Part shown: piece after piece, positions 1-64,000 of the stretch | Layout: each line of letters opens with the position of its first letter | How positions within the stretch are numbered: the first letter of the stretch is position 1 | DNA from: Cloacibacterium rupense | Lineage (GTDB): Bacteria; Bacteroidota; Bacteroidia; Flavobacteriales; Weeksellaceae | DNA: 64,000 bases | Direction of reading: 5' to 3' | Assembly: GCF_014645495.1 (NCBI RefSeq) | Contig: NZ_BMLV01000001.1 | Span: 417,996-481,995, forward strand | The notes under the pieces: generated by a model | The model's database searches: none | Told to the model about the DNA's origin: nothing | Seen by the model: only the letters and a program-made list of their open reading frames with translations | Translations under genes and position numbers: made by a program

Positions 1-39
1 GCTTTTGTGGTTAATTTTTTTTCATCGATTTTTTTAAAT

Positions 40-47
40 TAAATTTG
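40..47 (+). promoter_or_regulatory. -7 promoter box (TAAATTTG) before the permease gene
   Basis: TAAATTTG is an exact match to the Bacteroidota -7 element TAnnTTTG and lies 21 bases before the GTG start of the permease. A start point near base 54 would leave a leader of about 15 bases. No TTTG sits at the right distance upstream, so this may be a weak or chance box. Bases 1-39 hold no gene that can be identified. Confidence 0.3.
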
Positions 48-68
48 TGAAGTTTTTAAACAAAATCT

Positions 69-1040
69 GTGGAAAGCAAAAACTTCAAAGCTATTCTTAT
101 CATTCTCTCCATTTTGGTAATCATTTCGGTTGTCATTAATCTCAATATAGGATTTATAAAACTTAGTTTTGAAGATTTTTTTTATCAAAATTCTGAAAAT
201 TCTCAGATTGCTTCTCTTCGTATTAATCGGTTTTTAGCGATGCTATTGGCGGGAATCTCTATCCCGACTTCTGGTTTTTTGTTACAAGAATATTTTCAAA
301 ATCCTTTAGCTGGGCCGTCTGTTTTAGGGATTACTTCTGTTGCAAGTTTAAGCGTAGCTTTTTACATTTTTTTCTCTCAAGATCTTACTCTACCTGAATT
401 TTTACAAAATGGTTTCATCAGTATTTCCGCAATTCTCGGAAGTGTATTAATGATGAGTGTTTTGCTCATATTTTCTAGAAAATTTCAAGATAAATCTTAC
501 CTCATAATTTTCGGATTTTTGGTTTCTGCTTTGGCAGGAGCTGTAGTTTCTATTTTACAATTATACGCTGAAAATCAAAGTCTTAAAAATTACATTTTGT
601 GGAGTTTTGGCGCTAATAATCAGGTCACTAGTAATCAGTTGTTAGTTTTGTTCATCATCATTTTCATTGGATTATTTTTAAGCTTTAAAAGCATAAAACC
701 TTTAATTGGGAACAGTTTAGGAAATCAGTATGCAAAAAGTTTGGGGGTGAATTTAGAGCAATTGAAGTATTTTGTAATTATTGCTTCTTCCCTACTTTCT
801 GCTTCAGTTACTGCGTTTTTGGGCCCAATTTTATTTATAGGAATTGTAGTTCCGCATTTCAGTAGAATGATTTATTCACCTGCTAAACTATGGCAACAAT
901 GGATTTTGAATATGATTTTAGGAGTTTTTATTATGGAATTTTTTTCAATTATTTCAGAAGTTTCGCAATTCCCGATTAATGTGATTACGAGTTTATTTGG
1001 AGTACCTGTAATTTTGATGATGATTTTGAAGAGAAAATAA
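69..1040 (+). CDS. FecCD/BtuC-family ABC transporter permease
   Basis: Inner-membrane permease of an ABC importer for iron-siderophore, haem or cobalamin-type substrates. The 323-residue protein is almost entirely hydrophobic, with about nine membrane segments. It has family hallmarks: LAGISIPTSGFLLQEYFQNPLAGP near residues 60-84 and FLGPILFIGIVVPHFSRM near 253-270. The start is GTG at 69; an in-frame stop at 57-59 rules out a longer protein. The ATPase gene begins 3 bases after the stop, so the two are co-transcribed. The periplasmic binding protein is not in the window and may lie upstream. The substrate cannot be told from sequence. Confidence 0.9.
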   Translation: MESKNFKAILIILSILVIISVVINLNIGFIKLSFEDFFYQNSENSQIASLRINRFLAMLLAGISIPTSGFLLQEYFQNPLAGPSVLGITSVASLSVAFYIFFSQDLTLPEFLQNGFISISAILGSVLMMSVLLIFSRKFQDKSYLIIFGFLVSALAGAVVSILQLYAENQSLKNYILWSFGANNQVTSNQLLVLFIIIFIGLFLSFKSIKPLIGNSLGNQYAKSLGVNLEQLKYFVIIASSLLSASVTAFLGPILFIGIVVPHFSRMIYSPAKLWQQWILNMILGVFIMEFFSIISEVSQFPINVITSLFGVPVILMMILKRK

Positions 1041-1042
1041 AT

Positions 1043-1966
1043 ATGTTTTTAGAAATAAAAAATACAACAATCGGTTACCAGAAACCTCTTATTTCAGAGG
1101 TTAAAGCTTCATTGGATTTTGGTGATGTTTGTTTGTTGATTGGTAATAATGGGGTTGGTAAAACTACTTTAATTAAATCTATTCTTCATCAAATTTCACT
1201 TTTACAAGGCGATATTTTAATCAATAAAAAAAATATAAAAAAACTTTCCGACAAAGAAATTGCCGAACAAATTGCGGTAGTTTTCTCAAAGGCACAAATT
1301 CCTGCCAATTATACTACTGAAGATTTAATTTCACTCGGGAAATTCATTCATCTTCCTTTTTATTACAAGCTTGAAAAAGATGATTTGGAAGATGTTAACA
1401 ATATTATTTCTCAATTAAAACTAGAAGAATACAGAAATATTCCGCTTCAAAAATTATCAGACGGAAACCTCCAAAAAGCTTTTATTGGGCGAGCTTTAGC
1501 GCAAAATTCTCCAATAATAATTCTTGATGAACCTACCACTCATCTCGATGAAGACAATAAAATCAATATTTTAAAATTACTCAGAGATTTGGCTAAAAAC
1601 CACAACAAAATTATTCTTTTTTCTTCGCACGATTGGCGATTAGCCAAAGAATTTGCGGATAAAATTTGGTATATTAATGACCAAAAATTACAACAAGGTC
1701 TAGCTGAAGATATTCTTTTACAAAATGATTTGCTCACTAATCCTCGACTTTTTAGTATAAATGATGCATTTATTTCCCCAACAATTGAAGCTCCATTTCT
1801 AGAAAAAGAAATGCTCTATTCTGCGCTTCAAAAAAACTTTAAAAAAGACTTATCTAGTATTAAAATCAATTTTCGCGACACATTTTGGGAGATAAATTAT
1901 CAAAATAACAGCAATCAATGTCAAAGTATCGATGATTTACTAAATTCTATCAGAAATTACTTATAA
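1043..1966 (+). CDS. ABC transporter ATP-binding protein, FecE/BtuD type
   Basis: Cytoplasmic ATPase partner of the preceding permease. Walker A is GNNGVGKTTL (residues 34-43), the signature is LSDGN (138-142) in place of the usual LSGGQ, and Walker B with its catalytic glutamate is IIILDEP (158-164). The switch histidine is in SSHDW (near 194). At 307 residues it is about 50 longer than typical FecE proteins. The extra part is a C-terminal extension, after about residue 245, that I do not recognise. A non-canonical signature with Asp-Gly-Asn is tolerated in this family. Confidence 0.9.
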   Translation: MFLEIKNTTIGYQKPLISEVKASLDFGDVCLLIGNNGVGKTTLIKSILHQISLLQGDILINKKNIKKLSDKEIAEQIAVVFSKAQIPANYTTEDLISLGKFIHLPFYYKLEKDDLEDVNNIISQLKLEEYRNIPLQKLSDGNLQKAFIGRALAQNSPIIILDEPTTHLDEDNKINILKLLRDLAKNHNKIILFSSHDWRLAKEFADKIWYINDQKLQQGLAEDILLQNDLLTNPRLFSINDAFISPTIEAPFLEKEMLYSALQKNFKKDLSSIKINFRDTFWEINYQNNSNQCQSIDDLLNSIRNYL

Positions 1967-2072
1967 TCAATGGTTTTCATTGATAATTCTTTATTTCAAT
2001 TTTTCCATTACTATTCTCTACATAGTAATTAAATTATTCATTTTCAATAACTTAACTTTTTAGACTTAAAAG

Positions 2073-2118
2073 TATTATGCACGCATAGTATTTTTTTTAT
2101 ATTTGCTATGCACGCATA
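2073..2118 (+). promoter_or_regulatory. marR-fadNAE promoter with two MarR-type operators
   Basis: Two near-palindromes of identical sequence, TATGC-AC-GCATA, lie at 2076-2087 and 2107-2118. Their centres are 31 bp apart, close to three helical turns, so both face the same side of the DNA. Between them is TATATTTG (2098-2105), an exact TAnnTTTG -7 box. The second palindrome covers the predicted start point near 2112. The first lies in the -33 region, where no TTTG is present. The layout is that of an autorepressed operon. Binding by the adjacent MarR protein is inferred. Confidence 0.7.
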
Positions 2119-2129
2119 ACATTTTTAAA

Positions 2130-2582
2130 ATGGAAACTAAAAGTAAAGGAAAAGTAGAGAGTGTAGATTTATTATTGAAATCTGTTTGGTTGGCTGTTTC
2201 TAAGATGTACACCGAACAAGCTTCATTACATAATTCTACTGCAGTACAAGCATTAACATTATTAAAAATTGACCCCAAAGAAGGGACTAGAAGTACCAAT
2301 CTAGGTCCTAAAATGGCAATAGAACCTACTTCATTGACCAGAATTATAAAACTATTAGAAGACAATGGCTATATCTACAAAGAAAAAACTACAACAGACA
2401 AAAGAGAAGTTATCATAAAACTAACTGATAAAGGATTGAAATCCAGAAATCTATCAAAAGAAGTTGTTGTGAATTTTAACCAAAAAGTTGTAGAAAGAAT
2501 AGCTCCAGAAAAATTTGTTGTTTTCAAAGAAGTAATGAGCGATATTTTGAAAATAGCTAATGAAATGAATTTAAAAAGATAA
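2130..2582 (+). CDS. MarR-family transcriptional regulator of the fad operon
   Basis: Winged-helix regulator of 150 residues. The central part shows the MarR recognition helix and wing (TSLTRIIKLLEDNGYIYKE and TTDKREVIIKLTDKG, about residues 70-109 from this start). An upstream TTG at 2103 would add nine residues, but it lies inside the -7 box and second operator. ATG 2130 with MKM-free METKSKG is therefore preferred. The gap to fadN is 14 bases, so the regulator heads the beta-oxidation operon and probably represses it, with an acyl-CoA as likely ligand by analogy to other fatty-acid regulators. The ligand is not visible in the sequence. Confidence 0.88.
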   Translation: METKSKGKVESVDLLLKSVWLAVSKMYTEQASLHNSTAVQALTLLKIDPKEGTRSTNLGPKMAIEPTSLTRIIKLLEDNGYIYKEKTTTDKREVIIKLTDKGLKSRNLSKEVVVNFNQKVVERIAPEKFVVFKEVMSDILKIANEMNLKR

Positions 2583-2596
2583 AACAATATATAAAA

Positions 2597-4990
2597 ATGA
2601 AAAGACGAATAAAACACGTTACCGTTCTTGGTTCAGGAATCATGGGAAGCGGAATTGCAGCGCATTTTGCCAACATTGGCGTTGAAGTTCTCCTTCTTGA
2701 TATCATTCCGTTTGAATTGACGGAAGCTGAACAGAAAAGAGGTCTTACCAAAGAAGACAAAGCAGTACGAAACAGAATCGCTACCGAAAGTTTGGCGAAG
2801 TTGGTAAAAGCCAGCCCTGCTCTTTTGTACAAAAAAGAATTTGCCGACAGAATTTCAGTAGGAAATTTTGATGACGATTTACCAAAAATCAAAAATACAG
2901 ATTGGATTATAGAAGTTGTAGTAGAAAGATTAGACATCAAAAAATCGGTTTACGAAAAAATCGAACAATTCCGCAAACCTGGAACTTTGGTATCTTCTAA
3001 TACTTCTGGTATTCCTATTAATATGTTGGTAGAAGGTAGAAGTGATGATTTTAAACATTATTTCGCGGGAACTCATTTCTTTAATCCAGTAAGATATTTA
3101 CCACTTTTAGAAATTATTCCTACCAAAGATACAGATGCCGAAATCGTAAAATTCTATATGGAATATGGCGCTAAATTCTTAGGTAAAACTACCGTTTTAG
3201 CAAAAGATACTCCAGCTTTTATTGCCAATAGAATTGGGGTTTTCTCAATGATGAATTTACTTCACAACGTGAAATCTATCGGTTTGAATGTTACGGAAGT
3301 AGATAAATTAACGGGTCCTGTAATTGGCCGTCCGAAATCTGCGACTTTCAGAACTGCTGATGTAGTTGGTTTAGATACTTTGGTTCACGTTGCGAACGGA
3401 GTTCACGCTTCTGGTGTGGAAGATGAGCAATTTAAAGGAACTTTTGTTTTGCCAGATTACATCAATTTTATGATGGAAAACAAATGGCTCGGTTCTAAAA
3501 CGGACGGTGGTTTCTACAAAAAAGTGAAAACGGCCGATGGAAAATCTGAAATTCAAGGTTTGAATTTAGATTCTCTTCAATATGAATTACACGGTAAAGC
3601 AAATTTTGCAACGTTAGAACTCACGAAAAATATTGATAAACCAATTGATAGATTTAAAGTTTTAATTGGTGGAAAAGACAAAGCTGGTGAATTGTACAGA
3701 AAATCTTTAGGGGCACTTTTCGCTTATATTTCTCACAAAATTCCTGAAATTTCAGACGAACTGTACAAAGTAGATGATGCGATGAAAGCAGGTTTCGGTT
3801 GGGAAAACGGGCCCTTCGAAATTTGGGATGCAGTTGGAGTTCAAAAAGGAATAGAATTGGCTACAGAAGCTGGTTTCACGGTTTCAGATTGGGTGAAAGC
3901 TGTCGATTCTTTTTATAAAATAAATGATGAAGGACAAAGTATTTTCTTCGACAAAAACTCTGGAAATTACAATAATATTCCTGGTCAAGAAGCATTTATT
4001 ATTCTTGATAATATCAGAAAAAATAAAACTTTGTGGAGCAATTCTGGTTCTGCAATTCAAGATTTAGGAGACGGAATTATCAATTTTGAAATTCGTTCCA
4101 AAATGAATTCTTTGGGTGGCGAAGTTCTTGACGGATTGAATCGCGCTATTGATTTAGCAGAAAAAGAATACGATGGTTTAGTAATTGGAAATCAAGGCGC
4201 TAATTTCTCTGTTGGAGCCAATTTAGCCATGATTTTGATGATGGCAATCGAGCAAGATTGGGATGACCTGAACATGGCAATTGCTTATTTCCAAAAATCG
4301 ATGATGAGAGTTCGTTATTCTTCTGTGCCTGTGGTGGTAGCTCCACATGGTTTAACTCTTGGTGGCGGTTGTGAAATGACAATGCACGCTGATAAAGTAG
4401 TTGCTGCTGCTGAAACTTACATTGGTTTGGTAGAAACGGGAGTTGGTGTAATTCCTGGTGGTGGAGGAACGAAAGAATTTGCCTTAAGAACTTCTAAAGA
4501 ATTTGCGGCTGATGATGTGAAAAACAACAGAATGCGTGATGCTTTCATGAATATTGCAATGGGAAAAGTGGCAACTTCTGCTTATGAAGCTTTCGATATG
4601 GGAATTTTAGAAAACCATAAAGATATTGTGGTGGTCAACAAAAACAGACAAATTGCTGAAGCTAAAAAAGTAGCGAAACTAATGGCAGAACAAGGTTATA
4701 CGCAACCAATTCCTCAAAAAGTAAAAGTTCTTGGGCAAGGTGCATTAGGAATGTTCTATGTAGGAACAGATCAAATGGTAACAGGAAATTTCATTTCTGA
4801 ACACGATAAAAAAATAGCAGATAAATTGGCTTATGTAATGGTTGGTGGTAATCTTTCTGAACCAACTGTTGTTACAGAACAATATCTATTGAATCTTGAA
4901 AGAGAAGTATTCTTACAATTATGTGGTGAAAGAAAAACACTTGAACGTATTCAGTTTATGTTACAAAAAGGGAAACCGTTGAGAAACTAA
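2597..4990 (+). CDS. fadN: Bifunctional 3-hydroxyacyl-CoA dehydrogenase / enoyl-CoA hydratase
   Basis: Catalyses hydration and NAD-dependent oxidation in beta-oxidation. The 797-residue protein has the dehydrogenase first (Rossmann motif GSGIMGSGIAAHFA, about residues 12-25) and the hydratase last, with oxyanion-hole and catalytic regions at GGGCEM and VETGVGVIPGGGGT (about 590-630). This domain order and length match Bacillus FadN rather than E. coli FadB/FadJ, in which the hydratase comes first. FadA follows 20 bases downstream and then FadE, the same fadNAE gene order as in Bacillus. No key residue is missing. Confidence 0.93.
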   Translation: MKRRIKHVTVLGSGIMGSGIAAHFANIGVEVLLLDIIPFELTEAEQKRGLTKEDKAVRNRIATESLAKLVKASPALLYKKEFADRISVGNFDDDLPKIKNTDWIIEVVVERLDIKKSVYEKIEQFRKPGTLVSSNTSGIPINMLVEGRSDDFKHYFAGTHFFNPVRYLPLLEIIPTKDTDAEIVKFYMEYGAKFLGKTTVLAKDTPAFIANRIGVFSMMNLLHNVKSIGLNVTEVDKLTGPVIGRPKSATFRTADVVGLDTLVHVANGVHASGVEDEQFKGTFVLPDYINFMMENKWLGSKTDGGFYKKVKTADGKSEIQGLNLDSLQYELHGKANFATLELTKNIDKPIDRFKVLIGGKDKAGELYRKSLGALFAYISHKIPEISDELYKVDDAMKAGFGWENGPFEIWDAVGVQKGIELATEAGFTVSDWVKAVDSFYKINDEGQSIFFDKNSGNYNNIPGQEAFIILDNIRKNKTLWSNSGSAIQDLGDGIINFEIRSKMNSLGGEVLDGLNRAIDLAEKEYDGLVIGNQGANFSVGANLAMILMMAIEQDWDDLNMAIAYFQKSMMRVRYSSVPVVVAPHGLTLGGGCEMTMHADKVVAAAETYIGLVETGVGVIPGGGGTKEFALRTSKEFAADDVKNNRMRDAFMNIAMGKVATSAYEAFDMGILENHKDIVVVNKNRQIAEAKKVAKLMAEQGYTQPIPQKVKVLGQGALGMFYVGTDQMVTGNFISEHDKKIADKLAYVMVGGNLSEPTVVTEQYLLNLEREVFLQLCGERKTLERIQFMLQKGKPLRN

Positions 4991-5010
4991 TTTTTAAAAA
5001 TTTAAGAAAA

Positions 5011-6192
5011 ATGTCAAAAACAGCATATATAGTAGCAGGTTACAGAACAGCGGTGGGTAAAGCTCCGAAAGGGAGTTTAAGATTTACTAGACCCGATGTA
5101 ATGGCTGCAAAAGTTATAGAAAAATTGATGGCAGATTTGCCTCAGCTAGATAAAGATAGAATCGACGATTTAATTGTAGGAAATGCAATGCCAGAAGCAG
5201 AACAAGGCTTAAACGTGGCTCGTCTCATTTCTTTGATGGGATTAAATACTGATAAAGTTCCTGGAGTTACTGTAAACAGATATTGTGCATCTGGAAGTGA
5301 AGCCATTGCTATTGCTTCGGCAAAAATTCAAGCAGGAATGGCAGATTGTATCATTGCAGGTGGTGCAGAATCGATGTCTTTCATTCCGATGGGAGGTTAT
5401 AAGCCCGTTCCTGAAAGCCATTATGCAAAATCTAACCCAGATTATTATTGGGGAATGGGTTATACTGCAGAAGAAGTTGCTAAGCAATATAAAATTACAA
5501 GAGAAGAACAAGACCAATTTGCTTTTGAATCTCATCAAAAAGCTTTGAAAGCTTTAGCAGAAGGAAAATTTGCAAAAAGCATCGTTCCAGTTCCTGTAGA
5601 ATATAATTTCTTGGACGAAAATCAAAAAGTTCAAACCAAAAAATTTGATTTTTCGGTTGATGAAGGCCCAAGAGCCGATACTTCTTTAGAAGGTTTAGCA
5701 AGATTGAAACCAGTTTTCGCAGCTGGAGGTTCTGTTACAGCAGGGAATTCTTCTCAAATGTCTGATGGTGCTGCTTTCGTAGTAGTAATGTCCGAAGAAA
5801 TGGTAAAAGAGCTCAACCTTGAACCTATTGCAAGATTGGTTTCTTACGCAGCAGTTGGTTTAGAACCTAGAATTATGGGAGTTGGCCCAATTTACGCCAT
5901 TCCAAAAGCATTAAAACAAGCAGGACTTACACTTCAAGATATTGGTTTAATTGAATTGAACGAAGCTTTTGCTTCTCAATCAGTTGCAATCAAAAAAGAA
6001 TTAGGATTAAATCCTGAAATTCTGAATGTCAATGGTGGCGCAATTGCACTTGGTCATCCTCTTGGTTGTACAGGTACAAAATTAACGGTTCAACTTCTTG
6101 ACGAAATGAAACTTCGTGGCGTAAAATACGGAATGGTTTCTATGTGTGTAGGAACCGGACAAGGCGCTGCTTCTGTAATTGAACTATTGTAA
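5011..6192 (+). CDS. fadA: Acetyl-CoA acyltransferase (3-ketoacyl-CoA thiolase)
   Basis: Thiolytic cleavage of 3-ketoacyl-CoA, the last step of beta-oxidation. At 393 residues it is full length. The nucleophilic cysteine is in NRYCASGSEA (Cys92). The C-terminal active-site motifs GGAIALGHPLGCTG (His near 349) and CVGTGQG (Cys near 378) are intact. The gene is the second of the fadNAE operon, 20 bases after fadN. The long-chain enzyme role is inferred from operon context. A biosynthetic acetoacetyl-CoA thiolase would look similar but is unlikely here. Confidence 0.94.
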   Translation: MSKTAYIVAGYRTAVGKAPKGSLRFTRPDVMAAKVIEKLMADLPQLDKDRIDDLIVGNAMPEAEQGLNVARLISLMGLNTDKVPGVTVNRYCASGSEAIAIASAKIQAGMADCIIAGGAESMSFIPMGGYKPVPESHYAKSNPDYYWGMGYTAEEVAKQYKITREEQDQFAFESHQKALKALAEGKFAKSIVPVPVEYNFLDENQKVQTKKFDFSVDEGPRADTSLEGLARLKPVFAAGGSVTAGNSSQMSDGAAFVVVMSEEMVKELNLEPIARLVSYAAVGLEPRIMGVGPIYAIPKALKQAGLTLQDIGLIELNEAFASQSVAIKKELGLNPEILNVNGGAIALGHPLGCTGTKLTVQLLDEMKLRGVKYGMVSMCVGTGQGAASVIELL

Positions 6193-6214
6193 AATAAAAA
6201 AATTAATATATAAA

Positions 6215-7990
6215 ATGAGCACATTAAAAGGAGGAGAATTCCTAATAAAAGAAATAGAAGCTAAGAATATCTTCACGATGGAAGATTTTTCTGAGGAACA
6301 AAAAATGCTTCGCGACTCTGCAAGAGAATTTATAGATAAAGTAGTTGTTCCTAACAAAGAACGTTTCGAGAAAAAAGACTACTCTTTCACCGAAGAATGT
6401 ATGAAACAAATCGGTGAAATGGGATTCTTAGGAATCGCAGTTCCTGAAAATTACGGTGGTCTTGGTCTTGGTTTTGTTTCTACCATGATTTCTTGTGATT
6501 ATCTATCTGGTGCAACTGGTTCATTAGCAACTGCTTATGGAGCGCATACAGGTATTGGTACGCTTCCTATCCTATTGTACGGAACTGAAGCTCAAAAACA
6601 AAAATATTTACCAGATTTAGCGGCGGGAACTAAATTCGGAGCGTATTGTCTTACTGAACCTGATGCTGGTTCTGATGCAAATTCAGGAAAAACTAAAGCC
6701 AAACTTTCTGAAGACGGAAAACACTACATTATTAACGGACAAAAAATGTGGATTTCTAACGCAGGTTTTGCAGATACTTTTACATTCTTCGCAAAAATTG
6801 ACGATGATAAAAACATCACAGGTTTCGTAGTAAACAGAAGCGAGTTAGAAAATCCTGAAAGTTTAACTTTCGGTGAAGAAGAACACAAATTGGGAATTAG
6901 AGCTTCTTCTACTCGCCAAGTTTTCTTTAATGATATGAAAGTGCCTGTAGAATGTCTTCTTGGTGAAAGAAACAATGGTTTCAAAATCGCTTTAAATGCA
7001 TTAAACGTTGGTAGAATTAAATTAGCAGCAGCTTGTCTTGATGCTCAAAGAAGAATTTTCAATCTTTCTGTAAATTATGCTAATGAAAGAAAACAATTCA
7101 ACACTCCTATTGCAACTTTCGGTGCAATTAGAAAAAAATTAGCAGAAATGGCAACTGCAACTTTCGTTTCAGAAGCTGGTTCTTATAGAGCTGCGCAAGA
7201 TATTCAAGATAAAATTGATACTTTGGTTGCTGGAGGAATGAATCACCAAGAAGCTGAACTAAAAGGTGTGGAAGAATTTGCGGTAGAATGTTCTATCCTA
7301 AAAGTTTTTGTTTCTGATACTGCTCAAAACGCTGCAGATGAAGGAATTCAAATTTTTGGAGGAATGGGATTCTCTGAAGATACCCCAATGGAAGCAGCTT
7401 GGAGAGATGCCAGAATTTCTAGAATTTATGAAGGGACTAACGAAATCAACCGACTTCTTTCTGTGGGAATGTTGATTAAGAGAGCTTTCAAAGGTGAAAT
7501 TGATTTAATGTCTCCTGCAATGGCAGTTGGTAAAGAATTAATAGGAATTCCAAGTTTTGAAGTTCCTGACTATTCTGAATTTATGAGCGAAGAAAAAGCC
7601 ATTATCGCTAATCTTAAAAAAGTGTTCTTAATGGTTTCTGGTGCTGCTCTTCAAAAATATATGATGGAGATTGAAAAACAACAGCACTTGTTAATCAACG
7701 CTTCTGAAATATTGAACCAAATTTATATGGCAGAATCTGCTATTTTAAGAGTTGAAAAACATTTCGGACCTGATTCTGTAGAAGCTGCAATGGCTCAATT
7801 AAACCTTTACAAAGCGGTAGAAGCTGTAATTACTTCTGCTAAAGAAGGAATAATCTCTTTCGCTGAAGGTGATGAACAACGCATGATGCTTTCTGGTTTA
7901 AGAAGATTTACAAAATATACCAACCAGCCAAACGTTATTGCGTTAACTGAGAAAATTGCGAAACATTTTGTAGAGAAAAATTCATACTAA
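6215..7990 (+). CDS. fadE: Acyl-CoA dehydrogenase, long form
   Basis: FAD-dependent first step of beta-oxidation. At 591 residues it is the long form, with an extra C-terminal helical domain after about residue 400, like Bacillus FadE. Visible motifs are CLTEPDAGSDA in the FAD-binding middle domain, YANERKQF, and RIYEGTNEINR, which carries the usual catalytic-glutamate region. An upstream TTG at 6179 overlaps fadA; the start ATG 6215 (MSTLKGGEF) is preferred because it follows the fadA stop by 22 bases in an A-rich leader. It is the last gene of the operon and is followed by a strong terminator. Confidence 0.93.
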   Translation: MSTLKGGEFLIKEIEAKNIFTMEDFSEEQKMLRDSAREFIDKVVVPNKERFEKKDYSFTEECMKQIGEMGFLGIAVPENYGGLGLGFVSTMISCDYLSGATGSLATAYGAHTGIGTLPILLYGTEAQKQKYLPDLAAGTKFGAYCLTEPDAGSDANSGKTKAKLSEDGKHYIINGQKMWISNAGFADTFTFFAKIDDDKNITGFVVNRSELENPESLTFGEEEHKLGIRASSTRQVFFNDMKVPVECLLGERNNGFKIALNALNVGRIKLAAACLDAQRRIFNLSVNYANERKQFNTPIATFGAIRKKLAEMATATFVSEAGSYRAAQDIQDKIDTLVAGGMNHQEAELKGVEEFAVECSILKVFVSDTAQNAADEGIQIFGGMGFSEDTPMEAAWRDARISRIYEGTNEINRLLSVGMLIKRAFKGEIDLMSPAMAVGKELIGIPSFEVPDYSEFMSEEKAIIANLKKVFLMVSGAALQKYMMEIEKQQHLLINASEILNQIYMAESAILRVEKHFGPDSVEAAMAQLNLYKAVEAVITSAKEGIISFAEGDEQRMMLSGLRRFTKYTNQPNVIALTEKIAKHFVEKNSY

Positions 7991-8013
7991 AATTTGTTAA
8001 TTCAATTATATTC

Positions 8014-8049
8014 AAAAAAACCGCTTCTATTTTTGGAAGCGGTTTTTGT
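8014..8049. terminator. Bidirectional intrinsic terminator between fadE and the AraC gene
   Basis: Hairpin ACCGCTTC/GAAGCGGT flanked by A5 on the left and T5 on the right, so it has a U-tract in both directions. It lies between two convergent genes. Confidence 0.85.
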
Positions 8050-8991
8050 TTAAGAGACAATTTTATATTCTGAAAATAAATTGCGTTGATAGTTTTTCGG
8101 AGTCATTCCTTCAAAGGTTTTGAAGGTTTTTATTAAATGATTGGTGTCAGAAAAACCTGTTGCAAAAGCTACTTCTTTGATGCTGTAATTTTCTTTCAGT
8201 AATTCTTTTGCTCTTTTAATTCTTTGAAGCAAAATATATTCATTAGGCGATGTTCCGAGCTCGTATTTAAAAAGTTTAAAGAAATTCGATTTACTTACGA
8301 AAGCCAATTTTGCCAAATGTTCAATACTTAATTTTTGGTGTAAATTATTTTTGATATAATCAATGATGAAAGCCAATCTATTGCTGGTTTTTAGTTTATG
8401 AAAATCGTTTTCGATGAGTTTTCCGGCTTGTGTTTGCATCAATCTCACCAATAATTCTTTCAATGCCAAATCTGCCATAATATCTTTATTCATATTATCT
8501 TCCATGGCAATTCTCATCAAATTGTTGGTAGCAGAAGCTAAAGGTAAACTATTAAATAAATAAAACTGTTCACTAGAAATTCTCCAAGAACTGTTTTCAT
8601 CTACTTTCATGAATTTAGAATTGATGTAATTTAAAGAATCTTCCACAAAATCTGGACTGAAACTTAACGCAATGCATTGCGAAGGATTTTCATCTGCTTC
8701 AGGAAAATCTATTACCATCGTTTCTCCTTGAGAAACCAACACCGTTTCACCAGGAAAATAATCAAAATAATCTGTCTTATCTTCCAATTTCATGTGTTTT
8801 TTTCCTCTTAACATTGCCGTAAAAGTGAGGTCATTAAACTTTAGTTTAACATCTTCTGCCCTTTTATGGGTTTCAAACAGAGAAAATTCACAATTATTTA
8901 AGGTAAATGTAGTCTTATTTTCTATGATATTATTTAGTTGCTCTGGTGCCGTCAAATCAGGCATATAAAGCAAATTCTTGCCATTTTTCAT
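8050..8991 (-). CDS. AraC-family transcriptional regulator
   Basis: Regulator of 313 residues. The last 100 residues form the double helix-turn-helix of the AraC family: LSIEHLAKLAFVSKSNFFKLFK and SIKEVAFATGFSDTNHLIKTFK, ending GMTPKNYQ. The N-terminal two thirds would be the sensor domain, with beta-rich cupin-like stretches, and has no recognisable ligand signature. It is divergent from an aldehyde dehydrogenase, with 200 bp between the starts. That gap holds a direct repeat spaced as in AraC-type sites, so it most likely controls that gene. Confidence 0.88.
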   Translation of the reverse strand: MKNGKNLLYMPDLTAPEQLNNIIENKTTFTLNNCEFSLFETHKRAEDVKLKFNDLTFTAMLRGKKHMKLEDKTDYFDYFPGETVLVSQGETMVIDFPEADENPSQCIALSFSPDFVEDSLNYINSKFMKVDENSSWRISSEQFYLFNSLPLASATNNLMRIAMEDNMNKDIMADLALKELLVRLMQTQAGKLIENDFHKLKTSNRLAFIIDYIKNNLHQKLSIEHLAKLAFVSKSNFFKLFKYELGTSPNEYILLQRIKRAKELLKENYSIKEVAFATGFSDTNHLIKTFKTFEGMTPKNYQRNLFSEYKIVS

Positions 8992-9105
8992 CTTTAATTT
9001 TCGGGTAATTTTTTAATAAAATTGGTGTTGTGGCTAAATATATCATTTTTTTTCAATAAAAGAAGAATTATATTATCTTTTTGCTATATAAACTACATAA
9101 ATATT

Positions 9106-9149
9106 ATTATACTATCAATTTAGACGATTATACTATGACATTTGTCATA
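9106..9149 (+). promoter_or_regulatory. Candidate AraC-type binding site upstream of the aldehyde dehydrogenase
   Basis: The 10-mer ATTATACTAT occurs at 9106-9115 and again at 9127-9136. The repeat distance is exactly 21 bp, two helical turns, as in classical AraC half-site pairs. The second copy runs into the inverted repeat TATGACA-TT-TGTCATA (9134-9149). Together they lie 43-86 bp before the ATG of the dehydrogenase. Assignment to the adjacent AraC protein is inferred. Confidence 0.5.
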
Positions 9150-9191
9150 TTCTGGATACTTTGGCTTCATAAAAATTTTAAAACTATTTAT

Positions 9192-10697
9192 ATGTCAACA
9201 ATTATCAATCGTCCTGTTTTAAAAGAAAAATACGACAATTACATTAATGGAAAATGGACTGCTCCTTCTACAGGACAGTATTTCGAAGTGCTATCTCCTC
9301 TAGATGGAAAAGTAATGGCAAAAGCTGCTCATTCTGCAAAGCAAGATATAGAAATGGCAGTAGATGCTGCATCTGAAGCCTTCAAAACTTGGAGCGAAAC
9401 ATCTGCAACAGAACGCAGTATTATTTTAAATAAAATTGCTGATAGAATTGAGGCTAATTTACAACATTTAGCTGCTGTAGAAACCGTAGATAACGGAAAA
9501 GCAGTACGCGAAACGATGGCTGCAGATTTACCTTTAGCAATAGATCATTTCAGATATTTTGCAAGTGTAATAAGAGCTGAAGAAGGTTCTATTTCTGAAT
9601 TAGACAAAGACACCGTTTCTGTAATTGTACACGAACCAATTGGAGTTATTGCACAAATTATTCCTTGGAATTTCCCTATTCTAATGGCTGTTTGGAAACT
9701 AGCTCCTGCTCTAGCTGCAGGAAATTGTGTAGTGCTAAAACCAGCAGAAAGCACCCCAATTTCTATTATGGTTTTAATGGAATTAATAGAAGATTTACTT
9801 CCTGCAGGTGTAATAAATATTGTTAATGGTTTTGGTGCAGAATTGGGTAGAACTTTGGTTACCAATCCTAAAGTAGCAAAAGCAGCTTTCACTGGTTCTA
9901 CTGCAACTGGTAGAATGGTGATGCAATACGCTACAGAAAACATTATTCCTGTTACGTTAGAATTAGGCGGAAAATCACCAAATATCTTCTTCCCATCTGT
10001 AATGGATGCAGATGATGAGTTCTTTGACAAAGCAATAGAAGGTGCAGTTTTATTCGCGTTAAATCAAGGTGAAGTGTGTACTTGTCCGTCAAGATTATTG
10101 GTTCACGAATCTATTGCTGATAAATTTTTGGAAAGAGTAATAGAAAGAACAAAAGCTATAAAAACAGGTCATCCTCTAGATTCTACAGTAATGATGGGAG
10201 CTCAAGCTTCTCAGATTCAAAAAGACAAAATTCTTTCTTACATAAAATTAGGTAAAGAAGAAGGCGCAGAAGTTCTTTGTGGTGGAGATGTAAATCATCT
10301 TGGCGGAGATTTAGAAGGCGGTTATTACATTCAGCCAACTATTTTCAAAGGTCACAATAAGATGAGAATTTTCCAAGAAGAAATTTTTGGGCCAGTTTTA
10401 GCGGTTACTACTTTCAAAACTACCGAAGAAGCGATAGAAATTGCAAATGATACAATGTACGGACTTGGAGCTGGAGTTTGGACAAGAGATGCTCATGAAT
10501 TATACAGAGTTCCTAGAGCGATAAAAGCTGGTAGAGTTTGGGTAAATCAATACCACGCTTATCCTGCTGGCGCACCTTTTGGCGGATACAAACAATCTGG
10601 AATTGGTAGAGAAAATCATAAAATGATGCTTGATCATTATAGACAAACCAAAAATATGTTGATTTCTTACAACAAAAATAAATTAGGCTTCTTTTAA
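9192..10697 (+). CDS. NAD-dependent aldehyde dehydrogenase
   Basis: Oxidises an aldehyde to the acid. The 501-residue protein has all family landmarks: [21 protein letters not shown] (cofactor site), [11 protein letters not shown] with the general-base Glu near 257, [11 protein letters not shown] with the catalytic Cys near 296, and EEIFGPVL. The Cys-x-Cys pair is typical of the ExaC/AldB acetaldehyde group. Translation could be read back to 9081, but that would run through the regulatory repeats; ATG 9192 (MSTIINRP) gives the normal family length. A terminator and then a DUF779 gene follow, a recurrent pairing for this enzyme type. Confidence 0.92.
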
Positions 10698-10720
10698 GTA
10701 ATTAATTTATTGATAAACAG

Positions 10721-10751
10721 AGGAATGTTGTTCATCAGCATTCCTTTTTTT
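10721..10751 (+). terminator. Intrinsic terminator between aldehyde dehydrogenase and DUF779
   Basis: Stem AGGAATG/CATTCCT with an 11-nt loop, followed by T7. It lies inside the gene pair, so it may attenuate rather than end transcription into the DUF779 gene, for which no separate exact promoter is evident. Confidence 0.75.
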
Positions 10752-10774
10752 ATCTTTAATAAAATTTAAAAAAT

Positions 10775-11149
10775 ATGGTAAAAAGATTAGAAGTAACAGA
10801 AAAAGCTTTAGAAGTCATTAAAACCTTGAAAGAAAAACATGGCGATTTAATGTTTTACCAAGCTGGTGGTTGCTGCGAAGGAACTCAACCGCAATGTTTC
10901 GAAAAAGGCGGATTTTACCTTAGAACCAATGATGTAATGATAGGTTTAATAGACGGTTTTGAATTTTGGGTAGATAGAGATTTATTTGAATATTGGAAAT
11001 TTTCGCATTTCACATTAGATGTAACTGATGGTTTTGGACCAGGTGGTTTTTCTCTAGAAACACCACTTGGAAAAACCTTTAAAATTGATTATAGACTTTT
11101 TACAGAAGATGAATTAAAAGATTTAGAACCTATAAAAAGAATGGAATAA
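10775..11149 (+). CDS. DUF779 family protein
   Basis: Small protein of 124 residues with the DUF779 pattern: FYQAGGCCEGTQPQCF (residues about 26-41), a conserved cysteine cluster, and GFGPGGFSLET near the end. Its function is unknown to me. DUF779 genes are commonly found beside aldehyde dehydrogenases of the ExaC/AldB type, as here, which suggests a role in the same aldehyde stress or alcohol catabolism. The cysteine cluster could bind a metal or react with aldehydes, but that is inference. Confidence 0.85.
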   Translation: MVKRLEVTEKALEVIKTLKEKHGDLMFYQAGGCCEGTQPQCFEKGGFYLRTNDVMIGLIDGFEFWVDRDLFEYWKFSHFTLDVTDGFGPGGFSLETPLGKTFKIDYRLFTEDELKDLEPIKRME

Positions 11150-11157
11150 TATTATTG

Positions 11158-11187
11158 AAACGTTTCAAATATTTGAAGCGTTTTTTG
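11158..11187 (+). terminator. Intrinsic terminator after DUF779
   Basis: Twelve-base-pair hairpin (AAACGTTTCAAA / TTTGAAGCGTTT, one G-T wobble) followed by T6. Confidence 0.85.
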
Positions 11188-11405
11188 TTTTTAGTGAAAT
11201 ATCATCAAAAATATTTCAATGCATTTTTCTGGATTTTTATTGAATTCTATTATTAACCTTACATTAACAGATTGTTAGTAATTTTAAAAATACATTAATA
11301 ATAAAGGAAAAATTCACATTATTTTTTGTGAATAACTATTTGAAAACGAGTGTAGAAAAACAATCTCATTTAGTTGCAAAATTCATTTTTATCATATTAT
11401 CTTTA
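11188..11405 (+). promoter_or_regulatory. Promoter region of the tandem-hairpin RNA
   Basis: No gene. Bases 11374-11376 (TTG) and 11398-11405 (TATCTTTA, one mismatch to TAnnTTTG) are separated by 21 bases, within the 17-23 range of flavobacterial promoters, and predict a start near 11,412. About 65 bp upstream is a perfect inverted repeat, ATTCACA-N8-TGTGAAT (11312-11333), which could be an operator. The rest of the stretch is featureless AT-rich DNA. Confidence 0.45.
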
Positions 11406-11584
11406 CATCAACAAACAAGTCAAGCTTTAAAGTTAAAATTGAAAGTTTTTTGTTGATAAACTAAAATTTGTAATTTTAATAATTTGTAAATCAATTAGTT
11501 GTAATTTATTTTATGTTTCGAAGTAGATGCGTAATTGCTAAGCCGAAATAAAGATTAAATAACTATTTTTTCAACAATTAAAGA

Positions 11585-12396
11585 AGACTTAAAAACTGTC
11601 TAATACTTTGACCTCAAAGTTTTGAAAGAATTTAGTTTTTTCTAAAATTTGAATGAGAAGTTGAGACAAAAAAACGTCAGAAACTTAAATTTCAAAGTTT
11701 TGGAGATGAAAATTTTCAAAGTTTGATTAAGAGGAAGACACAAAAAACGTCAAACTTAGATTTAAAATTTATTATAATGAAAATTATTTTAGATTCTTTA
11801 CTAGGCGAGACAAAAAAAGTCAAACGTGGAAAGTTGACAATTTCGAAGATGTAAATCTGAGAATCAAAACTGAAAACAATGACAAAAAAAAACGTCAGAA
11901 ACTTTAAATTTAGACATTCTTGAAAATGAAAATTTTCAGAAACTAATAAAAAAGTTCAGACAAAAAAACTGTCAAATATTTGAGTTGATAAGTTTAAGAA
12001 ATTTAACTTTAAACTTAGGTGATGACAAAAAAAATGTCAGACTTAATACTTAGATTTTTTAATAGTGAAAATTATTCTAAATTCTTTTTAAGCGAGACAA
12101 AAAAATCGTCAAACGTGGAAAGTTGACAATTTCGAAGATGAAAATCCTAGAAACAAAACTGAAAGCAATGACAAAAACAGTCAAAAACTTGAAATTTAGT
12201 TTTTTGAAAATGAAAATTTTTAAGAGATTAATAAGAAAGTTCAGACAAAAAACTGTCAAACACTTGAGTTTATAAGTTTAAGAAATTAAACTTTAAACTT
12301 AGGTGATGACAAAAAAAATGTCAACCAAATTTTAGTTTTAATTAGATTGCAATAGCAATTAAAAGCAGACTAAAAGATGATGACAAAACATAAGTC
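11585..12396 (+). repeat. Tandem array of ~72-bp units with a 287-bp higher-order repeat
   Basis: A GAC-(A-rich)-GTC motif recurs with its GAC at 11585, 11665, 11737, 11809, 11881, 11959, 12024, 12096, 12170, 12244, 12308 and 12382, that is at steps of 80, 72, 72, 72, 78, 65, 72, 74, 74, 64 and 74. Units are related over their whole length, not only at the motif. Units 11737, 11809, 11881, 11959 and 12024 correspond in order to units 12024, 12096, 12170, 12244 and 12308, at an offset of 284-289 bp. So a block of four units was duplicated. A 33-base identity is found at 11819-11851 and 12108-12140. Confidence 0.9.
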
Positions 12397-12530
12397 TGCG
12401 CTCATTATGATGTATGCATTAAGTGAAACTTAGCAATCCTCTGAAGAATACCTAAAGGTAAAATTTCGGAAAATGCAATTGAAATAGTTTCTGAAAACTT
12501 AAGCTTAATCTGAGTAAAGGCAAATTTAGG

Positions 12531-12588
12531 CTGATGACAATTTCATCTGAACTTGAAAAAGTTAGGAAGATTAGTCATCAGTCTTTTT
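12531..12588 (+). terminator. Intrinsic terminator ending the tandem-hairpin RNA
   Basis: Outer stem CTGATGAC (12531-12538) pairs with GTCATCAG (12574-12581). Inside are ATCT/AGAT and AACTT-GAAA-AAGTT (12550-12563). T7 follows at 12582-12588 after a C. The direction is plus strand only; no gene lies upstream on this strand nearer than 1.4 kb, so it must end an RNA that starts in this gap. Confidence 0.85.
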
Positions 12589-12609
12589 TTATTTTCAGAA
12601 ATTTATTAT

Positions 12610-12624
12610 TTTTACACTGTAAAA
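12610..12624. promoter_or_regulatory. Inverted repeat in the leader of the small secreted protein gene
   Basis: TTTTAC-ACT-GTAAAA is a 6-bp inverted repeat with a 3-base centre, located 68 bp before the next ATG. It could be an operator for the 12692-15996 gene group. No protein can be assigned and no exact -7 box is seen nearby. Confidence 0.25.
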
Positions 12625-12691
12625 TCAATAACCACGAGGTCTTAGAAATCATCTTTTGATTGTTTTTGAGATTTTTTAAAAATAATTGAAG

Positions 12692-12979
12692 ATGAAAAAA
12701 CTAATTTTCCTAGCCGCTTTTTCTTTGCCTTTATTGGTTTTTTCACAAACTGAAAAACTAGAATTCCCAAAGGTAGATATGCCTAAAACAGAATTTCCTA
12801 CAATAGATTTATTCATCAAAGCAGTGCCTTTTGATGCTAAAAAATTTATAGTTAACATATCTCCAGCTCCTTGGAATATGCCAGTTGTAAAGCCTAAATA
12901 TGCTGATGTATATAAAATTTTAACAGTAAAGCCTAAGGAAAATCTAGAAAAAATGCCCATAGCTACCCCAAATGAATAA
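12692..12979 (+). CDS. Small secreted protein, unknown function
   Basis: A 95-residue protein with a clear signal peptide (MKKLIFLAAFSLPLLVFSQ, cleavage likely after FSQ) and a short mature part rich in Pro, Lys and Phe with a repeated EFPxxDMP-like pattern (EFPKVDMP, EFPTIDLF). No family is recognised. TTG 12686 would add two residues, but ATG 12692 gives a standard MKK start. Its end overlaps the start of the next gene by 8 bases, which suggests translational coupling and supports it as a real gene. Confidence 0.65.
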   Translation: MKKLIFLAAFSLPLLVFSQTEKLEFPKVDMPKTEFPTIDLFIKAVPFDAKKFIVNISPAPWNMPVVKPKYADVYKILTVKPKENLEKMPIATPNE

Positions 12980-13415
12980 AGAAATTTTGTTACACAAAGC
13001 GATTAAAATTGCAGAAAAAGCACATAGCAAACAAGTTGATAAATATGGTGCACCATACATTATGCATGTGATGCGAGTGATGCACTTTGGGAAAACACTA
13101 GACGAAAAAATAGTAGGAATTCTACACGATTTAATAGAAGACTGCCCAGAATATTCTTATGATTTTCTTAGAAAACAAGGCTTTTCTGAGGAGCAAATTT
13201 TTGCAATTGAGTGCCTCACCAAAAATCCTCCAGATGAAGATTACGATGAATTTATCAAAAGAACAGAAAAATCTCCTCTAGCGATTGCTGTAAAACTGAA
13301 TGATTTGCGAGACAATATGGATTTGAGAAGAATTAACAGAGCACTAACCGAAAAAGACCTAAAACGTCTAAATAAATACCTGAAAGCTTATAACTATTTG
13401 ATTAATAAATATTAA
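12972..13415 (+). CDS. Single-domain HD phosphohydrolase, SpoT/MESH1-like
   Basis: A 147-residue protein consisting only of the HD domain found at the N-terminus of RelA/SpoT. Visible metal ligands are His32 (YIMHVMRV), His52-Asp53 in LHDLIED, and Asp111 in KLNDLRDNM. The motif KAHSKQVDKYGAPYIMH matches the alarmone-binding loop of SpoT and MESH1 hydrolases. There is no synthetase, TGS or ACT domain. It is probably a small alarmone hydrolase for (p)ppGpp or a related nucleotide; the true substrate is unproven. It overlaps the preceding secreted-protein gene and is 6 bases from the next gene. Confidence 0.8.
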   Translation: MNKEILLHKAIKIAEKAHSKQVDKYGAPYIMHVMRVMHFGKTLDEKIVGILHDLIEDCPEYSYDFLRKQGFSEEQIFAIECLTKNPPDEDYDEFIKRTEKSPLAIAVKLNDLRDNMDLRRINRALTEKDLKRLNKYLKAYNYLINKY

Positions 13416-13421
13416 AAACCA

Positions 13422-15485
13422 ATGACCAAAAATCTTCCTCCAATTTCTAAAGAATACAAAAAACAAGTTACCAATTCTATTCTATTTATTATACTTTTTT
13501 TCTTTATTTATCTATTACTCATATTTCTTTCGCTGGTTTTAGTTGCAGCAATTGGTTATTTGGTTTATGCCATTATTTCTAACCTCAAGTTTAATTATTT
13601 AGTGATTTTGGTGTGTGGAGGATTGATTGGAATGGGCGTTTTTATTCTCATTTTCTTGGTTAAATTTATCTTTAATTTCCAGAAAAATGACACCAGTGCT
13701 TACATTGAAATCAAGAGAAATACTGAGCCTGAACTGTTTAAATTAATAGATGAGGTAGTAAACGAAGTAGGAACAGAGCAACCTAAAAAAGTTTTTTTGT
13801 CTAATGATGTAAACGCTTTTGTAAATTACAATTCTACTTTTTGGAGTATGTTTCTTCCTGTTAAAAAAAATCTCACCATAGGAATGGGATTAATTAACAC
13901 TACAACAGTAAGTGAATTGAAGGCTATTTTAGCCCACGAATTTGGGCATTTTTCTCAAAAAAGTATGAAGGTGGGAAGTTATGTAAATCAAGCCAATAAA
14001 ATGATTTATGATATGCTGTACAACAATAAAGATTTAACCGATTATATGGATAAATTTGCCAGTGCACATGCTATTATTGCTATTTTTACAAAATTTGCGG
14101 TATGGTTTATTATGGGAATTCAATGGATTTTAGCTAAATTTTATGATTTTCTCTATCTAAAACATATGTCACTAAGCAGACAAATGGAATTTAACGCAGA
14201 TGCTATTGCAACCTATGTGGTAGGTTCTGAGGTAAAATCTGCTTCTCTGCTTAGATTAGACCTTTCTGATGCTGCTCTAGGAAATTCGTTGAATTTTTAT
14301 TTAGATAAAAATGTAAATGCCGACACCAAAAATATTTATCAAAATCAGACTACTCTGCTTCATTATTTATCCAAAGAAAACAATCACGAAGTAAAGAATG
14401 GTTTACCTTATATCAATGAAAATGAACTAGATAGATACAATAAGTCTAAGCTACAAATAGAAGATCAATGGGCGTCTCATCCTACTATTCAACAGAGAAT
14501 TACAGCGATTAAAAAATTAAACATACCATCTGAAAATATAGACAGCAGATTGGCAAAAAACATTGTAAAGCAGTTTGACCAATATGCCGAAAAATTTACA
14601 GACAAACTCTTTGAATATAATATGCTTACTCACACTGGAAATTACCTTACAGAGCAAGAATTTGAAGAAAATTATAAAAACCTTTTAGCTGAAAAATCAT
14701 TCCCGAAAATTTTTAATTCTTATTATGATGTTAAAAATCCTGTTTGTGAAGATTTTGATAAGATAAAATCAGAACTTTTACATTCAGAAAAATTAAATAT
14801 TTCTAAAAATGAACTTTTCGATGATGAAAAAGTAAGTTTGATTTTTGAAAAAAATGCACTTGACAGCGACTCAAAAGTTTTAGAAATGATTCAGAAAAAA
14901 ACGTATAAACTTAAAACTTTTGATTATGATGGCGTAAAATATACTCAAAAACAAACGTCAAAAGCTCAGAAAATTTTGAGTGATAGAATGTTTATTATCG
15001 ATAATGAAATTAAGAAAAATGATGACCAAATTTTTAAATTTATATATCAAAACGCTACTACAGAACAAAAATTGAAGTTCTCTGATTTGGTAGAAAATTT
15101 CACAAAAGCCGATAAAGAATTTGATGATTATTTTAATGCGTTTCAGGCGTTTGTCCCTTATTTGGATTTTATGTCTCAGCGAATGGAAATTTCTGATATT
15201 ATGAGAAATAGAAACATTCTGCTTCCTAAAGAAAATATTTTTAAAGGTAAAATTAAAGAATTGATAACCTCACATTTCGGGAAATATATGCAGATTGAAG
15301 ACAAGCAAATTCTAGATGAATATGTAGATGCAGACCATCTATATTTCGAGCATAATACTTATAATAATAATGAAATAGAGAGACTAAACACAGCATTGGG
15401 AAAATATCAAGAAGTACTAAGTTCAGGATATTTCAAAATGAAAAAAGAAGTTTTGAATTTGATGGAAGAAATATTACAAAATTAA
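13422..15485 (+). CDS. M48-family membrane zinc metalloprotease
   Basis: A 687-residue membrane protease. Two N-terminal membrane helices (about residues 18-45 and 55-80) precede the zinc site AHEFGHFSQ (near 170). The third ligand lies in SRQMEFNADAIATYVVG near 253-269, and another hydrophobic segment lies near 220-238. This is the M48 (HtpX/Ste24-like) layout, but with a C-terminal extension of about 350 residues that I do not recognise. It sits within 7 bases of the genes on both sides, so it is co-transcribed with the HD hydrolase and the following membrane protein. Confidence 0.85.
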   Translation: MTKNLPPISKEYKKQVTNSILFIILFFFIYLLLIFLSLVLVAAIGYLVYAIISNLKFNYLVILVCGGLIGMGVFILIFLVKFIFNFQKNDTSAYIEIKRNTEPELFKLIDEVVNEVGTEQPKKVFLSNDVNAFVNYNSTFWSMFLPVKKNLTIGMGLINTTTVSELKAILAHEFGHFSQKSMKVGSYVNQANKMIYDMLYNNKDLTDYMDKFASAHAIIAIFTKFAVWFIMGIQWILAKFYDFLYLKHMSLSRQMEFNADAIATYVVGSEVKSASLLRLDLSDAALGNSLNFYLDKNVNADTKNIYQNQTTLLHYLSKENNHEVKNGLPYINENELDRYNKSKLQIEDQWASHPTIQQRITAIKKLNIPSENIDSRLAKNIVKQFDQYAEKFTDKLFEYNMLTHTGNYLTEQEFEENYKNLLAEKSFPKIFNSYYDVKNPVCEDFDKIKSELLHSEKLNISKNELFDDEKVSLIFEKNALDSDSKVLEMIQKKTYKLKTFDYDGVKYTQKQTSKAQKILSDRMFIIDNEIKKNDDQIFKFIYQNATTEQKLKFSDLVENFTKADKEFDDYFNAFQAFVPYLDFMSQRMEISDIMRNRNILLPKENIFKGKIKELITSHFGKYMQIEDKQILDEYVDADHLYFEHNTYNNNEIERLNTALGKYQEVLSSGYFKMKKEVLNLMEEILQN

Positions 15486-15486
15486 A

Positions 15487-15996
15487 ATGATTGAACTAGA
15501 TATTTATCAAAAAAGTAAGCACTGGTGGAAGAATATTAGTTTTTCTACTTATTCCACAATTATTGTACTATTATCATTAAGCATAATTTACTTCACTAAA
15601 ATTAATCTTCAATATATTTATATTATTTTAGCTTTATATTTTATCTCATTAATGGTATATAGATCACTTGAGTTTGAACCTTTAAATGGTAAAATAATAG
15701 GAAAACTTATATTAAATGAAAACTCAATAACCATTTCAAACAAAGAATATCAATTTTCTGAAATAAAATATGCCAATTTTGAAGCTAATTATTATTATAG
15801 ATTTGATAAAGATAAAGCCATTTTAAGAAATTCAGGGACAAAATATCACTCTGGAAACGAAAATTATTTTAGAATAATTTTAAAAAATAATGAAGAAATA
15901 AAAGGCGAATTTATTATTGGAAATAAAAGTCAACTAAATAAAGTAAATCAATACGCTGAAAATCTTAAAAAAGCTCTTAATCAAAAGTTTTACTAG
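15487..15996 (+). CDS. Two-helix membrane protein, unknown function
   Basis: A 169-residue protein with two adjacent membrane helices (about 19-37 and 41-58) and a basic, soluble C-terminal part rich in Lys, Asn and Tyr. The pattern (two helices, then a beta-rich domain) resembles PH-like or YcxB-like membrane proteins, but no signature supports a name. It begins 1 base after the protease stop. Its last 20 bases overlap the 3' end of the convergent rluF gene. Confidence 0.6.
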
Positions 15997-16696
15997 AATT
16001 TTCTAATAATTTATCTAATTCTTTCATTTCAGAATCTGTTAAATCTCGCCATTTCCCGATTGGTAAATCGAGTTTTATATTCATAATTCTGATGCGTTTT
16101 AGTTTTTTCACTTCGTAACCAAGATATTCGCACATTCTACGGATTTGTCTGTTAAGACCTTGTGTAAGAACAATTCTGAACTGTAATGTATCTATTTGTT
16201 CCACTTCACATTTTCGTGTGACAGTATCTAAAATAGGCACTCCATTTCGCATTTTTTCTAAAAATTTAGGAGAAATGGGCTTATCTACTCTTACGAGATA
16301 TTCTTTTTCGTGGTTGTTTCTAGCACGAAGAATTTTATTCACAATATCACCGTCAGAAGTCAATAAAATTAAGCCTTCACTTGGTTTGTCTAGCCTACCA
16401 ATTGGGAAAATTCTTTTTGGATGGTTAATGTAATCTACAATATTGTTTTTTTCTCGTTTGGTATCTGTAGTACAAACAATTCCTACAGGTTTGTTAAAAG
16501 CGATATAAACGTGATTTTCTTCTGTTTTTTTGATGTTTTTTCCATCAACACAAATTTCGTCAGCATCAGAAACTTTGGTTCCTAATTCTGGTTTTTTGCC
16601 ATTAATGGTAATTCTACCTTGCTCCAAAAGTCTATCTGCTTCTCTTCTAGAACAAAAGCCAACCTCTGATAAATATTTATTGATGCGTGTTTCCAA
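15977..16696 (-). CDS. rluF: 23S rRNA pseudouridine synthase RluF
   Basis: Isomerises a uridine in 23S rRNA (U2604 in E. coli) to pseudouridine. At 239 residues it has an N-terminal S4 RNA-binding domain ([20 protein letters not shown]), then the RsuA/RluB/E/F catalytic domain with the aspartate in [14 protein letters not shown]. RluF-specific stretches include [15 protein letters not shown] and [20 protein letters not shown]. It lies 13 bases after truB on the same strand, so two pseudouridine synthases share a transcript. It overlaps the convergent membrane-protein gene by 20 bases. Confidence 0.92.
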
Positions 16697-16709
16697 GAAA
16701 TTTTAAATT

Positions 16710-17417
16710 TTAGATTTTATCATTATCTGCAAACCGAAAGTCGTTTTCTAAGATTTTAGAATGTGCATTTTCTACACTATACTCTCCTATTTTAGTTCTT
16801 CTTAAATTCGTAAGATAAGCACCAACACCCAAACTCTGCCCGATATCGTGAGCCAAACTTCTGATGTAAGTTCCTTTGCTACAGCCAACTGTAAAACTTA
16901 CCGAAGGTAAATTAATTTCTATATTTTTGATATAATGAATGGTAGTTTTTCTAGATTTCATTTCTACATCTTTACCTGCTCTTGCCAAGTCATAAGCTCG
17001 GTTTCCATCTATTTTGATGGCAGAAAAAACAGGTGGTTTTTGGTCTATTTCTCCTACAAATTTTTCTAGAGTTTTTTTGATGAAATTTTCGGTGATGTGC
17101 GAGAAATCTTGATGTAAAATTTCTGGTTTTTCGGTGTCGTAAGATTCTGTTTGTACCCCAATTTTTATTTCTGCCCAATATTCTTTTGGTGCATCTTGAA
17201 TTTCAGGTATTTTTTTGGTGAATTTACCAGTACAAACAATCAGTAAACCAGTTGCTCTAGGATCTAAAGTTCCAGCATGACCAATTTTAAATTTTTTGGG
17301 AAGATTAAATTCTCTTTTGAGTTTATATTTCAGTTTATTAACAGCCTGAAAACTCGTCCAATCCAGAGGTTTGTCGAGAAGAATGATTTGTCCGTTTAAG
17401 AAATCTTCTGCGGTCAT
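16710..17417 (-). CDS. truB: tRNA pseudouridine-55 synthase TruB
   Basis: Makes pseudouridine 55 in the T-loop of tRNAs. The 235-residue protein has KPLDWTSFQAVNKLK and the catalytic aspartate in GHAGTLDPRATGLLIV, plus KPPVFSAIKIDGNRAYDLAR and CSKGTYIRSLAHDIG. It ends without the C-terminal PUA domain, a short form usual in Bacteroidota. The gene stands three bases after a small membrane-protein gene within the ftsX-DUF3098-uppP-truB neighbourhood characteristic of this phylum. Confidence 0.94.
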   Translation of the reverse strand: MTAEDFLNGQIILLDKPLDWTSFQAVNKLKYKLKREFNLPKKFKIGHAGTLDPRATGLLIVCTGKFTKKIPEIQDAPKEYWAEIKIGVQTESYDTEKPEILHQDFSHITENFIKKTLEKFVGEIDQKPPVFSAIKIDGNRAYDLARAGKDVEMKSRKTTIHYIKNIEINLPSVSFTVGCSKGTYIRSLAHDIGQSLGVGAYLTNLRRTKIGEYSVENAHSKILENDFRFADNDKI

Positions 17418-17420
17418 TAT

Positions 17421-17855
17421 TTAAGATTCAAAGTTTTCATTTCCTATTTGGTCTATTTCTTCAGAATTTTTAATTACTTCTATATCAATTTTAAAATAAT
17501 TAATTAAAAAAAGATAGACTAAATTTAAAAATATTAAGAATAATTCTCCTTTTATTCCCTTGTTGAAAAATCCTAATTGAAAAAAAGAATTAACAATTCT
17601 AAAAACGCTTAAAATTAATATAAATCCGATAAATAAATTAATTAATAAAACTGTTTTGGATTTTTTATCTATTAGAAAAATTAATATTACGACCGCAAAA
17701 ATAAAATTTAAAACGTTTATATAAAATCTTAAGTGTTCTTTCTCAATATAAGAGTAAAAATGAGTAAAATATCTAAAAATAGCATATAATATTGTTAATA
17801 AATATACTATCGAAATCCAATAGACAATTTTATTCCTAAAAACTCTTTTTTTCAT
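17421..17855 (-). CDS. Four-helix membrane protein, unknown function
   Basis: A 144-residue protein with four predicted membrane helices (about residues 10-30, 43-60, 66-88 and 104-121) and a short acidic C-terminus. No family is recognised. It abuts uppP (no intergenic base) and truB (3 bases), so it belongs to the same transcript. This position is often empty or variable in the conserved uppP-truB neighbourhood, so it looks like a lineage-specific insertion. Confidence 0.6.
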   Translation of the reverse strand: MKKRVFRNKIVYWISIVYLLTILYAIFRYFTHFYSYIEKEHLRFYINVLNFIFAVVILIFLIDKKSKTVLLINLFIGFILILSVFRIVNSFFQLGFFNKGIKGELFLIFLNLVYLFLINYFKIDIEVIKNSEEIDQIGNENFES

Positions 17856-18668
17856 TTATTTAAACCAAGTAAAATAAACTAAAAGCGCAATTCCTGCAAT
17901 AATTCTGTACCAACCCCAAGGTTTGAAACCATATTTTTTAATCACGCCAATGAAGAATTTAATTGCAATTACGGCTACAATAAATGCAATGACGTTTCCT
18001 AGTAAAAATAATTTTAGATTATCGCCTTGCATCAGCATTTCGTAGCCTTTTTGTTCTATACCTAGATAATTAAATTTCTTAAGAAATATCGAATAAACAG
18101 TAACTGCTAACATCGTAGGAACTGCCAAAAAGAAAGAAAATTCAGCGGCAGCTTCTCTGGTCAATTTTTGTTGCATTCCGCCAATAATTGAGGCTGCACT
18201 TCTACTTGTTCCTGGCATCATCGCGAGACACTGCCAAAAGCCAATGATTACCGCTTTTTTGATGGTGATTTCTTTCTCGTCGTGTATGGTGTGATTTTTA
18301 AAAATTTTATCAATAAACAAGAGTACTACTCCACCCAAAACCAAAACAACTGTAATCGGAATAGGATTTCCTAGAACTTCGTCTATTTTATCATCAAATA
18401 ATTTTCCTAAAACTAAAGCTGGTAAAACCGCAAAAGCCAATTTGATATAAAAATTAAAATTTTTAAAATCAAAGAATTTTTTCCAATACAAAAATACAAC
18501 CGCCAAAATAGCCCCAAACTGAATAGAAACCTGGAACATTTTCACAAATTCATCTTCTTGAATTCCGAAAATAGAACTGGTAAAAATCATGTGTGCCGTA
18601 GATGAAACGGGTAAATATTCTGTAAGTCCTTCTACTATTGCAATGATAATTGCTTGTATTAAATCCAT
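17856..18668 (-). CDS. uppP: Undecaprenyl-diphosphatase
   Basis: Membrane phosphatase that recycles undecaprenyl pyrophosphate, the lipid carrier for peptidoglycan; loss or excess alters bacitracin sensitivity. The 270-residue polytopic protein has both active-site motifs, EGLTEYLPVSSTAHM (residues 14-28) and PGTSRSAASIIGG (near 173-185). It sits downstream of ftsX and DUF3098, separated from them by a hairpin. Confidence 0.95.
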   Translation of the reverse strand: MDLIQAIIIAIVEGLTEYLPVSSTAHMIFTSSIFGIQEDEFVKMFQVSIQFGAILAVVFLYWKKFFDFKNFNFYIKLAFAVLPALVLGKLFDDKIDEVLGNPIPITVVLVLGGVVLLFIDKIFKNHTIHDEKEITIKKAVIIGFWQCLAMMPGTSRSAASIIGGMQQKLTREAAAEFSFFLAVPTMLAVTVYSIFLKKFNYLGIEQKGYEMLMQGDNLKLFLLGNVIAFIVAVIAIKFFIGVIKKYGFKPWGWYRIIAGIALLVYFTWFK

Positions 18669-18737
18669 TATTTAATTAAGAATTAAGAATTAATAGATAA
18701 GAAATTAATTCAATGATTGATATTAAGTTTTAACTAA

Positions 18738-18780
18738 AAAAATTAAAAGATTCAAATAAATATTTAAATCTTTTAATTCT
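18738..18780 (-). terminator. Terminator-like hairpin between DUF3098 and uppP
   Basis: Twelve-base-pair inverted repeat AATTAAAAGATT/AATCTTTTAATT (18741-18752 and 18767-18778). Read on the minus strand it is followed by T7. It would end the ftsX-DUF3098 transcript and leave uppP to its own promoter, though it may only partly terminate. Confidence 0.55.
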
Positions 18781-18797
18781 TTAATTTTTAAATTGTT

Positions 18798-19076
18798 TTA
18801 TTTGTTTCTCTTTAGAATGGCGAAAACTTCTACCACAAATCCTGCAATCACCAAAAGTGGTGCAATTCTGATTCTTCTGATGGAGAAAACATCATCATTC
18901 CAAGCATTTGGGTCTAATTTTCCATTTACAGTATTAGCATCAGGCCCCATCATTAGAATAAATCCTAAAGCAATTAATACGAGGCCAATGACCATCAATT
19001 GATAATTTTTTTTACCAAAATAAAATGGAGTTTGTTCTTTTTTTTCAGTCTGTACTGAATTTTGATTTTTAGACAT
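18798..19076 (-). CDS. DUF3098 family membrane protein
   Basis: A 92-residue protein with two membrane helices (about residues 30-45 and 70-88) flanking GPDANTVNGKLDPNAWNDDVFSIRRIRIAP, the DUF3098 pattern. The family is confined to Bacteroidota and nearly always lies between ftsX and uppP, as here. A role with the FtsEX complex or cell-wall recycling is an inference from this context only. Confidence 0.88.
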   Translation of the reverse strand: MSKNQNSVQTEKKEQTPFYFGKKNYQLMVIGLVLIALGFILMMGPDANTVNGKLDPNAWNDDVFSIRRIRIAPLLVIAGFVVEVFAILKRNK

Positions 19077-19087
19077 TTTAATAATTT

Positions 19088-19987
19088 CTATGAATAATAA
19101 AGGTCATCTACACTAGAGGCTAAGAATCTCCAAGTCGCAAAAATAGTACTAATTACAGTAATTAAAATACCAATGGATACAACTATTAACACTAACCAGA
19201 CATATTTATTGGTGTCTTGTACAAAAGGAGTACCTATTTCGCTTGTAAAGAAATACCAACCTGTAAATAAAGCTACCAAACCTATAAAAGCACCTATAAT
19301 CCCAAGAATTACAGCTTCTTTTATAAATGGTTTTAAGATAAATCTTCGTTTTGCCCCTACCAACTGCATCGTTTTGATAATAAATCTCTTAGAGAAAATT
19401 TTCAAACGGATAGAATTATTGATAAGAACCATGGCAACAATTAAAAATAAGACAGAAAAGCCAAGAATCCAAGTGAGAATTCTATTCAAATTATTATAAA
19501 CTTCTATGGTCAATTTACTGTCATTTTTTACTTCTTTTATCCCTTCTACTTCGCCTATTTGTTTTACCACTGCATCTATTTTTGCAGGGTCCACAAACTC
19601 TGGTTTTAAAGTAACTTCTACAGAAGGTGGAAAAATATTACCTTCGAAAAGAGCTTCAGAATCTATTCCTAATTGTGTTTTTGCAATGGTAGTAGCTTCA
19701 TCAGCTGAAATGAATTTTGCTTTTTTCACGAATGGTAAAAGCTTTATTCTTTCATAGGTAACTTTATTCAATTGGTCTGCTTTAGCAGAATCTCTAGGAT
19801 CTAGGTAGTCATCAAAGTAGGCTTCTACTACCAATTGTTCTTTGATGTAATCTGAGTATCTCTGTGCATTAATCAAGATAAGCCCAAAAAGACCAACCAA
19901 AAATAAAACCAATGCGATACTTATTGATACTGTAATGTTACTAGAACGAAGTCGTTTTTTGTTTAAATCGTCTGCTAATTTTGCCAT
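19088..19987 (-). CDS. ftsX: Cell division protein FtsX
   Basis: Permease-like partner of FtsE that couples division to peptidoglycan hydrolase activation. The 299-residue protein has one N-terminal helix (about 21-42), a periplasmic domain of about 130 residues, then three C-terminal helices, the FtsX topology. The segment RLKIFSKRFIIKTMQLVGA, the cytoplasmic loop contacting the ATPase, is clear. A TTG three bases upstream would add one residue; ATG 19987 (MAKLADDL) is preferred. ftsE is not adjacent, as is usual in this phylum. Confidence 0.92.
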   Translation of the reverse strand: MAKLADDLNKKRLRSSNITVSISIALVLFLVGLFGLILINAQRYSDYIKEQLVVEAYFDDYLDPRDSAKADQLNKVTYERIKLLPFVKKAKFISADEATTIAKTQLGIDSEALFEGNIFPPSVEVTLKPEFVDPAKIDAVVKQIGEVEGIKEVKNDSKLTIEVYNNLNRILTWILGFSVLFLIVAMVLINNSIRLKIFSKRFIIKTMQLVGAKRRFILKPFIKEAVILGIIGAFIGLVALFTGWYFFTSEIGTPFVQDTNKYVWLVLIVVSIGILITVISTIFATWRFLASSVDDLYYS

Positions 19988-20075
19988 CAATAAAAATTTT
20001 CTGCTAAAATAGAAAAAAAACTCCGAAATTTGCCCTTGTATTTATACTAAACTTTGTTAAAAAATCTTAAATATT

Positions 20076-20846
20076 TTGAACGTAAAAGCCAAAAAACATC
20101 TAGGTCAGCATTTTCTTACCGATGAAAATATTGCCAAAAAAATTGTAGAAGGTCTTAGTTTTGAAGACTATAATTCTGTTTTAGAAGTAGGACCAGGGAT
20201 GGGTGTGCTTACCAAATATTTACTAGAAAAACCTACGGAAACCTTTGTAGCAGAAATAGATACAGAATCTATAGATTATTTGAAATTACATTATCAAAAA
20301 CTTGAAAATAAACATTTTACAGGTGATTTTCTAAAAATTAATTTAAGTGAATTTTTTAACTCTCAAGTAGCGGTAATTGGTAATTTTCCCTATAATATTT
20401 CGTCTCAGATTCTTTTTAAGATTATTGATAATTACCAACAAATCCCTGAAATGGTGGGGATGTTTCAAAAAGAAGTTGCAGAAAGAACAGCGGCAATTCC
20501 TAGAACTAAAGATTATGGAATTCTCTCTGTTTTGGTACAAGCTTATTATGATGTAAAATATCTTTTCACGGTTCACGAAAACGTTTTTAATCCGCCTCCA
20601 AAAGTAAAATCGGGGGTCATAAAAATGACAAGAAACAGAAAAGAAGGTTTAAAAGGAAACGAAATTCTCTTTAAACAAATTGTAAAAACAGGTTTTAATC
20701 AACGAAGAAAAAAATTGAGTAATGCTCTGAAACCACTTAACATTCCCGAAAGTTTGAAAAATCATGCTTTTATGGACAAACGTGCTGAAGAACTAAGCGT
20801 AGAAGATTTCATCAATTTTACAATCGAATGGAAAGCAGCGAATTAA
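20076..20846 (+). CDS. rsmA: 16S rRNA dimethyladenosine transferase (KsgA)
   Basis: Dimethylates two adjacent adenosines near the 3' end of 16S rRNA. The 256-residue protein has the N-terminal KKHLGQHFLTD motif, the SAM site EVGPGMGVLTKYLLE (about 37-51) and the catalytic NFPYNISS (near 103). The start appears to be TTG 20076: there is no ATG before the conserved GQHFL motif, and an in-frame stop lies at 20058-20060. The gene diverges from ftsX, and its end overlaps the convergent coiled-coil gene by 4 bases. Confidence 0.93.
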   Translation: MNVKAKKHLGQHFLTDENIAKKIVEGLSFEDYNSVLEVGPGMGVLTKYLLEKPTETFVAEIDTESIDYLKLHYQKLENKHFTGDFLKINLSEFFNSQVAVIGNFPYNISSQILFKIIDNYQQIPEMVGMFQKEVAERTAAIPRTKDYGILSVLVQAYYDVKYLFTVHENVFNPPPKVKSGVIKMTRNRKEGLKGNEILFKQIVKTGFNQRRKKLSNALKPLNIPESLKNHAFMDKRAEELSVEDFINFTIEWKAAN

Positions 20847-21403
20847 TCTTCCTCATCGTCATTTAATAACTCTTGTAATTGCGCCTGCAAATCATTGATT
20901 TTATTTTTCAATGATTTTATTTCATTGGTATTGTTTGAAACATTGCTTTTCAGAATTACCTTTTTGGCTTTTTCCTTGTGTTCATCATCGTCATCGTCGT
21001 CATCATCTGCAATTTCATCGATATCTTCTTGAATTTCGTCAATATCTTCTTGAATTTCATCGATATCTTCACTAATTTCCTCGATATCTTCTTGAATATA
21101 TTCTATATCTTCCTGAATTTCAGTTACATCTTCTTTCAAATCTTCAATATGTTCATGACTTTTATTGACTGACATTTGAATGAAAATGGCCAAATAAATG
21201 GCTTCTAAAGAAACTACGGTAGTTAAAACCAATAGCATTTTATCAAATTCTACAAAATCAAAAATTGACAAACCAAATGAAACAATAAAAAAAATGGTAT
21301 GTGCAACAAGAGATTGTACAGAACCAATCCAAGACATTGCTATTTCTGATAACTTGTCTATGTTTGTTGGGATTTTCTGTATTTTAGACTCCTTCGATTT
21401 CAT
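20843..21403 (-). CDS. Membrane protein with acidic heptad-repeat coiled coil (DUF1003-like)
   Basis: A 186-residue protein. Two membrane helices (about 29-48 and 56-77) end in FIQMSVNKS, similar to DUF1003 or low-affinity iron permease-like proteins. Then come six heptads of the type EDIDEIQ (residues 91-132), a run of eight aspartates (133-140), and a second coiled coil (158-182) ending in an acidic tail. The heptads are nearly identical at DNA level, giving 21-bp tandem repeats at about 21,010-21,130 that could expand or contract. Function unknown; the acidic coil could bind cations or multimerise. Confidence 0.7.
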   Translation of the reverse strand: MKSKESKIQKIPTNIDKLSEIAMSWIGSVQSLVAHTIFFIVSFGLSIFDFVEFDKMLLVLTTVVSLEAIYLAIFIQMSVNKSHEHIEDLKEDVTEIQEDIEYIQEDIEEISEDIDEIQEDIDEIQEDIDEIADDDDDDDDEHKEKAKKVILKSNVSNNTNEIKSLKNKINDLQAQLQELLNDDEED

Positions 21404-21543
21404 CTTTATCTAATTATGTTTTTTATATGTTATAAGCTAATCGTTCTGATTTTACAAATACACTTTTTTGCAAATTTACAATTAAAAATTCTTTTAAAAG
21501 TTATTAATAAAAATTCATAATAGATTTTGAACTGTAATTTTCG

Positions 21544-21551
21544 TAAATTTG
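21544..21551 (+). promoter_or_regulatory. -7 box (TAAATTTG) for corA
   Basis: Exact TAnnTTTG match 71 bp before the corA ATG. A TTTG lies only 14 bp upstream (21526-21529), shorter than usual, so the -33 element is uncertain. The rest of the 219-bp gap shows nothing else except CAAATTTA (21471-21478), which is an exact TAAATTTG on the minus strand and may serve the divergent coiled-coil gene. Confidence 0.45.
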
Positions 21552-21622
21552 TAAACTTTTTGTTAGAACAATCCATTTTACTAATCCTGATAAAGTTTAA
21601 TCTTTAAATTAAAAATCTAGAA

Positions 21623-22552
21623 ATGAAAAATATTTATCATATAGACAAAAAAATTACAAAAAGAGATGAACTTTCAGCTAGAACCTGGATTTCCATAGAA
21701 GAACCTACTGAAGAAGACAAAAAGTTTTTATTAGATGACCTCAAAATTCCAGTGGCATTCTACAATGATATAGAAGATATAGACGAGCGCCCCAGAATAG
21801 AGATTGAAGATGACTGGACCTTTGTGTTGCTAAGAATACCACACAAAACGACTAATGAAAAATCTCCATTTATCACCATACCTTTGGGGATAATTTATAA
21901 TGAAGATTACTTTGTAACCATTACTTTTTACAAGGCCGATTTATTGGCTGATTTTGTAAGCTACTACTCTACTAGAAAAACCATTGAAGAAACAGACAAG
22001 TTAAATCTTATTTTAAGGTTTCACTTAAGTGCAAGTGTTTGGTTTTTAAAATATCTAAAACAAATCAATATTCAAATTAAAAATGCAGAAAATGATTTGG
22101 AACGTTCTATCAAAAATGAAGACTTACAAACGCTTTTTAATTTAGAAAAATCATTGGTTTATTTCAGTACTTCGCTTCGTAGCAACGAAATTTTGCTTTA
22201 CAGATTCAAAAGTCAAAGAAAAATCAAAAACATTTTAGAAGAAGAACTCTTAGAAGATGTAGAAATTGAGTTAAAACAAGCCATTGAAACATCACACATA
22301 TTCAGTGATATTTTAAGTGGAATGATGGATGCCTATGCGTCTGTAATTTCTAATAACCTGAACGTCATCATGAAGCGTCTTACTTCTATTTCCATCATCT
22401 TGATGATTCCTACTTTGATTGCAAGCATCTATGGAATGAATGTCACCAATCATTTAGAAAAAAACCCAAATGGAATTTATCTAATACTTTTTGGCTCTAT
22501 CATTTTATCAGTTTTAGGGGCTTGGTTATTTTTAAAGAAAAAATGGATTTAA
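21623..22552 (+). CDS. corA: CorA-family magnesium/cobalt transporter
   Basis: Pentameric inner-membrane channel for Mg2+ and Co2+. The 309-residue protein has a long cytoplasmic N-terminal domain with charged helices, then two C-terminal membrane helices. The selectivity motif Gly-Met-Asn is intact in SIYGMNVTNH (near residue 271). The C-terminus is basic (LKKKWI), as in the family. It is an isolated gene with its own promoter box. Confidence 0.93.
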   Translation: MKNIYHIDKKITKRDELSARTWISIEEPTEEDKKFLLDDLKIPVAFYNDIEDIDERPRIEIEDDWTFVLLRIPHKTTNEKSPFITIPLGIIYNEDYFVTITFYKADLLADFVSYYSTRKTIEETDKLNLILRFHLSASVWFLKYLKQINIQIKNAENDLERSIKNEDLQTLFNLEKSLVYFSTSLRSNEILLYRFKSQRKIKNILEEELLEDVEIELKQAIETSHIFSDILSGMMDAYASVISNNLNVIMKRLTSISIILMIPTLIASIYGMNVTNHLEKNPNGIYLILFGSIILSVLGAWLFLKKKWI

Positions 22553-22576
22553 TCAGTCATCTATAATATTTAAAAT

Positions 22577-22665
22577 TTTTAGAACACTGATTAAACTGAT
22601 TATTACAGATTTTCAATTATTTATCTGTGAATATCTGAATAATCTGTGTTTTCTGTGTTCTAAAA
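22577..22665. repeat. Palindromic intergenic element after corA
   Basis: An 11-bp perfect inverted repeat (TTTTAGAACAC 22577-22587, GTGTTCTAAAA 22655-22665) encloses 67 bases with further internal ATTACAGATT/AATCTGTG-like pairings. It lies between convergent genes and overlaps the end of the TIGR02757 gene by 6 bases. It may act as a shared terminator or be a dispersed extragenic palindrome. Confidence 0.5.
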
Positions 22666-23430
22666 CCCTAATTCTTTAGAAACCCCAATTCCGAAAAGCG
22701 CATAATCATAGATTGCAGGATCTTGTGGATTGTATTTTCTGATAATTTTATCGAGTTCTTCTACTGCTTTCCAATCGTTTTGATTACGGTTGAGAATGCC
22801 TAATTTTCTAGAAATATTAGCAGTATGAACATCTAATGGAATGGATAAAAATTTCTGAGGAAGGTTTTTCCAAATGCCAAAATCTACATCTTTTTTATCA
22901 TCACGAACCATCCATCGCAAAAACATAACCAACCTTTTTGAAGCCGAATTTTTATAAGGCGAACTTACGTGTTTATGACTTCGGTGAAGCGTTTCACCAA
23001 GAAAACGATTTCTAAATCTTTCGATGGAATGATAATAATTTTCTTCATTTTCCTTTAAAAGAAACAATTGTTCTAAACTTTCAAATTCTGTATAAACACT
23101 CTTTAAATTAAAAACAAATTGTTTAAAATCTTCACCAGAAAAAGTTCTGTGAACGGCTTTATTTTCTAGTTTTTTGAAATCTTTTTCAGAAGCATTCATC
23201 ACAAAATCAAAAGGAGAATTCCCCATAAAATTGATGATTTTTTGAGCCGAAGTAATGATAGATTTTCTATTTCCCCAAGCTATAGTCGCTGCAAAAAACG
23301 CCGAAATTTCTATGTCTTGCTTCAAAGAAAACAGATGTGGAATTGAAATAGGATCTAATTCAATAAAATCTGTGTGATTGTATTGTTCTGCTTTTTGGTT
23401 CAAAAAATCGAAGATTTCTTGTTCGTTCAT
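22660..23430 (-). CDS. TIGR02757 family protein
   Basis: A 256-residue conserved protein of unknown function. It matches the TIGR02757 (DUF2400) pattern: ELDPISIPHLF, EISAFFAATIAWGNRKSII, KRLVMFLRWMVR and IPLDVHTANISRKLGIL. The last segment resembles the helix-hairpin-helix/iron-free tail of DNA glycosylases such as endonuclease III, so a nucleic-acid role is possible but unproven. No operon partner is evident; an 85-bp gap separates it from rnz. Confidence 0.85.
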   Translation of the reverse strand: MNEQEIFDFLNQKAEQYNHTDFIELDPISIPHLFSLKQDIEISAFFAATIAWGNRKSIITSAQKIINFMGNSPFDFVMNASEKDFKKLENKAVHRTFSGEDFKQFVFNLKSVYTEFESLEQLFLLKENEENYYHSIERFRNRFLGETLHRSHKHVSSPYKNSASKRLVMFLRWMVRDDKKDVDFGIWKNLPQKFLSIPLDVHTANISRKLGILNRNQNDWKAVEELDKIIRKYNPQDPAIYDYALFGIGVSKELGF

Positions 23431-23515
23431 TGATTATAATTGATAATTGATGGATGATATTTGATTTTAATCAATATAAATAAACTTATAAATTGTAAAT
23501 CAAAAATCGTAAATC

Positions 23516-24430
23516 CTAAATCTTAACAGGTTCTAATTGCTGAGGAAGATAGGTTTCTGGGAAAATTTCGCAAGCTTCGTTCAAGAAAACTTGATAATCT
23601 GCGTATCTGTTAGAAAAATGTCCTAAAATCAGTTTTTTGGCTTTGGCTTTTCTGGCGATTTTGGCAGCTTCTAGCGCAGTTGTATGTCCAGTATATTCTG
23701 CCATTTCTTTTAAATCGTGCAAAAAAGTAGCTTCGTGGTACAATAAATCTACATTTTTGATGATAGGAACTATGCTTTCTAAATATCTGGTATCACTGCA
23801 AAAAGCGTAAGAAACCGGCGGTTCTGCTGCGGTAGTTAGCACTTCGTTTTTAAGCACATAACCATCTTTTAGAATAAAATCTTTGCCGCGTTTTAGATTG
23901 TGATAATCACAAATTTCTATTTCAGGATATTTAGAAATTTCCTTCATATTCAAGTGTCTTTCTTTTGGTTTTTCCTTGAAAAGATAACCGTTGCAATAGA
24001 TTCTATGATCTAATGGAATGGTGTACACTTCTACTCTATTATCCTCGAAAATTTTCTCGGAATTTTTAGAAGAAAGTTCGTGGAAGATTACCTCAAAACC
24101 TTGGTACGTTTCGGTGTATTTAAAAATAGCTTCCATCATTGCTTTAATTCCTTTTGGTCCATAAACATTAAGCGGAGTTTCTCTGCCTAAAAGTCTGAAA
24201 CTAGAAATTAAACCTGGTAAACCAAAAACGTGATCGCCATGAAGATGCGAAATGAAAATATGATTAATTTTTGAGAATTTAGCTTTAGCTTTTCTAAGCT
24301 GAACCTGAGTACCCTCTCCGCAATCTATGAGGAAGCAACGTTCTTCCATTTCTAGAAATTGTGCTGTAGGCGCAGATTTCACTGTAGGAATTGCAGAATT
24401 AAAGCCGAGAATGGTTAAATAAGTGCTCAA
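23516..24430 (-). CDS. rnz: Ribonuclease Z
   Basis: Endonuclease that matures tRNA 3' ends. The 304-residue metallo-beta-lactamase fold protein has the zinc motif SHLHGDHVFGLPGL (HLHGDH at 62-67), the conserved FCSDTRY and HEATF segments, and the C-terminal HTTALEAAKIARKAKAKKLILGHFS. Length and motifs match bacterial RNase Z. It starts at ATG 24430 (MSTYLTILGF). The promoter side holds a palindromic element. Confidence 0.94.
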   Translation of the reverse strand: MSTYLTILGFNSAIPTVKSAPTAQFLEMEERCFLIDCGEGTQVQLRKAKAKFSKINHIFISHLHGDHVFGLPGLISSFRLLGRETPLNVYGPKGIKAMMEAIFKYTETYQGFEVIFHELSSKNSEKIFEDNRVEVYTIPLDHRIYCNGYLFKEKPKERHLNMKEISKYPEIEICDYHNLKRGKDFILKDGYVLKNEVLTTAAEPPVSYAFCSDTRYLESIVPIIKNVDLLYHEATFLHDLKEMAEYTGHTTALEAAKIARKAKAKKLILGHFSNRYADYQVFLNEACEIFPETYLPQQLEPVKI

Positions 24431-24469
24431 AATTTATGATGATTGATGTTTTGCAAATTTATGATTTTT

Positions 24470-24527
24470 GCCACGAATTCACGAATATTAAAAAATGTTT
24501 TAGAAAATAAATTCGTGCATTTGTGGC
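24470..24527. repeat. Palindromic intergenic element upstream of rnz
   Basis: Seventeen-base inverted repeat with two mismatches (24470-24486 and 24511-24527) around a 24-base AT-rich centre. Cores are CACGAAT and ATTCGTG, and outer arms are GCCAC and GTGGC. It fills the gap between rnz and rdgB and looks like a dispersed extragenic palindrome. It would also form a hairpin in a transcript running from rdgB to rnz. Confidence 0.5.
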
Positions 24528-24531
24528 TAAT

Positions 24532-25101
24532 TTATTTTTCTAAAAATTCTAAAAATTTATCTAAAGCATTTTTTCTGTGACTAATAGCATTTTTTTCTTC
24601 TGAGGGCATGTCTGCAAAAGAAATTTCATAACCTTTTGGGATGAAAATTGGGTCGTAACCGAAGCCTTTTTTTCCGCTTTTTTCTCGGCTTAAATTTCCA
24701 TAGACTCTACCTTCGAAATATTCTGCTCCATTTTCGTTGTAAAGGCATAAAACCGTAATAAAATAAGCTTCTCTATTGTCATTGTCTTGCATTTCTTCCA
24801 AAACTTTAGCAATGTTTTTATCAAAATCGTGGTTTCCTGCGTAACGTGCAGAAAAAATACCCGGTCTGCCGTCTAGTGCGGGAACTACCAAACCAGAATC
24901 GTCACCAAGACTAGGTTTGCCTGTTTTCTCAAAGCAGAATTTGGCTTTTATCAATGCATTGGCGTGGAAGGAATCTCCGTCTTCTACGATTTCATCATGA
25001 ATGTTGTAATCTGTAAGAGAAGTGATTTTATATTTTGTGCCAAGAATTTGTGCTATTTCTTCTTTTTTGTGAAGGTTGTGGGTAGCGATTAGGATTTCCA
25101 T
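24532..25101 (-). CDS. rdgB: XTP/dITP diphosphatase (RdgB/HAM1)
   Basis: House-cleaning nucleotide pyrophosphatase that removes dITP, ITP and XTP. The 189-residue protein shows ATHNLHKKEEI (residues 6-16), GDDSGLVVPALDGRPGIFSARYAG, GFGYDPIFIP and the C-terminal SHRKNALDKF. All are standard active-site segments. It is a stand-alone gene between two palindromic intergenic elements. Confidence 0.94.
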   Translation of the reverse strand: MEILIATHNLHKKEEIAQILGTKYKITSLTDYNIHDEIVEDGDSFHANALIKAKFCFEKTGKPSLGDDSGLVVPALDGRPGIFSARYAGNHDFDKNIAKVLEEMQDNDNREAYFITVLCLYNENGAEYFEGRVYGNLSREKSGKKGFGYDPIFIPKGYEISFADMPSEEKNAISHRKNALDKFLEFLEK

Positions 25102-25185
25102 TTTATATAATTGATGGTTGACATATGATAATTGATTGAAAATTGCAATTTTATAAGGTCTTAATAATTAAAATCTGTTCTTTTT

Positions 25186-25321
25186 TGCAGCCCGACCTGA
25201 GTGGAACTCTTTTTTGGTAACTGAGCTTGCCGAAGTTACCAAAAAAAGCGGGAACACAAACGAGATAAAAGTAACACTTTTGTCGAAGATTTCCCACGAA
25301 GTGGAGCGGAAATAGCTGCCC
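25186..25321. repeat. Intergenic repeat element with strong hairpin
   Basis: About 135 bp, noticeably richer in G and C than its surroundings, inside a 240-bp gap. It contains a perfect 13-bp stem (TTTTTTGGTAACT 25210-25222 and AGTTACCAAAAAA 25234-25246). Outside it are GCAGCCCGACCTGAGTGG on the left and GTGGAGCGG...AGCTGCC on the right. No frame is coding. The composition and layout suggest a dispersed extragenic repeat or remnant of a small mobile element. The stem would also terminate transcription in either direction. Confidence 0.6.
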
Positions 25322-25341
25322 AAATAAATAAATTTTAAAAA

Positions 25342-26172
25342 TTACTCTCTATAATATACCCTATTTTTGTACATAAATAGGTAATAAAAAACAGCAAAAA
25401 TAACAATTCCGATCAATAAAACCGCATACTCTGGTATATGTAATAAATCTGAAAAACTTTCGGTGTCGTAATATTTCATCATAATTGCAGCAATGGTGTT
25501 GTTGAAACTATGCAATAATATTGACATTAAAAGAGATTTTGTTTTGAAATAAACGACTCCTAAAACAATGCCCAAAAGAAAAGCACCCACAAATTGCCAT
25601 GGATTGAAATGAATGAAACCAAAAACAAATGCAGAAATTAGAATAGCTGTTTTGGGTTTTACGCCATTGTTAATCATTCCTTTTTGGATAATTCCTCGGA
25701 AAAGAATTTCTTCTATGATTGGAGCAAAAAAACTGACCAAAAGAAACATCAAGAAAGGTTCCTCGGAGATATTGCTCATTTGTTCTGAAAAAAAATGATA
25801 AAATTCACCAAAAAATGGACCAGAAATAGGAACTAATGAAGTGGTATATTCTGCGATGAGCATCATGCCAAACATCATTGGGAAAATTAATGTATAAACA
25901 TGAACTGGTCTGGTTTGCATGTTGAAATTAAGAACTTTGCCCTTTCTTCGCATGACAAAATAGTCAAAAGCCCAAATTACAGGTAAAAAGGTCAATAAAT
26001 ATCCGATTACATTAAAAGCACCAGAATTTGAAAAATCTTTCTGATAGTAATCTTTCATGAGTATTAAAGCCAAGCCTAATAATGCTGATGACAGTAGCAT
26101 AGCGATAACCATTACTATAACTCCGAAACCATCTAAAATGTAGTTTCTATATTTTGAATTATCTAAAATCAT
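25342..26172 (-). CDS. CPBP-family intramembrane glutamic protease
   Basis: A 276-residue polytopic protein of the CPBP/Rce1 (Abi) family. It carries all active-site motifs: EEILFRG (EExxxR, near residue 154), FGFIHFNPW (FxxxH) and LLHSFNNTIAA (HxxxN). About eight membrane segments. The family members process membrane proteins or peptides; the substrate here is unknown. It is monocistronic. Confidence 0.9.
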   Translation of the reverse strand: MILDNSKYRNYILDGFGVIVMVIAMLLSSALLGLALILMKDYYQKDFSNSGAFNVIGYLLTFLPVIWAFDYFVMRRKGKVLNFNMQTRPVHVYTLIFPMMFGMMLIAEYTTSLVPISGPFFGEFYHFFSEQMSNISEEPFLMFLLVSFFAPIIEEILFRGIIQKGMINNGVKPKTAILISAFVFGFIHFNPWQFVGAFLLGIVLGVVYFKTKSLLMSILLHSFNNTIAAIMMKYYDTESFSDLLHIPEYAVLLIGIVIFAVFYYLFMYKNRVYYRE

Positions 26173-26334
26173 GATAAGTATAAATTTTTGCCTTTTGAAT
26201 TGATTTGATGTTTTTTTTACACTAATTTATTTTTTAAAACATAAAATAAATGATTAAATGCATTTCAAAATCTTAAAAAATTTTAATCAAAGATAAAATT
26301 TTAAGTTGAAAAATAGAGCTTATATAGCATAAGT

Positions 26335-26416
26335 TTTTTTGAAGATTGCTTGTTACCATTGCTTCAAAAAATGAGGCTTTTTAAATTTTCATTTGTCGTA
26401 AAAAATCACGATTTTT
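26335..26416. promoter_or_regulatory. Two inverted repeats upstream of prfC
   Basis: A 10-bp inverted repeat (TTTTTTGAAG 26335-26344 and CTTCAAAAAA 26362-26371) is followed by AAAAATC-AC-GATTTTT (26401-26416), which ends 18 bases before the prfC ATG. The 262-bp gap has no gene. The second repeat sits where the start point or leader of prfC would be and could be an operator or leader hairpin. Confidence 0.3.
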
Positions 26417-26434
26417 GCAAATTGAAAATTATTT

Positions 26435-28033
26435 ATGAGCAATATTTTACAAGAAATATCAAAAAGAAAAACTTTTGGGATTATCTCGCATCCCGATGCT
26501 GGTAAAACTACATTGACGGAGAAATTGCTACTTTTCGGAGGGGCAATTCAGGAAGCAGGTGCTGTAAAATCCAACAAAATTAAAAAAGGAGCCACTTCCG
26601 ATTTTATGGAAATTGAAAGACAGAGAGGAATTTCTGTAGCAACTTCGGTTTTGGCTTTTGAATATAAAGGTAAGAAAATCAATATATTAGACACACCTGG
26701 TCACAAAGATTTCGCGGAAGATACTTACAGAACTTTAACGGCAGTAGATTCTGTAATTGTAGTAATAGACGTTGCAAAAGGTGTGGAAGAACAAACCGAA
26801 AAATTGGTAGAAGTTTGTAGAATGCGCAAAATTCCTATGTTGGTTTTTATCAACAAACTCGATAGAGAAGGGAAAGATGCGTTTGATTTGTTAGATGAAG
26901 TTGAGCAAAAATTAGGCTTAAAAGTTGTTCCGCTTTCGCTTCCGATTGGTATGGGAAGTGATTTCCAAGGAATTTATAATATTTGGGAGAAAAACATTCA
27001 ACTTTTCCTCGAAGAAAAAAAACAAAAAGTGGGCGAAAGCATTGTGATTAATGACATTAATGACAGTTCTGTAGATGAAATTATTGGTGAAAAAGCTGCT
27101 GCCAATCTTAGAGATGAAATGGAATTGATAGAATCTGTTTATCCTCAATTTGATAGAGAACAATACCTTTCTGGCGAGCAACAACCTGTATTTTTTGGTT
27201 CTGCTCTTAATAATTTTGGAGTAAGAGAGTTGCTAGATGCTTTTGTAGAAATAGCACCAATGCCTCAACCGAAAGAATCTGACACAAGATTAGTAAAGCC
27301 TGAAGAGAATAATTTCACAGGATTTGTGTTTAAAATTCACGCCAATATGGACCCAAAGCATCGTGATAGATTGGCTTTTGTGAAAATTGTTTCAGGAACT
27401 TTCAAAAGAAACGAAAATTATCTCTTGGTGAGAGAAGGTAAAAAAATGAAGTTTTCTTCGCCCAACGCTTTCTTTGCTGATAAAAAGGAGGTTGTTGACG
27501 AAAGTTTCCCAGGTGATATTGTGGGGCTTCATGATACGGGAAGTTTCAGAATTGGCGACACTTTAACCGCAGGAGAAAAAATACAATTTAAAGGAATTCC
27601 TAGTTTTTCGCCAGAACATTTCCGTTATATCAATAATGATGATCCTTTGAAAGCAAAGCAATTAGCAAAAGGAATAGACCAGTTGATGGACGAAGGTGTT
27701 GCACAATTGTTTACACTAGAAATGAATGGAAGAAAAATTATTGGAACTGTTGGCGCACTTCAATACGAAGTGATACAATATAGATTAGAACACGAATATG
27801 GTGCTAAATGTACTTATGAGCCAATTGGAATTCACAAAGCTTGTTGGATAGAAGCTGACGAAAAATCTGAAGAATTCAAAGAATTTGCAAGATTGAAACA
27901 GCGTTTTATGGCTAGAGACAACCATGGACAAATGGTTTTCTTGGCAGATTCTGCTTTTACCATCCATATGACACAAGAAAAGTTTCCGAATGTAAAACTG
28001 CATTTTATAAGTGAATGGAATAATGCTAAATAA
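26435..28033 (+). CDS. prfC: Peptide chain release factor 3
   Basis: GTPase that recycles RF1 and RF2 after termination. The 532-residue protein has G1 HPDAGKTTLTEK (residues 19-30), the RF3-type switch region MEIERQRGISVATSV, G3 DTPGHKDF and G4 NKLDRE. The C-terminal domain has the RF3-specific IGTVGALQYEVIQYRL. It is complete and is followed by a terminator hairpin. Confidence 0.96.
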   Translation: MSNILQEISKRKTFGIISHPDAGKTTLTEKLLLFGGAIQEAGAVKSNKIKKGATSDFMEIERQRGISVATSVLAFEYKGKKINILDTPGHKDFAEDTYRTLTAVDSVIVVIDVAKGVEEQTEKLVEVCRMRKIPMLVFINKLDREGKDAFDLLDEVEQKLGLKVVPLSLPIGMGSDFQGIYNIWEKNIQLFLEEKKQKVGESIVINDINDSSVDEIIGEKAAANLRDEMELIESVYPQFDREQYLSGEQQPVFFGSALNNFGVRELLDAFVEIAPMPQPKESDTRLVKPEENNFTGFVFKIHANMDPKHRDRLAFVKIVSGTFKRNENYLLVREGKKMKFSSPNAFFADKKEVVDESFPGDIVGLHDTGSFRIGDTLTAGEKIQFKGIPSFSPEHFRYINNDDPLKAKQLAKGIDQLMDEGVAQLFTLEMNGRKIIGTVGALQYEVIQYRLEHEYGAKCTYEPIGIHKACWIEADEKSEEFKEFARLKQRFMARDNHGQMVFLADSAFTIHMTQEKFPNVKLHFISEWNNAK

Positions 28034-28062
28034 TTGATACTAGATAAAACACTAATGTTAAG

Positions 28063-28091
28063 AAATCTCTGAGGCAACTTGGAGATTTTTT
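28063..28091 (+). terminator. Intrinsic terminator after prfC
   Basis: Stem AAATCTC/GAGATTT (28063-28069 and 28082-28088) followed by T6. Confidence 0.7.
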
Positions 28092-28267
28092 GTTTACAAA
28101 TTTTACTTGTCTCACATAAATTTAAATAGAATTTTGTATTTCGCTTTGTAAAACAATTATAAACACTTGAATTTCAGAATAATAAATATTACAAAAAGAA
28201 AACTTTACTTTTACAAAAATTTCAGAAAACTGCTAGATAATTTTATCATATCAAAAAAATAATAGTT

Positions 28268-29155
28268 ATGAAAAAAACAATTGCTCTAGCTGCCATCACA
28301 CTTTCTATAGTGGCGTGCAACAAATCTGAAATGGCAAATCAAAACTCATCAGAAACAAATAATGCTTCTGAAATAGCCGAAGAAAAAATCACTAACACAG
28401 ATTCCGCTTCTATATCTGTAAATGAGAATGTAAAAATAGGCCAAGAAGTGGCCCAAAAAATTCACGAAAAAGTGATAAATGAAACCAATAAATCGATAGA
28501 TTCTTTGGCTAAAACTTCTCAAATAATACCAGAAGTTATAGACGAAACACCTCCAGAAGTTGAAGAGAAAAAAGTTGTGAATACACCTCCAAAACCACAA
28601 ATTATTAAAGAAACAAAAATTATTTACAAAGAAAAACCTTCTATAAAACCTTCTACTCTAAATCCTATAAAAAAATATGGTAATTTGACTTTTTCTGTTG
28701 ATGATAATGAAGCAGCTATTTCAGAAGTTCGATATTTGGTAAAAAAGTATGACGGCAAAATAAAATCTGAAAATTTAACCTCAAATAATGAAAATAACAC
28801 CAATTATATCATTGCAAAAATTCCTCTGAAAGAATATGATTATTTGATAGAAGATTTAATGAATAATCTAGGAACTTTGAATGATAAAACACTAGAAATA
28901 AAAGGTGATGATTATCAACCAAACCAGCTCTGTGATGTAGAAATTACGCTATATAGCAAAAATACAACTTTCACAAAAAGTGAAAACGAACCTAAAACTT
29001 TCGGAGAAAAAGCCATAAATGCAGTAAAAACAGGCTGGGAAGTTATAGGAAATATATTATTATTCTTTTTACCATTTTGGCCTTTAATTTTATTGATTGC
29101 TTTTGGTTATTTCTACTTTAAAAAGAAGAAAACAAAAGAAGAAGTAAATCATTAA
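28268..29155 (+). CDS. DUF4349 lipoprotein with C-terminal membrane helix
   Basis: A 295-residue protein. A lipobox (LSIVAC, Cys18) is followed by a low-complexity Ser/Glu/Pro/Lys-rich spacer to about residue 130, then a DUF4349-like domain (YGNLTFSVDDNEAAISEVRYLV ... ENNTNYIIAKIPLKEYDYLIEDL) and one membrane helix near 258-280 with a Lys-rich end. Having both a lipid anchor and a membrane helix implies retention in the inner membrane. A paralog lies at 29909. Function unknown. Confidence 0.75.
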   Translation: MKKTIALAAITLSIVACNKSEMANQNSSETNNASEIAEEKITNTDSASISVNENVKIGQEVAQKIHEKVINETNKSIDSLAKTSQIIPEVIDETPPEVEEKKVVNTPPKPQIIKETKIIYKEKPSIKPSTLNPIKKYGNLTFSVDDNEAAISEVRYLVKKYDGKIKSENLTSNNENNTNYIIAKIPLKEYDYLIEDLMNNLGTLNDKTLEIKGDDYQPNQLCDVEITLYSKNTTFTKSENEPKTFGEKAINAVKTGWEVIGNILLFFLPFWPLILLIAFGYFYFKKKKTKEEVNH

Positions 29156-29194
29156 AATCTGTTAAAAATCATTTTTAATCTAAAGAAAAATAAT

Positions 29195-29202
29195 TATTTT
29201 TG
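29195..29202 (+). promoter_or_regulatory. -7 box (TATTTTTG) for the small lipoprotein gene
   Basis: Exact TAnnTTTG, 25 bp before the ATG at 29227. No clear TTTG at -33. Confidence 0.4.
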
Positions 29203-29226
29203 TACAATTAATCAAAATCAATATTT

Positions 29227-29733
29227 ATGAAAAAACTAATTTCCAGTTTTGTGCTATTGCTAGCACTTTCCCTAGTGTTTGTATCTTGTGGTAGAGATGA
29301 AGATGGTGTATCTTCTGATTCCAATTACATCCAAGTAGATAATGGCAGTAAATTAACTGTTTCTAATGCTGCTGTAATGGGATTCAAAGCATCTGATGCT
29401 TCAGAAGAAAATTTTTATTCTATTTCTTTAGTTAATGCTTCTGGAACATCTTCCAAAACAGTTTCATTAGCTTTTTATTTTCCTTACAACCAAAGCATTG
29501 ATGGGACCTATACCATCACTAGTACTTCTAGAAGATTAGATGATTGGTTAACTAGTTATGCTGAGATTAATGGTTCTTCTATGCAAAATTATAATGATTT
29601 AACGCAAGGAACTTGTACGATTAAAAGAAACTCGACTGACAATTTTACGGTTAGCTTTTCATTTAAAACTGCAGCAGGAAAAACAGTAAATGGTGAATAT
29701 AATGGTAAAGCTACAGTGCAAGAAAGCAATTAA
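29227..29733 (+). CDS. Small lipoprotein, unknown function
   Basis: A 168-residue lipoprotein with lipobox FVSC (Cys21) followed by acidic GRDEDG, then a Ser/Thr/Asn-rich domain predicted to be all-beta. No family is recognised. It lies between two DUF4349 lipoprotein genes in the same direction but has its own promoter box and terminator, so it is probably transcribed separately. Confidence 0.7.
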   Translation: MKKLISSFVLLLALSLVFVSCGRDEDGVSSDSNYIQVDNGSKLTVSNAAVMGFKASDASEENFYSISLVNASGTSSKTVSLAFYFPYNQSIDGTYTITSTSRRLDDWLTSYAEINGSSMQNYNDLTQGTCTIKRNSTDNFTVSFSFKTAAGKTVNGEYNGKATVQESN

Positions 29734-29753
29734 TTAACAATCAATGAAATTAT

Positions 29754-29784
29754 AAATCCTCAGTCCAATCTGAGGATTTTTTTT
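29754..29784 (+). terminator. Intrinsic terminator after the small lipoprotein gene
   Basis: Perfect 10-bp stem AAATCCTCAG/CTGAGGATTT with a 6-nt loop, followed by T8 overall. Confidence 0.9.
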
Positions 29785-29880
29785 GTAAAAATTTCGTAAA
29801 ATATTTTACAATTGACTGATTAAAAACAACTTAATTACAGATACGATATTTTACCTATATTTAAGGAACATTTTTTGTAT

Positions 29881-29888
29881 TAAATTTG
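29881..29888 (+). promoter_or_regulatory. -7 box (TAAATTTG) for the second DUF4349 gene
   Basis: Exact TAnnTTTG, 21 bp before ATG 29909. The -33 element is not evident. Confidence 0.4.
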
Positions 29889-29908
29889 GCATTAACAAAA
29901 CTAAAATT

Positions 29909-31087
29909 ATGAAGAAATTAATTTTTAGCATTTTTACCGCTTCTATCGTATTGGTAGCTTGTAATAAAACAGATTTGCAACAAGCTTCCGATTCTATAAA
30001 AAATGCCGATAGCTTATTCAATGAAGCCAAGCAAAGCTATAATACATTAGATTCTATCTCGAAAGTAATAAATGATTCTTCTAGTACAGTAGGCAAAGTG
30101 ATTATTCCAGAAATTGAAAAGCACAAAGAAATAATAGAAGATGCCGTAAAAAAAGGAAACATTAGTATAGATTCTGTACAGCGACAATTTGATAAAATTA
30201 AAGCAAAAACTCAACAAAATGAGGAGATAAGAAAAACTATAGATTCTGTGTCTGCTGTGATTAAAGATTCTAAAACAGAAAATGTAAAAGTAAAAGACAT
30301 TATAGAATCTGCCAATAAAATTCTGAATAAAGTAAAAGAAAATCCACAGCCTTCTGCTCCGAAAGTTTCTCCAAATGATGTTAAAATTTCTACTCAAAAA
30401 ACAGAAATTATCCCGATTGTAAAAACCGCAAGACTCAATATTTCAGTAGAAGATATTGCATCAGCTAAAGCAATGCTTCAACAAGAACTTAGAAATACCA
30501 ATGGAGATTTAGTAACAGAAAATTATTCTGAAAACGAAGGCATTGCAAAAGAATATATTACTGCGAAAGTTCCTTTGTATAATTTCAATAATTTGGTAAA
30601 TAATCTGGCAAATTTAGGAGCTGTACAAACCAAAACTACGCAATCTACAGGTCAAGATTATGATGCCAATCAGATGTGTGATGTAGAAATTACGTTGGTA
30701 GATCATTCCATTTCTAGTGTTACTTCTACTCCATCAGAAGACTTAAACATCATCAACGGAGACGAAAAGAAAGATGAAACTTTTGGTGATCAATCTGAAA
30801 ATGCTTTCATGAAAGGGTTCAGTGTTTTAGGAAGTTTGTTTCTAGCTTTAATCCCGTTTTGGCCAATCTTTTTAATCGGTGGAATTATTTGGTATTTTGT
30901 AGCGAAAAGAAATAAGAAAAAACGCGAAGAGGAATTCCAAAGACAATTGGCAATAGAAAGAGAAAAAATAAAAGCAGCAGAAGCCGCAAAATCTACAGCG
31001 CAAGAAACACCACAAAATGCAGAACAAACAACTGCAGATGTGCCAAAAGATGATGACGATATTTCTAAATATATGCCGAAAGAATAA
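29909..31087 (+). CDS. DUF4349 lipoprotein, paralog of 28268
   Basis: A 392-residue protein with lipobox LVAC (Cys18), a long helical Lys/Asp/Ser-rich spacer (about 30-150), and a DUF4349-like domain (TARLNISVEDIASAKAMLQ ... EYITAKVPLYNFNNLVNNL, about 172-260). A membrane helix follows (about 303-327), then a charged Glu/Lys/Ala/Gln-rich tail of about 60 residues. The segments MCDVEITL and FWPIFLIGG mirror LCDVEITL and FWPLILLIA in the 28268 protein, so the two arose by duplication. The extra tail is unique to this copy. Function unknown. Confidence 0.75.
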   Translation: MKKLIFSIFTASIVLVACNKTDLQQASDSIKNADSLFNEAKQSYNTLDSISKVINDSSSTVGKVIIPEIEKHKEIIEDAVKKGNISIDSVQRQFDKIKAKTQQNEEIRKTIDSVSAVIKDSKTENVKVKDIIESANKILNKVKENPQPSAPKVSPNDVKISTQKTEIIPIVKTARLNISVEDIASAKAMLQQELRNTNGDLVTENYSENEGIAKEYITAKVPLYNFNNLVNNLANLGAVQTKTTQSTGQDYDANQMCDVEITLVDHSISSVTSTPSEDLNIINGDEKKDETFGDQSENAFMKGFSVLGSLFLALIPFWPIFLIGGIIWYFVAKRNKKKREEEFQRQLAIEREKIKAAEAAKSTAQETPQNAEQTTADVPKDDDDISKYMPKE

Positions 31088-31111
31088 TTAAAAATTAAAG
31101 AATTAAATAAT

Positions 31112-31142
31112 AAAATCCTTCAGAATTTTCTGGAGGATTTTA
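31112..31142. terminator. Bidirectional terminator between convergent genes
   Basis: Twelve-base-pair stem with one G-T wobble (31112-31123 and 31130-31141), A-run on the left and T-run on the right. Confidence 0.75.
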
Positions 31143-31161
31143 ATTTAATAAATTTACATAT

Positions 31162-31915
31162 TTAATTTTTAGGGTCTTCGAAATCATAAAAATTTACAGA
31201 GAAGTTTAATGGGATAGTCATTCTAGATTTTATTGAAATACCATCTAATTTAGCAGAAATCCACTGACCTTTTGTTCTATTGAGAGCACGAAAAATATCT
31301 TGATTAAAAGATTCATTGTCAACTTTTGGAGTTATAATAGGATTCACAATTTCACCTTTCTCATCAACTACAAAATCTAGAAAGAGTTTACCGTTTACGT
31401 GATAATCACTAAATATTGCCATAAATTGATCGTGAATATCTTTATTCATCTTGCCAACTCCACCTATATATGTAACTGGAATATAAAATTTATATGGATT
31501 GTAGTTTTCTGTATAATTTTCTAGCAAATGATTAGGAACAAAAAACAATCTTATTATAGAATCAAAATGCTTTTCACCTACTTTGGCTGAAATCCATTTA
31601 TCAGAATTTTTAAGTTCTTTTAAAATTTCTAAAGTAAAATCATAAGCACATTTATTTTTGTTTATATTAACCGAATCAAAATCTGTTATAAATTTTATTT
31701 TAGAATCCTTAGTTAATAATAATTTTGCATGATAAATTTCCTTTGTTTTACAAGTCGAAAGTTTTTTATCAAGACTTATTTGATGAATATCTTTATACAA
31801 TTCAGTAACTCCTCCTTTATAAAACTCTTGTTTTTTTTGGAAATTCATCTAAAATTTGCGCTGTTAATAATCCGGAAAATAAAATAATTATTAATGATAA
31901 AATTCTTATATTCAT
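31162..31915 (-). pseudogene. Secreted TonB-C-terminal-like protein, frameshifted in an A8 run
   Basis: The main frame (31162-31848) encodes 228 residues with no signal peptide; its end resembles the C-terminal domain of TonB-like energy transducers (GKLFLDFVVDEKGEIVNP). Just upstream, ATG 31915 opens another frame with a good signal peptide (MNIRILSLIIILFSGLLTAQ). It continues ILDEFPKK and then stops. The two frames join perfectly if one base is removed from the eight-A run (T8 on the plus strand, 31831-31838), giving ILDEFPKKQEFYKGGVTELY. So the intact gene would span 31162-31915. The extra A may be a sequencing error, a phase-variable tract or a real mutation. Confidence 0.8.
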
Positions 31916-31995
31916 TGTTGGTTTTGATTAAAAAATACATTTCATAAATTTAGAAAATTTCAAATAAATTTCAATTTATTTTCATAAAAGTCATA

Positions 31996-33060
31996 TTACT
32001 TACTCAAAGCATACACCGCAAAACTAGCTAACCAATGATCGCCACCATAATTGCCTTTGAAAACCAAAGGCAAAGCATTTTCTAAAAATTTGGCAGAAGT
32101 TTCTTCTAAATGTTTTTTATATCGATGATTTTTTGGTAAAATCTTAGCAATATTTTTCATACACCAACTTCTAGTAAAACTTAAACCAACCAAGTGAACC
32201 GTTTGATAATCATTAATATCTGAAATAATTGGTAGTTGAGAAATATTTTCTAAGCTTCTTTTTTCATAAAATATATTAAACCATTTTACATATTCTTTTT
32301 GATGCAAAATTCTAGTCATTAAATCTGCAATTTCTAAACTTGGCGAAAAGAAATCACTACCATCTGGTTCTAAATAAGCTGGCGTTTTTTCGTCTTTTAG
32401 GTAGAAATATTTTGCTTTTTCTATCAATTGATTTTCAAAATCTTTTTCGCCAGTTGCTCTCGCCCAATCTATAGCAAAACTTAATGCAAATGCTGTATTT
32501 GGATGAACGCCAGTTCTATTAGGATAGGTTTGTTTTGGTAAATATTCCTTCCAAAGAGTAAGAATTTCATCCGTTAAAGGTTTTAAATTTTTGTGCCAAA
32601 TTTTCGCTTTTGGATGGTCCCAAGTTGCCAATTCTGCATCTAATTGCAACAACCAAGCCCAACCATAAGTTCTCTCAAAACCTTTGGCAACTTGATATTT
32701 GCTGAAATATTCTGCTTCTGTTTTTATTTTTTCGGGTTGAAAAGAGCCTTCTAAAATATTAATAATTTCTTCTTTATTTTTAAGGAAAGGTTTGTTTTTC
32801 AATAATTTAATGAGCATCCAATGTCCGTGTACCGAAGAATGCCAATCAAAACAACCATAAAAACTTGGGTGCAATTCTTTAGGCGTGAGTTTTACATCAA
32901 TCTCATTATTGATAACGTGTGCCGTTTTATTAGGATATTCTTGATTGATGCAGTGCAAGGGTTTTTCGGATAAACTGACAGCTATTTCGTCTGTAAGAGT
33001 TGGTATTTGGGCAGATAATCCTATCGAAATAAAAGTCAAAAACACAGAAAATTTCTTCAT
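31996..33060 (-). CDS. DUF2891 family secreted protein
   Basis: A 354-residue protein with a signal peptide (MKKFSVFLTFISIGLSAQ) and the DUF2891 pattern: HPSFYGCFDWHSSVHGHW (near 64-81), TYGWAWLLQLDAELATWDHPK, ... YLEPDGSDFFSPSLEIADLM. The fold is probably an alpha/alpha barrel like that of many carbohydrate-active enzymes. Function unknown. It is monocistronic in the sense that its neighbours are separated by about 80 bases. Confidence 0.88.
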   Translation of the reverse strand: MKKFSVFLTFISIGLSAQIPTLTDEIAVSLSEKPLHCINQEYPNKTAHVINNEIDVKLTPKELHPSFYGCFDWHSSVHGHWMLIKLLKNKPFLKNKEEIINILEGSFQPEKIKTEAEYFSKYQVAKGFERTYGWAWLLQLDAELATWDHPKAKIWHKNLKPLTDEILTLWKEYLPKQTYPNRTGVHPNTAFALSFAIDWARATGEKDFENQLIEKAKYFYLKDEKTPAYLEPDGSDFFSPSLEIADLMTRILHQKEYVKWFNIFYEKRSLENISQLPIISDINDYQTVHLVGLSFTRSWCMKNIAKILPKNHRYKKHLEETSAKFLENALPLVFKGNYGGDHWLASFAVYALSK

Positions 33061-33144
33061 TATTTAAATTTTTCATAAATATAAAAAATTCCTACCCAAA
33101 AAATTGGGCAGGAAGTATAAAAATGATTGTGGTGTTTATATTTT

Positions 33145-33750
33145 CTATGACAAAATCGTCACATTATTTTCTAAAAGCTCTATAATAGCATCTTTGTAGT
33201 TTCCAGGTTTTACATTAACGGCTTTGGTACCTTTGTAATGAAGACAGGTGATAAAACCGGCTTTAGCTGAGTCTAAACAAGTGAATTTAACGCAATAATC
33301 TAAGGCTAAACCTACAATTTCTACAATTTCAATGTCTTTAAATTTTAGATAATCTTCTAAATCTGTTTTCACCAATTGGTTGTTATCTTGAAATCCGCTA
33401 TAACTATCCACCTCAGGATTTTGACCTTTTTGAACAATGTGTGTTACTTTTTCTAGGTACAAATCTTTATGAAATTCTGCTCCGTAGCTTCCTTGTACAC
33501 AATGGTCTGGCCACATAAATTGAGAATAACCGTTAATTTCTATACTTTCTCCTACTTTTTTGCCATTGTTACTAGCAAAACTTTTATGATTTGCAGGATG
33601 CCAATCTTGGGTAAGGATAATTTCGTCATATGTAGAGTCTTCCATCAAAAGATTGATGTAAGGAATAATTTCATTAGCATTAGGAACAGCCAATGCTCCT
33701 CCTTCACAAAAATCATTTTGTACATCTACAACTATCAGTGCTTTTTTCAT
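33145..33750 (-). CDS. pncA: Nicotinamidase
   Basis: Hydrolyses nicotinamide to nicotinate for NAD salvage. The 201-residue protein has the catalytic Asp in VVDVQNDFCEGGAL (Asp9), the Lys in VQKGQNPEVDSYSGF, and the nucleophilic Cys in GLALDYCVKFTCLDSAKAGF. The metal ligands lie in TQDWHPANHKSF. All are intact. Confidence 0.93.
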   Translation of the reverse strand: MKKALIVVDVQNDFCEGGALAVPNANEIIPYINLLMEDSTYDEIILTQDWHPANHKSFASNNGKKVGESIEINGYSQFMWPDHCVQGSYGAEFHKDLYLEKVTHIVQKGQNPEVDSYSGFQDNNQLVKTDLEDYLKFKDIEIVEIVGLALDYCVKFTCLDSAKAGFITCLHYKGTKAVNVKPGNYKDAIIELLENNVTILS

Positions 33751-33864
33751 AATATTTAGATTTGAATTTCAAAAGTAAAGACAAAAATCTATCCAAAGTA
33801 AAAATTGTGACAAAAGTTCTCGATTTAAGATTTAAGATTTTTGATTTAAGATGTCTTAAAATGA

Positions 33865-33890
33865 AAAAGCTCAGAAAAACCTGAGCTTTT
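33865..33890 (-). terminator. Terminator after the acyl-CoA dehydrogenase gene
   Basis: Perfect 10-bp stem AAAAGCTCAG/CTGAGCTTTT with a 6-nt loop, lying between pncA and the acyl-CoA dehydrogenase gene, both on the minus strand. Confidence 0.8.
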
Positions 33891-33949
33891 AAAGTTCATT
33901 TGATTAAATTTTGGAATTCTATTTATAAATTCATAAATTAAAAATAGAA

Positions 33950-35092
33950 TTATTTTTTAGCAATACTTCTAGAAATTACAATTTTTTGAATTTCTGAAGT
34001 ACCCTCATAAATCTGCGTTATTTTAGCATCTCTCATCATACGTTCTACGTGGTATTCTTTTACATAACCATAACCACCGTGTATTTGTACAGCTTCTATG
34101 GTAGTATCCATTGCTACTTGAGATGCGTATAATTTTGCCATTGCTCCTGATTCTGAAATATCTAAACCAGCATCTTTTTCAGCTGCTGCTTTATAGCATA
34201 GCATTCTTGCTGCAGTTATATTCACGTGCATATCTGCCAATTTAAATGCAATTGCTTGATGATTAATAATCTCTGTACGGAACGCTTTTCTTTCTTTAGC
34301 ATATTTAAGTGACAATTCATAAGCACCAGAAGCAATTCCTAGCGCTTGAGAAGCAATACCAATTCTACCGCCGTTCAAAACAGCCATTGCAAAATTAAAC
34401 CCGAAACCGTCTTCTCCTATTCTATTTTCTTTAGGAACTTTAACGTCTGTGAACATAAGAGAGTGCGTATCAGAACCTCTAATTCCTAATTTATCTTCTT
34501 TTTTTCCAACTACAAAACCATCCCAACCTTTTTCTACGATAAAAGCGTTGATTCCTTTGTGTTTTTTCTCCACATCAGTTTGAGCTATTACAATGTAATA
34601 TTGTGCATTTCCACCGTTGGTAATCCAGTTTTTGGTACCATTTAGAAGATAATGGTCACCCATATCAATTGCCGTAGTTTTTTGCGAAGTAGCATCAGAA
34701 CCAGCTTCTGGCTCAGAAAGGCAAAAAGCACCTATAACCTCTCCTTTTGCTAATGGGACTAAATATTTTTGTTTTTGTTCTTCAGAAGCATATTTTTCTA
34801 ATCCTGCACAAACTAGAGAATTATTTACCGACATTACTACTGCGGCCGAAGCATCTACTTTAGCAATTTCTTCCATTGCCAATACATAAGAAACACTATC
34901 CATACCTGCACCACCATATTTAGGATCGACCATCATTCCCAAGAAACCTAGTTCACCCATTTTTTTAACTTGTTCATACGGGAATTTCTGTTCGTTATCT
35001 CTTTCTATAACTCCAGGTAAAAGTTCAGTTTGCGCAAAATCTCTTGCTGCTTGCTGAATCATCAATTGTTCTTCTGTTAAATTAAAATCCAT
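33950..35092 (-). CDS. Acyl-CoA dehydrogenase, short form
   Basis: FAD-dependent dehydrogenase of 380 residues, the standard length of short-chain and branched-chain acyl-CoA dehydrogenases. Motifs: AFCLSEPEAGSDA (near 125-137), YYIVIAQTD, LKYAKERKAFRTEI, and QIYEGTSEIQKIVISR, with the catalytic Glu near residue 365. It is unlike FadE at 6215, which has an extra domain, so substrate ranges should differ. It diverges from an acyl-CoA synthetase gene with a 123-bp gap. Confidence 0.92.
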   Translation of the reverse strand: MDFNLTEEQLMIQQAARDFAQTELLPGVIERDNEQKFPYEQVKKMGELGFLGMMVDPKYGGAGMDSVSYVLAMEEIAKVDASAAVVMSVNNSLVCAGLEKYASEEQKQKYLVPLAKGEVIGAFCLSEPEAGSDATSQKTTAIDMGDHYLLNGTKNWITNGGNAQYYIVIAQTDVEKKHKGINAFIVEKGWDGFVVGKKEDKLGIRGSDTHSLMFTDVKVPKENRIGEDGFGFNFAMAVLNGGRIGIASQALGIASGAYELSLKYAKERKAFRTEIINHQAIAFKLADMHVNITAARMLCYKAAAEKDAGLDISESGAMAKLYASQVAMDTTIEAVQIHGGYGYVKEYHVERMMRDAKITQIYEGTSEIQKIVISRSIAKK

Positions 35093-35162
35093 TTTACTTT
35101 AAAATTATTTTGCCCGTAAATATACATTTTTTAGGTATTTCTCTAAAATTGTTTGTAAACTA

Positions 35163-35192
35163 TTTGTTAATTCTAAAAAAATGCTATTTTTA
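35163..35192 (+). promoter_or_regulatory. Promoter of the acyl-CoA synthetase gene
   Basis: TTTG (35163-35166), 18 bp spacer, TATTTTTA (35185-35192; last base differs from TAnnTTTG). The predicted start is near 35,199, 17 bases before the ATG. Confidence 0.55.
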
Positions 35193-35215
35193 CAAAAAGT
35201 TGAAATTATAAAAAT

Positions 35216-36985
35216 ATGACTGCAACAAGACTGTTTGATTTTGCGCATCTAGCTGCAAATAAGCATCCAAAGGATGATTTATTGGTTACTAAACAAAATG
35301 GAATTTGGAACAAAACTTCTACAAAAGAGTTTTTAAATAAAGGTAACAAGATCTCTAGGGGATTATTAAGATTAGGAATTAACCCTGGTGACAAAATTGC
35401 ACTTATCTCTACCAATAACCGTACAGAGTGGTATATTATGGATTTGGGAATTTCTCAGATTGGTGCTATTAACGTTCCTGTATACCCTACCATTTCGGTA
35501 GATGACTACATTTATATTTTTAATAATGCAGAAATCAAATATTGCTTTGTATCAGACAATGATTTATATGATAAATTGGTACAAGTAAAACCAAATGTGG
35601 AAACGCTAAAAGGAATTTTTACTTTTGATGAAATTTCTGGCGCTCCTAATTGGCAAGAGATTTTAGACTTAGGCGAAGATGATGACAATCAACAAGAAGT
35701 GGAAGATATTGCTAAAACAATAAATCCTGAAGATTTAGCCACTCTAATATATACATCTGGAACTACTGGAAGACCAAAAGGAGTAATGCTAACCCACAAA
35801 AACATTGTTTCTAATGTTAATGCTTGTGCACCAATTATCACAGATGTTACTAAAGGGCTAGATGAACTAAAAAGTTTAAGTTTTTTACCTATTTGTCATA
35901 TTTTTGAAAGAATGCTTTATTATCTCTATGTAAGCAATGGTTTCTCTATTTATTTTGCTGAAAGTATAGAAAAAGTTGGAGAAAACGTAAAAGAGGTGAA
36001 ACCACAGATTATGACAGTGGTACCTCGTTTAATTGAAAAAGTATATGATAAAATTGTAGATAAAGGAGCAGAAGCAGGTGGTTTAAAATCTAAAATTTTC
36101 TTCTGGGCACTTTCTTTGGTTGAAAATTATGATCCTAAAAAGCCTAAATCACTAAAACATATTATAGCAGATAAAATTGTTTTCAAAAAATGGAGAGAAG
36201 GTTTAGGAGGTAATATATCTGCACTAGTTTCTGGTTCTGCAGCACTATCTCAAAGGTTAAATAGAATCTTTCAAGGTGCAGGAATTCCTATATTAGAAGG
36301 TTATGGGCTTACAGAAACCTCCCCCGTTATCTCTGTAAATAGTTTCAAAGAAATGAAAATAGGAACCGTAGGACATGTTCTGAGCAATTTAGATGTAAAA
36401 ATTCAAGAAGATGGAGAAATAACTGTAAAAGGACCTTCTATTACCCAAGGTTACTATAAAGACGATGAGAAAACCAGAGAAGCATTTACAGAAGATGGAT
36501 ATTTCAAGACTGGAGATATAGGACATATAGACAGTGAAGGATTTTTACACATTACTGACCGTAAAAAAGAAATGTTTAAAACTTCTGGAGGAAAATATGT
36601 AGCACCACAAGTTATTGAAAACCTTGCTAAAGCTTCTAAATTTATAGAACAAATTATGGTAGTTGGAGATGGCGAAAAAATGCCATGTGCTTTAATACAG
36701 CCAGATTTTGCTTTTGCACAATTATGGGCACATAGAAAACACATAAAAATAGGTACTACACCAGAAGAAATAGCCAATTCGCCAGAACTAAAAGCTAGAA
36801 TAGAAAAAGATATAGCTTATCTAAATAATACACTAGGAAAATGGGAACAAATTAAAAAAATAGAACTTACCCCTAGAGTCTGGACTATAGAAGAAGGTTT
36901 GCTTACTCCTACTATGAAATTAAAAAGGAAGGTTGTAAAAGAAGCGTTCTTTAATCTCTACGAAAAATTGTATGATAGAAATTAA
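35216..36985 (+). CDS. Long-chain acyl-CoA synthetase (AMP-forming)
   Basis: Activates fatty acids to acyl-CoA with ATP. The 589-residue protein has the P-loop LIYTSGTTGRPKGVMLTHKN (near 179-198), GYGLTETSPVISVN, the AMP-binding YFKTGDIGHID and DRKKEMFKTSGGKYVAP. The C-terminal lysine region WEQIKKIELTPRVWTIEEGLLTPTMKLKR is typical of eukaryotic-like FAA1/ACSL-type enzymes common in Bacteroidota. The divergent acyl-CoA dehydrogenase would use its products. Confidence 0.93.
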   Translation: MTATRLFDFAHLAANKHPKDDLLVTKQNGIWNKTSTKEFLNKGNKISRGLLRLGINPGDKIALISTNNRTEWYIMDLGISQIGAINVPVYPTISVDDYIYIFNNAEIKYCFVSDNDLYDKLVQVKPNVETLKGIFTFDEISGAPNWQEILDLGEDDDNQQEVEDIAKTINPEDLATLIYTSGTTGRPKGVMLTHKNIVSNVNACAPIITDVTKGLDELKSLSFLPICHIFERMLYYLYVSNGFSIYFAESIEKVGENVKEVKPQIMTVVPRLIEKVYDKIVDKGAEAGGLKSKIFFWALSLVENYDPKKPKSLKHIIADKIVFKKWREGLGGNISALVSGSAALSQRLNRIFQGAGIPILEGYGLTETSPVISVNSFKEMKIGTVGHVLSNLDVKIQEDGEITVKGPSITQGYYKDDEKTREAFTEDGYFKTGDIGHIDSEGFLHITDRKKEMFKTSGGKYVAPQVIENLAKASKFIEQIMVVGDGEKMPCALIQPDFAFAQLWAHRKHIKIGTTPEEIANSPELKARIEKDIAYLNNTLGKWEQIKKIELTPRVWTIEEGLLTPTMKLKRKVVKEAFFNLYEKLYDRN

Positions 36986-37001
36986 TAATGATATTTATCT
37001 T

Positions 37002-37036
37002 AAAAATCTAATTCTTATTGAATTAGATTTTTTTTT
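37002..37036 (+). terminator. Intrinsic terminator after the acyl-CoA synthetase gene
   Basis: Stem AAATCTAATTC/GAATTAGATTT (37004-37014 and 37020-37030) with a 5-nt loop, followed by a run of T. Confidence 0.85.
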
Positions 37037-37050
37037 AAAATTACAATTTA

Positions 37051-37058
37051 TATTTTTG
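37051..37058 (+). promoter_or_regulatory. -7 box (TATTTTTG) for the GH57-like gene
   Basis: Exact TAnnTTTG, 27 bp before the ATG at 37085. No TTTG at -33. Confidence 0.45.
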
Positions 37059-37084
37059 AATAAAATTAAAAGTATCAGTTTTAT

Positions 37085-40000
37085 ATGAAGAAAATTCTAC
37101 ATTCCCTATTATTCCTCTCAGGAATATTAGGCGCTCAGGTACATACCACCTATCTGTGGCATATGCACCAACCAACTTATTGGGGAGAAAAAAGCAAAGC
37201 AGACCCTAACCGTTACCAAATGGTAAAAGAGTCTCAAGACCTTAAAATGTCAGGACAAAACACCTATTCTGACGGTATTGCACACCCTACCAACAATTTA
37301 GAAGAAATTTTTGGTTTATCAGACAGAGTAAATGCTTATCAGTACCAACCTAGAAATGCCGTAAATAGTATTAAGCATCTACCAAAAGCTGGTGCACAAA
37401 TTACTTATGGCGGTTCATTAATGGAAAACATTAATTCTCTGGGGATTTTTAATCAATGGGGATACTCTACTGGATGGAAAAATGGTGTAAACGAAGCACA
37501 CTCTTGGCTCACTTCTGGTGGTAAACCTAGATTAGACTTAATGGGTTTTACTATGCACCACACCCTTTCTCCACTTGCTTCTGATGAAGTTTTAAAGAAA
37601 GAAATACAAGCACACAAATATTATCAAACTCAACAATTTGGATATTTCTCTAATGGTTATTGGCCAGCAGAGGCATCCTTTTCTGAAAATATTATCAAAG
37701 TTTTAAAAGAAGAAGGTTTTAATTGGACTGTTGTAGCTAATTCGCATCTTGCCAGAACACTAGCAGATTATCCATTAGTGTTTGGAACCAATGGTTGCAA
37801 TATAGACCCTCCAAACAAAGCAGATAAAGTAGAAACACTAGGAGTAAATTGGCATAACGGACAAATTGATGGACGAGGTGGTCAATTTGCAGCACCCTAT
37901 TGTTTTACTCCTCATAAAGCGAAATACGTAGATCCTGAAACTGGCTCAGAACATAAAATTAATGTCGTACCTATGGCTGATTTAGATAGCTATAGAGATG
38001 GTTTTTCGCAACAAGGAACAGGTAATATAGATACCAATATCAACCCTTATCCAAATGCAGACGGAAGACCTCAATTGGTCTTATTAGCACACGATGGAGA
38101 CAATGCTTGGGGAGGTGGTGCTAGTTATTACGGCGAAGCTGTATCTGGATTTTCTAACGAAGCAGCTAGTAAAGGATATGTTCCCACTACAATAGACCAA
38201 TATCTAGCAGACCATCCCGTTCCAGAAAATGATGTTGTAAAAGTAGAAGATGGCTCTTGGTTTAATGCAGCCAATGATTGGGGTTCTCCACAATATATCA
38301 ATTGGTTTTGGCCTTTATATGACCAAACAGACAAATCTAAATTTGACCCAAATGGTTGGACTGAAGATGTAAGAAATCAAGCCGTACTCTTTGCAGGTGA
38401 TAATTATTGTAAAATGGCAGAAGAATTAAATGGTGGAGTTAATATTGCAGATGTAGTTTCTCCTACTTCTTCATCACCAGATGCTGCAAAAGCTTGGCAT
38501 TTTTTATTACCAGGTTATGACAGCGGAAATGCCTATTACGGTTTAGCTTTAGATTTAGAAATTAAAGCAACACTTGCTGCAAATAGAGCTATAGAATATG
38601 CTAAAAAAACAATTAATGCTCACCCAAATACAGACAATACAAAACCATCTGTACTTATCCCACAGAGATATCCTTATAACCCAGGGGAAATAGGTTTTGG
38701 TCCGAATTATGGCTATCAACAAAAACTAAATAAAGCTGATTTTGCTGTTTGGACTCTTGCTTTTGATGTTTCTGGTATTCAATCTGCTGTTCTTAAATAT
38801 AGAATTGATGGTGATGGTAAAAACCCTTTAAATTCTAATCAAAACGAAACATACGCAGGTGGAAGTGAAGTAGGAACATGGATTTCTACAAATATGAACA
38901 AAAGAATCATGCCTAAAGATAACATCACCAATAACCCTGAAGTATCTTTTTTTATGCTTCCAGATTATATTGCTGATTTATATTGGGCAGAAATTAATGG
39001 AATTTCTGAAAAACTTTTAGATTACTACATAGAAGTTACAGATACAAAAGGAAACGTTATCAAAACAAAAATTCAACATGTTTGGGTAGGTAAAAATCTA
39101 GACGTAGCTCCTAAAGTATCATTCACACCAGAAAACAATTATTCTGCAACAGCTTTAGATGTTACCATTTCAGCTACAGATTCTAATGATGCTAATCCTA
39201 CGTTGTACTATACTATTGATGGCTCTAAACCTACAGAAAGTTCTGCTTCAGCAGTAAAGACTGTTACTATTAACATAACACAAACAACTACAGTAAAAGT
39301 ATTTGCCAAGGATGCTGATGGAAACGTTTCTGAAATTTCTTCAAAAACATATTATATTGGCGCTGTTCCTAGCTTTACCGTATATTTTAAGCCTCCAACT
39401 TCTTGGACAACTGCACCAAAAATTCACCACTGGGATGCAGTTCCTACAGGTTCGGTTGCATCAACAACATGGCCAGGAAATGCTATGATTGCTAGTTGTG
39501 ATGGTTGGTATCAATATACATTTACAGGAGTTTCTTCTACAAAATTAATCTTTAACAATGGAACTGGCGGAACTGGTAACCAAACAGCAGACTTATCTGC
39601 TAGCGAAACATCTTATTATGATGGGACAACCAATTCTTGGCTTACTACTCCACCTACTATTTCTAATCCTTGTCTTACCATTTCTCCAGCTGGAGGTACA
39701 TTTAGCTCTGGAACTACCGTTGCTGTGAATCTGAAAGCTACAGATACTACAGATGCTAATCCTATAATTTACTATACAACAGATGGAAGTACGCCAAATG
39801 TATCATCTTTATCATTTGTATCTAATGGCACTTTAAATATCACCTCTAATACCACGCTAAAAGCTATTGCAAAAAATGCGTCTGGCGTTTTTTCAACAAC
39901 AAAATCAGAAAACTACAGCTTTACAAATGCAGGTATTACTGTACATTTTAAACCTGACACTACAAAACCAGGATGGTCTGGTGTAACTCCAAAAGTATAT

Positions 40001-40468
40001 TATTGGAATGTTGTAGGTGGCAATATTCCAGCAGCTACTTGGCCAGGTGTAAACATGATTGCGGATAGCAATGGTTGGTACAAATATAGTTTTCCAAGCG
40101 CTACTTCACTAAATGTAATCTTCAATAATGGTAACGGAGGTGTTGGCACTAATCAAACAGCTGATTTAACTGGTATAACAGCAGATTATTGGTATGATTG
40201 GAATAACGGTGTGGTTTTAGCAACAGATGAACTTAAGAATAAAGAAAAAATAATACTTTATCCAAACCCTGCTAAAAACAAATTAAGCATTAAAGCAGAT
40301 AAAAAATTCCTGAAATATGCAATCTATGATGGTTCAGGAAATTTGGTAGAACAAAAAGATTTACAAAATAATCAAATTTTAGTTTCTAGATTAATCACAG
40401 GAATGTATTATTTAAAACTATTACAGACCGATGGAAAAATTGTAATAGAACAATTTATAAAAGAATAA
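37085..40468 (+). CDS. Secreted GH57-like amylase with starch-binding modules and T9SS tail
   Basis: A 1127-residue secreted glycoside hydrolase. Signal peptide MKKILHSLLFLSGILGAQ. The catalytic part (about 20-670) opens with TYLWHMHQPTYW, the GH57 region 1 motif, and has YWPAEASFSENIIKVLKEEGF (candidate nucleophile Glu) and LLAHDGDNAWGGG (candidate acid). Then come chitobiase-C-terminal-like domain (about 676-759), CBM26-like starch-binding module (763-857), a second such pair (862-948 and 950-1045), and a type IX secretion sorting domain (1055-1127, LYPNPAKNKLSI ... KIVIEQFIKE). Likely a cell-surface or secreted alpha-glucan hydrolase. It is monocistronic, between two terminators. Confidence 0.85.
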   Translation: MKKILHSLLFLSGILGAQVHTTYLWHMHQPTYWGEKSKADPNRYQMVKESQDLKMSGQNTYSDGIAHPTNNLEEIFGLSDRVNAYQYQPRNAVNSIKHLPKAGAQITYGGSLMENINSLGIFNQWGYSTGWKNGVNEAHSWLTSGGKPRLDLMGFTMHHTLSPLASDEVLKKEIQAHKYYQTQQFGYFSNGYWPAEASFSENIIKVLKEEGFNWTVVANSHLARTLADYPLVFGTNGCNIDPPNKADKVETLGVNWHNGQIDGRGGQFAAPYCFTPHKAKYVDPETGSEHKINVVPMADLDSYRDGFSQQGTGNIDTNINPYPNADGRPQLVLLAHDGDNAWGGGASYYGEAVSGFSNEAASKGYVPTTIDQYLADHPVPENDVVKVEDGSWFNAANDWGSPQYINWFWPLYDQTDKSKFDPNGWTEDVRNQAVLFAGDNYCKMAEELNGGVNIADVVSPTSSSPDAAKAWHFLLPGYDSGNAYYGLALDLEIKATLAANRAIEYAKKTINAHPNTDNTKPSVLIPQRYPYNPGEIGFGPNYGYQQKLNKADFAVWTLAFDVSGIQSAVLKYRIDGDGKNPLNSNQNETYAGGSEVGTWISTNMNKRIMPKDNITNNPEVSFFMLPDYIADLYWAEINGISEKLLDYYIEVTDTKGNVIKTKIQHVWVGKNLDVAPKVSFTPENNYSATALDVTISATDSNDANPTLYYTIDGSKPTESSASAVKTVTINITQTTTVKVFAKDADGNVSEISSKTYYIGAVPSFTVYFKPPTSWTTAPKIHHWDAVPTGSVASTTWPGNAMIASCDGWYQYTFTGVSSTKLIFNNGTGGTGNQTADLSASETSYYDGTTNSWLTTPPTISNPCLTISPAGGTFSSGTTVAVNLKATDTTDANPIIYYTTDGSTPNVSSLSFVSNGTLNITSNTTLKAIAKNASGVFSTTKSENYSFTNAGITVHFKPDTTKPGWSGVTPKVYYWNVVGGNIPAATWPGVNMIADSNGWYKYSFPSATSLNVIFNNGNGGVGTNQTADLTGITADYWYDWNNGVVLATDELKNKEKIILYPNPAKNKLSIKADKKFLKYAIYDGSGNLVEQKDLQNNQILVSRLITGMYYLKLLQTDGKIVIEQFIKE

Positions 40469-40469
40469 C

Positions 40470-40501
40470 AAAAAAGGCCTCAGTTATCTGAGGCCTTTTT
40501 T
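40470..40501. terminator. Strong bidirectional terminator
   Basis: Perfect 14-bp stem, AAAAAAGGCCTCAG-TTAT-CTGAGGCCTTTTTT (32 bases including loop), between convergent genes. Confidence 0.95.
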
Positions 40502-40549
40502 ATATAAAATAAATGATTTATAATGCTAAAGTATTTATTTTAAATAATT

Positions 40550-40897
40550 TTAATTTTTATTACTAAACAATAAACTTTCTAAAATTGATGTAATAATAGA
40601 TAAGGCTATACTAAAAATAAATGCCCACCAAAAGCCATCTACTTTAATACCCGTTGTAAAATGTGCTGCTAATAGTACAATAACTGCATTGATAACCAAA
40701 GAAAAAAGACCCAATGTAAGTATCGTAATTGGTAGAGAAAACAATGACAGAATTGGCCTTACAATTAGATTTAATAAACCCAAAACAATAGCAAAGATAA
40801 CTGCAGAAGTAAAATCTGCAACATGTACACCGTTTAGAATTCTAGACAACAAAAAAGCTACAAGAGCCGTAATAAGAAGTTTAATAATGGTTTTCAT
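40550..40897 (-). CDS. Phage-holin-4-2-like membrane protein (PF04020 type)
   Basis: A 115-residue protein with four membrane helices and the family pattern FAIVLGLLNLIVRPILSLFSLPITILTLGLFSLVINAVIV. Despite the name, this family is chromosomal and widespread, and nothing phage-like surrounds it. Function unknown, perhaps membrane homeostasis. It diverges from the methyltransferase-family gene. Confidence 0.88.
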   Translation of the reverse strand: MKTIIKLLITALVAFLLSRILNGVHVADFTSAVIFAIVLGLLNLIVRPILSLFSLPITILTLGLFSLVINAVIVLLAAHFTTGIKVDGFWWAFIFSIALSIITSILESLLFSNKN

Positions 40898-40937
40898 AAT
40901 ATTTTGTATTTTTATACTGCAATTTAGATATAATTTT

Positions 40938-41378
40938 TTGAAAAAACAGATTTTTGCTACACTTCTTATTGTAGTACAGTTTAGCGCTATTGGTATTATA
41001 ATCTATAGAACCAATCTAGAAGCAACTTTTAATTTTGGAAACGCTCTTGTTTTCTTAAGTGTTGCTATTGGTTTTTGGGCACTTTATAGCATGAGTAAAA
41101 GTAAATTTACGATTAGTCCAATTCCTAGGAAGAAAGCAGAATTAGTAAATAATGGGCCTTATGGTTTCATAAGACATCCTATGTATTTGGCAGTATTAAT
41201 GCTTTGCTTGGGATATGTAATCCAAAAAACAGATTTCATCAATATACTCACTTATACTATTCTATCATTAAATTTGCTTATCAAGCTACATTGGGAAGAA
41301 AAACTATTAACGGAAAAATTTGAAAATTATAGATTTTATCAGCAAAAAACTAAAAAAATAATTCCATTTATTTTCTAG
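40938..41378 (+). CDS. Isoprenylcysteine carboxyl methyltransferase-family membrane protein
   Basis: A polytopic protein of the ICMT/PEMT family, with the signature NGPYGFIRHPMYLAVLMLCLGY and HWEEKLLTEKFENYRFY near the C-terminus; such enzymes methylate lipids or prenylated substrates using SAM. Two starts are possible: ATG 40887, which overlaps the divergent gene by 11 bases, and TTG 40938, which gives an MKKQIFATLL start and 146 residues. I prefer the second because it leaves room for a promoter, but this is uncertain. The 3' end overlaps the convergent gene by 11 bases. Confidence 0.75.
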   Translation: MKKQIFATLLIVVQFSAIGIIIYRTNLEATFNFGNALVFLSVAIGFWALYSMSKSKFTISPIPRKKAELVNNGPYGFIRHPMYLAVLMLCLGYVIQKTDFINILTYTILSLNLLIKLHWEEKLLTEKFENYRFYQQKTKKIIPFIF

Positions 41379-41760
41379 TTTTTCGGGTTTTAACTTTTAC
41401 ATCTTTAAATTCAGATAGCAGCCAATCTTCAATCTGAATGATAAAATGATTTCTCACTAAAACCATTTTTGAAATAAAAATCATCCCAACGAAAATAAAT
41501 GCTAAAACCAAAGAAATAATCCCAAAGCTGGTAGATATTTTCCAGCGTTGTTCTTGGTCTAAAACCAGATTTATTTGTCTCGAAACAAAATCTAAAAATA
41601 TTTTGTAATGCAAAGCACTCTCTAGCAAAAGTCCGATTCCCAAAACAAGAAAAGTGATTGCAAAAAGCCAAGAAAGTCCCCAAATCAAAAAGATGAAAAA
41701 AGTATTTCCTGAAACAGAAGGTTGAGTGTTTAAAATGTTTTGTAGTTCTTTTATTTTCAT
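41368..41760 (-). CDS. Two-helix membrane protein, unknown function
   Basis: A 130-residue protein with membrane helices at about 21-45 and 76-97 and a very basic C-terminus (KVKTRKTRK). No family is recognised. Its end overlaps the convergent ICMT-family gene by 11 bases. It follows the lipoprotein gene by 6 bases on the same strand, so these two form an operon. Confidence 0.6.
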   Translation of the reverse strand: MKIKELQNILNTQPSVSGNTFFIFLIWGLSWLFAITFLVLGIGLLLESALHYKIFLDFVSRQINLVLDQEQRWKISTSFGIISLVLAFIFVGMIFISKMVLVRNHFIIQIEDWLLSEFKDVKVKTRKTRK

Positions 41761-41766
41761 TAAGAT

Positions 41767-42234
41767 TTATTTATAAATAAACAATATTGGTTTGTTTTTA
41801 GGAACGTCAAACTCATAGATTTGTTGTGATTTTGGTTCGTAAAATAACCACTGAAATGTAGTAATGTTTTTCTCAGGTCTATTGAAAATCCCTATCTGAG
41901 TATATTTCACCCCTTCCCAATCGGTCTCTTCTGTAGAGTAACCAAGTTTGGCATTCGGATTTTTTATTTGAAATTTTACATGATGAAGTGTACTTTTATC
42001 AAGATAGTATTCTACTATTTTTTCTATTCTCTTATGATAAACTAAACTGTATGTGGTTTTGTCTCTTTTTATTTTTAGTAATTTCTTAGGAAACACATTG
42101 TAGGTAAGAATTTTACCATCTTTCTGCAAGATAGTATCGGTTTTAGACACCTCTAAATTATTTTTTAGAGACGATTTATTTTCACAAGATATAAATATGA
42201 AAAAAGCTAAAAAAAGAATAAAATTTGTTTTCAT
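41767..42234 (-). CDS. Small lipoprotein, unknown function
   Basis: A 155-residue lipoprotein with lipobox FISC (Cys17) and a mature part rich in Lys, Tyr and Thr, probably beta-structured. No family is recognised. It is the first gene of a two-gene minus-strand operon with the 41368 membrane protein. Confidence 0.65.
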   Translation of the reverse strand: MKTNFILFLAFFIFISCENKSSLKNNLEVSKTDTILQKDGKILTYNVFPKKLLKIKRDKTTYSLVYHKRIEKIVEYYLDKSTLHHVKFQIKNPNAKLGYSTEETDWEGVKYTQIGIFNRPEKNITTFQWLFYEPKSQQIYEFDVPKNKPILFIYK

Positions 42235-42293
42235 TTTTATTTTAAAATTACAAATTATATTCTAATTCAATCTTCATTTATTGATAATAATTA

Positions 42294-42326
42294 TTTGGAT
42301 AAAGCAAAACAATTTTATTAGATTTG
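42294..42326 (+). promoter_or_regulatory. Exact Bacteroidota promoter for a small RNA
   Basis: TTTG (42294-42297), 21 bp spacer, TAGATTTG (42319-42326), both exact. The predicted start is near 42,333. No open reading frame follows; a terminator does, about 40 bases later. Confidence 0.7.
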
Positions 42327-42330
42327 TAGT

Positions 42331-42400
42331 GTATAAATTTTAAGGGTGAAACATTAACTTTTATACTGCATGCCTCATCAATATTTGGTGAGGCTTTTTT
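42331..42400 (+). ncRNA. Putative ~70-nt small RNA
   Basis: Between an exact promoter and an intrinsic terminator is a 70-base segment with no start codon and frame of useful length. A 5' stem pairs GTATAAA (42331-42337) with TTTATAC (42360-42366). A 3' terminator stem pairs GCCTCATC (42372-42379) with GGTGAGGC (42387-42394, one wobble), followed by T6. The genes upstream run the other way, so the terminator cannot belong to them. The exposed middle segment (AAGGGTGAAACA) could be the pairing region. I do not recognise the family. Confidence 0.65.
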
Positions 42401-42816
42401 GTGAAATAACTAAATTATTTAACGTTTTTTAACATTTTATATTGTTTTTTGATTATTTCTTTCAAATTAATAATGAACAAAACACAAAATTATTATGATT
42501 TATCTCATTTAACAATATATAGATTATGATTTTGAAAAAATGCAAGATATTTAAAGTTTTATTATTATTGATGAATATGTATCAATAATTAACCTTAATC
42601 AATTGTTTAATATTCATCAAATAAGCCTATAGGGCTACATCTATTGTGTAATTGACATTTTCAAATCGTGAAAATTCTTTTAAATTCTGATATTTCTCAA
42701 TAGATTATTATTTTTAATATTCGTAATTTTGCAATGGTTTTTAAGGAGTAATATCTCTATACAAACTAATTTTCCATCATTCCGAAATAATAATTCTTTA
42801 AAGTAAATAAAATCTT
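42401..42816 (+). promoter_or_regulatory. Upstream region and promoter of pta-ackA
   Basis: No gene. An 11-bp perfect inverted repeat (TTGATGAATAT 42568-42578, ATATTCATCAA 42610-42620) with a 31-base spacer is followed directly by the small hairpin AGCC-TATAG-GGCT (near 42,623-42,635). TAATTTTG (42724-42731) is an exact -7 box and predicts a start near 42,738 and a leader of about 80 bases before pta. The palindrome lies about 100-160 bp upstream of that start, a position fitting an activator or repressor site. Confidence 0.45.
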
Positions 42817-44910
42817 ATGAATAAAGCAATTTACATCACTACCAATGAGCCTCATAGTGGGAAATCTGCCATTACACTTGGCATGATGAGTATGCTCATT
42901 GGCAAGGCTACTAAAGTTGGTTATTTTAGACCAATTATAGAAGATACCGAAGATGATAAAATAGACAGTCATATACAAACCGTGATTGATTATTTTAAAT
43001 TAGAAATTCCCTATGATGACGCTTATGCAATTACTAAAAGCAGATTGATTAAAGAAAAAAATAATGGAAATATAGATTCTGTAATAGACCTTATTATAGA
43101 AAAATACAAAAAACTGGAAGATCAATTTGATTTTGTCTTGGTAGAAGGTACTAGTTTTTCTGGGGAAGGTACTGCAATAGAATTAGATATCAATGTTTTG
43201 ATTGCTAAAAATTTAGGTATACCCGTAACAATAGTTGGCTCAGGAGAGAATAAGACCCATGAAGAATTAATAGACACCCTAAGTCTTACTTACAATACCT
43301 TTAATGATAAAGATGTAGATGTTTTGGCCATTATTGCCAACAAAGTAAATGCTGATGATAGAGAAATAATTAAAGTTAAATTAAAAAATAATTTCCCTGA
43401 AACCACCCTCACTTACGACATACCTGTTGTAAAAAGTTTAGACAGCCCTACTTTTAAGGAAATAGTGAAAGAACTAGACGGTAAATTGTTATTTGGTGAA
43501 AAAAACATCAATAACCAAGTCGAAAGTTTCAGTGTAGGTGCTATGCAATTGAGAAACTATCTGCAACATATCACAGAAAAAGGACTTGTCATTACACCTG
43601 GTGACCGTGCAGACATAATTTTAGGAGCATTACAAGCAAACCAATCTATCAATTACCCGTCAATTTCTGGAATTATTCTCACCGGAGGAATTATCCCTGA
43701 AGATACAATTATGAAATTGATTGAAGGTCTTTCAGATATTGTACCTATTGCTTCAGTAGAAGATGGCACTTACCTCATTGCCAATAAGATAGGAGCTATC
43801 AAATCAAAAATCTACGCAGATAATATTAAGAAAATAGAAACCTCTATTCAGGTTTTCCAAAAACATGTGAATCTAGAAGAACTTTCAGAAAAATTAGTTA
43901 CTTTCGAAGTAGATGGCATTACACCACGTATGTTCCAATACAATTTATTGAAACAAGCCAGAAAACAAAGAAAACATATTGTTTTACCTGAAGGAAATGA
44001 TGATAGAATTTTAGTAGCTATCGCAAGACTTCAAGAAATGGATGTTGTAGACCTCACTGTAATTGGTTCAAGAAAAGAAATAGAAAAAAGAGCTGCTGAG
44101 CTCAAAATAAATCTTGATTATTCTAAACTGAATATTGTTTTACCTAATGAATCTTTGGATTATGAAAACTATAGCGAAACCTATTATGAACTAAGAAAAG
44201 AGAAAAATGTTACCCTTGCTATGGCTCAGGATTTAATGGAAGACGTATCTTATTACGGAACCATGATGGTTTATAAAGGACATGCAGATGGTATGGTTTC
44301 TGGTGCAGCACACACTACACAACATACGATTTTACCAGCACTTCAATTTGTGAAAACCAAACCTGATTGCAAAATTGTTTCCTCAGTATTCTTTATGTGT
44401 TTAGAAAATAGAGTATCTGTTTTTGGTGACTGTGCCATCAATCCTAATCCTACTGCAGAACAATTGGCTGAAATTGCTATTTCTTCTGCAGAATCTAGTA
44501 TAGCTTTTGGTATAGAACCAAAAATTGCGATGCTATCCTACTCTTCAGGAACATCTGGTAAAGGAGATGATGTAGACAAAGTAAGAAATGCAACTGAAAT
44601 TGTTCGTCTAAAACGTCCAGATTTAAAAATTGAAGGACCAATTCAATATGACGCAGCGGTAGATATGACTGTTGGAAAAAGTAAATTGCCAAACTCTGAA
44701 GTTGCAGGACAAGCTAGTGTATTAATTTTCCCTGATTTAAATACAGGAAACAACACTTACAAAGCTGTACAAAGAGAAACAGGTGCTCTAGCAATTGGCC
44801 CTATGTTACAAGGCCTCAATAAACCTGTAAACGACTTAAGCAGAGGTTGTACCATAGATGACATCATCAATACCGTAATTATTACCGCAATACAAGCACA
44901 AAGTATCTAA
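42817..44910 (+). CDS. pta: Phosphate acetyltransferase
   Basis: Converts acetyl-CoA and phosphate to acetyl phosphate. The 697-residue long form has an N-terminal dethiobiotin-synthetase-like P-loop domain (TTNEPHSGKSAITLGM, residues 8-23), a DRTGG domain (LVITPGDRADIILGALQAN), and the C-terminal catalytic domain (from about 380), with KHIVLPEGNDDRILVAIARL and CAINPNPTAEQLAEIA. It forms an operon with ackA, which starts 12 bases after its stop. Confidence 0.95.
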   Translation: MNKAIYITTNEPHSGKSAITLGMMSMLIGKATKVGYFRPIIEDTEDDKIDSHIQTVIDYFKLEIPYDDAYAITKSRLIKEKNNGNIDSVIDLIIEKYKKLEDQFDFVLVEGTSFSGEGTAIELDINVLIAKNLGIPVTIVGSGENKTHEELIDTLSLTYNTFNDKDVDVLAIIANKVNADDREIIKVKLKNNFPETTLTYDIPVVKSLDSPTFKEIVKELDGKLLFGEKNINNQVESFSVGAMQLRNYLQHITEKGLVITPGDRADIILGALQANQSINYPSISGIILTGGIIPEDTIMKLIEGLSDIVPIASVEDGTYLIANKIGAIKSKIYADNIKKIETSIQVFQKHVNLEELSEKLVTFEVDGITPRMFQYNLLKQARKQRKHIVLPEGNDDRILVAIARLQEMDVVDLTVIGSRKEIEKRAAELKINLDYSKLNIVLPNESLDYENYSETYYELRKEKNVTLAMAQDLMEDVSYYGTMMVYKGHADGMVSGAAHTTQHTILPALQFVKTKPDCKIVSSVFFMCLENRVSVFGDCAINPNPTAEQLAEIAISSAESSIAFGIEPKIAMLSYSSGTSGKGDDVDKVRNATEIVRLKRPDLKIEGPIQYDAAVDMTVGKSKLPNSEVAGQASVLIFPDLNTGNNTYKAVQRETGALAIGPMLQGLNKPVNDLSRGCTIDDIINTVIITAIQAQSI

Positions 44911-44922
44911 AAAAAATAAATA

Positions 44923-46104
44923 ATGAATATTATCATCATCAATACAGGAAGTTCTTCTATTAAATTCCAAATGATTGCAATGCCTGATCAAAAAGTAATT
45001 TGTTCTGGCTTGATAGACAGAATAGGATTAGGAGATTCTAACTTAATTTATGACAATTCTAGAACTAAAATCCAAGAGGTCTTATCGATAGAAAACCATA
45101 AAGCTGGACTCAAAAAAATTGCAGAATTATTAGTAGATTCAACCGTAGGAGTTATTAAAGACACTTCAGAAATTACTGCAGTAGGTCACAGAGTGGTACA
45201 TGGTGGAGACCAATTCTCAGACCCTGTCATCATCAATGAAGAAGTGAAAGAAAAAGTGAAAAGCCTATTTTCTTTAGCTCCTTTACATAATCCCGCCAAT
45301 CTACAAGGAATCAATGTAGCTGAAGAAATTTTTGACAATGCTACTCAAGTTGGTATTTTCGATACTGCATTTTTTCAAACAATTCCTGAAGTAGCTCACA
45401 AATTTGCCATTCCGAATGAAATTTCAAAAAAATATGGAATCAGACAATATGGTTTCCATGGTACCAGTCACAAATTCGTTTCAGAGAGAGCTCAAGAATT
45501 TTTAAATACTAAAGAATCTAAAATCATTACCATTCATCTAGGAAATGGATGTAGTATTACCGCTGTTAAAGATGGCAAAAGTGTAGACCACTCTATGGGC
45601 TTTGGGCCAGCTAATGGCTTGATTATGGGAACTAGAAGTGGAGATATAGACCATTCTATCATATTTTATCTCAATGGATTAGGATATTCTTTAGATGAAA
45701 TAAATGACCTTCTACAAAAGAAAAGTGGTATGCTAGGCTTAACAGGTTTCAGTGACTTAAGAGATATAGAATCCCGTGCAGAAGAAGGCGATAGAGATTG
45801 TATTTTAGCTCTAGAAATGAATGCTTATAGAATTAAAAAATTTATCGGAGCGTATACTGCAGTAATGGGTGGGCTAGATGCTATCGTTTTTACTGCTGGG
45901 GTTGGAGAAAATTCTCCATTTCTTAGAAATTTAGTATGTAAAAACATGGAATTTTTTGGTTTAGAGATTGATGCAGAAAAGAATGCGCCTAGATCTAAAG
46001 AGATAAGAGCCATTAATAAAGATACTTCTAAAGCTAAAATTCTAGTTATTCCTACCAATGAAGAATTAGAAATAGCAAAACAAGTTTTTGGTTTGTTGAA
46101 TTAA
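44923..46104 (+). CDS. ackA: Acetate kinase
   Basis: Makes ATP and acetate from acetyl phosphate. The 393-residue protein has INTGSSSIKFQMI, VGHRVVHGGDQF, DTAFFQTIP, YGFHGTSHKFV and HLGNGCSITAVKDGKSVDHSMGF, all standard ASKHA-fold phosphate and active-site segments. With pta it gives acetate overflow or acetate activation. Confidence 0.96.
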   Translation: MNIIIINTGSSSIKFQMIAMPDQKVICSGLIDRIGLGDSNLIYDNSRTKIQEVLSIENHKAGLKKIAELLVDSTVGVIKDTSEITAVGHRVVHGGDQFSDPVIINEEVKEKVKSLFSLAPLHNPANLQGINVAEEIFDNATQVGIFDTAFFQTIPEVAHKFAIPNEISKKYGIRQYGFHGTSHKFVSERAQEFLNTKESKIITIHLGNGCSITAVKDGKSVDHSMGFGPANGLIMGTRSGDIDHSIIFYLNGLGYSLDEINDLLQKKSGMLGLTGFSDLRDIESRAEEGDRDCILALEMNAYRIKKFIGAYTAVMGGLDAIVFTAGVGENSPFLRNLVCKNMEFFGLEIDAEKNAPRSKEIRAINKDTSKAKILVIPTNEELEIAKQVFGLLN

Positions 46105-46127
46105 TAAGACTCAGATTATATAAAATT

Positions 46128-46166
46128 AAAAGCAGCTAGAATTTATATCTTGGCTGCTTTTTTTAT
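46128..46166. terminator. Terminator between ackA and the uronate operon
   Basis: Stem AAAAGCAGC/GCTGCTTTT (46128-46136 and 46153-46161) with extended T-run on the plus strand. It lies between convergent ackA and uxaA and probably serves both. Confidence 0.8.
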
Positions 46167-46196
46167 AAAATGATTAACCGAATTATAATATAAATT

Positions 46197-47810
46197 TTAC
46201 AAAGAAACCCCACGTTTCCAAGGAATGAAAACATCTTGTCTCTGTTGATCTGCTTTAGAAACAATTCTTCCGCTTGCAACTTCTATTATGTAATTGATAA
46301 TATCTTCTGCTACATCATTAATGGATTTGGTTCCACTGATAATTTCTCCTGCATTTACATCGATAATATCATTCATTTTTTCTGCTAATTGTGTATTAGA
46401 TGAAATCTTAAGAACTGGTGCAATAGGATTTCCCATACCTGTTCCTAGACCTGTGGTAAAAAGCACAACAGTGGCACCAGAACCTACCAGAGCTGTAGTA
46501 CACTCTGCATCATTACCTGGTGTATTTAGTAAATTCAGACCACTTTCAGAAATATATTCTCCGTAATCTAGAACATCTACAATGGGAGCAGTTCCACCTT
46601 TTTTGGCAGCACCTGCAGATTTCATAGCATCTGTAATTAGACCATCTTTTATATTTCCAGGAGATGGATTCATATCAAAACCAGAACCAGCATCTACCAC
46701 AGATTTTTCAAAAGCCTTCATCAAAGACAAAAATTTATTAGCTTTGGTTTCATCTACACATCTATCCATCAATTCTTGCTCTACTCCACACAATTCTGGG
46801 AACTCTGCCAATATTGTTTTCGCACCAAGCGCCACCATAATATCCGAAACTACCCCTAATGAAGGATTTGCAGAAATCCCTGAAAAACCATCAGAACCAC
46901 CACATTCCAGACCAATAGTCAATTTTGATAAAGGCGCGGGTTTTCTTTCGATTTGGTTGGCTCTTTTAATGGCTTCATAAGAATCTTTGATTACCATAGG
47001 CAACATCTTATCTACCGTACCTATTTGTTGTTGTTCGTAAATTAGAATTTCTTTGTTGAAATTAGGATTTATTTCATTTAAAACTCTTTTGAAAATTTCT
47101 ACTTGTAAATTCTGGCAACCCAAACTCAAAACAGTAGCTCCTGCTACATTAGGATTATTTACATAACCTGCCAACAGTCTCGCCAAACCTTCGGCATCTT
47201 GTCTTATGCCACCACAACCACCTTGATGAGTAATGAATTTAACTTCAATATTATTTAAAGTATTGTTTTCTTCAACAGTTTCTGGTTTAGGATTTTCGCT
47301 TTTATCATTAATTAAAGAACGAAGAAATAATTGATAAGGATCTTCTTTTTTAGGTAAAAGTTCTCTTTCAAAAATATCTTTTAGTTTCTCTATATTTTTA
47401 TTTTCGCAGAAAACCAATGGGAAAAACAACCAAACATTAGAAGTACCAACTTGTCCGTCTTCGCGGTGATAACCAAGAAAGGTTTTATCTTTCCATTTTT
47501 CAACATTGGGAGGTGACCAAGAAAGTGTAGTTTGTTTTTCTGTTACTTTTTCGCTTTGATGTTTTACATTTTCTGTAGTAATTACTTCCCCTTTTTTAAT
47601 GGGAAAAAATGCTTTACCAACCAAAACGCCGTACATCACGATGCTATCTCCTACTGCAAAATCTTTTTCAGCAATTTTGTGCTTCGCTTTTACAGAAGTT
47701 AATGTGGTTATTTCATTTCCTTCAAAATTAAGATTTTCGCCTTGCGAAAGATCTGTTAACGCAACAATTACATTATCCGAAGGATTTACTTTTAATAATT
47801 TTTTCTGCAT
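46197..47810 (-). CDS. uxaA: Altronate dehydratase
   Basis: Dehydrates D-altronate to 2-keto-3-deoxygluconate. The 537-residue protein joins an N-terminal SAF-type domain (about 1-95) to the large catalytic domain with GYHREDGQVGTSNVW, HQGGCGGIRQDAE, SLGCQNLQVE, IGLECGGSDGFSGISANP and DVLDYGEYI. The cysteines in these motifs suit an iron-dependent enzyme. It is the last gene of the uronate operon. Confidence 0.93.
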   Translation of the reverse strand: MQKKLLKVNPSDNVIVALTDLSQGENLNFEGNEITTLTSVKAKHKIAEKDFAVGDSIVMYGVLVGKAFFPIKKGEVITTENVKHQSEKVTEKQTTLSWSPPNVEKWKDKTFLGYHREDGQVGTSNVWLFFPLVFCENKNIEKLKDIFERELLPKKEDPYQLFLRSLINDKSENPKPETVEENNTLNNIEVKFITHQGGCGGIRQDAEGLARLLAGYVNNPNVAGATVLSLGCQNLQVEIFKRVLNEINPNFNKEILIYEQQQIGTVDKMLPMVIKDSYEAIKRANQIERKPAPLSKLTIGLECGGSDGFSGISANPSLGVVSDIMVALGAKTILAEFPELCGVEQELMDRCVDETKANKFLSLMKAFEKSVVDAGSGFDMNPSPGNIKDGLITDAMKSAGAAKKGGTAPIVDVLDYGEYISESGLNLLNTPGNDAECTTALVGSGATVVLFTTGLGTGMGNPIAPVLKISSNTQLAEKMNDIIDVNAGEIISGTKSINDVAEDIINYIIEVASGRIVSKADQQRQDVFIPWKRGVSL

Positions 47811-47823
47811 AATTCAGAATTTT

Positions 47824-49287
47824 TTACAAATATTTTGCTTTGTAATTGGTGAAACCTTCTGTAATTCCGTTGGTTTCGATTTGTTGGAGTGCAAATTCTA
47901 TTGCTTCGGTTAAGCCTTCAATTTGATTAAGGTCTTGTTCCCAAAACTCAGTATTTCCGAGTGTTTTTGAGACAACTTCATTCACATTTCCTGATTTCCA
48001 AGTTTGGTCAAAGAAATCTACAATATCTTGAGTATCTTTTACAGGAAGCTGACTTCCGTTCCATTCTTTTTTGTAAAAACGAATAAGACAAGCCAATGAA
48101 AAAGTAAGATATGTTGGTAATTTTTGGTTGATTTTAATGTATTCTAAAACGGTTGGCAATACGCGAACTTTAAACTTAGAAATAGAATTAAGAGCAATAT
48201 CAGACAAAAGATGCTTGATGAATGGATTTCTGAAACGGTCTAAAACCTCCTCTGCAAATTGCTTTTTTTCTTCGCTGTCAAGCTCCAAAACTGGATTAAT
48301 TTCATTAAAAATTACATTTGAAACGAAATCTCCTGTAAATGTATCATCTAAAGTTTCTCTTACGGTTTCGTTACCATACATTATAGAAAAAGGAACCATT
48401 GCAGTATGCGCACCGTTCAGAATTCTTACTTTTCTGGTTCTGTAAGGCTGCATATCTTTCACAATTTTTACATCTAAATCAATTTTGTGAAATGGTATTT
48501 TTTCTTTTAGTTTATCATCTCCTTCAATCACCCAAAGGAAAAATGGTTCTGCAGTAACTAAGATATTATCTTGATAATCTATTTTGCTATTGTATTCCTC
48601 TATTTCGTTTCTAGGATACCCTGGTACAATCCTGTCAACCAACGTATTATGAAATGTACAAGCTTCATTCAGCCAATTTCTAAAATCTGCTTCTAGATTC
48701 CAAAGGTCACAATATTGAAGCAATACTTTCTTGAGCGTATCTGCATTGTAATTAATTAATTCACAAGGAATTATCGCTAAACCTTTAGAAATATCTCCCT
48801 TGAAAAAACAATATCTTTCGTATAGAAAAACGGCTAGTTTTGCAGGGAAAGATTTCGGAGGTTTCATATCAGGAATGTCAGAATCTATAAATTCTATACC
48901 AGCTTCTGTGGTATTAGAAATTACAAATTCTAAAGAATCTGCTTTTGCAATCTCTAGATAATCCTGAAAATTTTTATAAGGATTTACACATTTTACGATA
49001 TTATCTATTAAATAAATATCTTGTATGGGTTGTTTGTTTTTGATTCCGTTAAGAAAAAGAGTGTACAGACCATCTTGTTTTTCGATTAAATCTACCATAC
49101 CTCCTTCTAATGGTTGCACTACGGCAATTCCTGCATTAAAAGACAGTTCATTATTAAGTCTATAAAAGGCATAATCTACGAAAGCTCTCAAGAAATTACC
49201 TTCTCCGAACTGAAGAACTTTTATAGGATATTGTTGTTCTTTTCCTATAAAATTTCTATTTAAAAGTTGTTTAGTTTTAGTTTCCAT
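47824..49287 (-). CDS. uxaB: Tagaturonate reductase (altronate oxidoreductase)
   Basis: NADH-dependent reduction of D-tagaturonate to D-altronate. The 487-residue mannitol dehydrogenase-family protein has VLQFGEGNFLRAFVDYAFYRLN near 24-45, SNTTEAGIEF, DRIVPGYP and the catalytic Lys region VRILNGAHTAM. The neighbours uxaC and uxaA decide for UxaB over fructuronate reductase UxuB. Confidence 0.92.
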   Translation of the reverse strand: METKTKQLLNRNFIGKEQQYPIKVLQFGEGNFLRAFVDYAFYRLNNELSFNAGIAVVQPLEGGMVDLIEKQDGLYTLFLNGIKNKQPIQDIYLIDNIVKCVNPYKNFQDYLEIAKADSLEFVISNTTEAGIEFIDSDIPDMKPPKSFPAKLAVFLYERYCFFKGDISKGLAIIPCELINYNADTLKKVLLQYCDLWNLEADFRNWLNEACTFHNTLVDRIVPGYPRNEIEEYNSKIDYQDNILVTAEPFFLWVIEGDDKLKEKIPFHKIDLDVKIVKDMQPYRTRKVRILNGAHTAMVPFSIMYGNETVRETLDDTFTGDFVSNVIFNEINPVLELDSEEKKQFAEEVLDRFRNPFIKHLLSDIALNSISKFKVRVLPTVLEYIKINQKLPTYLTFSLACLIRFYKKEWNGSQLPVKDTQDIVDFFDQTWKSGNVNEVVSKTLGNTEFWEQDLNQIEGLTEAIEFALQQIETNGITEGFTNYKAKYL

Positions 49288-49295
49288 ACCGATTT

Positions 49296-50819
49296 TTATT
49301 TAATAACTTGATATTTAGGTACTAGAGATTTCATCACAAACCAAGCGATTAGGTATGCAACTGCACAAATAGAGAAAATAATCATATATCCTTTATTTAT
49401 ACCATCTGAAATTACTGCACCTGATTTTTGTAAATCTTCAAAAAAATGATCAGGAATTCTCTCTGTAGCAAATTTTGGAAATTTCTGTAATAGAGGGATT
49501 CCATCTACTGTAGTCCAAGTTTTGTGAGCATAATCAAAAAGCACTCCAGAACCTTTATTGATGATGAAAGACCCAATTCCACCTGCCATACCACCAATTC
49601 CTGTTACAGTAGCAATTGCTTTTTTAGGAAACATATCTCCAACGGTAGAAAAAATATTGGCAGACCAAGCTTGGTGTGCTGCACCTGCAATGCCAATAAT
49701 AGTTACCGGAATCCAATAAGTAATTTCTCCGCCTGGTTGCGCAAAAAGTGCCAATAAAGGGAAAAATGCAAAAATGAGCATTGCCTTCATTCTACCACTA
49801 TAAGGATTTAGTTTTAACTTATCTACAAAATATTTTGGCAACCAACCTCCAATAATAGACAAGAGCGTAATCATATATAAAACAAACAGAGGAAAAGCAC
49901 TTTGCGTACTGTCCATTTTATAAACTGAACTTAGATAAGCTGGTGTCCAAAATAGATAAAACCACCACACTCCATCTGTCATAAATTTGCCAAAAGCAAA
50001 TGCCAAAGTCTGTCTATAGGTAAAGCATTGTTTTAGAGTAAATTTTGTAGTATCTTCTTCGTTAGAATCTTTTACATCATCCTGATCCTGTTGTATATAG
50101 GCAAGTTCTACATGGTTTACTTTTGGGTGTACATGCGGTTTTTTGTAATAAAAAATCCATAATCCCATCCATAAAAAACCTAAAGCACCTATAATAATAA
50201 ATGCCATTTCCCAACCTAAAGCTTTTGCAATGAACGGAATCGTGAGTGGAGCAGCTAAAGCACCTACAGTAGCACCAGCATTAAAAATACTAGTCGCAAG
50301 AGCTCTATCTTTTTTAGGAAAGTATTCTGCAGTTGTTTTAATAGCTGCCGGAAAATTACCTGCTTCACCAATAGCTAAGATAAGTCTAGCAAAAATAAAA
50401 AGTGCCACACTGGTATTTACAATCAATGAGATATTATCTACTTTGGCAATTAAATCTTTAGCTTCAGCGAAGCTTACCAACCAATTACCTGTAATAATTC
50501 CAGATGTAGCAATTCCACAAAAAGCATGTAACACAGCACCAATAGACCAAATTCCTATTGCCCAAAGAAAACCCTTTTTGGTATCCATCCAATCTACAAA
50601 TTTGCCTGCAAAAAGCATACTTATAGCATAGAATATAGAAAAAAGTGCAGTTATATTACCATAATCATTGTTTGTCCAATGAAATTCGGGTTCTATAAAA
50701 TCTTTCCAAGTGAGAGATAGTACTTGCCTGTCTAGATAATTCACGGTAGTAGCGAAAAATAGCAAGCCAACAATAGTCCATCTAAAATGGGTCGACTTTT
50801 GGGTTGATGCTTGTTCCAT
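49296..50819 (-). CDS. exuT: MFS hexuronate transporter
   Basis: Inner-membrane importer of the anion:cation symporter family, with about twelve helices in 507 residues. Motifs: TTVNYLDRQVLSL (residues 20-32), GAVLHAFCGIATSG, ARLILAIGEAGNFPAAIKTTAEYFPKKDRALAT, and DGVWWFYLFWTPAYL. It is longer than E. coli ExuT because of an insert of about 40 residues near 125-140 and the 230-250 loop (YIQQDQDDVKDSNEEDTT). Its context fixes it as the galacturonate/glucuronate carrier. Confidence 0.88.
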   Translation of the reverse strand: MEQASTQKSTHFRWTIVGLLFFATTVNYLDRQVLSLTWKDFIEPEFHWTNNDYGNITALFSIFYAISMLFAGKFVDWMDTKKGFLWAIGIWSIGAVLHAFCGIATSGIITGNWLVSFAEAKDLIAKVDNISLIVNTSVALFIFARLILAIGEAGNFPAAIKTTAEYFPKKDRALATSIFNAGATVGALAAPLTIPFIAKALGWEMAFIIIGALGFLWMGLWIFYYKKPHVHPKVNHVELAYIQQDQDDVKDSNEEDTTKFTLKQCFTYRQTLAFAFGKFMTDGVWWFYLFWTPAYLSSVYKMDSTQSAFPLFVLYMITLLSIIGGWLPKYFVDKLKLNPYSGRMKAMLIFAFFPLLALFAQPGGEITYWIPVTIIGIAGAAHQAWSANIFSTVGDMFPKKAIATVTGIGGMAGGIGSFIINKGSGVLFDYAHKTWTTVDGIPLLQKFPKFATERIPDHFFEDLQKSGAVISDGINKGYMIIFSICAVAYLIAWFVMKSLVPKYQVIK

Positions 50820-50829
50820 AATTTTATTT

Positions 50830-51495
50830 TTATGAATTTTTAATGGATTTTATAACTTCCAAAACTTTTTTGGTTTCTTCTTCTATGGTAGCATAATCTT
50901 GGTCTGCCATTAGTTTTTTACTAATCAGCTTACTACCCATTCCTACCGCAGAAACGCCTGCTTTGTACCAACTTTCTATGCTTTCTTTGGTGGTATCTAC
51001 TCCACCTGTTGGCATAAATTTTAGATGAGGGAAAATATCTTTTATTCCGCTTAAAAATTCTGGACCTAGCATATTTCCTGGGAATAATTTTATGAATTTG
51101 ATACCTGCATTTTCAGTAGTTATAATTTCTGTAGGCGTCATACAACCTGGACTATAAAACAAATCTTTAGCCACTAAATAAGAAGCTACTTCTGGTACAA
51201 ATCCTGGACTGATGTAGAAATCTGCTCCTGCTTTTTCAAAATCTTTGGCTTGTTCTAAAGTTTTGATGGTTCCTACACCTAAAAGCAAGTCTGGCATTTC
51301 GGCATTTCTGATTTCTACCATTTTGGTAAAATTCTTAAGAGCAGCTTCACCACGATTGGTGTATTCTATAGCGCGGATTCCTGCTTTATATACAGATTTT
51401 AAAATTTCTATAGTAACTGTTTCGTCTGCATTGAAATACAATGGAAGAATCCCTTGATTTACAATAGCTTCTGAAACTTTTTGCGAATTATTCAT
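50830..51495 (-). CDS. eda: KDPG aldolase
   Basis: Splits 2-keto-3-deoxy-6-phosphogluconate into pyruvate and glyceraldehyde-3-phosphate. The 221-residue class I aldolase has the Schiff-base lysine in IKFIKLFPGNMLGPEFL, the catalytic Glu region AIEYTNRGEAAL, and GVGTIKTLEQAKDFEKAGADF and MPTGGV. It is the final step of this operon's pathway. Confidence 0.93.
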   Translation of the reverse strand: MNNSQKVSEAIVNQGILPLYFNADETVTIEILKSVYKAGIRAIEYTNRGEAALKNFTKMVEIRNAEMPDLLLGVGTIKTLEQAKDFEKAGADFYISPGFVPEVASYLVAKDLFYSPGCMTPTEIITTENAGIKFIKLFPGNMLGPEFLSGIKDIFPHLKFMPTGGVDTTKESIESWYKAGVSAVGMGSKLISKKLMADQDYATIEEETKKVLEVIKSIKNS

Positions 51496-51501
51496 TTTAA
51501 A

Positions 51502-51951
51502 TTATATTTTTACTTTAAAAACTATTTTTTTGATGATATCATTACCAATCATAGGTGCGTGCACATCATTAGGATAAAAAATTACAAACTGATTATCTGT
51601 TAATTGAAAGTACATATCTGGTGAATCTTTGTAAAAACGAACATCTTTTTCAGGGTTATAATCTCCATTAGGAAGGGTGCATTTTTCTCTTGGTTTCCAG
51701 CCGATATTTTCTACTCCTTTCACACAAAATTGAATGTCTATATTTTGGTCGTGGCATTCAAATTTTGATAGACTTTCTTCTGGAGTTTTGCCTTTTTTAC
51801 TGCTTACAATAACTTTTAAACCACCTCCCAAGTCTGTAGTTCCGTCTTCGAGGGCGTTAAGATCTTCATTTTTAAGATAATCAAAAGCTCTTGCAAACAA
51901 CGGGTGTAAATTGGTATATAGAGTGGCGTTTTTTAGGGAATCTATAATCAT
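51502..51951 (-). CDS. YhcH/YjgK/YiaL family protein
   Basis: A 149-residue cupin-fold protein of the YhcH/YjgK/YiaL family (DUF386). It shows the pattern ECHDQNIDIQFCVKGVENIGW and FVIFYPNDVHAPMIG, with putative metal ligands Glu, His and His. The family occurs in sugar-acid and sialate operons and probably acts on sugar anomers or isomers. The exact reaction here is unknown. Confidence 0.88.
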   Translation of the reverse strand: MIIDSLKNATLYTNLHPLFARAFDYLKNEDLNALEDGTTDLGGGLKVIVSSKKGKTPEESLSKFECHDQNIDIQFCVKGVENIGWKPREKCTLPNGDYNPEKDVRFYKDSPDMYFQLTDNQFVIFYPNDVHAPMIGNDIIKKIVFKVKI

Positions 51952-51960
51952 AATTTCTAA

Positions 51961-53004
51961 TTATCTAACTACTCTACCAGAAGCGTCTCCGCCCATTAAT
52001 TTAGTTACTTCATCTACTGATACAAGATTTGCATCACCTTTTATGGTATGTTTAAGACAAGATGCTGCTACAGCAAAATCTAACGCTCTTTGGTCATCAT
52101 TTGGATAGGTTAAAAGTCCGTAGATTAAACCTCCCATAAATGAATCTCCACCACCTACTCTATCTACAATATCTGTAATTTGATACTGACGGGTTTGTAG
52201 CATTTCTTTGCCATCATATAAAACGCCTGCCCAAGTATTATGAGACGCAGAAATAGAACCTCTAAGCGTAGTAATTACTTTTTTAGCTCTTGGGAATTTT
52301 TTCATCATTTGCTGACAAACTGATAAAAATGCTTCCGCTTTTACATCGTGACCGTGAGTTTGTACTGCTGCACCATCTGGTTTAATCCCAAAGTGCATTT
52401 CTGCATCTTCTTCGTTTCCTAAAATTACATCGCAATATGAGGTAAGTTCTGTCATAATAGCTTCTCTATCACCACCATATTTCCAAAGTTTTGCACGGTA
52501 ATTCAAATCTGTAGAAATGGTAACTCCTAATCTGCTTGCTACTTTTACAGCTTCTAAACAAGCATCTGCTGAACTCTGAGAAATAGCTGGTGTAATCCCT
52601 GTCCAGTGGAACCATTCTACTCCTTCAAAAACTTTTTCCCAATCTACCATTCCTGGTTTTATTTCGGACATTGCAGAGTGAGCTCTATCATACACTACCT
52701 TACTTCCTCTGCTTACTGCGCCAGTTTCTAAGAAATAAATCCCAAGACGATCTCCTCCCCAAACTATATTTTCTACACCTACTCCTCTTTTTCTCATTTC
52801 CATCATTGCGCATTCTCCGATATCATTTTTTGGTAAACGAGTTACAAAATCTACTGGAATCCCAAAATTAGCCAATGATACTGCTACGTTAGACTCTCCT
52901 CCTCCATAGACTACATCAAAATTGTCTGCCTGAGAAAATCTTAAAAAACCTTGTGGTGCTAATCTTAACATAATTTCACCAAATGTTACTACTCTTTTTG
53001 CCAT
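51961..53004 (-). CDS. kdgK: 2-keto-3-deoxygluconate kinase (PfkB family), first copy
   Basis: Phosphorylates 2-keto-3-deoxygluconate at C6. The 347-residue ribokinase-fold protein has VTFGEIMLRLAP (residues 6-17), YGGGESNVAVSLANFG, STDLNYRAKLWKY, and the ATP/anion-hole motif VDRVGGGDSFMGGLIYGL, with the catalytic Asp. It is about half identical to the neighbouring copy at 53056. Which of the two is the true KDG kinase cannot be decided. Confidence 0.88.
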   Translation of the reverse strand: MAKRVVTFGEIMLRLAPQGFLRFSQADNFDVVYGGGESNVAVSLANFGIPVDFVTRLPKNDIGECAMMEMRKRGVGVENIVWGGDRLGIYFLETGAVSRGSKVVYDRAHSAMSEIKPGMVDWEKVFEGVEWFHWTGITPAISQSSADACLEAVKVASRLGVTISTDLNYRAKLWKYGGDREAIMTELTSYCDVILGNEEDAEMHFGIKPDGAAVQTHGHDVKAEAFLSVCQQMMKKFPRAKKVITTLRGSISASHNTWAGVLYDGKEMLQTRQYQITDIVDRVGGGDSFMGGLIYGLLTYPNDDQRALDFAVAASCLKHTIKGDANLVSVDEVTKLMGGDASGRVVR

Positions 53005-53055
53005 TGTTAAATCTTAATTTTTATATTCTTAAAAGTGTTTATTTTAAATTTACTT

Positions 53056-54060
53056 TTATCTTGATACTCTTCCGCCGCCGTGACCAGACATTAGCGCCTT
53101 TATTTCTTCGGCAGTAGATAAATTAATATCTCCCGATATAGAATGTTTAAGACAAGTTGCTGCTACAGCAAATTCTAAAGCAGACTGATGGTCATTTGGC
53201 CAATTAATTAATCCGTAGATAATTCCTGCCATAAACGCATCTCCTGCACCTATTCTATCGATAATATGAGATATGTTATATTCTTTTGATTTCAAAAACT
53301 CTTTGCCATTGTAAAATTCTGCACTCACTCCATTAGAAGAAGCATTAGCTCTTAATCTTTTGGTAGTGACTATTGTTTTGAGTTTCGGAAATGCTTTCAT
53401 CCAATTAGAAAAAACCGATTCTACAGACTCATTCTCTTGTTTTGAAATCCCTAAAACAATTTCAGATTCATTAATACCACCAAGAAGTAAATCACAGTAT
53501 TTAATTAAATTGGGCATTATTTCATTGGCTTTTTTACCATAATTCCATAAAGTAGGTCTGTAATTTAGGTCTGCCGAAATCGTAAGACCCATTTTAGAAG
53601 CTATTTCTAGTGCTTCTTCGCATAATTCTGCTAATTCTAAAGAAAGAGAAGGTGTAATGCCAGACCAATGAAACCAATCTGCTCCTTCAAAGGCTTTTTC
53701 CCAATCTATCATTCCTTTTCTGAGCATAGAAAAAGAAGAATCTTCCCGGTCATATACTACTTTTCCTGGTCTTTCTGAAGCGCCTTGTTCGAAATAATAT
53801 ATTCCTAAACGTTTTCCTTGAATTTTTGCAACTGGCTCTACACCGAAAGAACGCAACATACTAAGAGCAGATTCTCCCAGTTCATTTGCAGGAACCGAAG
53901 TAATAAATTTTACAGGAAATCCAAATTTAGCTAACGAAGCAGCAACATTGGCTTCGGCACAACCATAATATAGGTCAAACGAAGTTGCCTGCGTAAGTCT
54001 AAGATGACTAGGCGGCGACAACCGAAGTAGTATTTCACCAAATGTTACTATTTTGCTCAT
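53056..54060 (-). CDS. kdgK: 2-keto-3-deoxygluconate kinase (PfkB family), second copy
   Basis: Paralog of the 51961 kinase, 334 residues. Motifs VTFGEILLRLSPP, YGCAEANVAASLAKFG (GGG replaced by GCA), SADLNYRPTLWNY, and IDRIGAGDAFMAGIIYGL. The frame can be read back to 54129, but ATG 54060 (MSKIVTFGE) matches the start of the other copy and avoids overlapping kdgF. The substitutions around the sugar site suggest that the pair differ in substrate. Confidence 0.85.
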   Translation of the reverse strand: MSKIVTFGEILLRLSPPSHLRLTQATSFDLYYGCAEANVAASLAKFGFPVKFITSVPANELGESALSMLRSFGVEPVAKIQGKRLGIYYFEQGASERPGKVVYDREDSSFSMLRKGMIDWEKAFEGADWFHWSGITPSLSLELAELCEEALEIASKMGLTISADLNYRPTLWNYGKKANEIMPNLIKYCDLLLGGINESEIVLGISKQENESVESVFSNWMKAFPKLKTIVTTKRLRANASSNGVSAEFYNGKEFLKSKEYNISHIIDRIGAGDAFMAGIIYGLINWPNDHQSALEFAVAATCLKHSISGDINLSTAEEIKALMSGHGGGRVSR

Positions 54061-54065
54061 TGTTA

Positions 54066-54389
54066 CTATTTTATAAAATCTTCTCTCATCGGGCTGAAAG
54101 ACTCTACCAACATTCCTTCTTCTAGACACACTACACCGTGTAATAATTCTGTTGGAACAAAGAAAGAATCTCCGCTAGATAAAATTCTTTTTTCGCCGTC
54201 TATTTGTACTTCAAATTTTCCTGAAGCAATAAATGCCGCTTGTGAATGGATATGCTTATGAAGATAACCTATTCCTCCTTTTTTGAATTTTACAACTGTA
54301 AGCATTAATGAAGAATCATAACCTACCAAAGCACGCTCTAGATTTTCATCTATTTTTTCCCAGTGATAATTTTTGCTTTCCAAAAACAT
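54066..54389 (-). CDS. kdgF: KdgF-like cupin, unsaturated uronate conversion
   Basis: A 107-residue single-domain cupin. KdgF promotes conversion of 4,5-unsaturated galacturonate to 5-keto-4-deoxyuronate. Visible features are HKHIHSQAAFIASGKFEVQIDGEKRIL (metal-binding His residues) and FFVPTELLHGV. Its position among kdu and uxa genes supports the KdgF call; otherwise it would only be a generic cupin. Confidence 0.85.
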   Translation of the reverse strand: MFLESKNYHWEKIDENLERALVGYDSSLMLTVVKFKKGGIGYLHKHIHSQAAFIASGKFEVQIDGEKRILSSGDSFFVPTELLHGVVCLEEGMLVESFSPMREDFIK

Positions 54390-54406
54390 TTAAAGTATAT
54401 TAATTT

Positions 54407-55807
54407 TTAAAAATTAAAATATTCATTTGCGTTATTATAACTGATATCTGCTACCATTTTTCCTACTAATTCCATATCATTTGGCAATTCGCCTTTTTCT
54501 ATTTCTGTTCCTAAAAGATTACATAAAATCCTACGGAAATATTCGTGTCTTGGAAATGATAAAAAGCTTCTAGAATCGGTAAGCATTCCTATAAAACAAG
54601 AGATAAGTCCCATATTAGATAGTGCATTCATTTGCTTAATCATTCCGTCTTTTTGGTCTAGAAACCACCATCCAGAACCGAACTGGACTTTACCTTTTAT
54701 ACTTCCGTCATTATAATTACCAATCATAGTGGCAATTACCTCGTTATCTGCTGGATTAAGGTTGTATAAAATGGTTTTGGCTAATTTATCTTTAGAATCT
54801 AATGCATTTAAAAATTGTGATATTTTTCTGGCTTGAGGAAAATCTCCGATAGAATCCCAACCTGTATCTGGCCCTAAAATGCGGTGCATTCTGGCATTAT
54901 TATTTCTTAAAGCTCCTAAGTGAAATTGCTGAACCCAACCAAATTGGTGATACGTTTCGGAAAGAAAGATTAAAACTGCACTTTGGAATTTCAAAATCTC
55001 ATCCTGAGAAAGTTCTTGATTGGCTCTTTTCTTATTAAAAATATGTTGAATTTCTGATTCTGTAAATTCTTCAAAATAGATTTGTTCTAAACCGTGGTCA
55101 GACACTTTACATCCGTTTTCGTTAAAGAATTCAATTCTTAGGTGCAATGCATTACACAAATCATCAAAAGTATTAATCTCAATATTAGAGACCTTAGAAA
55201 GTAAGTCAATGTACTCATTATACCCTTCATTTCCTATTAAAATAGCCTTATCTGGGCGGAAAGAAGTACTTACTTTTATATCTAAATTATTTTTAGCAAT
55301 TTGCTGATGGTATTCTAGTGAATCTGTAGGATCTTCGGTGGTACAAACCACTTTTGCATTTACTTTTCTTAATAGATTTTGACAAGAATATTCTTTAGAA
55401 TTTATTTTTGCTGAAGTTTCTTCATAAATAGCTTCGGCAGATTTTTCATTCAATAAATCATAAATGTCAAAATATCTGGCTAATTCTAGATGAGTCCAAT
55501 GGTAAAGCGGATTTCTAAGTGTATAAGGCACTGTTTTACCCCATTGTAGAAATTTTTCTTTGTCTGATGCATTTCCTGTGATGAACTTTTCATTTATGCC
55601 GAGAGTTCTCATAGCTCTCCATTTATAATGGTCACCATTAATCCAAACATCTGTAATATTTTTAAAGACATTGTCTTCAGCAATCAATTTTGGCGAAAGA
55701 TGATTGTGATAATCTATAATTGGCTGATTTTTAGAATAATTATGATATAATTCTTCAGCATATTTGTTTTCTAAAAGAAAATTCTCGTGAATAAAATTTG
55801 TACTCAT
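54407..55807 (-). CDS. uxaC: Uronate isomerase
   Basis: Isomerises galacturonate to tagaturonate (and glucuronate to fructuronate). The 466-residue amidohydrolase-fold enzyme has PIIDYHNHLSPKLIAED (metal-binding HxH, near 30-46), WINGDHYKWRAMRTLGI, CTTEDPTDSLEYH, QFHLGALRNNN and SFLSFPRHEYFRRIL. It enters the pathway before UxaB and UxaA. Confidence 0.95.
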   Translation of the reverse strand: MSTNFIHENFLLENKYAEELYHNYSKNQPIIDYHNHLSPKLIAEDNVFKNITDVWINGDHYKWRAMRTLGINEKFITGNASDKEKFLQWGKTVPYTLRNPLYHWTHLELARYFDIYDLLNEKSAEAIYEETSAKINSKEYSCQNLLRKVNAKVVCTTEDPTDSLEYHQQIAKNNLDIKVSTSFRPDKAILIGNEGYNEYIDLLSKVSNIEINTFDDLCNALHLRIEFFNENGCKVSDHGLEQIYFEEFTESEIQHIFNKKRANQELSQDEILKFQSAVLIFLSETYHQFGWVQQFHLGALRNNNARMHRILGPDTGWDSIGDFPQARKISQFLNALDSKDKLAKTILYNLNPADNEVIATMIGNYNDGSIKGKVQFGSGWWFLDQKDGMIKQMNALSNMGLISCFIGMLTDSRSFLSFPRHEYFRRILCNLLGTEIEKGELPNDMELVGKMVADISYNNANEYFNF

Positions 55808-55810
55808 TTT

Positions 55811-56599
55811 CTACTCTTCATTATTAGGTTTTCCGATGGTCGCTAAAATTCCGCCATCTACATAAATTATTTGTCCGTTTACAAAATCACTTGCTTTAGA
55901 AGCCAAAAAAACAATAGTTCCTCCTAAATCTTCTGGATTTCCCCATCTTCCAGCGGGAGTTCTACTGATGATAAAATCATTAAAAGGATGACCATCTACA
56001 CGTAAAGGCTCGGTTTGAGATGTTGCAAAATAACCTGGTCCTACCCCATTAACCTGAATATTATATTTAGCCCATTCTGTAGCTAGATTTTTGGTTAGCA
56101 TTTTAAGACCACCTTTAGCAGCTGCATAAGCAGAAACTGTATTTCTGCCTAGCTCGCTCATCATAGAACAGATGTTGATTATTTTACCTTCTCTACGCTC
56201 AATCATCTGTTTAGCAACCAATTGAGACATAATAAAAGGACCAACTAAATCTACATCTATTACTTTTCTAAAATCAGAAACAGGCATTGATATGGCTGGT
56301 TCACGCTTTATAATCCCAGCGTTGTTTACCAGAATATGAATATTACCAACTTCTTGGGTGATTAATTCTACAAATCTTGCAGCATTTTCTTCATTAGTAA
56401 CATCAAAAAGATAACCTTTTGCATTATAACCCTTAGAATGGTAATAATTAAGGGCTTCCTCCATTTTAGAAGGGGTAGTTCCTGTAATGATGAGCAATGC
56501 TCCTGCTTGCGCCAAAGCTTCTGCCATTGCCATTCCTAAACCGTGCGTTCCGCCAGTTATAAGGGCATTTTTTCCTGATAAATTAAAAAGCTCTATCAT
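55811..56599 (-). CDS. kduD: 2-deoxy-D-gluconate 3-dehydrogenase
   Basis: NAD-dependent reduction of 2,5-diketo-3-deoxygluconate to 2-keto-3-deoxygluconate. The 262-residue short-chain dehydrogenase has the Rossmann motif TGGTHGLGMAMAEAL (about 15-29), NNAGIIKREP, and the catalytic Ser plus YAAAKGG. It lies 2 bases from kduI and 4 from uxaC. Confidence 0.93.
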   Translation of the reverse strand: MIELFNLSGKNALITGGTHGLGMAMAEALAQAGALLIITGTTPSKMEEALNYYHSKGYNAKGYLFDVTNEENAARFVELITQEVGNIHILVNNAGIIKREPAISMPVSDFRKVIDVDLVGPFIMSQLVAKQMIERREGKIINICSMMSELGRNTVSAYAAAKGGLKMLTKNLATEWAKYNIQVNGVGPGYFATSQTEPLRVDGHPFNDFIISRTPAGRWGNPEDLGGTIVFLASKASDFVNGQIIYVDGGILATIGKPNNEE

Positions 56600-56600
56600 T

Positions 56601-57437
56601 TTATTTCAATTGATTTGGCGAACAAATATCCATATCTCCATAATCTAGATTTTCTCCTGCCATTCCCCAAATAAATGAGTAATTAGATGTGCCTGCACCT
56701 GAATGAATAGACCATTCTGGTGATAAAATGGCTTGATTATTTTGTACAAAAAGATGTCTTGTTTCGTGAGGTTGCCCCATAAAATGTGCTACAGTTTGCC
56801 CTTCTTCTAAATCGAAATAAAAATAGGCTTCCATTCTTCTTTCGTGAGTATGAGAAGGCATAGTGTTCCAAATATTACCTGGTAAAAGTTCTGTAAGCCC
56901 CATTTGTAATTGACAAGTCTGCACAATTTCGTTTACAATAAGTTTATTAAGAATTCTTTTGTTGGCAGTCATTTCTTCACCAAGTTCTATTATAATGGCG
57001 TTTTCTTTAGAAATTTTTTTGTTAGGAAATCTCTGATGAGCAGGAGCGGAATTAATGTAAAAAAGTGCTTGACTATTTTCTGCATTAGAAAACAAAACTT
57101 CTTTTGCACCCATACCAATATATAACGCTTCTTTTTTATTAAGTTCAAATACTTCTCCATCTACTGACACTATTCCTTTTTCGCCAACGTTTACTACTCC
57201 CAATTCTCTTCTATCAAGAAAATTTTCTGATTTCAGATAAGGAATTGTTTCTAATTTTAGAGGAGAATCCGAAGGTTTTACTCCACCTACAATCAAGCGA
57301 TCATACATAGAATATACTAGATTGATTTCATTTTCAATGAAAAGATTTTCAAGTAAAAATTCTTCTCGAATTCGCTTTGTATCGTAATTTTTAGCATCGT
57401 CTGGATGCGATGCATATCTGAAAGAATATTTAGTCAT
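56601..57437 (-). CDS. kduI: 5-keto-4-deoxyuronate isomerase
   Basis: Isomerises 5-keto-4-deoxyuronate to 2,5-diketo-3-deoxygluconate. From ATG 57437 the protein has 278 residues, the same length as E. coli KduI. The zinc-binding region is MPSHTHERRMEAYFYFDL, and RYASHPDDAKNYDTKRIREEFL starts the family. The frame runs back to 57497, but that would cross the promoter and operator. It is the first gene of the eleven-gene uronate operon. Confidence 0.95.
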   Translation of the reverse strand: MTKYSFRYASHPDDAKNYDTKRIREEFLLENLFIENEINLVYSMYDRLIVGGVKPSDSPLKLETIPYLKSENFLDRRELGVVNVGEKGIVSVDGEVFELNKKEALYIGMGAKEVLFSNAENSQALFYINSAPAHQRFPNKKISKENAIIIELGEEMTANKRILNKLIVNEIVQTCQLQMGLTELLPGNIWNTMPSHTHERRMEAYFYFDLEEGQTVAHFMGQPHETRHLFVQNNQAILSPEWSIHSGAGTSNYSFIWGMAGENLDYGDMDICSPNQLK

Positions 57438-57450
57438 AATTAAAAAGTAT

Positions 57451-57498
57451 TGCAATCGATTGCACAAAATTAAAACAATTATTCTAATTCTAAGCAAA
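57451..57498 (-). promoter_or_regulatory. Uronate operon promoter with LacI-type operator
   Basis: On the minus strand: TTTG (57498-57495), 22 bp spacer, TAATTTTG (57472-57465, exact -7 box). Directly abutting it is the perfect 14-bp palindrome TGCAATCGATTGCA (57464-57451), which has the central CG of LacI-family operators. A bound repressor would cover the start point. kduI starts 13 bases beyond the operator. Confidence 0.8.
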
Positions 57499-57620
57499 TT
57501 ATTTATACTTTTTTAAATAAATTTCATAAGATTCTTTTCAGAAACAAATAAATAATATATTATGATGCTTTTAACAGAACAAAAATAGGTATTTTTTGAA
57601 TACAATCCATTACAAAGAAA

Positions 57621-58640
57621 CTATTTTCCTCTATTAGATGATTTTCTAATAATTAGTTTAGGCTCTAGTACTACCTTTTTTTGAATTTTTTCTACTTCAG
57701 AAGAGTCTATTTGTTCTAAAAAAACTTTAGCTGTCATTCTACCCATTTCAAGCGGAAACTGATCAATTGTACTTATAGAAAGTTCTAGAAAATTAGTAAA
57801 AGGCTCATTACTAAAGCCAATCACCGCTACATCTTGCGGAACTTTTAGTTTCATTGCTTGTAACTCTTGTATTGCACCTAATGCAACAAAATCACTCGCA
57901 GAAAAAATAGCATCTGGTTTATTTTTTAAACTAAACAATTTCTTTACAGCTTCTCTTCCATCTTCTATATTACTTTTTGTAAAAAGCACATAGTCCTCAG
58001 AAAAAGGTAAATCATTATCATACAAGGCTTGTTTATAGCCAGCAAAACGCTCTCTAAAGATTTCGATATTTAAATCACCTGTAGAAATATGCGCAATTTT
58101 TTTACAACCTTGATCAATTAGATGTTTTGTTGCAATATATCCACCAGCAAAATCGTCTATCGTTACAGAGCTTACATTATCCATTGTTTTCTTTCTATCA
58201 AAGAAAATTAAGGGAATTTTTTTCTTTAAAATTTTCTCAAAAGTGATGGTATTTCTACTAGATGTTGACATAAAAATAGCATCAACCTGAGAATTTAAAA
58301 GCGTTTCTACATTTTCCGCCTCTTTTTCTTCATCATTATGAGTTTGGCAAATAATAACCTGATAACCACTTGCATTAAGTTCTTCTTCTATTCCTCGAAT
58401 CACAGAACCAAAGAAATTAGTATTAATTCTAGGGACTATGACACCAATATTGTTGGATCTTCCACTTTTCAAAGCTATAGCCAACCTATTTTGTCTATAA
58501 TTCATTTTTTCAGCAGTCTCTAGTACCAACTTTTTAGTTGAATCACTAATTTTTGGGTTATCATTTAGTGCCCTAGAAACGGTAGCAGCTGTTACGTTTA
58601 GCTTTTTAGCAATATCGTAAATGGTGACTTTTTTTGACAT
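57621..58640 (-). CDS. LacI-family transcriptional regulator of uronate/pectin genes
   Basis: A 339-residue repressor. The N-terminal helix-turn-helix is VTIYDIAKKLNVTAATVSRALN, with the hinge near residues 50-60 (MNYRQNRLAIALKSG), followed by a periplasmic-binding-protein-like sensor domain (GVIVPRINTNFFGSVIRGIEEEL ... VIGFSNEPFTNFLELSISTIDQ). It lies between the uronate operon and the divergent pectin locus. Both promoters carry the same palindrome, so it most likely represses both. The inducer is unknown, probably KDG or an unsaturated uronate. Confidence 0.92.
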   Translation of the reverse strand: MSKKVTIYDIAKKLNVTAATVSRALNDNPKISDSTKKLVLETAEKMNYRQNRLAIALKSGRSNNIGVIVPRINTNFFGSVIRGIEEELNASGYQVIICQTHNDEEKEAENVETLLNSQVDAIFMSTSSRNTITFEKILKKKIPLIFFDRKKTMDNVSSVTIDDFAGGYIATKHLIDQGCKKIAHISTGDLNIEIFRERFAGYKQALYDNDLPFSEDYVLFTKSNIEDGREAVKKLFSLKNKPDAIFSASDFVALGAIQELQAMKLKVPQDVAVIGFSNEPFTNFLELSISTIDQFPLEMGRMTAKVFLEQIDSSEVEKIQKKVVLEPKLIIRKSSNRGK

Positions 58641-58690
58641 CTGATTATTTGTTTTAATAATCTTAAAAGAATTAAGAATGCAACAAGTTA

Positions 58691-58720
58691 CAAATCTAGC
58701 AATTAAAAGTCATATTACAA
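58691..58720 (-). promoter_or_regulatory. Promoter of the LacI-family gene
   Basis: On the minus strand: TTG (58720-58718), 19 bp spacer, TAGATTTG (58698-58691, exact). The predicted start is near 58,684, leaving a leader of about 44 bases. No good copy of the 14-bp palindrome overlaps it, so the gene may not be autoregulated. Confidence 0.6.
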
Positions 58721-59115
58721 CTTTTTATTAAAAAAAAATGATGATAGAATATTTTCATGAAAAAAATATTGCTTTTTTTGAGATAATAAACTTTTAATAT
58801 AATTGTGATTTGATGCATATTTGTTTTGATTTACATCAAAAAAAAATTAACATACTAATCATAATTCAATGGATTGCATTATTTAATAATATAGTTTATT
58901 TTAGTATTGAAAAAAGACAATTTACTTTTCTGAATTTTTATCCGTAAATTGTATAATCTGTCTAATTATAAAACTTTGCAACTAAAAATGGGAATTAATG
59001 TTTAGCAAAATCATACTAAAATCTCTTAAATAAATTAACTAATAAAGAAATAATCAATTTTAAAGCATTGAAAATTAGAATTTTATCTAATGTCTGATGT
59101 GTAATTACAAAATAA
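58721..59115. promoter_or_regulatory. Gap between lacI and the polygalacturonase gene, with a degenerate operator
   Basis: No gene. The segment 58865-58878 (TTCAATGGATTGCA) matches the LacI palindrome at 12 of 14 positions and lies 280 bp from the strong site at 59145-59158, a spacing that would allow looping. A separate inverted repeat TTTTGAT-TTAC-ATCAAAA is at 58824-58841. The remainder is featureless AT-rich DNA. Confidence 0.35.
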
Positions 59116-59158
59116 TTTGCAAATGTCATTGAAATGTTTATATTTGTAATCGATTGCA
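59116..59158 (+). promoter_or_regulatory. Pectin locus promoter with LacI-type operator
   Basis: TTTG (59116-59119), 19 bp spacer, TATATTTG (59139-59146): both exact. The operator TGTAATCGATTGCA (59145-59158) differs by one base from the palindrome at the kduI promoter and overlaps the -7 box by two bases. This is the same geometry as the divergent operon, so one repressor can silence both. Confidence 0.8.
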
Positions 59159-59203
59159 TTAATAATATTAGAAAATTATAAAAACAAGTCAGAAATAACC
59201 AAA

Positions 59204-60646
59204 ATGAAAAAAAGAATTACACATATTCTATACTATTTGTCTGTTTATATCATTTACTCTTGTTCTGCTCAAAATAACAATATTGATCATATTAATTATT
59301 TCCCAATAGAGGAAATGAAAAAAATTGAAAAATCAATTGTAGAACCTAAATTCAAAAACAATCAATACAATATTCTGAATTACGGTGCTAAGGCTGATGG
59401 GAAAACGATTTCTACAGAAAGTTTTAAAAAAGCAATTCAAGAATGTAGTAAAAATGGAGGAGGCAAAGTAATTGTGCCTAATGGTAAGTTTCTAACTGGT
59501 GCCATACATTTATTAGATAATGTAAACCTACATTTAGAAGATGGTGCAGAAATTATTTTCAGTACCAATCCTAATGATTACCCCATTGTACAAACTTCAT
59601 TTGAAGGAATTGAGCTGATGAATTATTCTCCACTAATCTATGCATATAATAAGAAAAATATAGCTATTACCGGTAAAGGGATATTAAATGGACAAGGAAA
59701 TAATGAAAATTGGTGGCCTTGGAAAGGGGCTACATCTGAAGGAAATTCTTATGGATATGCAAATGGTAATCCTTCTCAACTAGACAAGGAAAACCTACCA
59801 AGACTTATGGAATTATCAGAAAAAAATGTTCCTGTAGAAAACAGAGTTTTTGGGAATGGGCATTATCTAAGACCTAATTTTATAGAACCTTTTGGTTGTG
59901 AAAATGTACTGATAAAAGATGTAAAAATTATTAATGCTCCGTTTTGGATCATCCATCCTATGAAAAGCAAAAATGTAATTATAGATGGTGTGCATATAGA
60001 GAGTCATGGTCCTAACAATGATGGTTGTGACCCTGAATATTCTAAAAATGTACTCATCAAAAATTCAATATTTAATACGGGTGATGATTGTATAGCGATA
60101 AAAGCAGGTAGAGATGCTGAAGGAAGAAGAATAGGTATTACCACAGAAAATATTATAGTTAGAGATTGTAAAATGATTGACGGACATGGCGGCGTAGTTA
60201 TTGGAAGTGAAATGTCAGCAGGTGTAAGAAATGTATTTGCATATAACTGTTATATGGATAGCCCCAATCTAGACAGAGTAATAAGACTTAAAACAAACAC
60301 TAAAAGAGGAGGATTTGTAGATGGTGTTTATGCAAAAAACATAACAGTAGGTCAGGTTAAAGAAGCATTATTGCATATTACTATGAAATATAGTGTTTAT
60401 GGAAACCAAGACGGAAATTTCATCCCTAAGATTAAAAACATTTATCTAGAAAACATTACCGCAAAAAATGCTGGTAAGTATGTAATCTTTGCAGATGGTT
60501 TAGAAAATTCTAAAATAGAAAATATTACCCTAAAAAATATTAATGTAGATAAGGTTGAAAAAGATTTTAAGATAAACAATGTGGAAAATCTTAGAATTAT
60601 AAACTCTTATGTAAAAGAAAGAAAACTCATCATGCCTCAAAATTAA
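59204..60646 (+). CDS. GH28 polygalacturonase, lipoprotein
   Basis: Hydrolyses polygalacturonate. The 480-residue right-handed beta-helix protein has all GH28 catalytic motifs: NNDGCDPE (Asp near 273-276), NTGDDCIAIKAG (Asp294/295), GHGGVVIGSE (His near 328) and RLKTN (near 361). The N-terminus is a lipoprotein signal (YIIYSC, Cys near 20), so it is probably attached to the outer membrane. It is first in the locus with SusC and SusD, 12 bases before susC. Confidence 0.93.
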   Translation: MKKRITHILYYLSVYIIYSCSAQNNNIDHINYFPIEEMKKIEKSIVEPKFKNNQYNILNYGAKADGKTISTESFKKAIQECSKNGGGKVIVPNGKFLTGAIHLLDNVNLHLEDGAEIIFSTNPNDYPIVQTSFEGIELMNYSPLIYAYNKKNIAITGKGILNGQGNNENWWPWKGATSEGNSYGYANGNPSQLDKENLPRLMELSEKNVPVENRVFGNGHYLRPNFIEPFGCENVLIKDVKIINAPFWIIHPMKSKNVIIDGVHIESHGPNNDGCDPEYSKNVLIKNSIFNTGDDCIAIKAGRDAEGRRIGITTENIIVRDCKMIDGHGGVVIGSEMSAGVRNVFAYNCYMDSPNLDRVIRLKTNTKRGGFVDGVYAKNITVGQVKEALLHITMKYSVYGNQDGNFIPKIKNIYLENITAKNAGKYVIFADGLENSKIENITLKNINVDKVEKDFKINNVENLRIINSYVKERKLIMPQN

Positions 60647-60658
60647 ATTATGTAAATT

Positions 60659-63600
60659 ATGAAATACAAAAATTTACTTACCCCTAGCTTGAAATATAGT
60701 GTTGCAGTTCTTGCATTATTTTCATTTCCAGAATTACAAGCTCAGACTAAACCAAAGAGAGATAGTCTAAAAGAGAAAACAATCCAAGAAGTTGTAATGA
60801 TTGGATATGGTTCTACAAAAAAGAGTGACCTTACAGGTTCTGTAGCTACAGTTTCTGGAACTGACCTTAAAAAAGTTCCTATTTCTAATGTTGCAGAAGC
60901 ATTAACTGGTAAAATTGCTGGTGTTAGAGTTTCTTCTACAGAAGGCTCTCCAGATGCAGATATTACTTTAAGAGTACGTGGAGGAGGCTCTATCACTCAA
61001 GATAGCTCACCTCTTATCATTGTAGATGGATTCCCAGTAAATAGTTTAAATGATATATCCTCATCAGACATAGAAAACATTAGCATTCTAAAAGATGCTT
61101 CTTCTACTGCAATCTACGGTTCTAGAGGTTCTAATGGTGTAATTTTAGTTACTACAAAAAGTGGAAAAGAAGGCAGTAAACTCAATGTAAATTTTAATTT
61201 ATTTACCGGTTTCAAACTTCTTGCAAGACAAATAGATGTATTATCACCATATGATTACGCAAAATGGCAGTATGAATTTGCATCTCTTAAAGGAGATATT
61301 CCTTCATATGAAAATTATTTTGGAACTTGGGATAAAATTAATGATTTTAAGAACTACAATGGTACCAATTGGCAAAGAGAAATCTATGGAAATACAGGTA
61401 CTATCCAAAATTATGATTTAGGGATTAGAGGAGGTAGTGAAAAAACCAGTTATAGCTTAAATTTCACAAGATATGATGAAAAAGGTATTATGATTGGTTC
61501 TAAATTTTTAAGAGATAATATCTCATTTAATTTAAAAAACAAACCAACAGATAAACTTGATCTTTCTTTTACTTTTAGATATTCAAACACAAAAATAAAT
61601 GGCAGTGGAGCAAATGAGCAAAAGGAAATTTCATCAGCAGATGCTAGGCTAAGACATAGTGTAGGATACTCCCCTATTGCCATTCCTGCACTTACTACTG
61701 ATGATACAGATGATGCATTAGACGGATATTTAGTAAATCCATTTTTAGCCGTTTCTGATAATGACAGAAGTCAAGAGAGGCGAAATTTCAATGTACTAGG
61801 AGGTATTGGCTGGAAAATCACCAAAGATTTACAATTTAAATCAGATGTTGGTATGGATTTTTACAGATATTTAGATTCTCGTTTTTATGGAAGATCTACC
61901 TATTATGTAGACAATATCCCTGCGGTAGAAAATCAAGGAATGCCTGCATTGATTTTTGGTTCTAGAGAAGACAAGAGATTTAGAATTGCAAATACATTAA
62001 ATTATGATTTAAAGGACGTATTAGGTGAAAATCACAAAATAAAATTATTGGTAGGTCAAGAATATATTGATTATCAATCTAATACTCTAACCAATACCGT
62101 TCACGGTTTTCCAAAATTTTTCTCATTTCAAGATGCATTAAATCTATCATCTCAAGGAAAGCCACAGTCTGTTGATAATTTTTATTTTCCAGATGATAAG
62201 TTATTGTCATTCTTTGGTAGATTAAATTATGATTTTAAAAATAGATATTTATTAACGGCAACATTCCGTGCAGATGGTTCTAGTAAATTTTTAGGCAACA
62301 ACCGTTGGGGTTATTTCCCATCTGTTGCTCTAGCTTGGAAAATGAATGAAGAAAATTTCTTAAATGATGTTTCTTGGATTAAATTATTAAAATTAAGACT
62401 AAGTTACGGGGAAGCAGGTAATAATAATATCCCTACAGGACAGACCATTCAACTATTCCAATCTTCTGCAAACTCTTGGATTAATAATGTTTTAAACTAT
62501 TGGTCTGCATCCAAAATTTTAGCCAACCCAGATTTAAAATGGGAAACCACAGTCACACAAAATGTTGGTTTAGACTATGAACTATTTAATGGTAGACTAA
62601 GTGGTTCAGTAGAAGCATACAAGAATAACGCTGAAGACTTATTAATTAGATTCCCAATTCCAGGTACTGGCTATGATTACCAATACAGAAATATGGGAGA
62701 AACACAAAACACAGGTATAGAAGCATCATTAAATTTAGATGCCATCAGAAATTCAGACTATAATCTTAATTTCTCATTCAATATTGGTATTAATAAAAAT
62801 GAAGTAAAATCATTAGGGATAATGAATAACTTCGGAGAATCTACCAACTGGGCTTCTACAGCTATTGGAAATGACTTTTTAGTAGAAGTTGGTAAACCAA
62901 TAGGACAAATATATGGCTACAGAAATGATGGCAGATACGAAGTCTCAGATTTTGACTATAATGGTGGTGTTTATACTTTAAAATCTGGAATTGCAAACTC
63001 TTCTACCGTTGTAGGTACTGTAAAACCAGGCACTATGAAGCTTAAAGACATCAATAATGATGGAATTATTGATGCTAATGATAGAACCATTATAGGAAAC
63101 ACCAATCCAAAACACACGGGAGGTTTTGTAATTAATTCAACGATAAAAGACTTTGATATTTCTGCAGCATTTAACTGGAGTTATGGAAACGATGTCTATA
63201 ACGCAAATAAAATAGAATTTACAACTTCAACCGTATCTTCTCCTAATGGCCAATTTAGAAATTTAAGTGATGTAATGGCTGATGGAAGTAGATGGACTAA
63301 TATTGACCCTAACACTGGATCACTAGTTACAGATCCTGCAGCACTTACAGCACTTAATGCCAACACAACAATGTGGTCTCCATATATGTCAAGATATGTA
63401 CTAACAGATTGGGCAGTAGAAGATGGTTCCTTTATAAGACTTAATACGCTTACTGTGGGATATAGTTTACCAAAATCATTAGTTTCTAAACTAAAACTTA
63501 GCAAAATAAGATTTTATGCAACTGCAAATAATGTATTTATAATTACCAAGTATTCTGGATTAGACCCAGAGGTAAATACACGAAGAAATACACCTCTTAC

Positions 63601-63670
63601 ACCAGGTGTGGACTATTCACCATACCCTAAGAGTAGACAATATGTATTCGGATTGAATCTTAATTTCTAA
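60659..63670 (+). CDS. SusC/RagA-type TonB-dependent outer-membrane transporter
   Basis: Imports oligosaccharides across the outer membrane, powered by TonB, with SusD as lid. The 1003-residue protein has a signal peptide (cleavage near FPELQAQ, residue 29), then directly a TonB-box and plug region (TIQEVVMIGYGSTKKSDLTGSV, GKIAGVRV, LRVRGGGSITQDSSPLIIVDG, LKDASSTAIYGSRGSNGVILVTTK), then the beta-barrel ending in LNLNF. The usual carboxypeptidase-like N-terminal domain of about 80 residues is absent. The substrate is probably oligogalacturonate, judged from GH28 and the operator. Confidence 0.94.
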   Translation: MKYKNLLTPSLKYSVAVLALFSFPELQAQTKPKRDSLKEKTIQEVVMIGYGSTKKSDLTGSVATVSGTDLKKVPISNVAEALTGKIAGVRVSSTEGSPDADITLRVRGGGSITQDSSPLIIVDGFPVNSLNDISSSDIENISILKDASSTAIYGSRGSNGVILVTTKSGKEGSKLNVNFNLFTGFKLLARQIDVLSPYDYAKWQYEFASLKGDIPSYENYFGTWDKINDFKNYNGTNWQREIYGNTGTIQNYDLGIRGGSEKTSYSLNFTRYDEKGIMIGSKFLRDNISFNLKNKPTDKLDLSFTFRYSNTKINGSGANEQKEISSADARLRHSVGYSPIAIPALTTDDTDDALDGYLVNPFLAVSDNDRSQERRNFNVLGGIGWKITKDLQFKSDVGMDFYRYLDSRFYGRSTYYVDNIPAVENQGMPALIFGSREDKRFRIANTLNYDLKDVLGENHKIKLLVGQEYIDYQSNTLTNTVHGFPKFFSFQDALNLSSQGKPQSVDNFYFPDDKLLSFFGRLNYDFKNRYLLTATFRADGSSKFLGNNRWGYFPSVALAWKMNEENFLNDVSWIKLLKLRLSYGEAGNNNIPTGQTIQLFQSSANSWINNVLNYWSASKILANPDLKWETTVTQNVGLDYELFNGRLSGSVEAYKNNAEDLLIRFPIPGTGYDYQYRNMGETQNTGIEASLNLDAIRNSDYNLNFSFNIGINKNEVKSLGIMNNFGESTNWASTAIGNDFLVEVGKPIGQIYGYRNDGRYEVSDFDYNGGVYTLKSGIANSSTVVGTVKPGTMKLKDINNDGIIDANDRTIIGNTNPKHTGGFVINSTIKDFDISAAFNWSYGNDVYNANKIEFTTSTVSSPNGQFRNLSDVMADGSRWTNIDPNTGSLVTDPAALTALNANTTMWSPYMSRYVLTDWAVEDGSFIRLNTLTVGYSLPKSLVSKLKLSKIRFYATANNVFIITKYSGLDPEVNTRRNTPLTPGVDYSPYPKSRQYVFGLNLNF

Positions 63671-63713
63671 AACTTACAGATTAATATTTAAAATTAATTA
63701 AAAAAATTAAAAA

Positions 63714-64000
63714 ATGAAATCAATTATAAAATACACTGGAATTGCAATATTGCTATCACTTTCCTCTTGTAAAGATTTTGCTGATGAAACACTAACGTCA
63801 GAATCAAAGTCTGCTCTTGATGAATCTGTAATTTTTTCTAATGCAGGCTTAGCACAAGGTGCTGTAGATGGCATTAAAATTCCTTTTGGTGAAACCAACT
63901 CTTACAGAGGAAGATTATTGTCATGGTATGGTATGAATACAGATGTTGAGTGGTATAATTCATCTGAATCTACTTCTAATGATAATGCAGACTTATGCGT
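63714..64000 (+). CDS. SusD/RagB-family lipoprotein, start only
   Basis: The frame from ATG 63714 runs off the window end after 95 codons. It begins with a lipoprotein signal (LLSLSSC, Cys19) and continues with KDFADETLTSESK and GRLLSWYGMNTDVEWYN, which resembles the first helical part of SusD-like glycan-binding proteins. Its place 43 bases after susC supports the call. The partner SusC forms the channel. Confidence 0.85.
   Translation, partial: MKSIIKYTGIAILLSLSSCKDFADETLTSESKSALDESVIFSNAGLAQGAVDGIKIPFGETNSYRGRLLSWYGMNTDVEWYNSSESTSNDNADLC

Follow-up and report, generated by a model that had tools for sequence, protein, structure and literature searches.

RNAs of the CsrB and RsmZ type carry many copies of a short stem-loop on one transcript, and the number of these stem-loops differs between species. 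A candidate RNA with the same layout lies in the 64,000-nucleotide stretch of the Cloacibacterium rupense genome that we analysed (hereafter the window). Its components are different: the loops of CsrB and RsmZ are GGA, whereas nine of the eleven hairpins found here carry GNRA loops (GAAA or GUAA) and are strung on oligo(A) linkers. The window has no Rfam match to either RNA, and CsrA (PF02599) was found in none of the seven Cloacibacterium genomes, although the control searches match in E. coli, B. subtilis and T. maritima. Given the absence of CsrA from the genus, the window RNA is not a CsrB. The CsrB-like sponge that was proposed in the initial annotation therefore holds as an architectural analogy, but not as a relationship.

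Other described systems share only some of its traits. Like 6S RNA it would be encoded separately, under a promoter of its own, but 6S RNA is a long hairpin interrupted by a central bubble and the window RNA a chain of eleven hairpins. Rfam also contains an entry for 6S-Flavo. No 6S match (RF00013) was obtained in the window or its relatives, nor anywhere in the genus, so that no known 6S can serve as a cross-check. OLE, GOLLD, ROOL and HEARO are likewise long, structured and non-coding with their own transcription unit; these have a compact conserved core, whereas the window holds a repetitive linear hairpin array that matches none of their covariance models. Finally, Rfp18 and other flavobacterial sRNAs, together with FopS and GibS of Bacteroides, are trans-acting RNAs of Bacteroidota with promoters of their own, but they are short: independent transcripts of F. 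psychrophilum have a median of 176 bp (PMC9723704), against approximately 1.18 kb for the window RNA (Rfp18 is set apart here by its description and not by its sequence). FopS binds the RRM-1 protein RbpB (PMC11697453). The window RNA differs from FopS and GibS in length; its 5' end is conserved, and is unpaired in one predicted fold and paired in another.

The candidate gene occupies a gap (11,150-12,690 of the window) in which an ORF check found no coding frame of note. On the upstream side the gap is bordered by a DUF779 gene (10775-11149), which has its own terminator-like hairpin at 11157-11184. A small ORF for a predicted secreted protein is located downstream (12686/12692-12979); it has no Pfam match and is not seen at the matching place in two congeners (G003 and G005). 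All elements of the RNA lie on the forward strand. With the Bacteroidota promoter consensus a probable -33 element TTG is recognized at 11374..11376 (most relatives have TTTGC at the matching place), followed by a probable -7 element TATCTTTA (11398..11405) that is kept with small changes in 15 relatives. A pattern search supports the conserved RNA 5' end CATCAACAAACAAGTCAAG (11406..11424). The 5' domain (11417..11590) is marked by the landmark GACUUAAAA, as placed by its position in relatives; it is possibly closed by pairing of AAGUC (11417-11421) with GACUU (11586-11590), in which case the first GAC (11586) may belong to this closing stem and not to the array. Behind the array follows a 3' domain (12385..12529), which is kept in one close relative (G004) and has no sequence in common with other genera. 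The terminator (12531..12590) consists of CTGATGAC (12531-12538) pairing with GTCATCAG (12574-12581) and a subsequent T-run, and its stem is kept in 15 relatives. The 5' end and the terminator are the most conserved parts of the RNA. Their recurrence in relatives, at several loci, gives good support to the promoter-like and terminator sequences that had been suggested as bounds.

Between these domains we find eleven GAC-(A-rich)-GTC motifs (11586...12308) with spacings of 79, 72, 72, 72, 78, 65, 72, 74, 74 and 64 nt; dinucleotide shuffles of the region contain 0.05 such motifs on average and one at most. The initial annotation had counted twelve with a period near 72, the last of which (at 12382) is present only in a looser form. 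As it had also proposed, the GTC of one motif can pair with the GAC of the next, and each of the eleven intervals is predicted to fold into a hairpin closed in this way. In units 1 and 2, however, GAC/GTC pairing inside a single linker (P 0.44-0.51) is about equally likely as the hairpin closure (P 0.40-0.48). Each unit is predicted to have an outer and an inner stem with an A-rich internal loop between them, nine of the eleven end in a GNRA loop, and A-rich linkers separate the hairpins. The GNRA loops are found where they had been listed, in units 2-10.

According to the predicted fold, unit 1 extends over 11598..11667 and unit 4, with a GUAA loop, over 11819..11883. Units 2 (11676..11739), 3 (11749..11811), 5 (11894..11961) and 6 (11971..12026) all have a GAAA loop and are based on the predicted fold together with unit comparison. 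Self-comparison shows that a four-unit block is present twice: units 7 (12036..12098), 8 (12108..12172), 9 (12180..12246) and 10 (12255..12310), each with a predicted GAAA loop, are copies of units 3, 4, 5 and 6, respectively. The eleven units are thus not independent repeats. Unit 11 (12320..12384) has an AAUA loop. Folds are very strong for units 10 (z -6.9, the strongest) and 11 (z -4.4), whereas units 4, 7 and 8 are individually weak (p 0.12-0.22). A possible hairpin GCAGACU...AGUCUGC (window 12369-12393) would compete with unit 11, and in G004 a C-G pair at this place is changed to U-A. For the array as a whole the fold z is -10.7 on the forward strand against -4.3 on the reverse, which favours the forward strand as the transcribed one. 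Taken together, the ORF check, the motif count relative to shuffles and the fold z bear out a structured hairpin chain at 11407-12588 in a coding-free gap. One alignment of all units together did not yield a consensus structure because the unit types differ. Searches for further array copies elsewhere in the genome returned chance matches only, and a phage or plasmid origin found no match.

Comparison of the seven Cloacibacterium genomes shows four congeners that have the promoter/5' end and the terminator at this same locus. G004 has the same RNA at 87% identity, minus one 287-nt block that corresponds to exactly four units, which leaves seven hairpins against eleven in the window. Three others (G003, G005 and G006) have a 460-nt form at the same place: promoter, 5' end and terminator stem are common, but the array is absent. 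The motif GAC-UUAAAAAUA-GUC is present once in these short forms; the hairpin following it is no more stable than shuffles and was rejected as a folded single unit. Chryseobacterium-like BLAST matches of the short form were judged to be chance. In the remaining two genomes (G001 and G002) the RNA is absent at the locus. As a side observation, the M48 peptidase gene of G003 (L011 5343-7390) is apparently split by a frameshift, possibly through an error of assembly. Indels in the linkers break the frame between the window and G004, which speaks against a conserved protein. Within the array paired sites have changed less often than unpaired sites (5.2% against 11.9%, p 0.01). The 5' and 3' domains do not show this contrast, so the structure predicted there is unreliable.

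Of the 323 genomes of the family, 16 (from 5 of the 33 genera) have the RNA and one more has a remnant; the promoter/5' end and the terminator are seen, at several loci, in 15 genomes besides that of the window. A search with the 5'-end pattern (25 bases, at most 3 mismatches) retrieves seven family members, including G171 and G040 at other loci, and one mRNA leader (the match in G204, rejected as a member), while the reversed pattern gives none. Further members came from BLAST with the G040 RNA as query and from a terminator covariance model: G017, G041, G086, G175, G165, G177, G147, G104 and G031. In G066 (L093) the 3' terminator end alone is left, between presumed lpxK and dinB genes, as a decayed copy. 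Outside the family there was no match among 398 genomes of the order, which is a weak negative since the terminator model (R1) also misses the window's own, diverged copy. Lengths range from about 250 to 1,180 nt and the window copy is the longest; members in other genera measure approximately 540-600 nt, with one copy of 250 nt (G040), and often have predicted GNRA-capped hairpins with A-rich unpaired stretches. In all members 51-65% of the unpaired residues are A. Several copies adjoin genes that we take from their translations to be lpxK, punA or dinB and others lie elsewhere; the lack of a consistent neighbour gene points to action in trans. Fifteen members were checked for the landmark GACUUAAAA (or GACUAAAA), and 13 have it at a distance of 183-199 nt from where the aligned stretch begins. 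The window accords with this build: a -7 box, the 5' end CATCAACAANCAAGUC, GACUUAAAA about 190 nt further on and a CTGATGA..TCATCAG terminator. Its array starts right after the GACUU-AAAA landmark, about 190 nt into the RNA, and relatives carry this landmark once. The G165 version of the landmark, GACUAAAAAAGUC-GAAACUU, is built like the repeated linker GACAAAAAAACGUC-AGAAACUU of the window.

Rfam 15 yields no match for the window or its relatives, and a search by E-value gives sub-threshold chance matches only. A limited literature search found no description of the RNA either, in agreement with the remark in the initial annotation that no named family has such a build. Judged from sequence comparison, this is a so far undescribed RNA family in Weeksellaceae, whose 5' end and terminator are fixed and whose body consists of predicted GNRA-capped hairpins connected through A-rich single strands. 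Preservation of stems by paired changes, which had been set as a test of the hairpins, has an outcome between mixed and favourable. It is clear at the level of this wider family: in four close members plus G171, 11 pairs have changes in both partners, compared with 4.9 +/- 1.5 after shuffling, and none of 500 shuffles reaches this number. Between units the signal is moderate. Four pairs have changed on both sides among units 2, 5 and 9; 76 of 500 shuffles reach this pair count, whereas the cell count is reached by 8 of 500 and the covariation score by 5 of 500. These changes are suggestive support for the stems, but not decisive. Between the window and G004 the signal is weak, since five of the 13 changed pairs are broken.

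Most members have DnaA-box-like sites at recurring distances upstream. In the window the site TTATTCACA (11327..11335, reverse strand) begins 78 nt ahead of the 5' end of the RNA. Sites of the form TTATNCACA (DnaA-box consensus) are also seen upstream of the RNA in L063, L065, L072, L089, L067 and L004-L007, at -131/-92 in other genera and at -129/-77 and -78 in Cloacibacterium. In total 16 are present in 16 x 350 nt against 0.17 expected from sampled genome DNA (the count includes close relatives; one per lineage leaves 10). This is a hint that DnaA, or a different factor recognizing the same site, may control the RNA. The sites also raised the idea that the locus is an oriC, which we rejected: by sampled GC skew the G003 locus lies at a + to - switch (terminus side) and the G171 locus shows no origin signal. 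On G003 C1 near 1.076 Mb (L117, L118) the sampled skew changes from + to - at the RNA locus, near the replication terminus.

With high confidence we regard the region as a gene for an independently transcribed structured RNA. It is extremely unlikely that it is instead AT-rich repeat DNA that is not transcribed, or the remains of a coding region; the region is indeed very AT-rich, but promoter and terminator are conserved at several loci, fold stability is strand-specific, relatives show covariation and the linker indels break the frame. As to its role, the array may tentatively be read as a multivalent protein-binding platform (sponge or scaffold), at somewhat less than an even chance. This proposal of the initial annotation is still our best guess and is helped by the difference of eleven against seven units and the module amplification. 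The sequences themselves display a predicted structure, conservation, a duplicated block, a difference in copy number and a promoter and terminator that are kept in relatives; a single-module origin of the units, transcription, protein binding and titration are what we infer. An independently transcribed, trans-acting RNA of approximately 1.18 kb would have arisen by tandem duplication of a module after the GACUU-AAAA landmark, all units deriving from one ancestral module, to give eleven hairpins (seven in the sister genome). Each hairpin (with GNRA loop and A-rich internal loops) or each oligo(A) linker would bind one protein copy, and the RNA would titrate or cluster the bound protein with a capacity set by the unit number. 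One RRM-domain protein is present in every genome of the genus, and a partner of this class is conceivable; in Bacteroides the RRM-1 protein RbpB binds RNA globally, with a preference for single-stranded regions of noncoding RNAs (PMC11697453). Nonetheless, hairpin sequences differ much between unit types, so a single protein would have to read shape, GNRA loop or A-rich linkers. Moreover, three congeners manage with the 460-nt form (at most one such unit) and two without the RNA at the locus.

The locus would look very similar if a functional RNA had expanded neutrally in a part that tolerates this. A mostly neutral array of this kind, with the function residing in the 5' and 3' parts, is in our view unlikely, yet it would account for the strongest conservation at the 5' end and terminator, the length range from approximately 250 nt (G040) to 1,180 nt, the arrayless short forms, the weak folds of units 4, 7 and 8 and the broken pairs relative to G004. 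It accords less well with the halved rate of change at paired sites, a contrast confined to the array, with the paired changes between units and with the fact that units remain predicted GNRA-loop hairpins after duplication. It is less probable still that the conserved 5' end AUCAACAANCAAGUCA is an mRNA-pairing seed and that, as in other sRNAs of Bacteroidota, the hairpins mainly stabilize the molecule. In favour of a seed, this end hardly varies between genera, its first 13 bases stay single-stranded when the window RNA is folded globally, and the FopS sRNAs of Bacteroides likewise contain a single-stranded stretch at the 5' end that holds a likely seed (PMC11697453). The end is paired in a span-limited fold, however, and its AAGUC part may pair with GACUU; in addition, the stretch overlaps the presumed transcription start, where promoter or initiation constraints could explain its conservation, and a seed leaves the array unexplained. 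It is very unlikely that the RNA forms a large structural RNP or assembles by itself in the manner of OLE, ROOL or GOLLD, with the repeat as scaffold: size and independent transcription unit would fit, but a linear AU-rich hairpin string has no long-range conserved core and does not match those Rfam families.

Little is known of post-transcriptional control in Bacteroidota, and Cloacibacterium yielded no CsrA. If the array is indeed a multivalent platform, it could represent a new type of regulatory RNA that changes its capacity in evolution by gaining and losing whole hairpin modules, titrates an RRM-type or other RNA-binding protein in bacteria that lack CsrA and has its synthesis tied to DnaA or the replication state by way of the DnaA-box-like sites ahead of the promoter; we consider this full scenario a long shot. 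A large family of RNAs with a modular hairpin body, in which the unit number differs by exactly four between two close species, offers a direct test of selection on the number of sponge sites, and the RNA may itself serve as bait for its protein partner.
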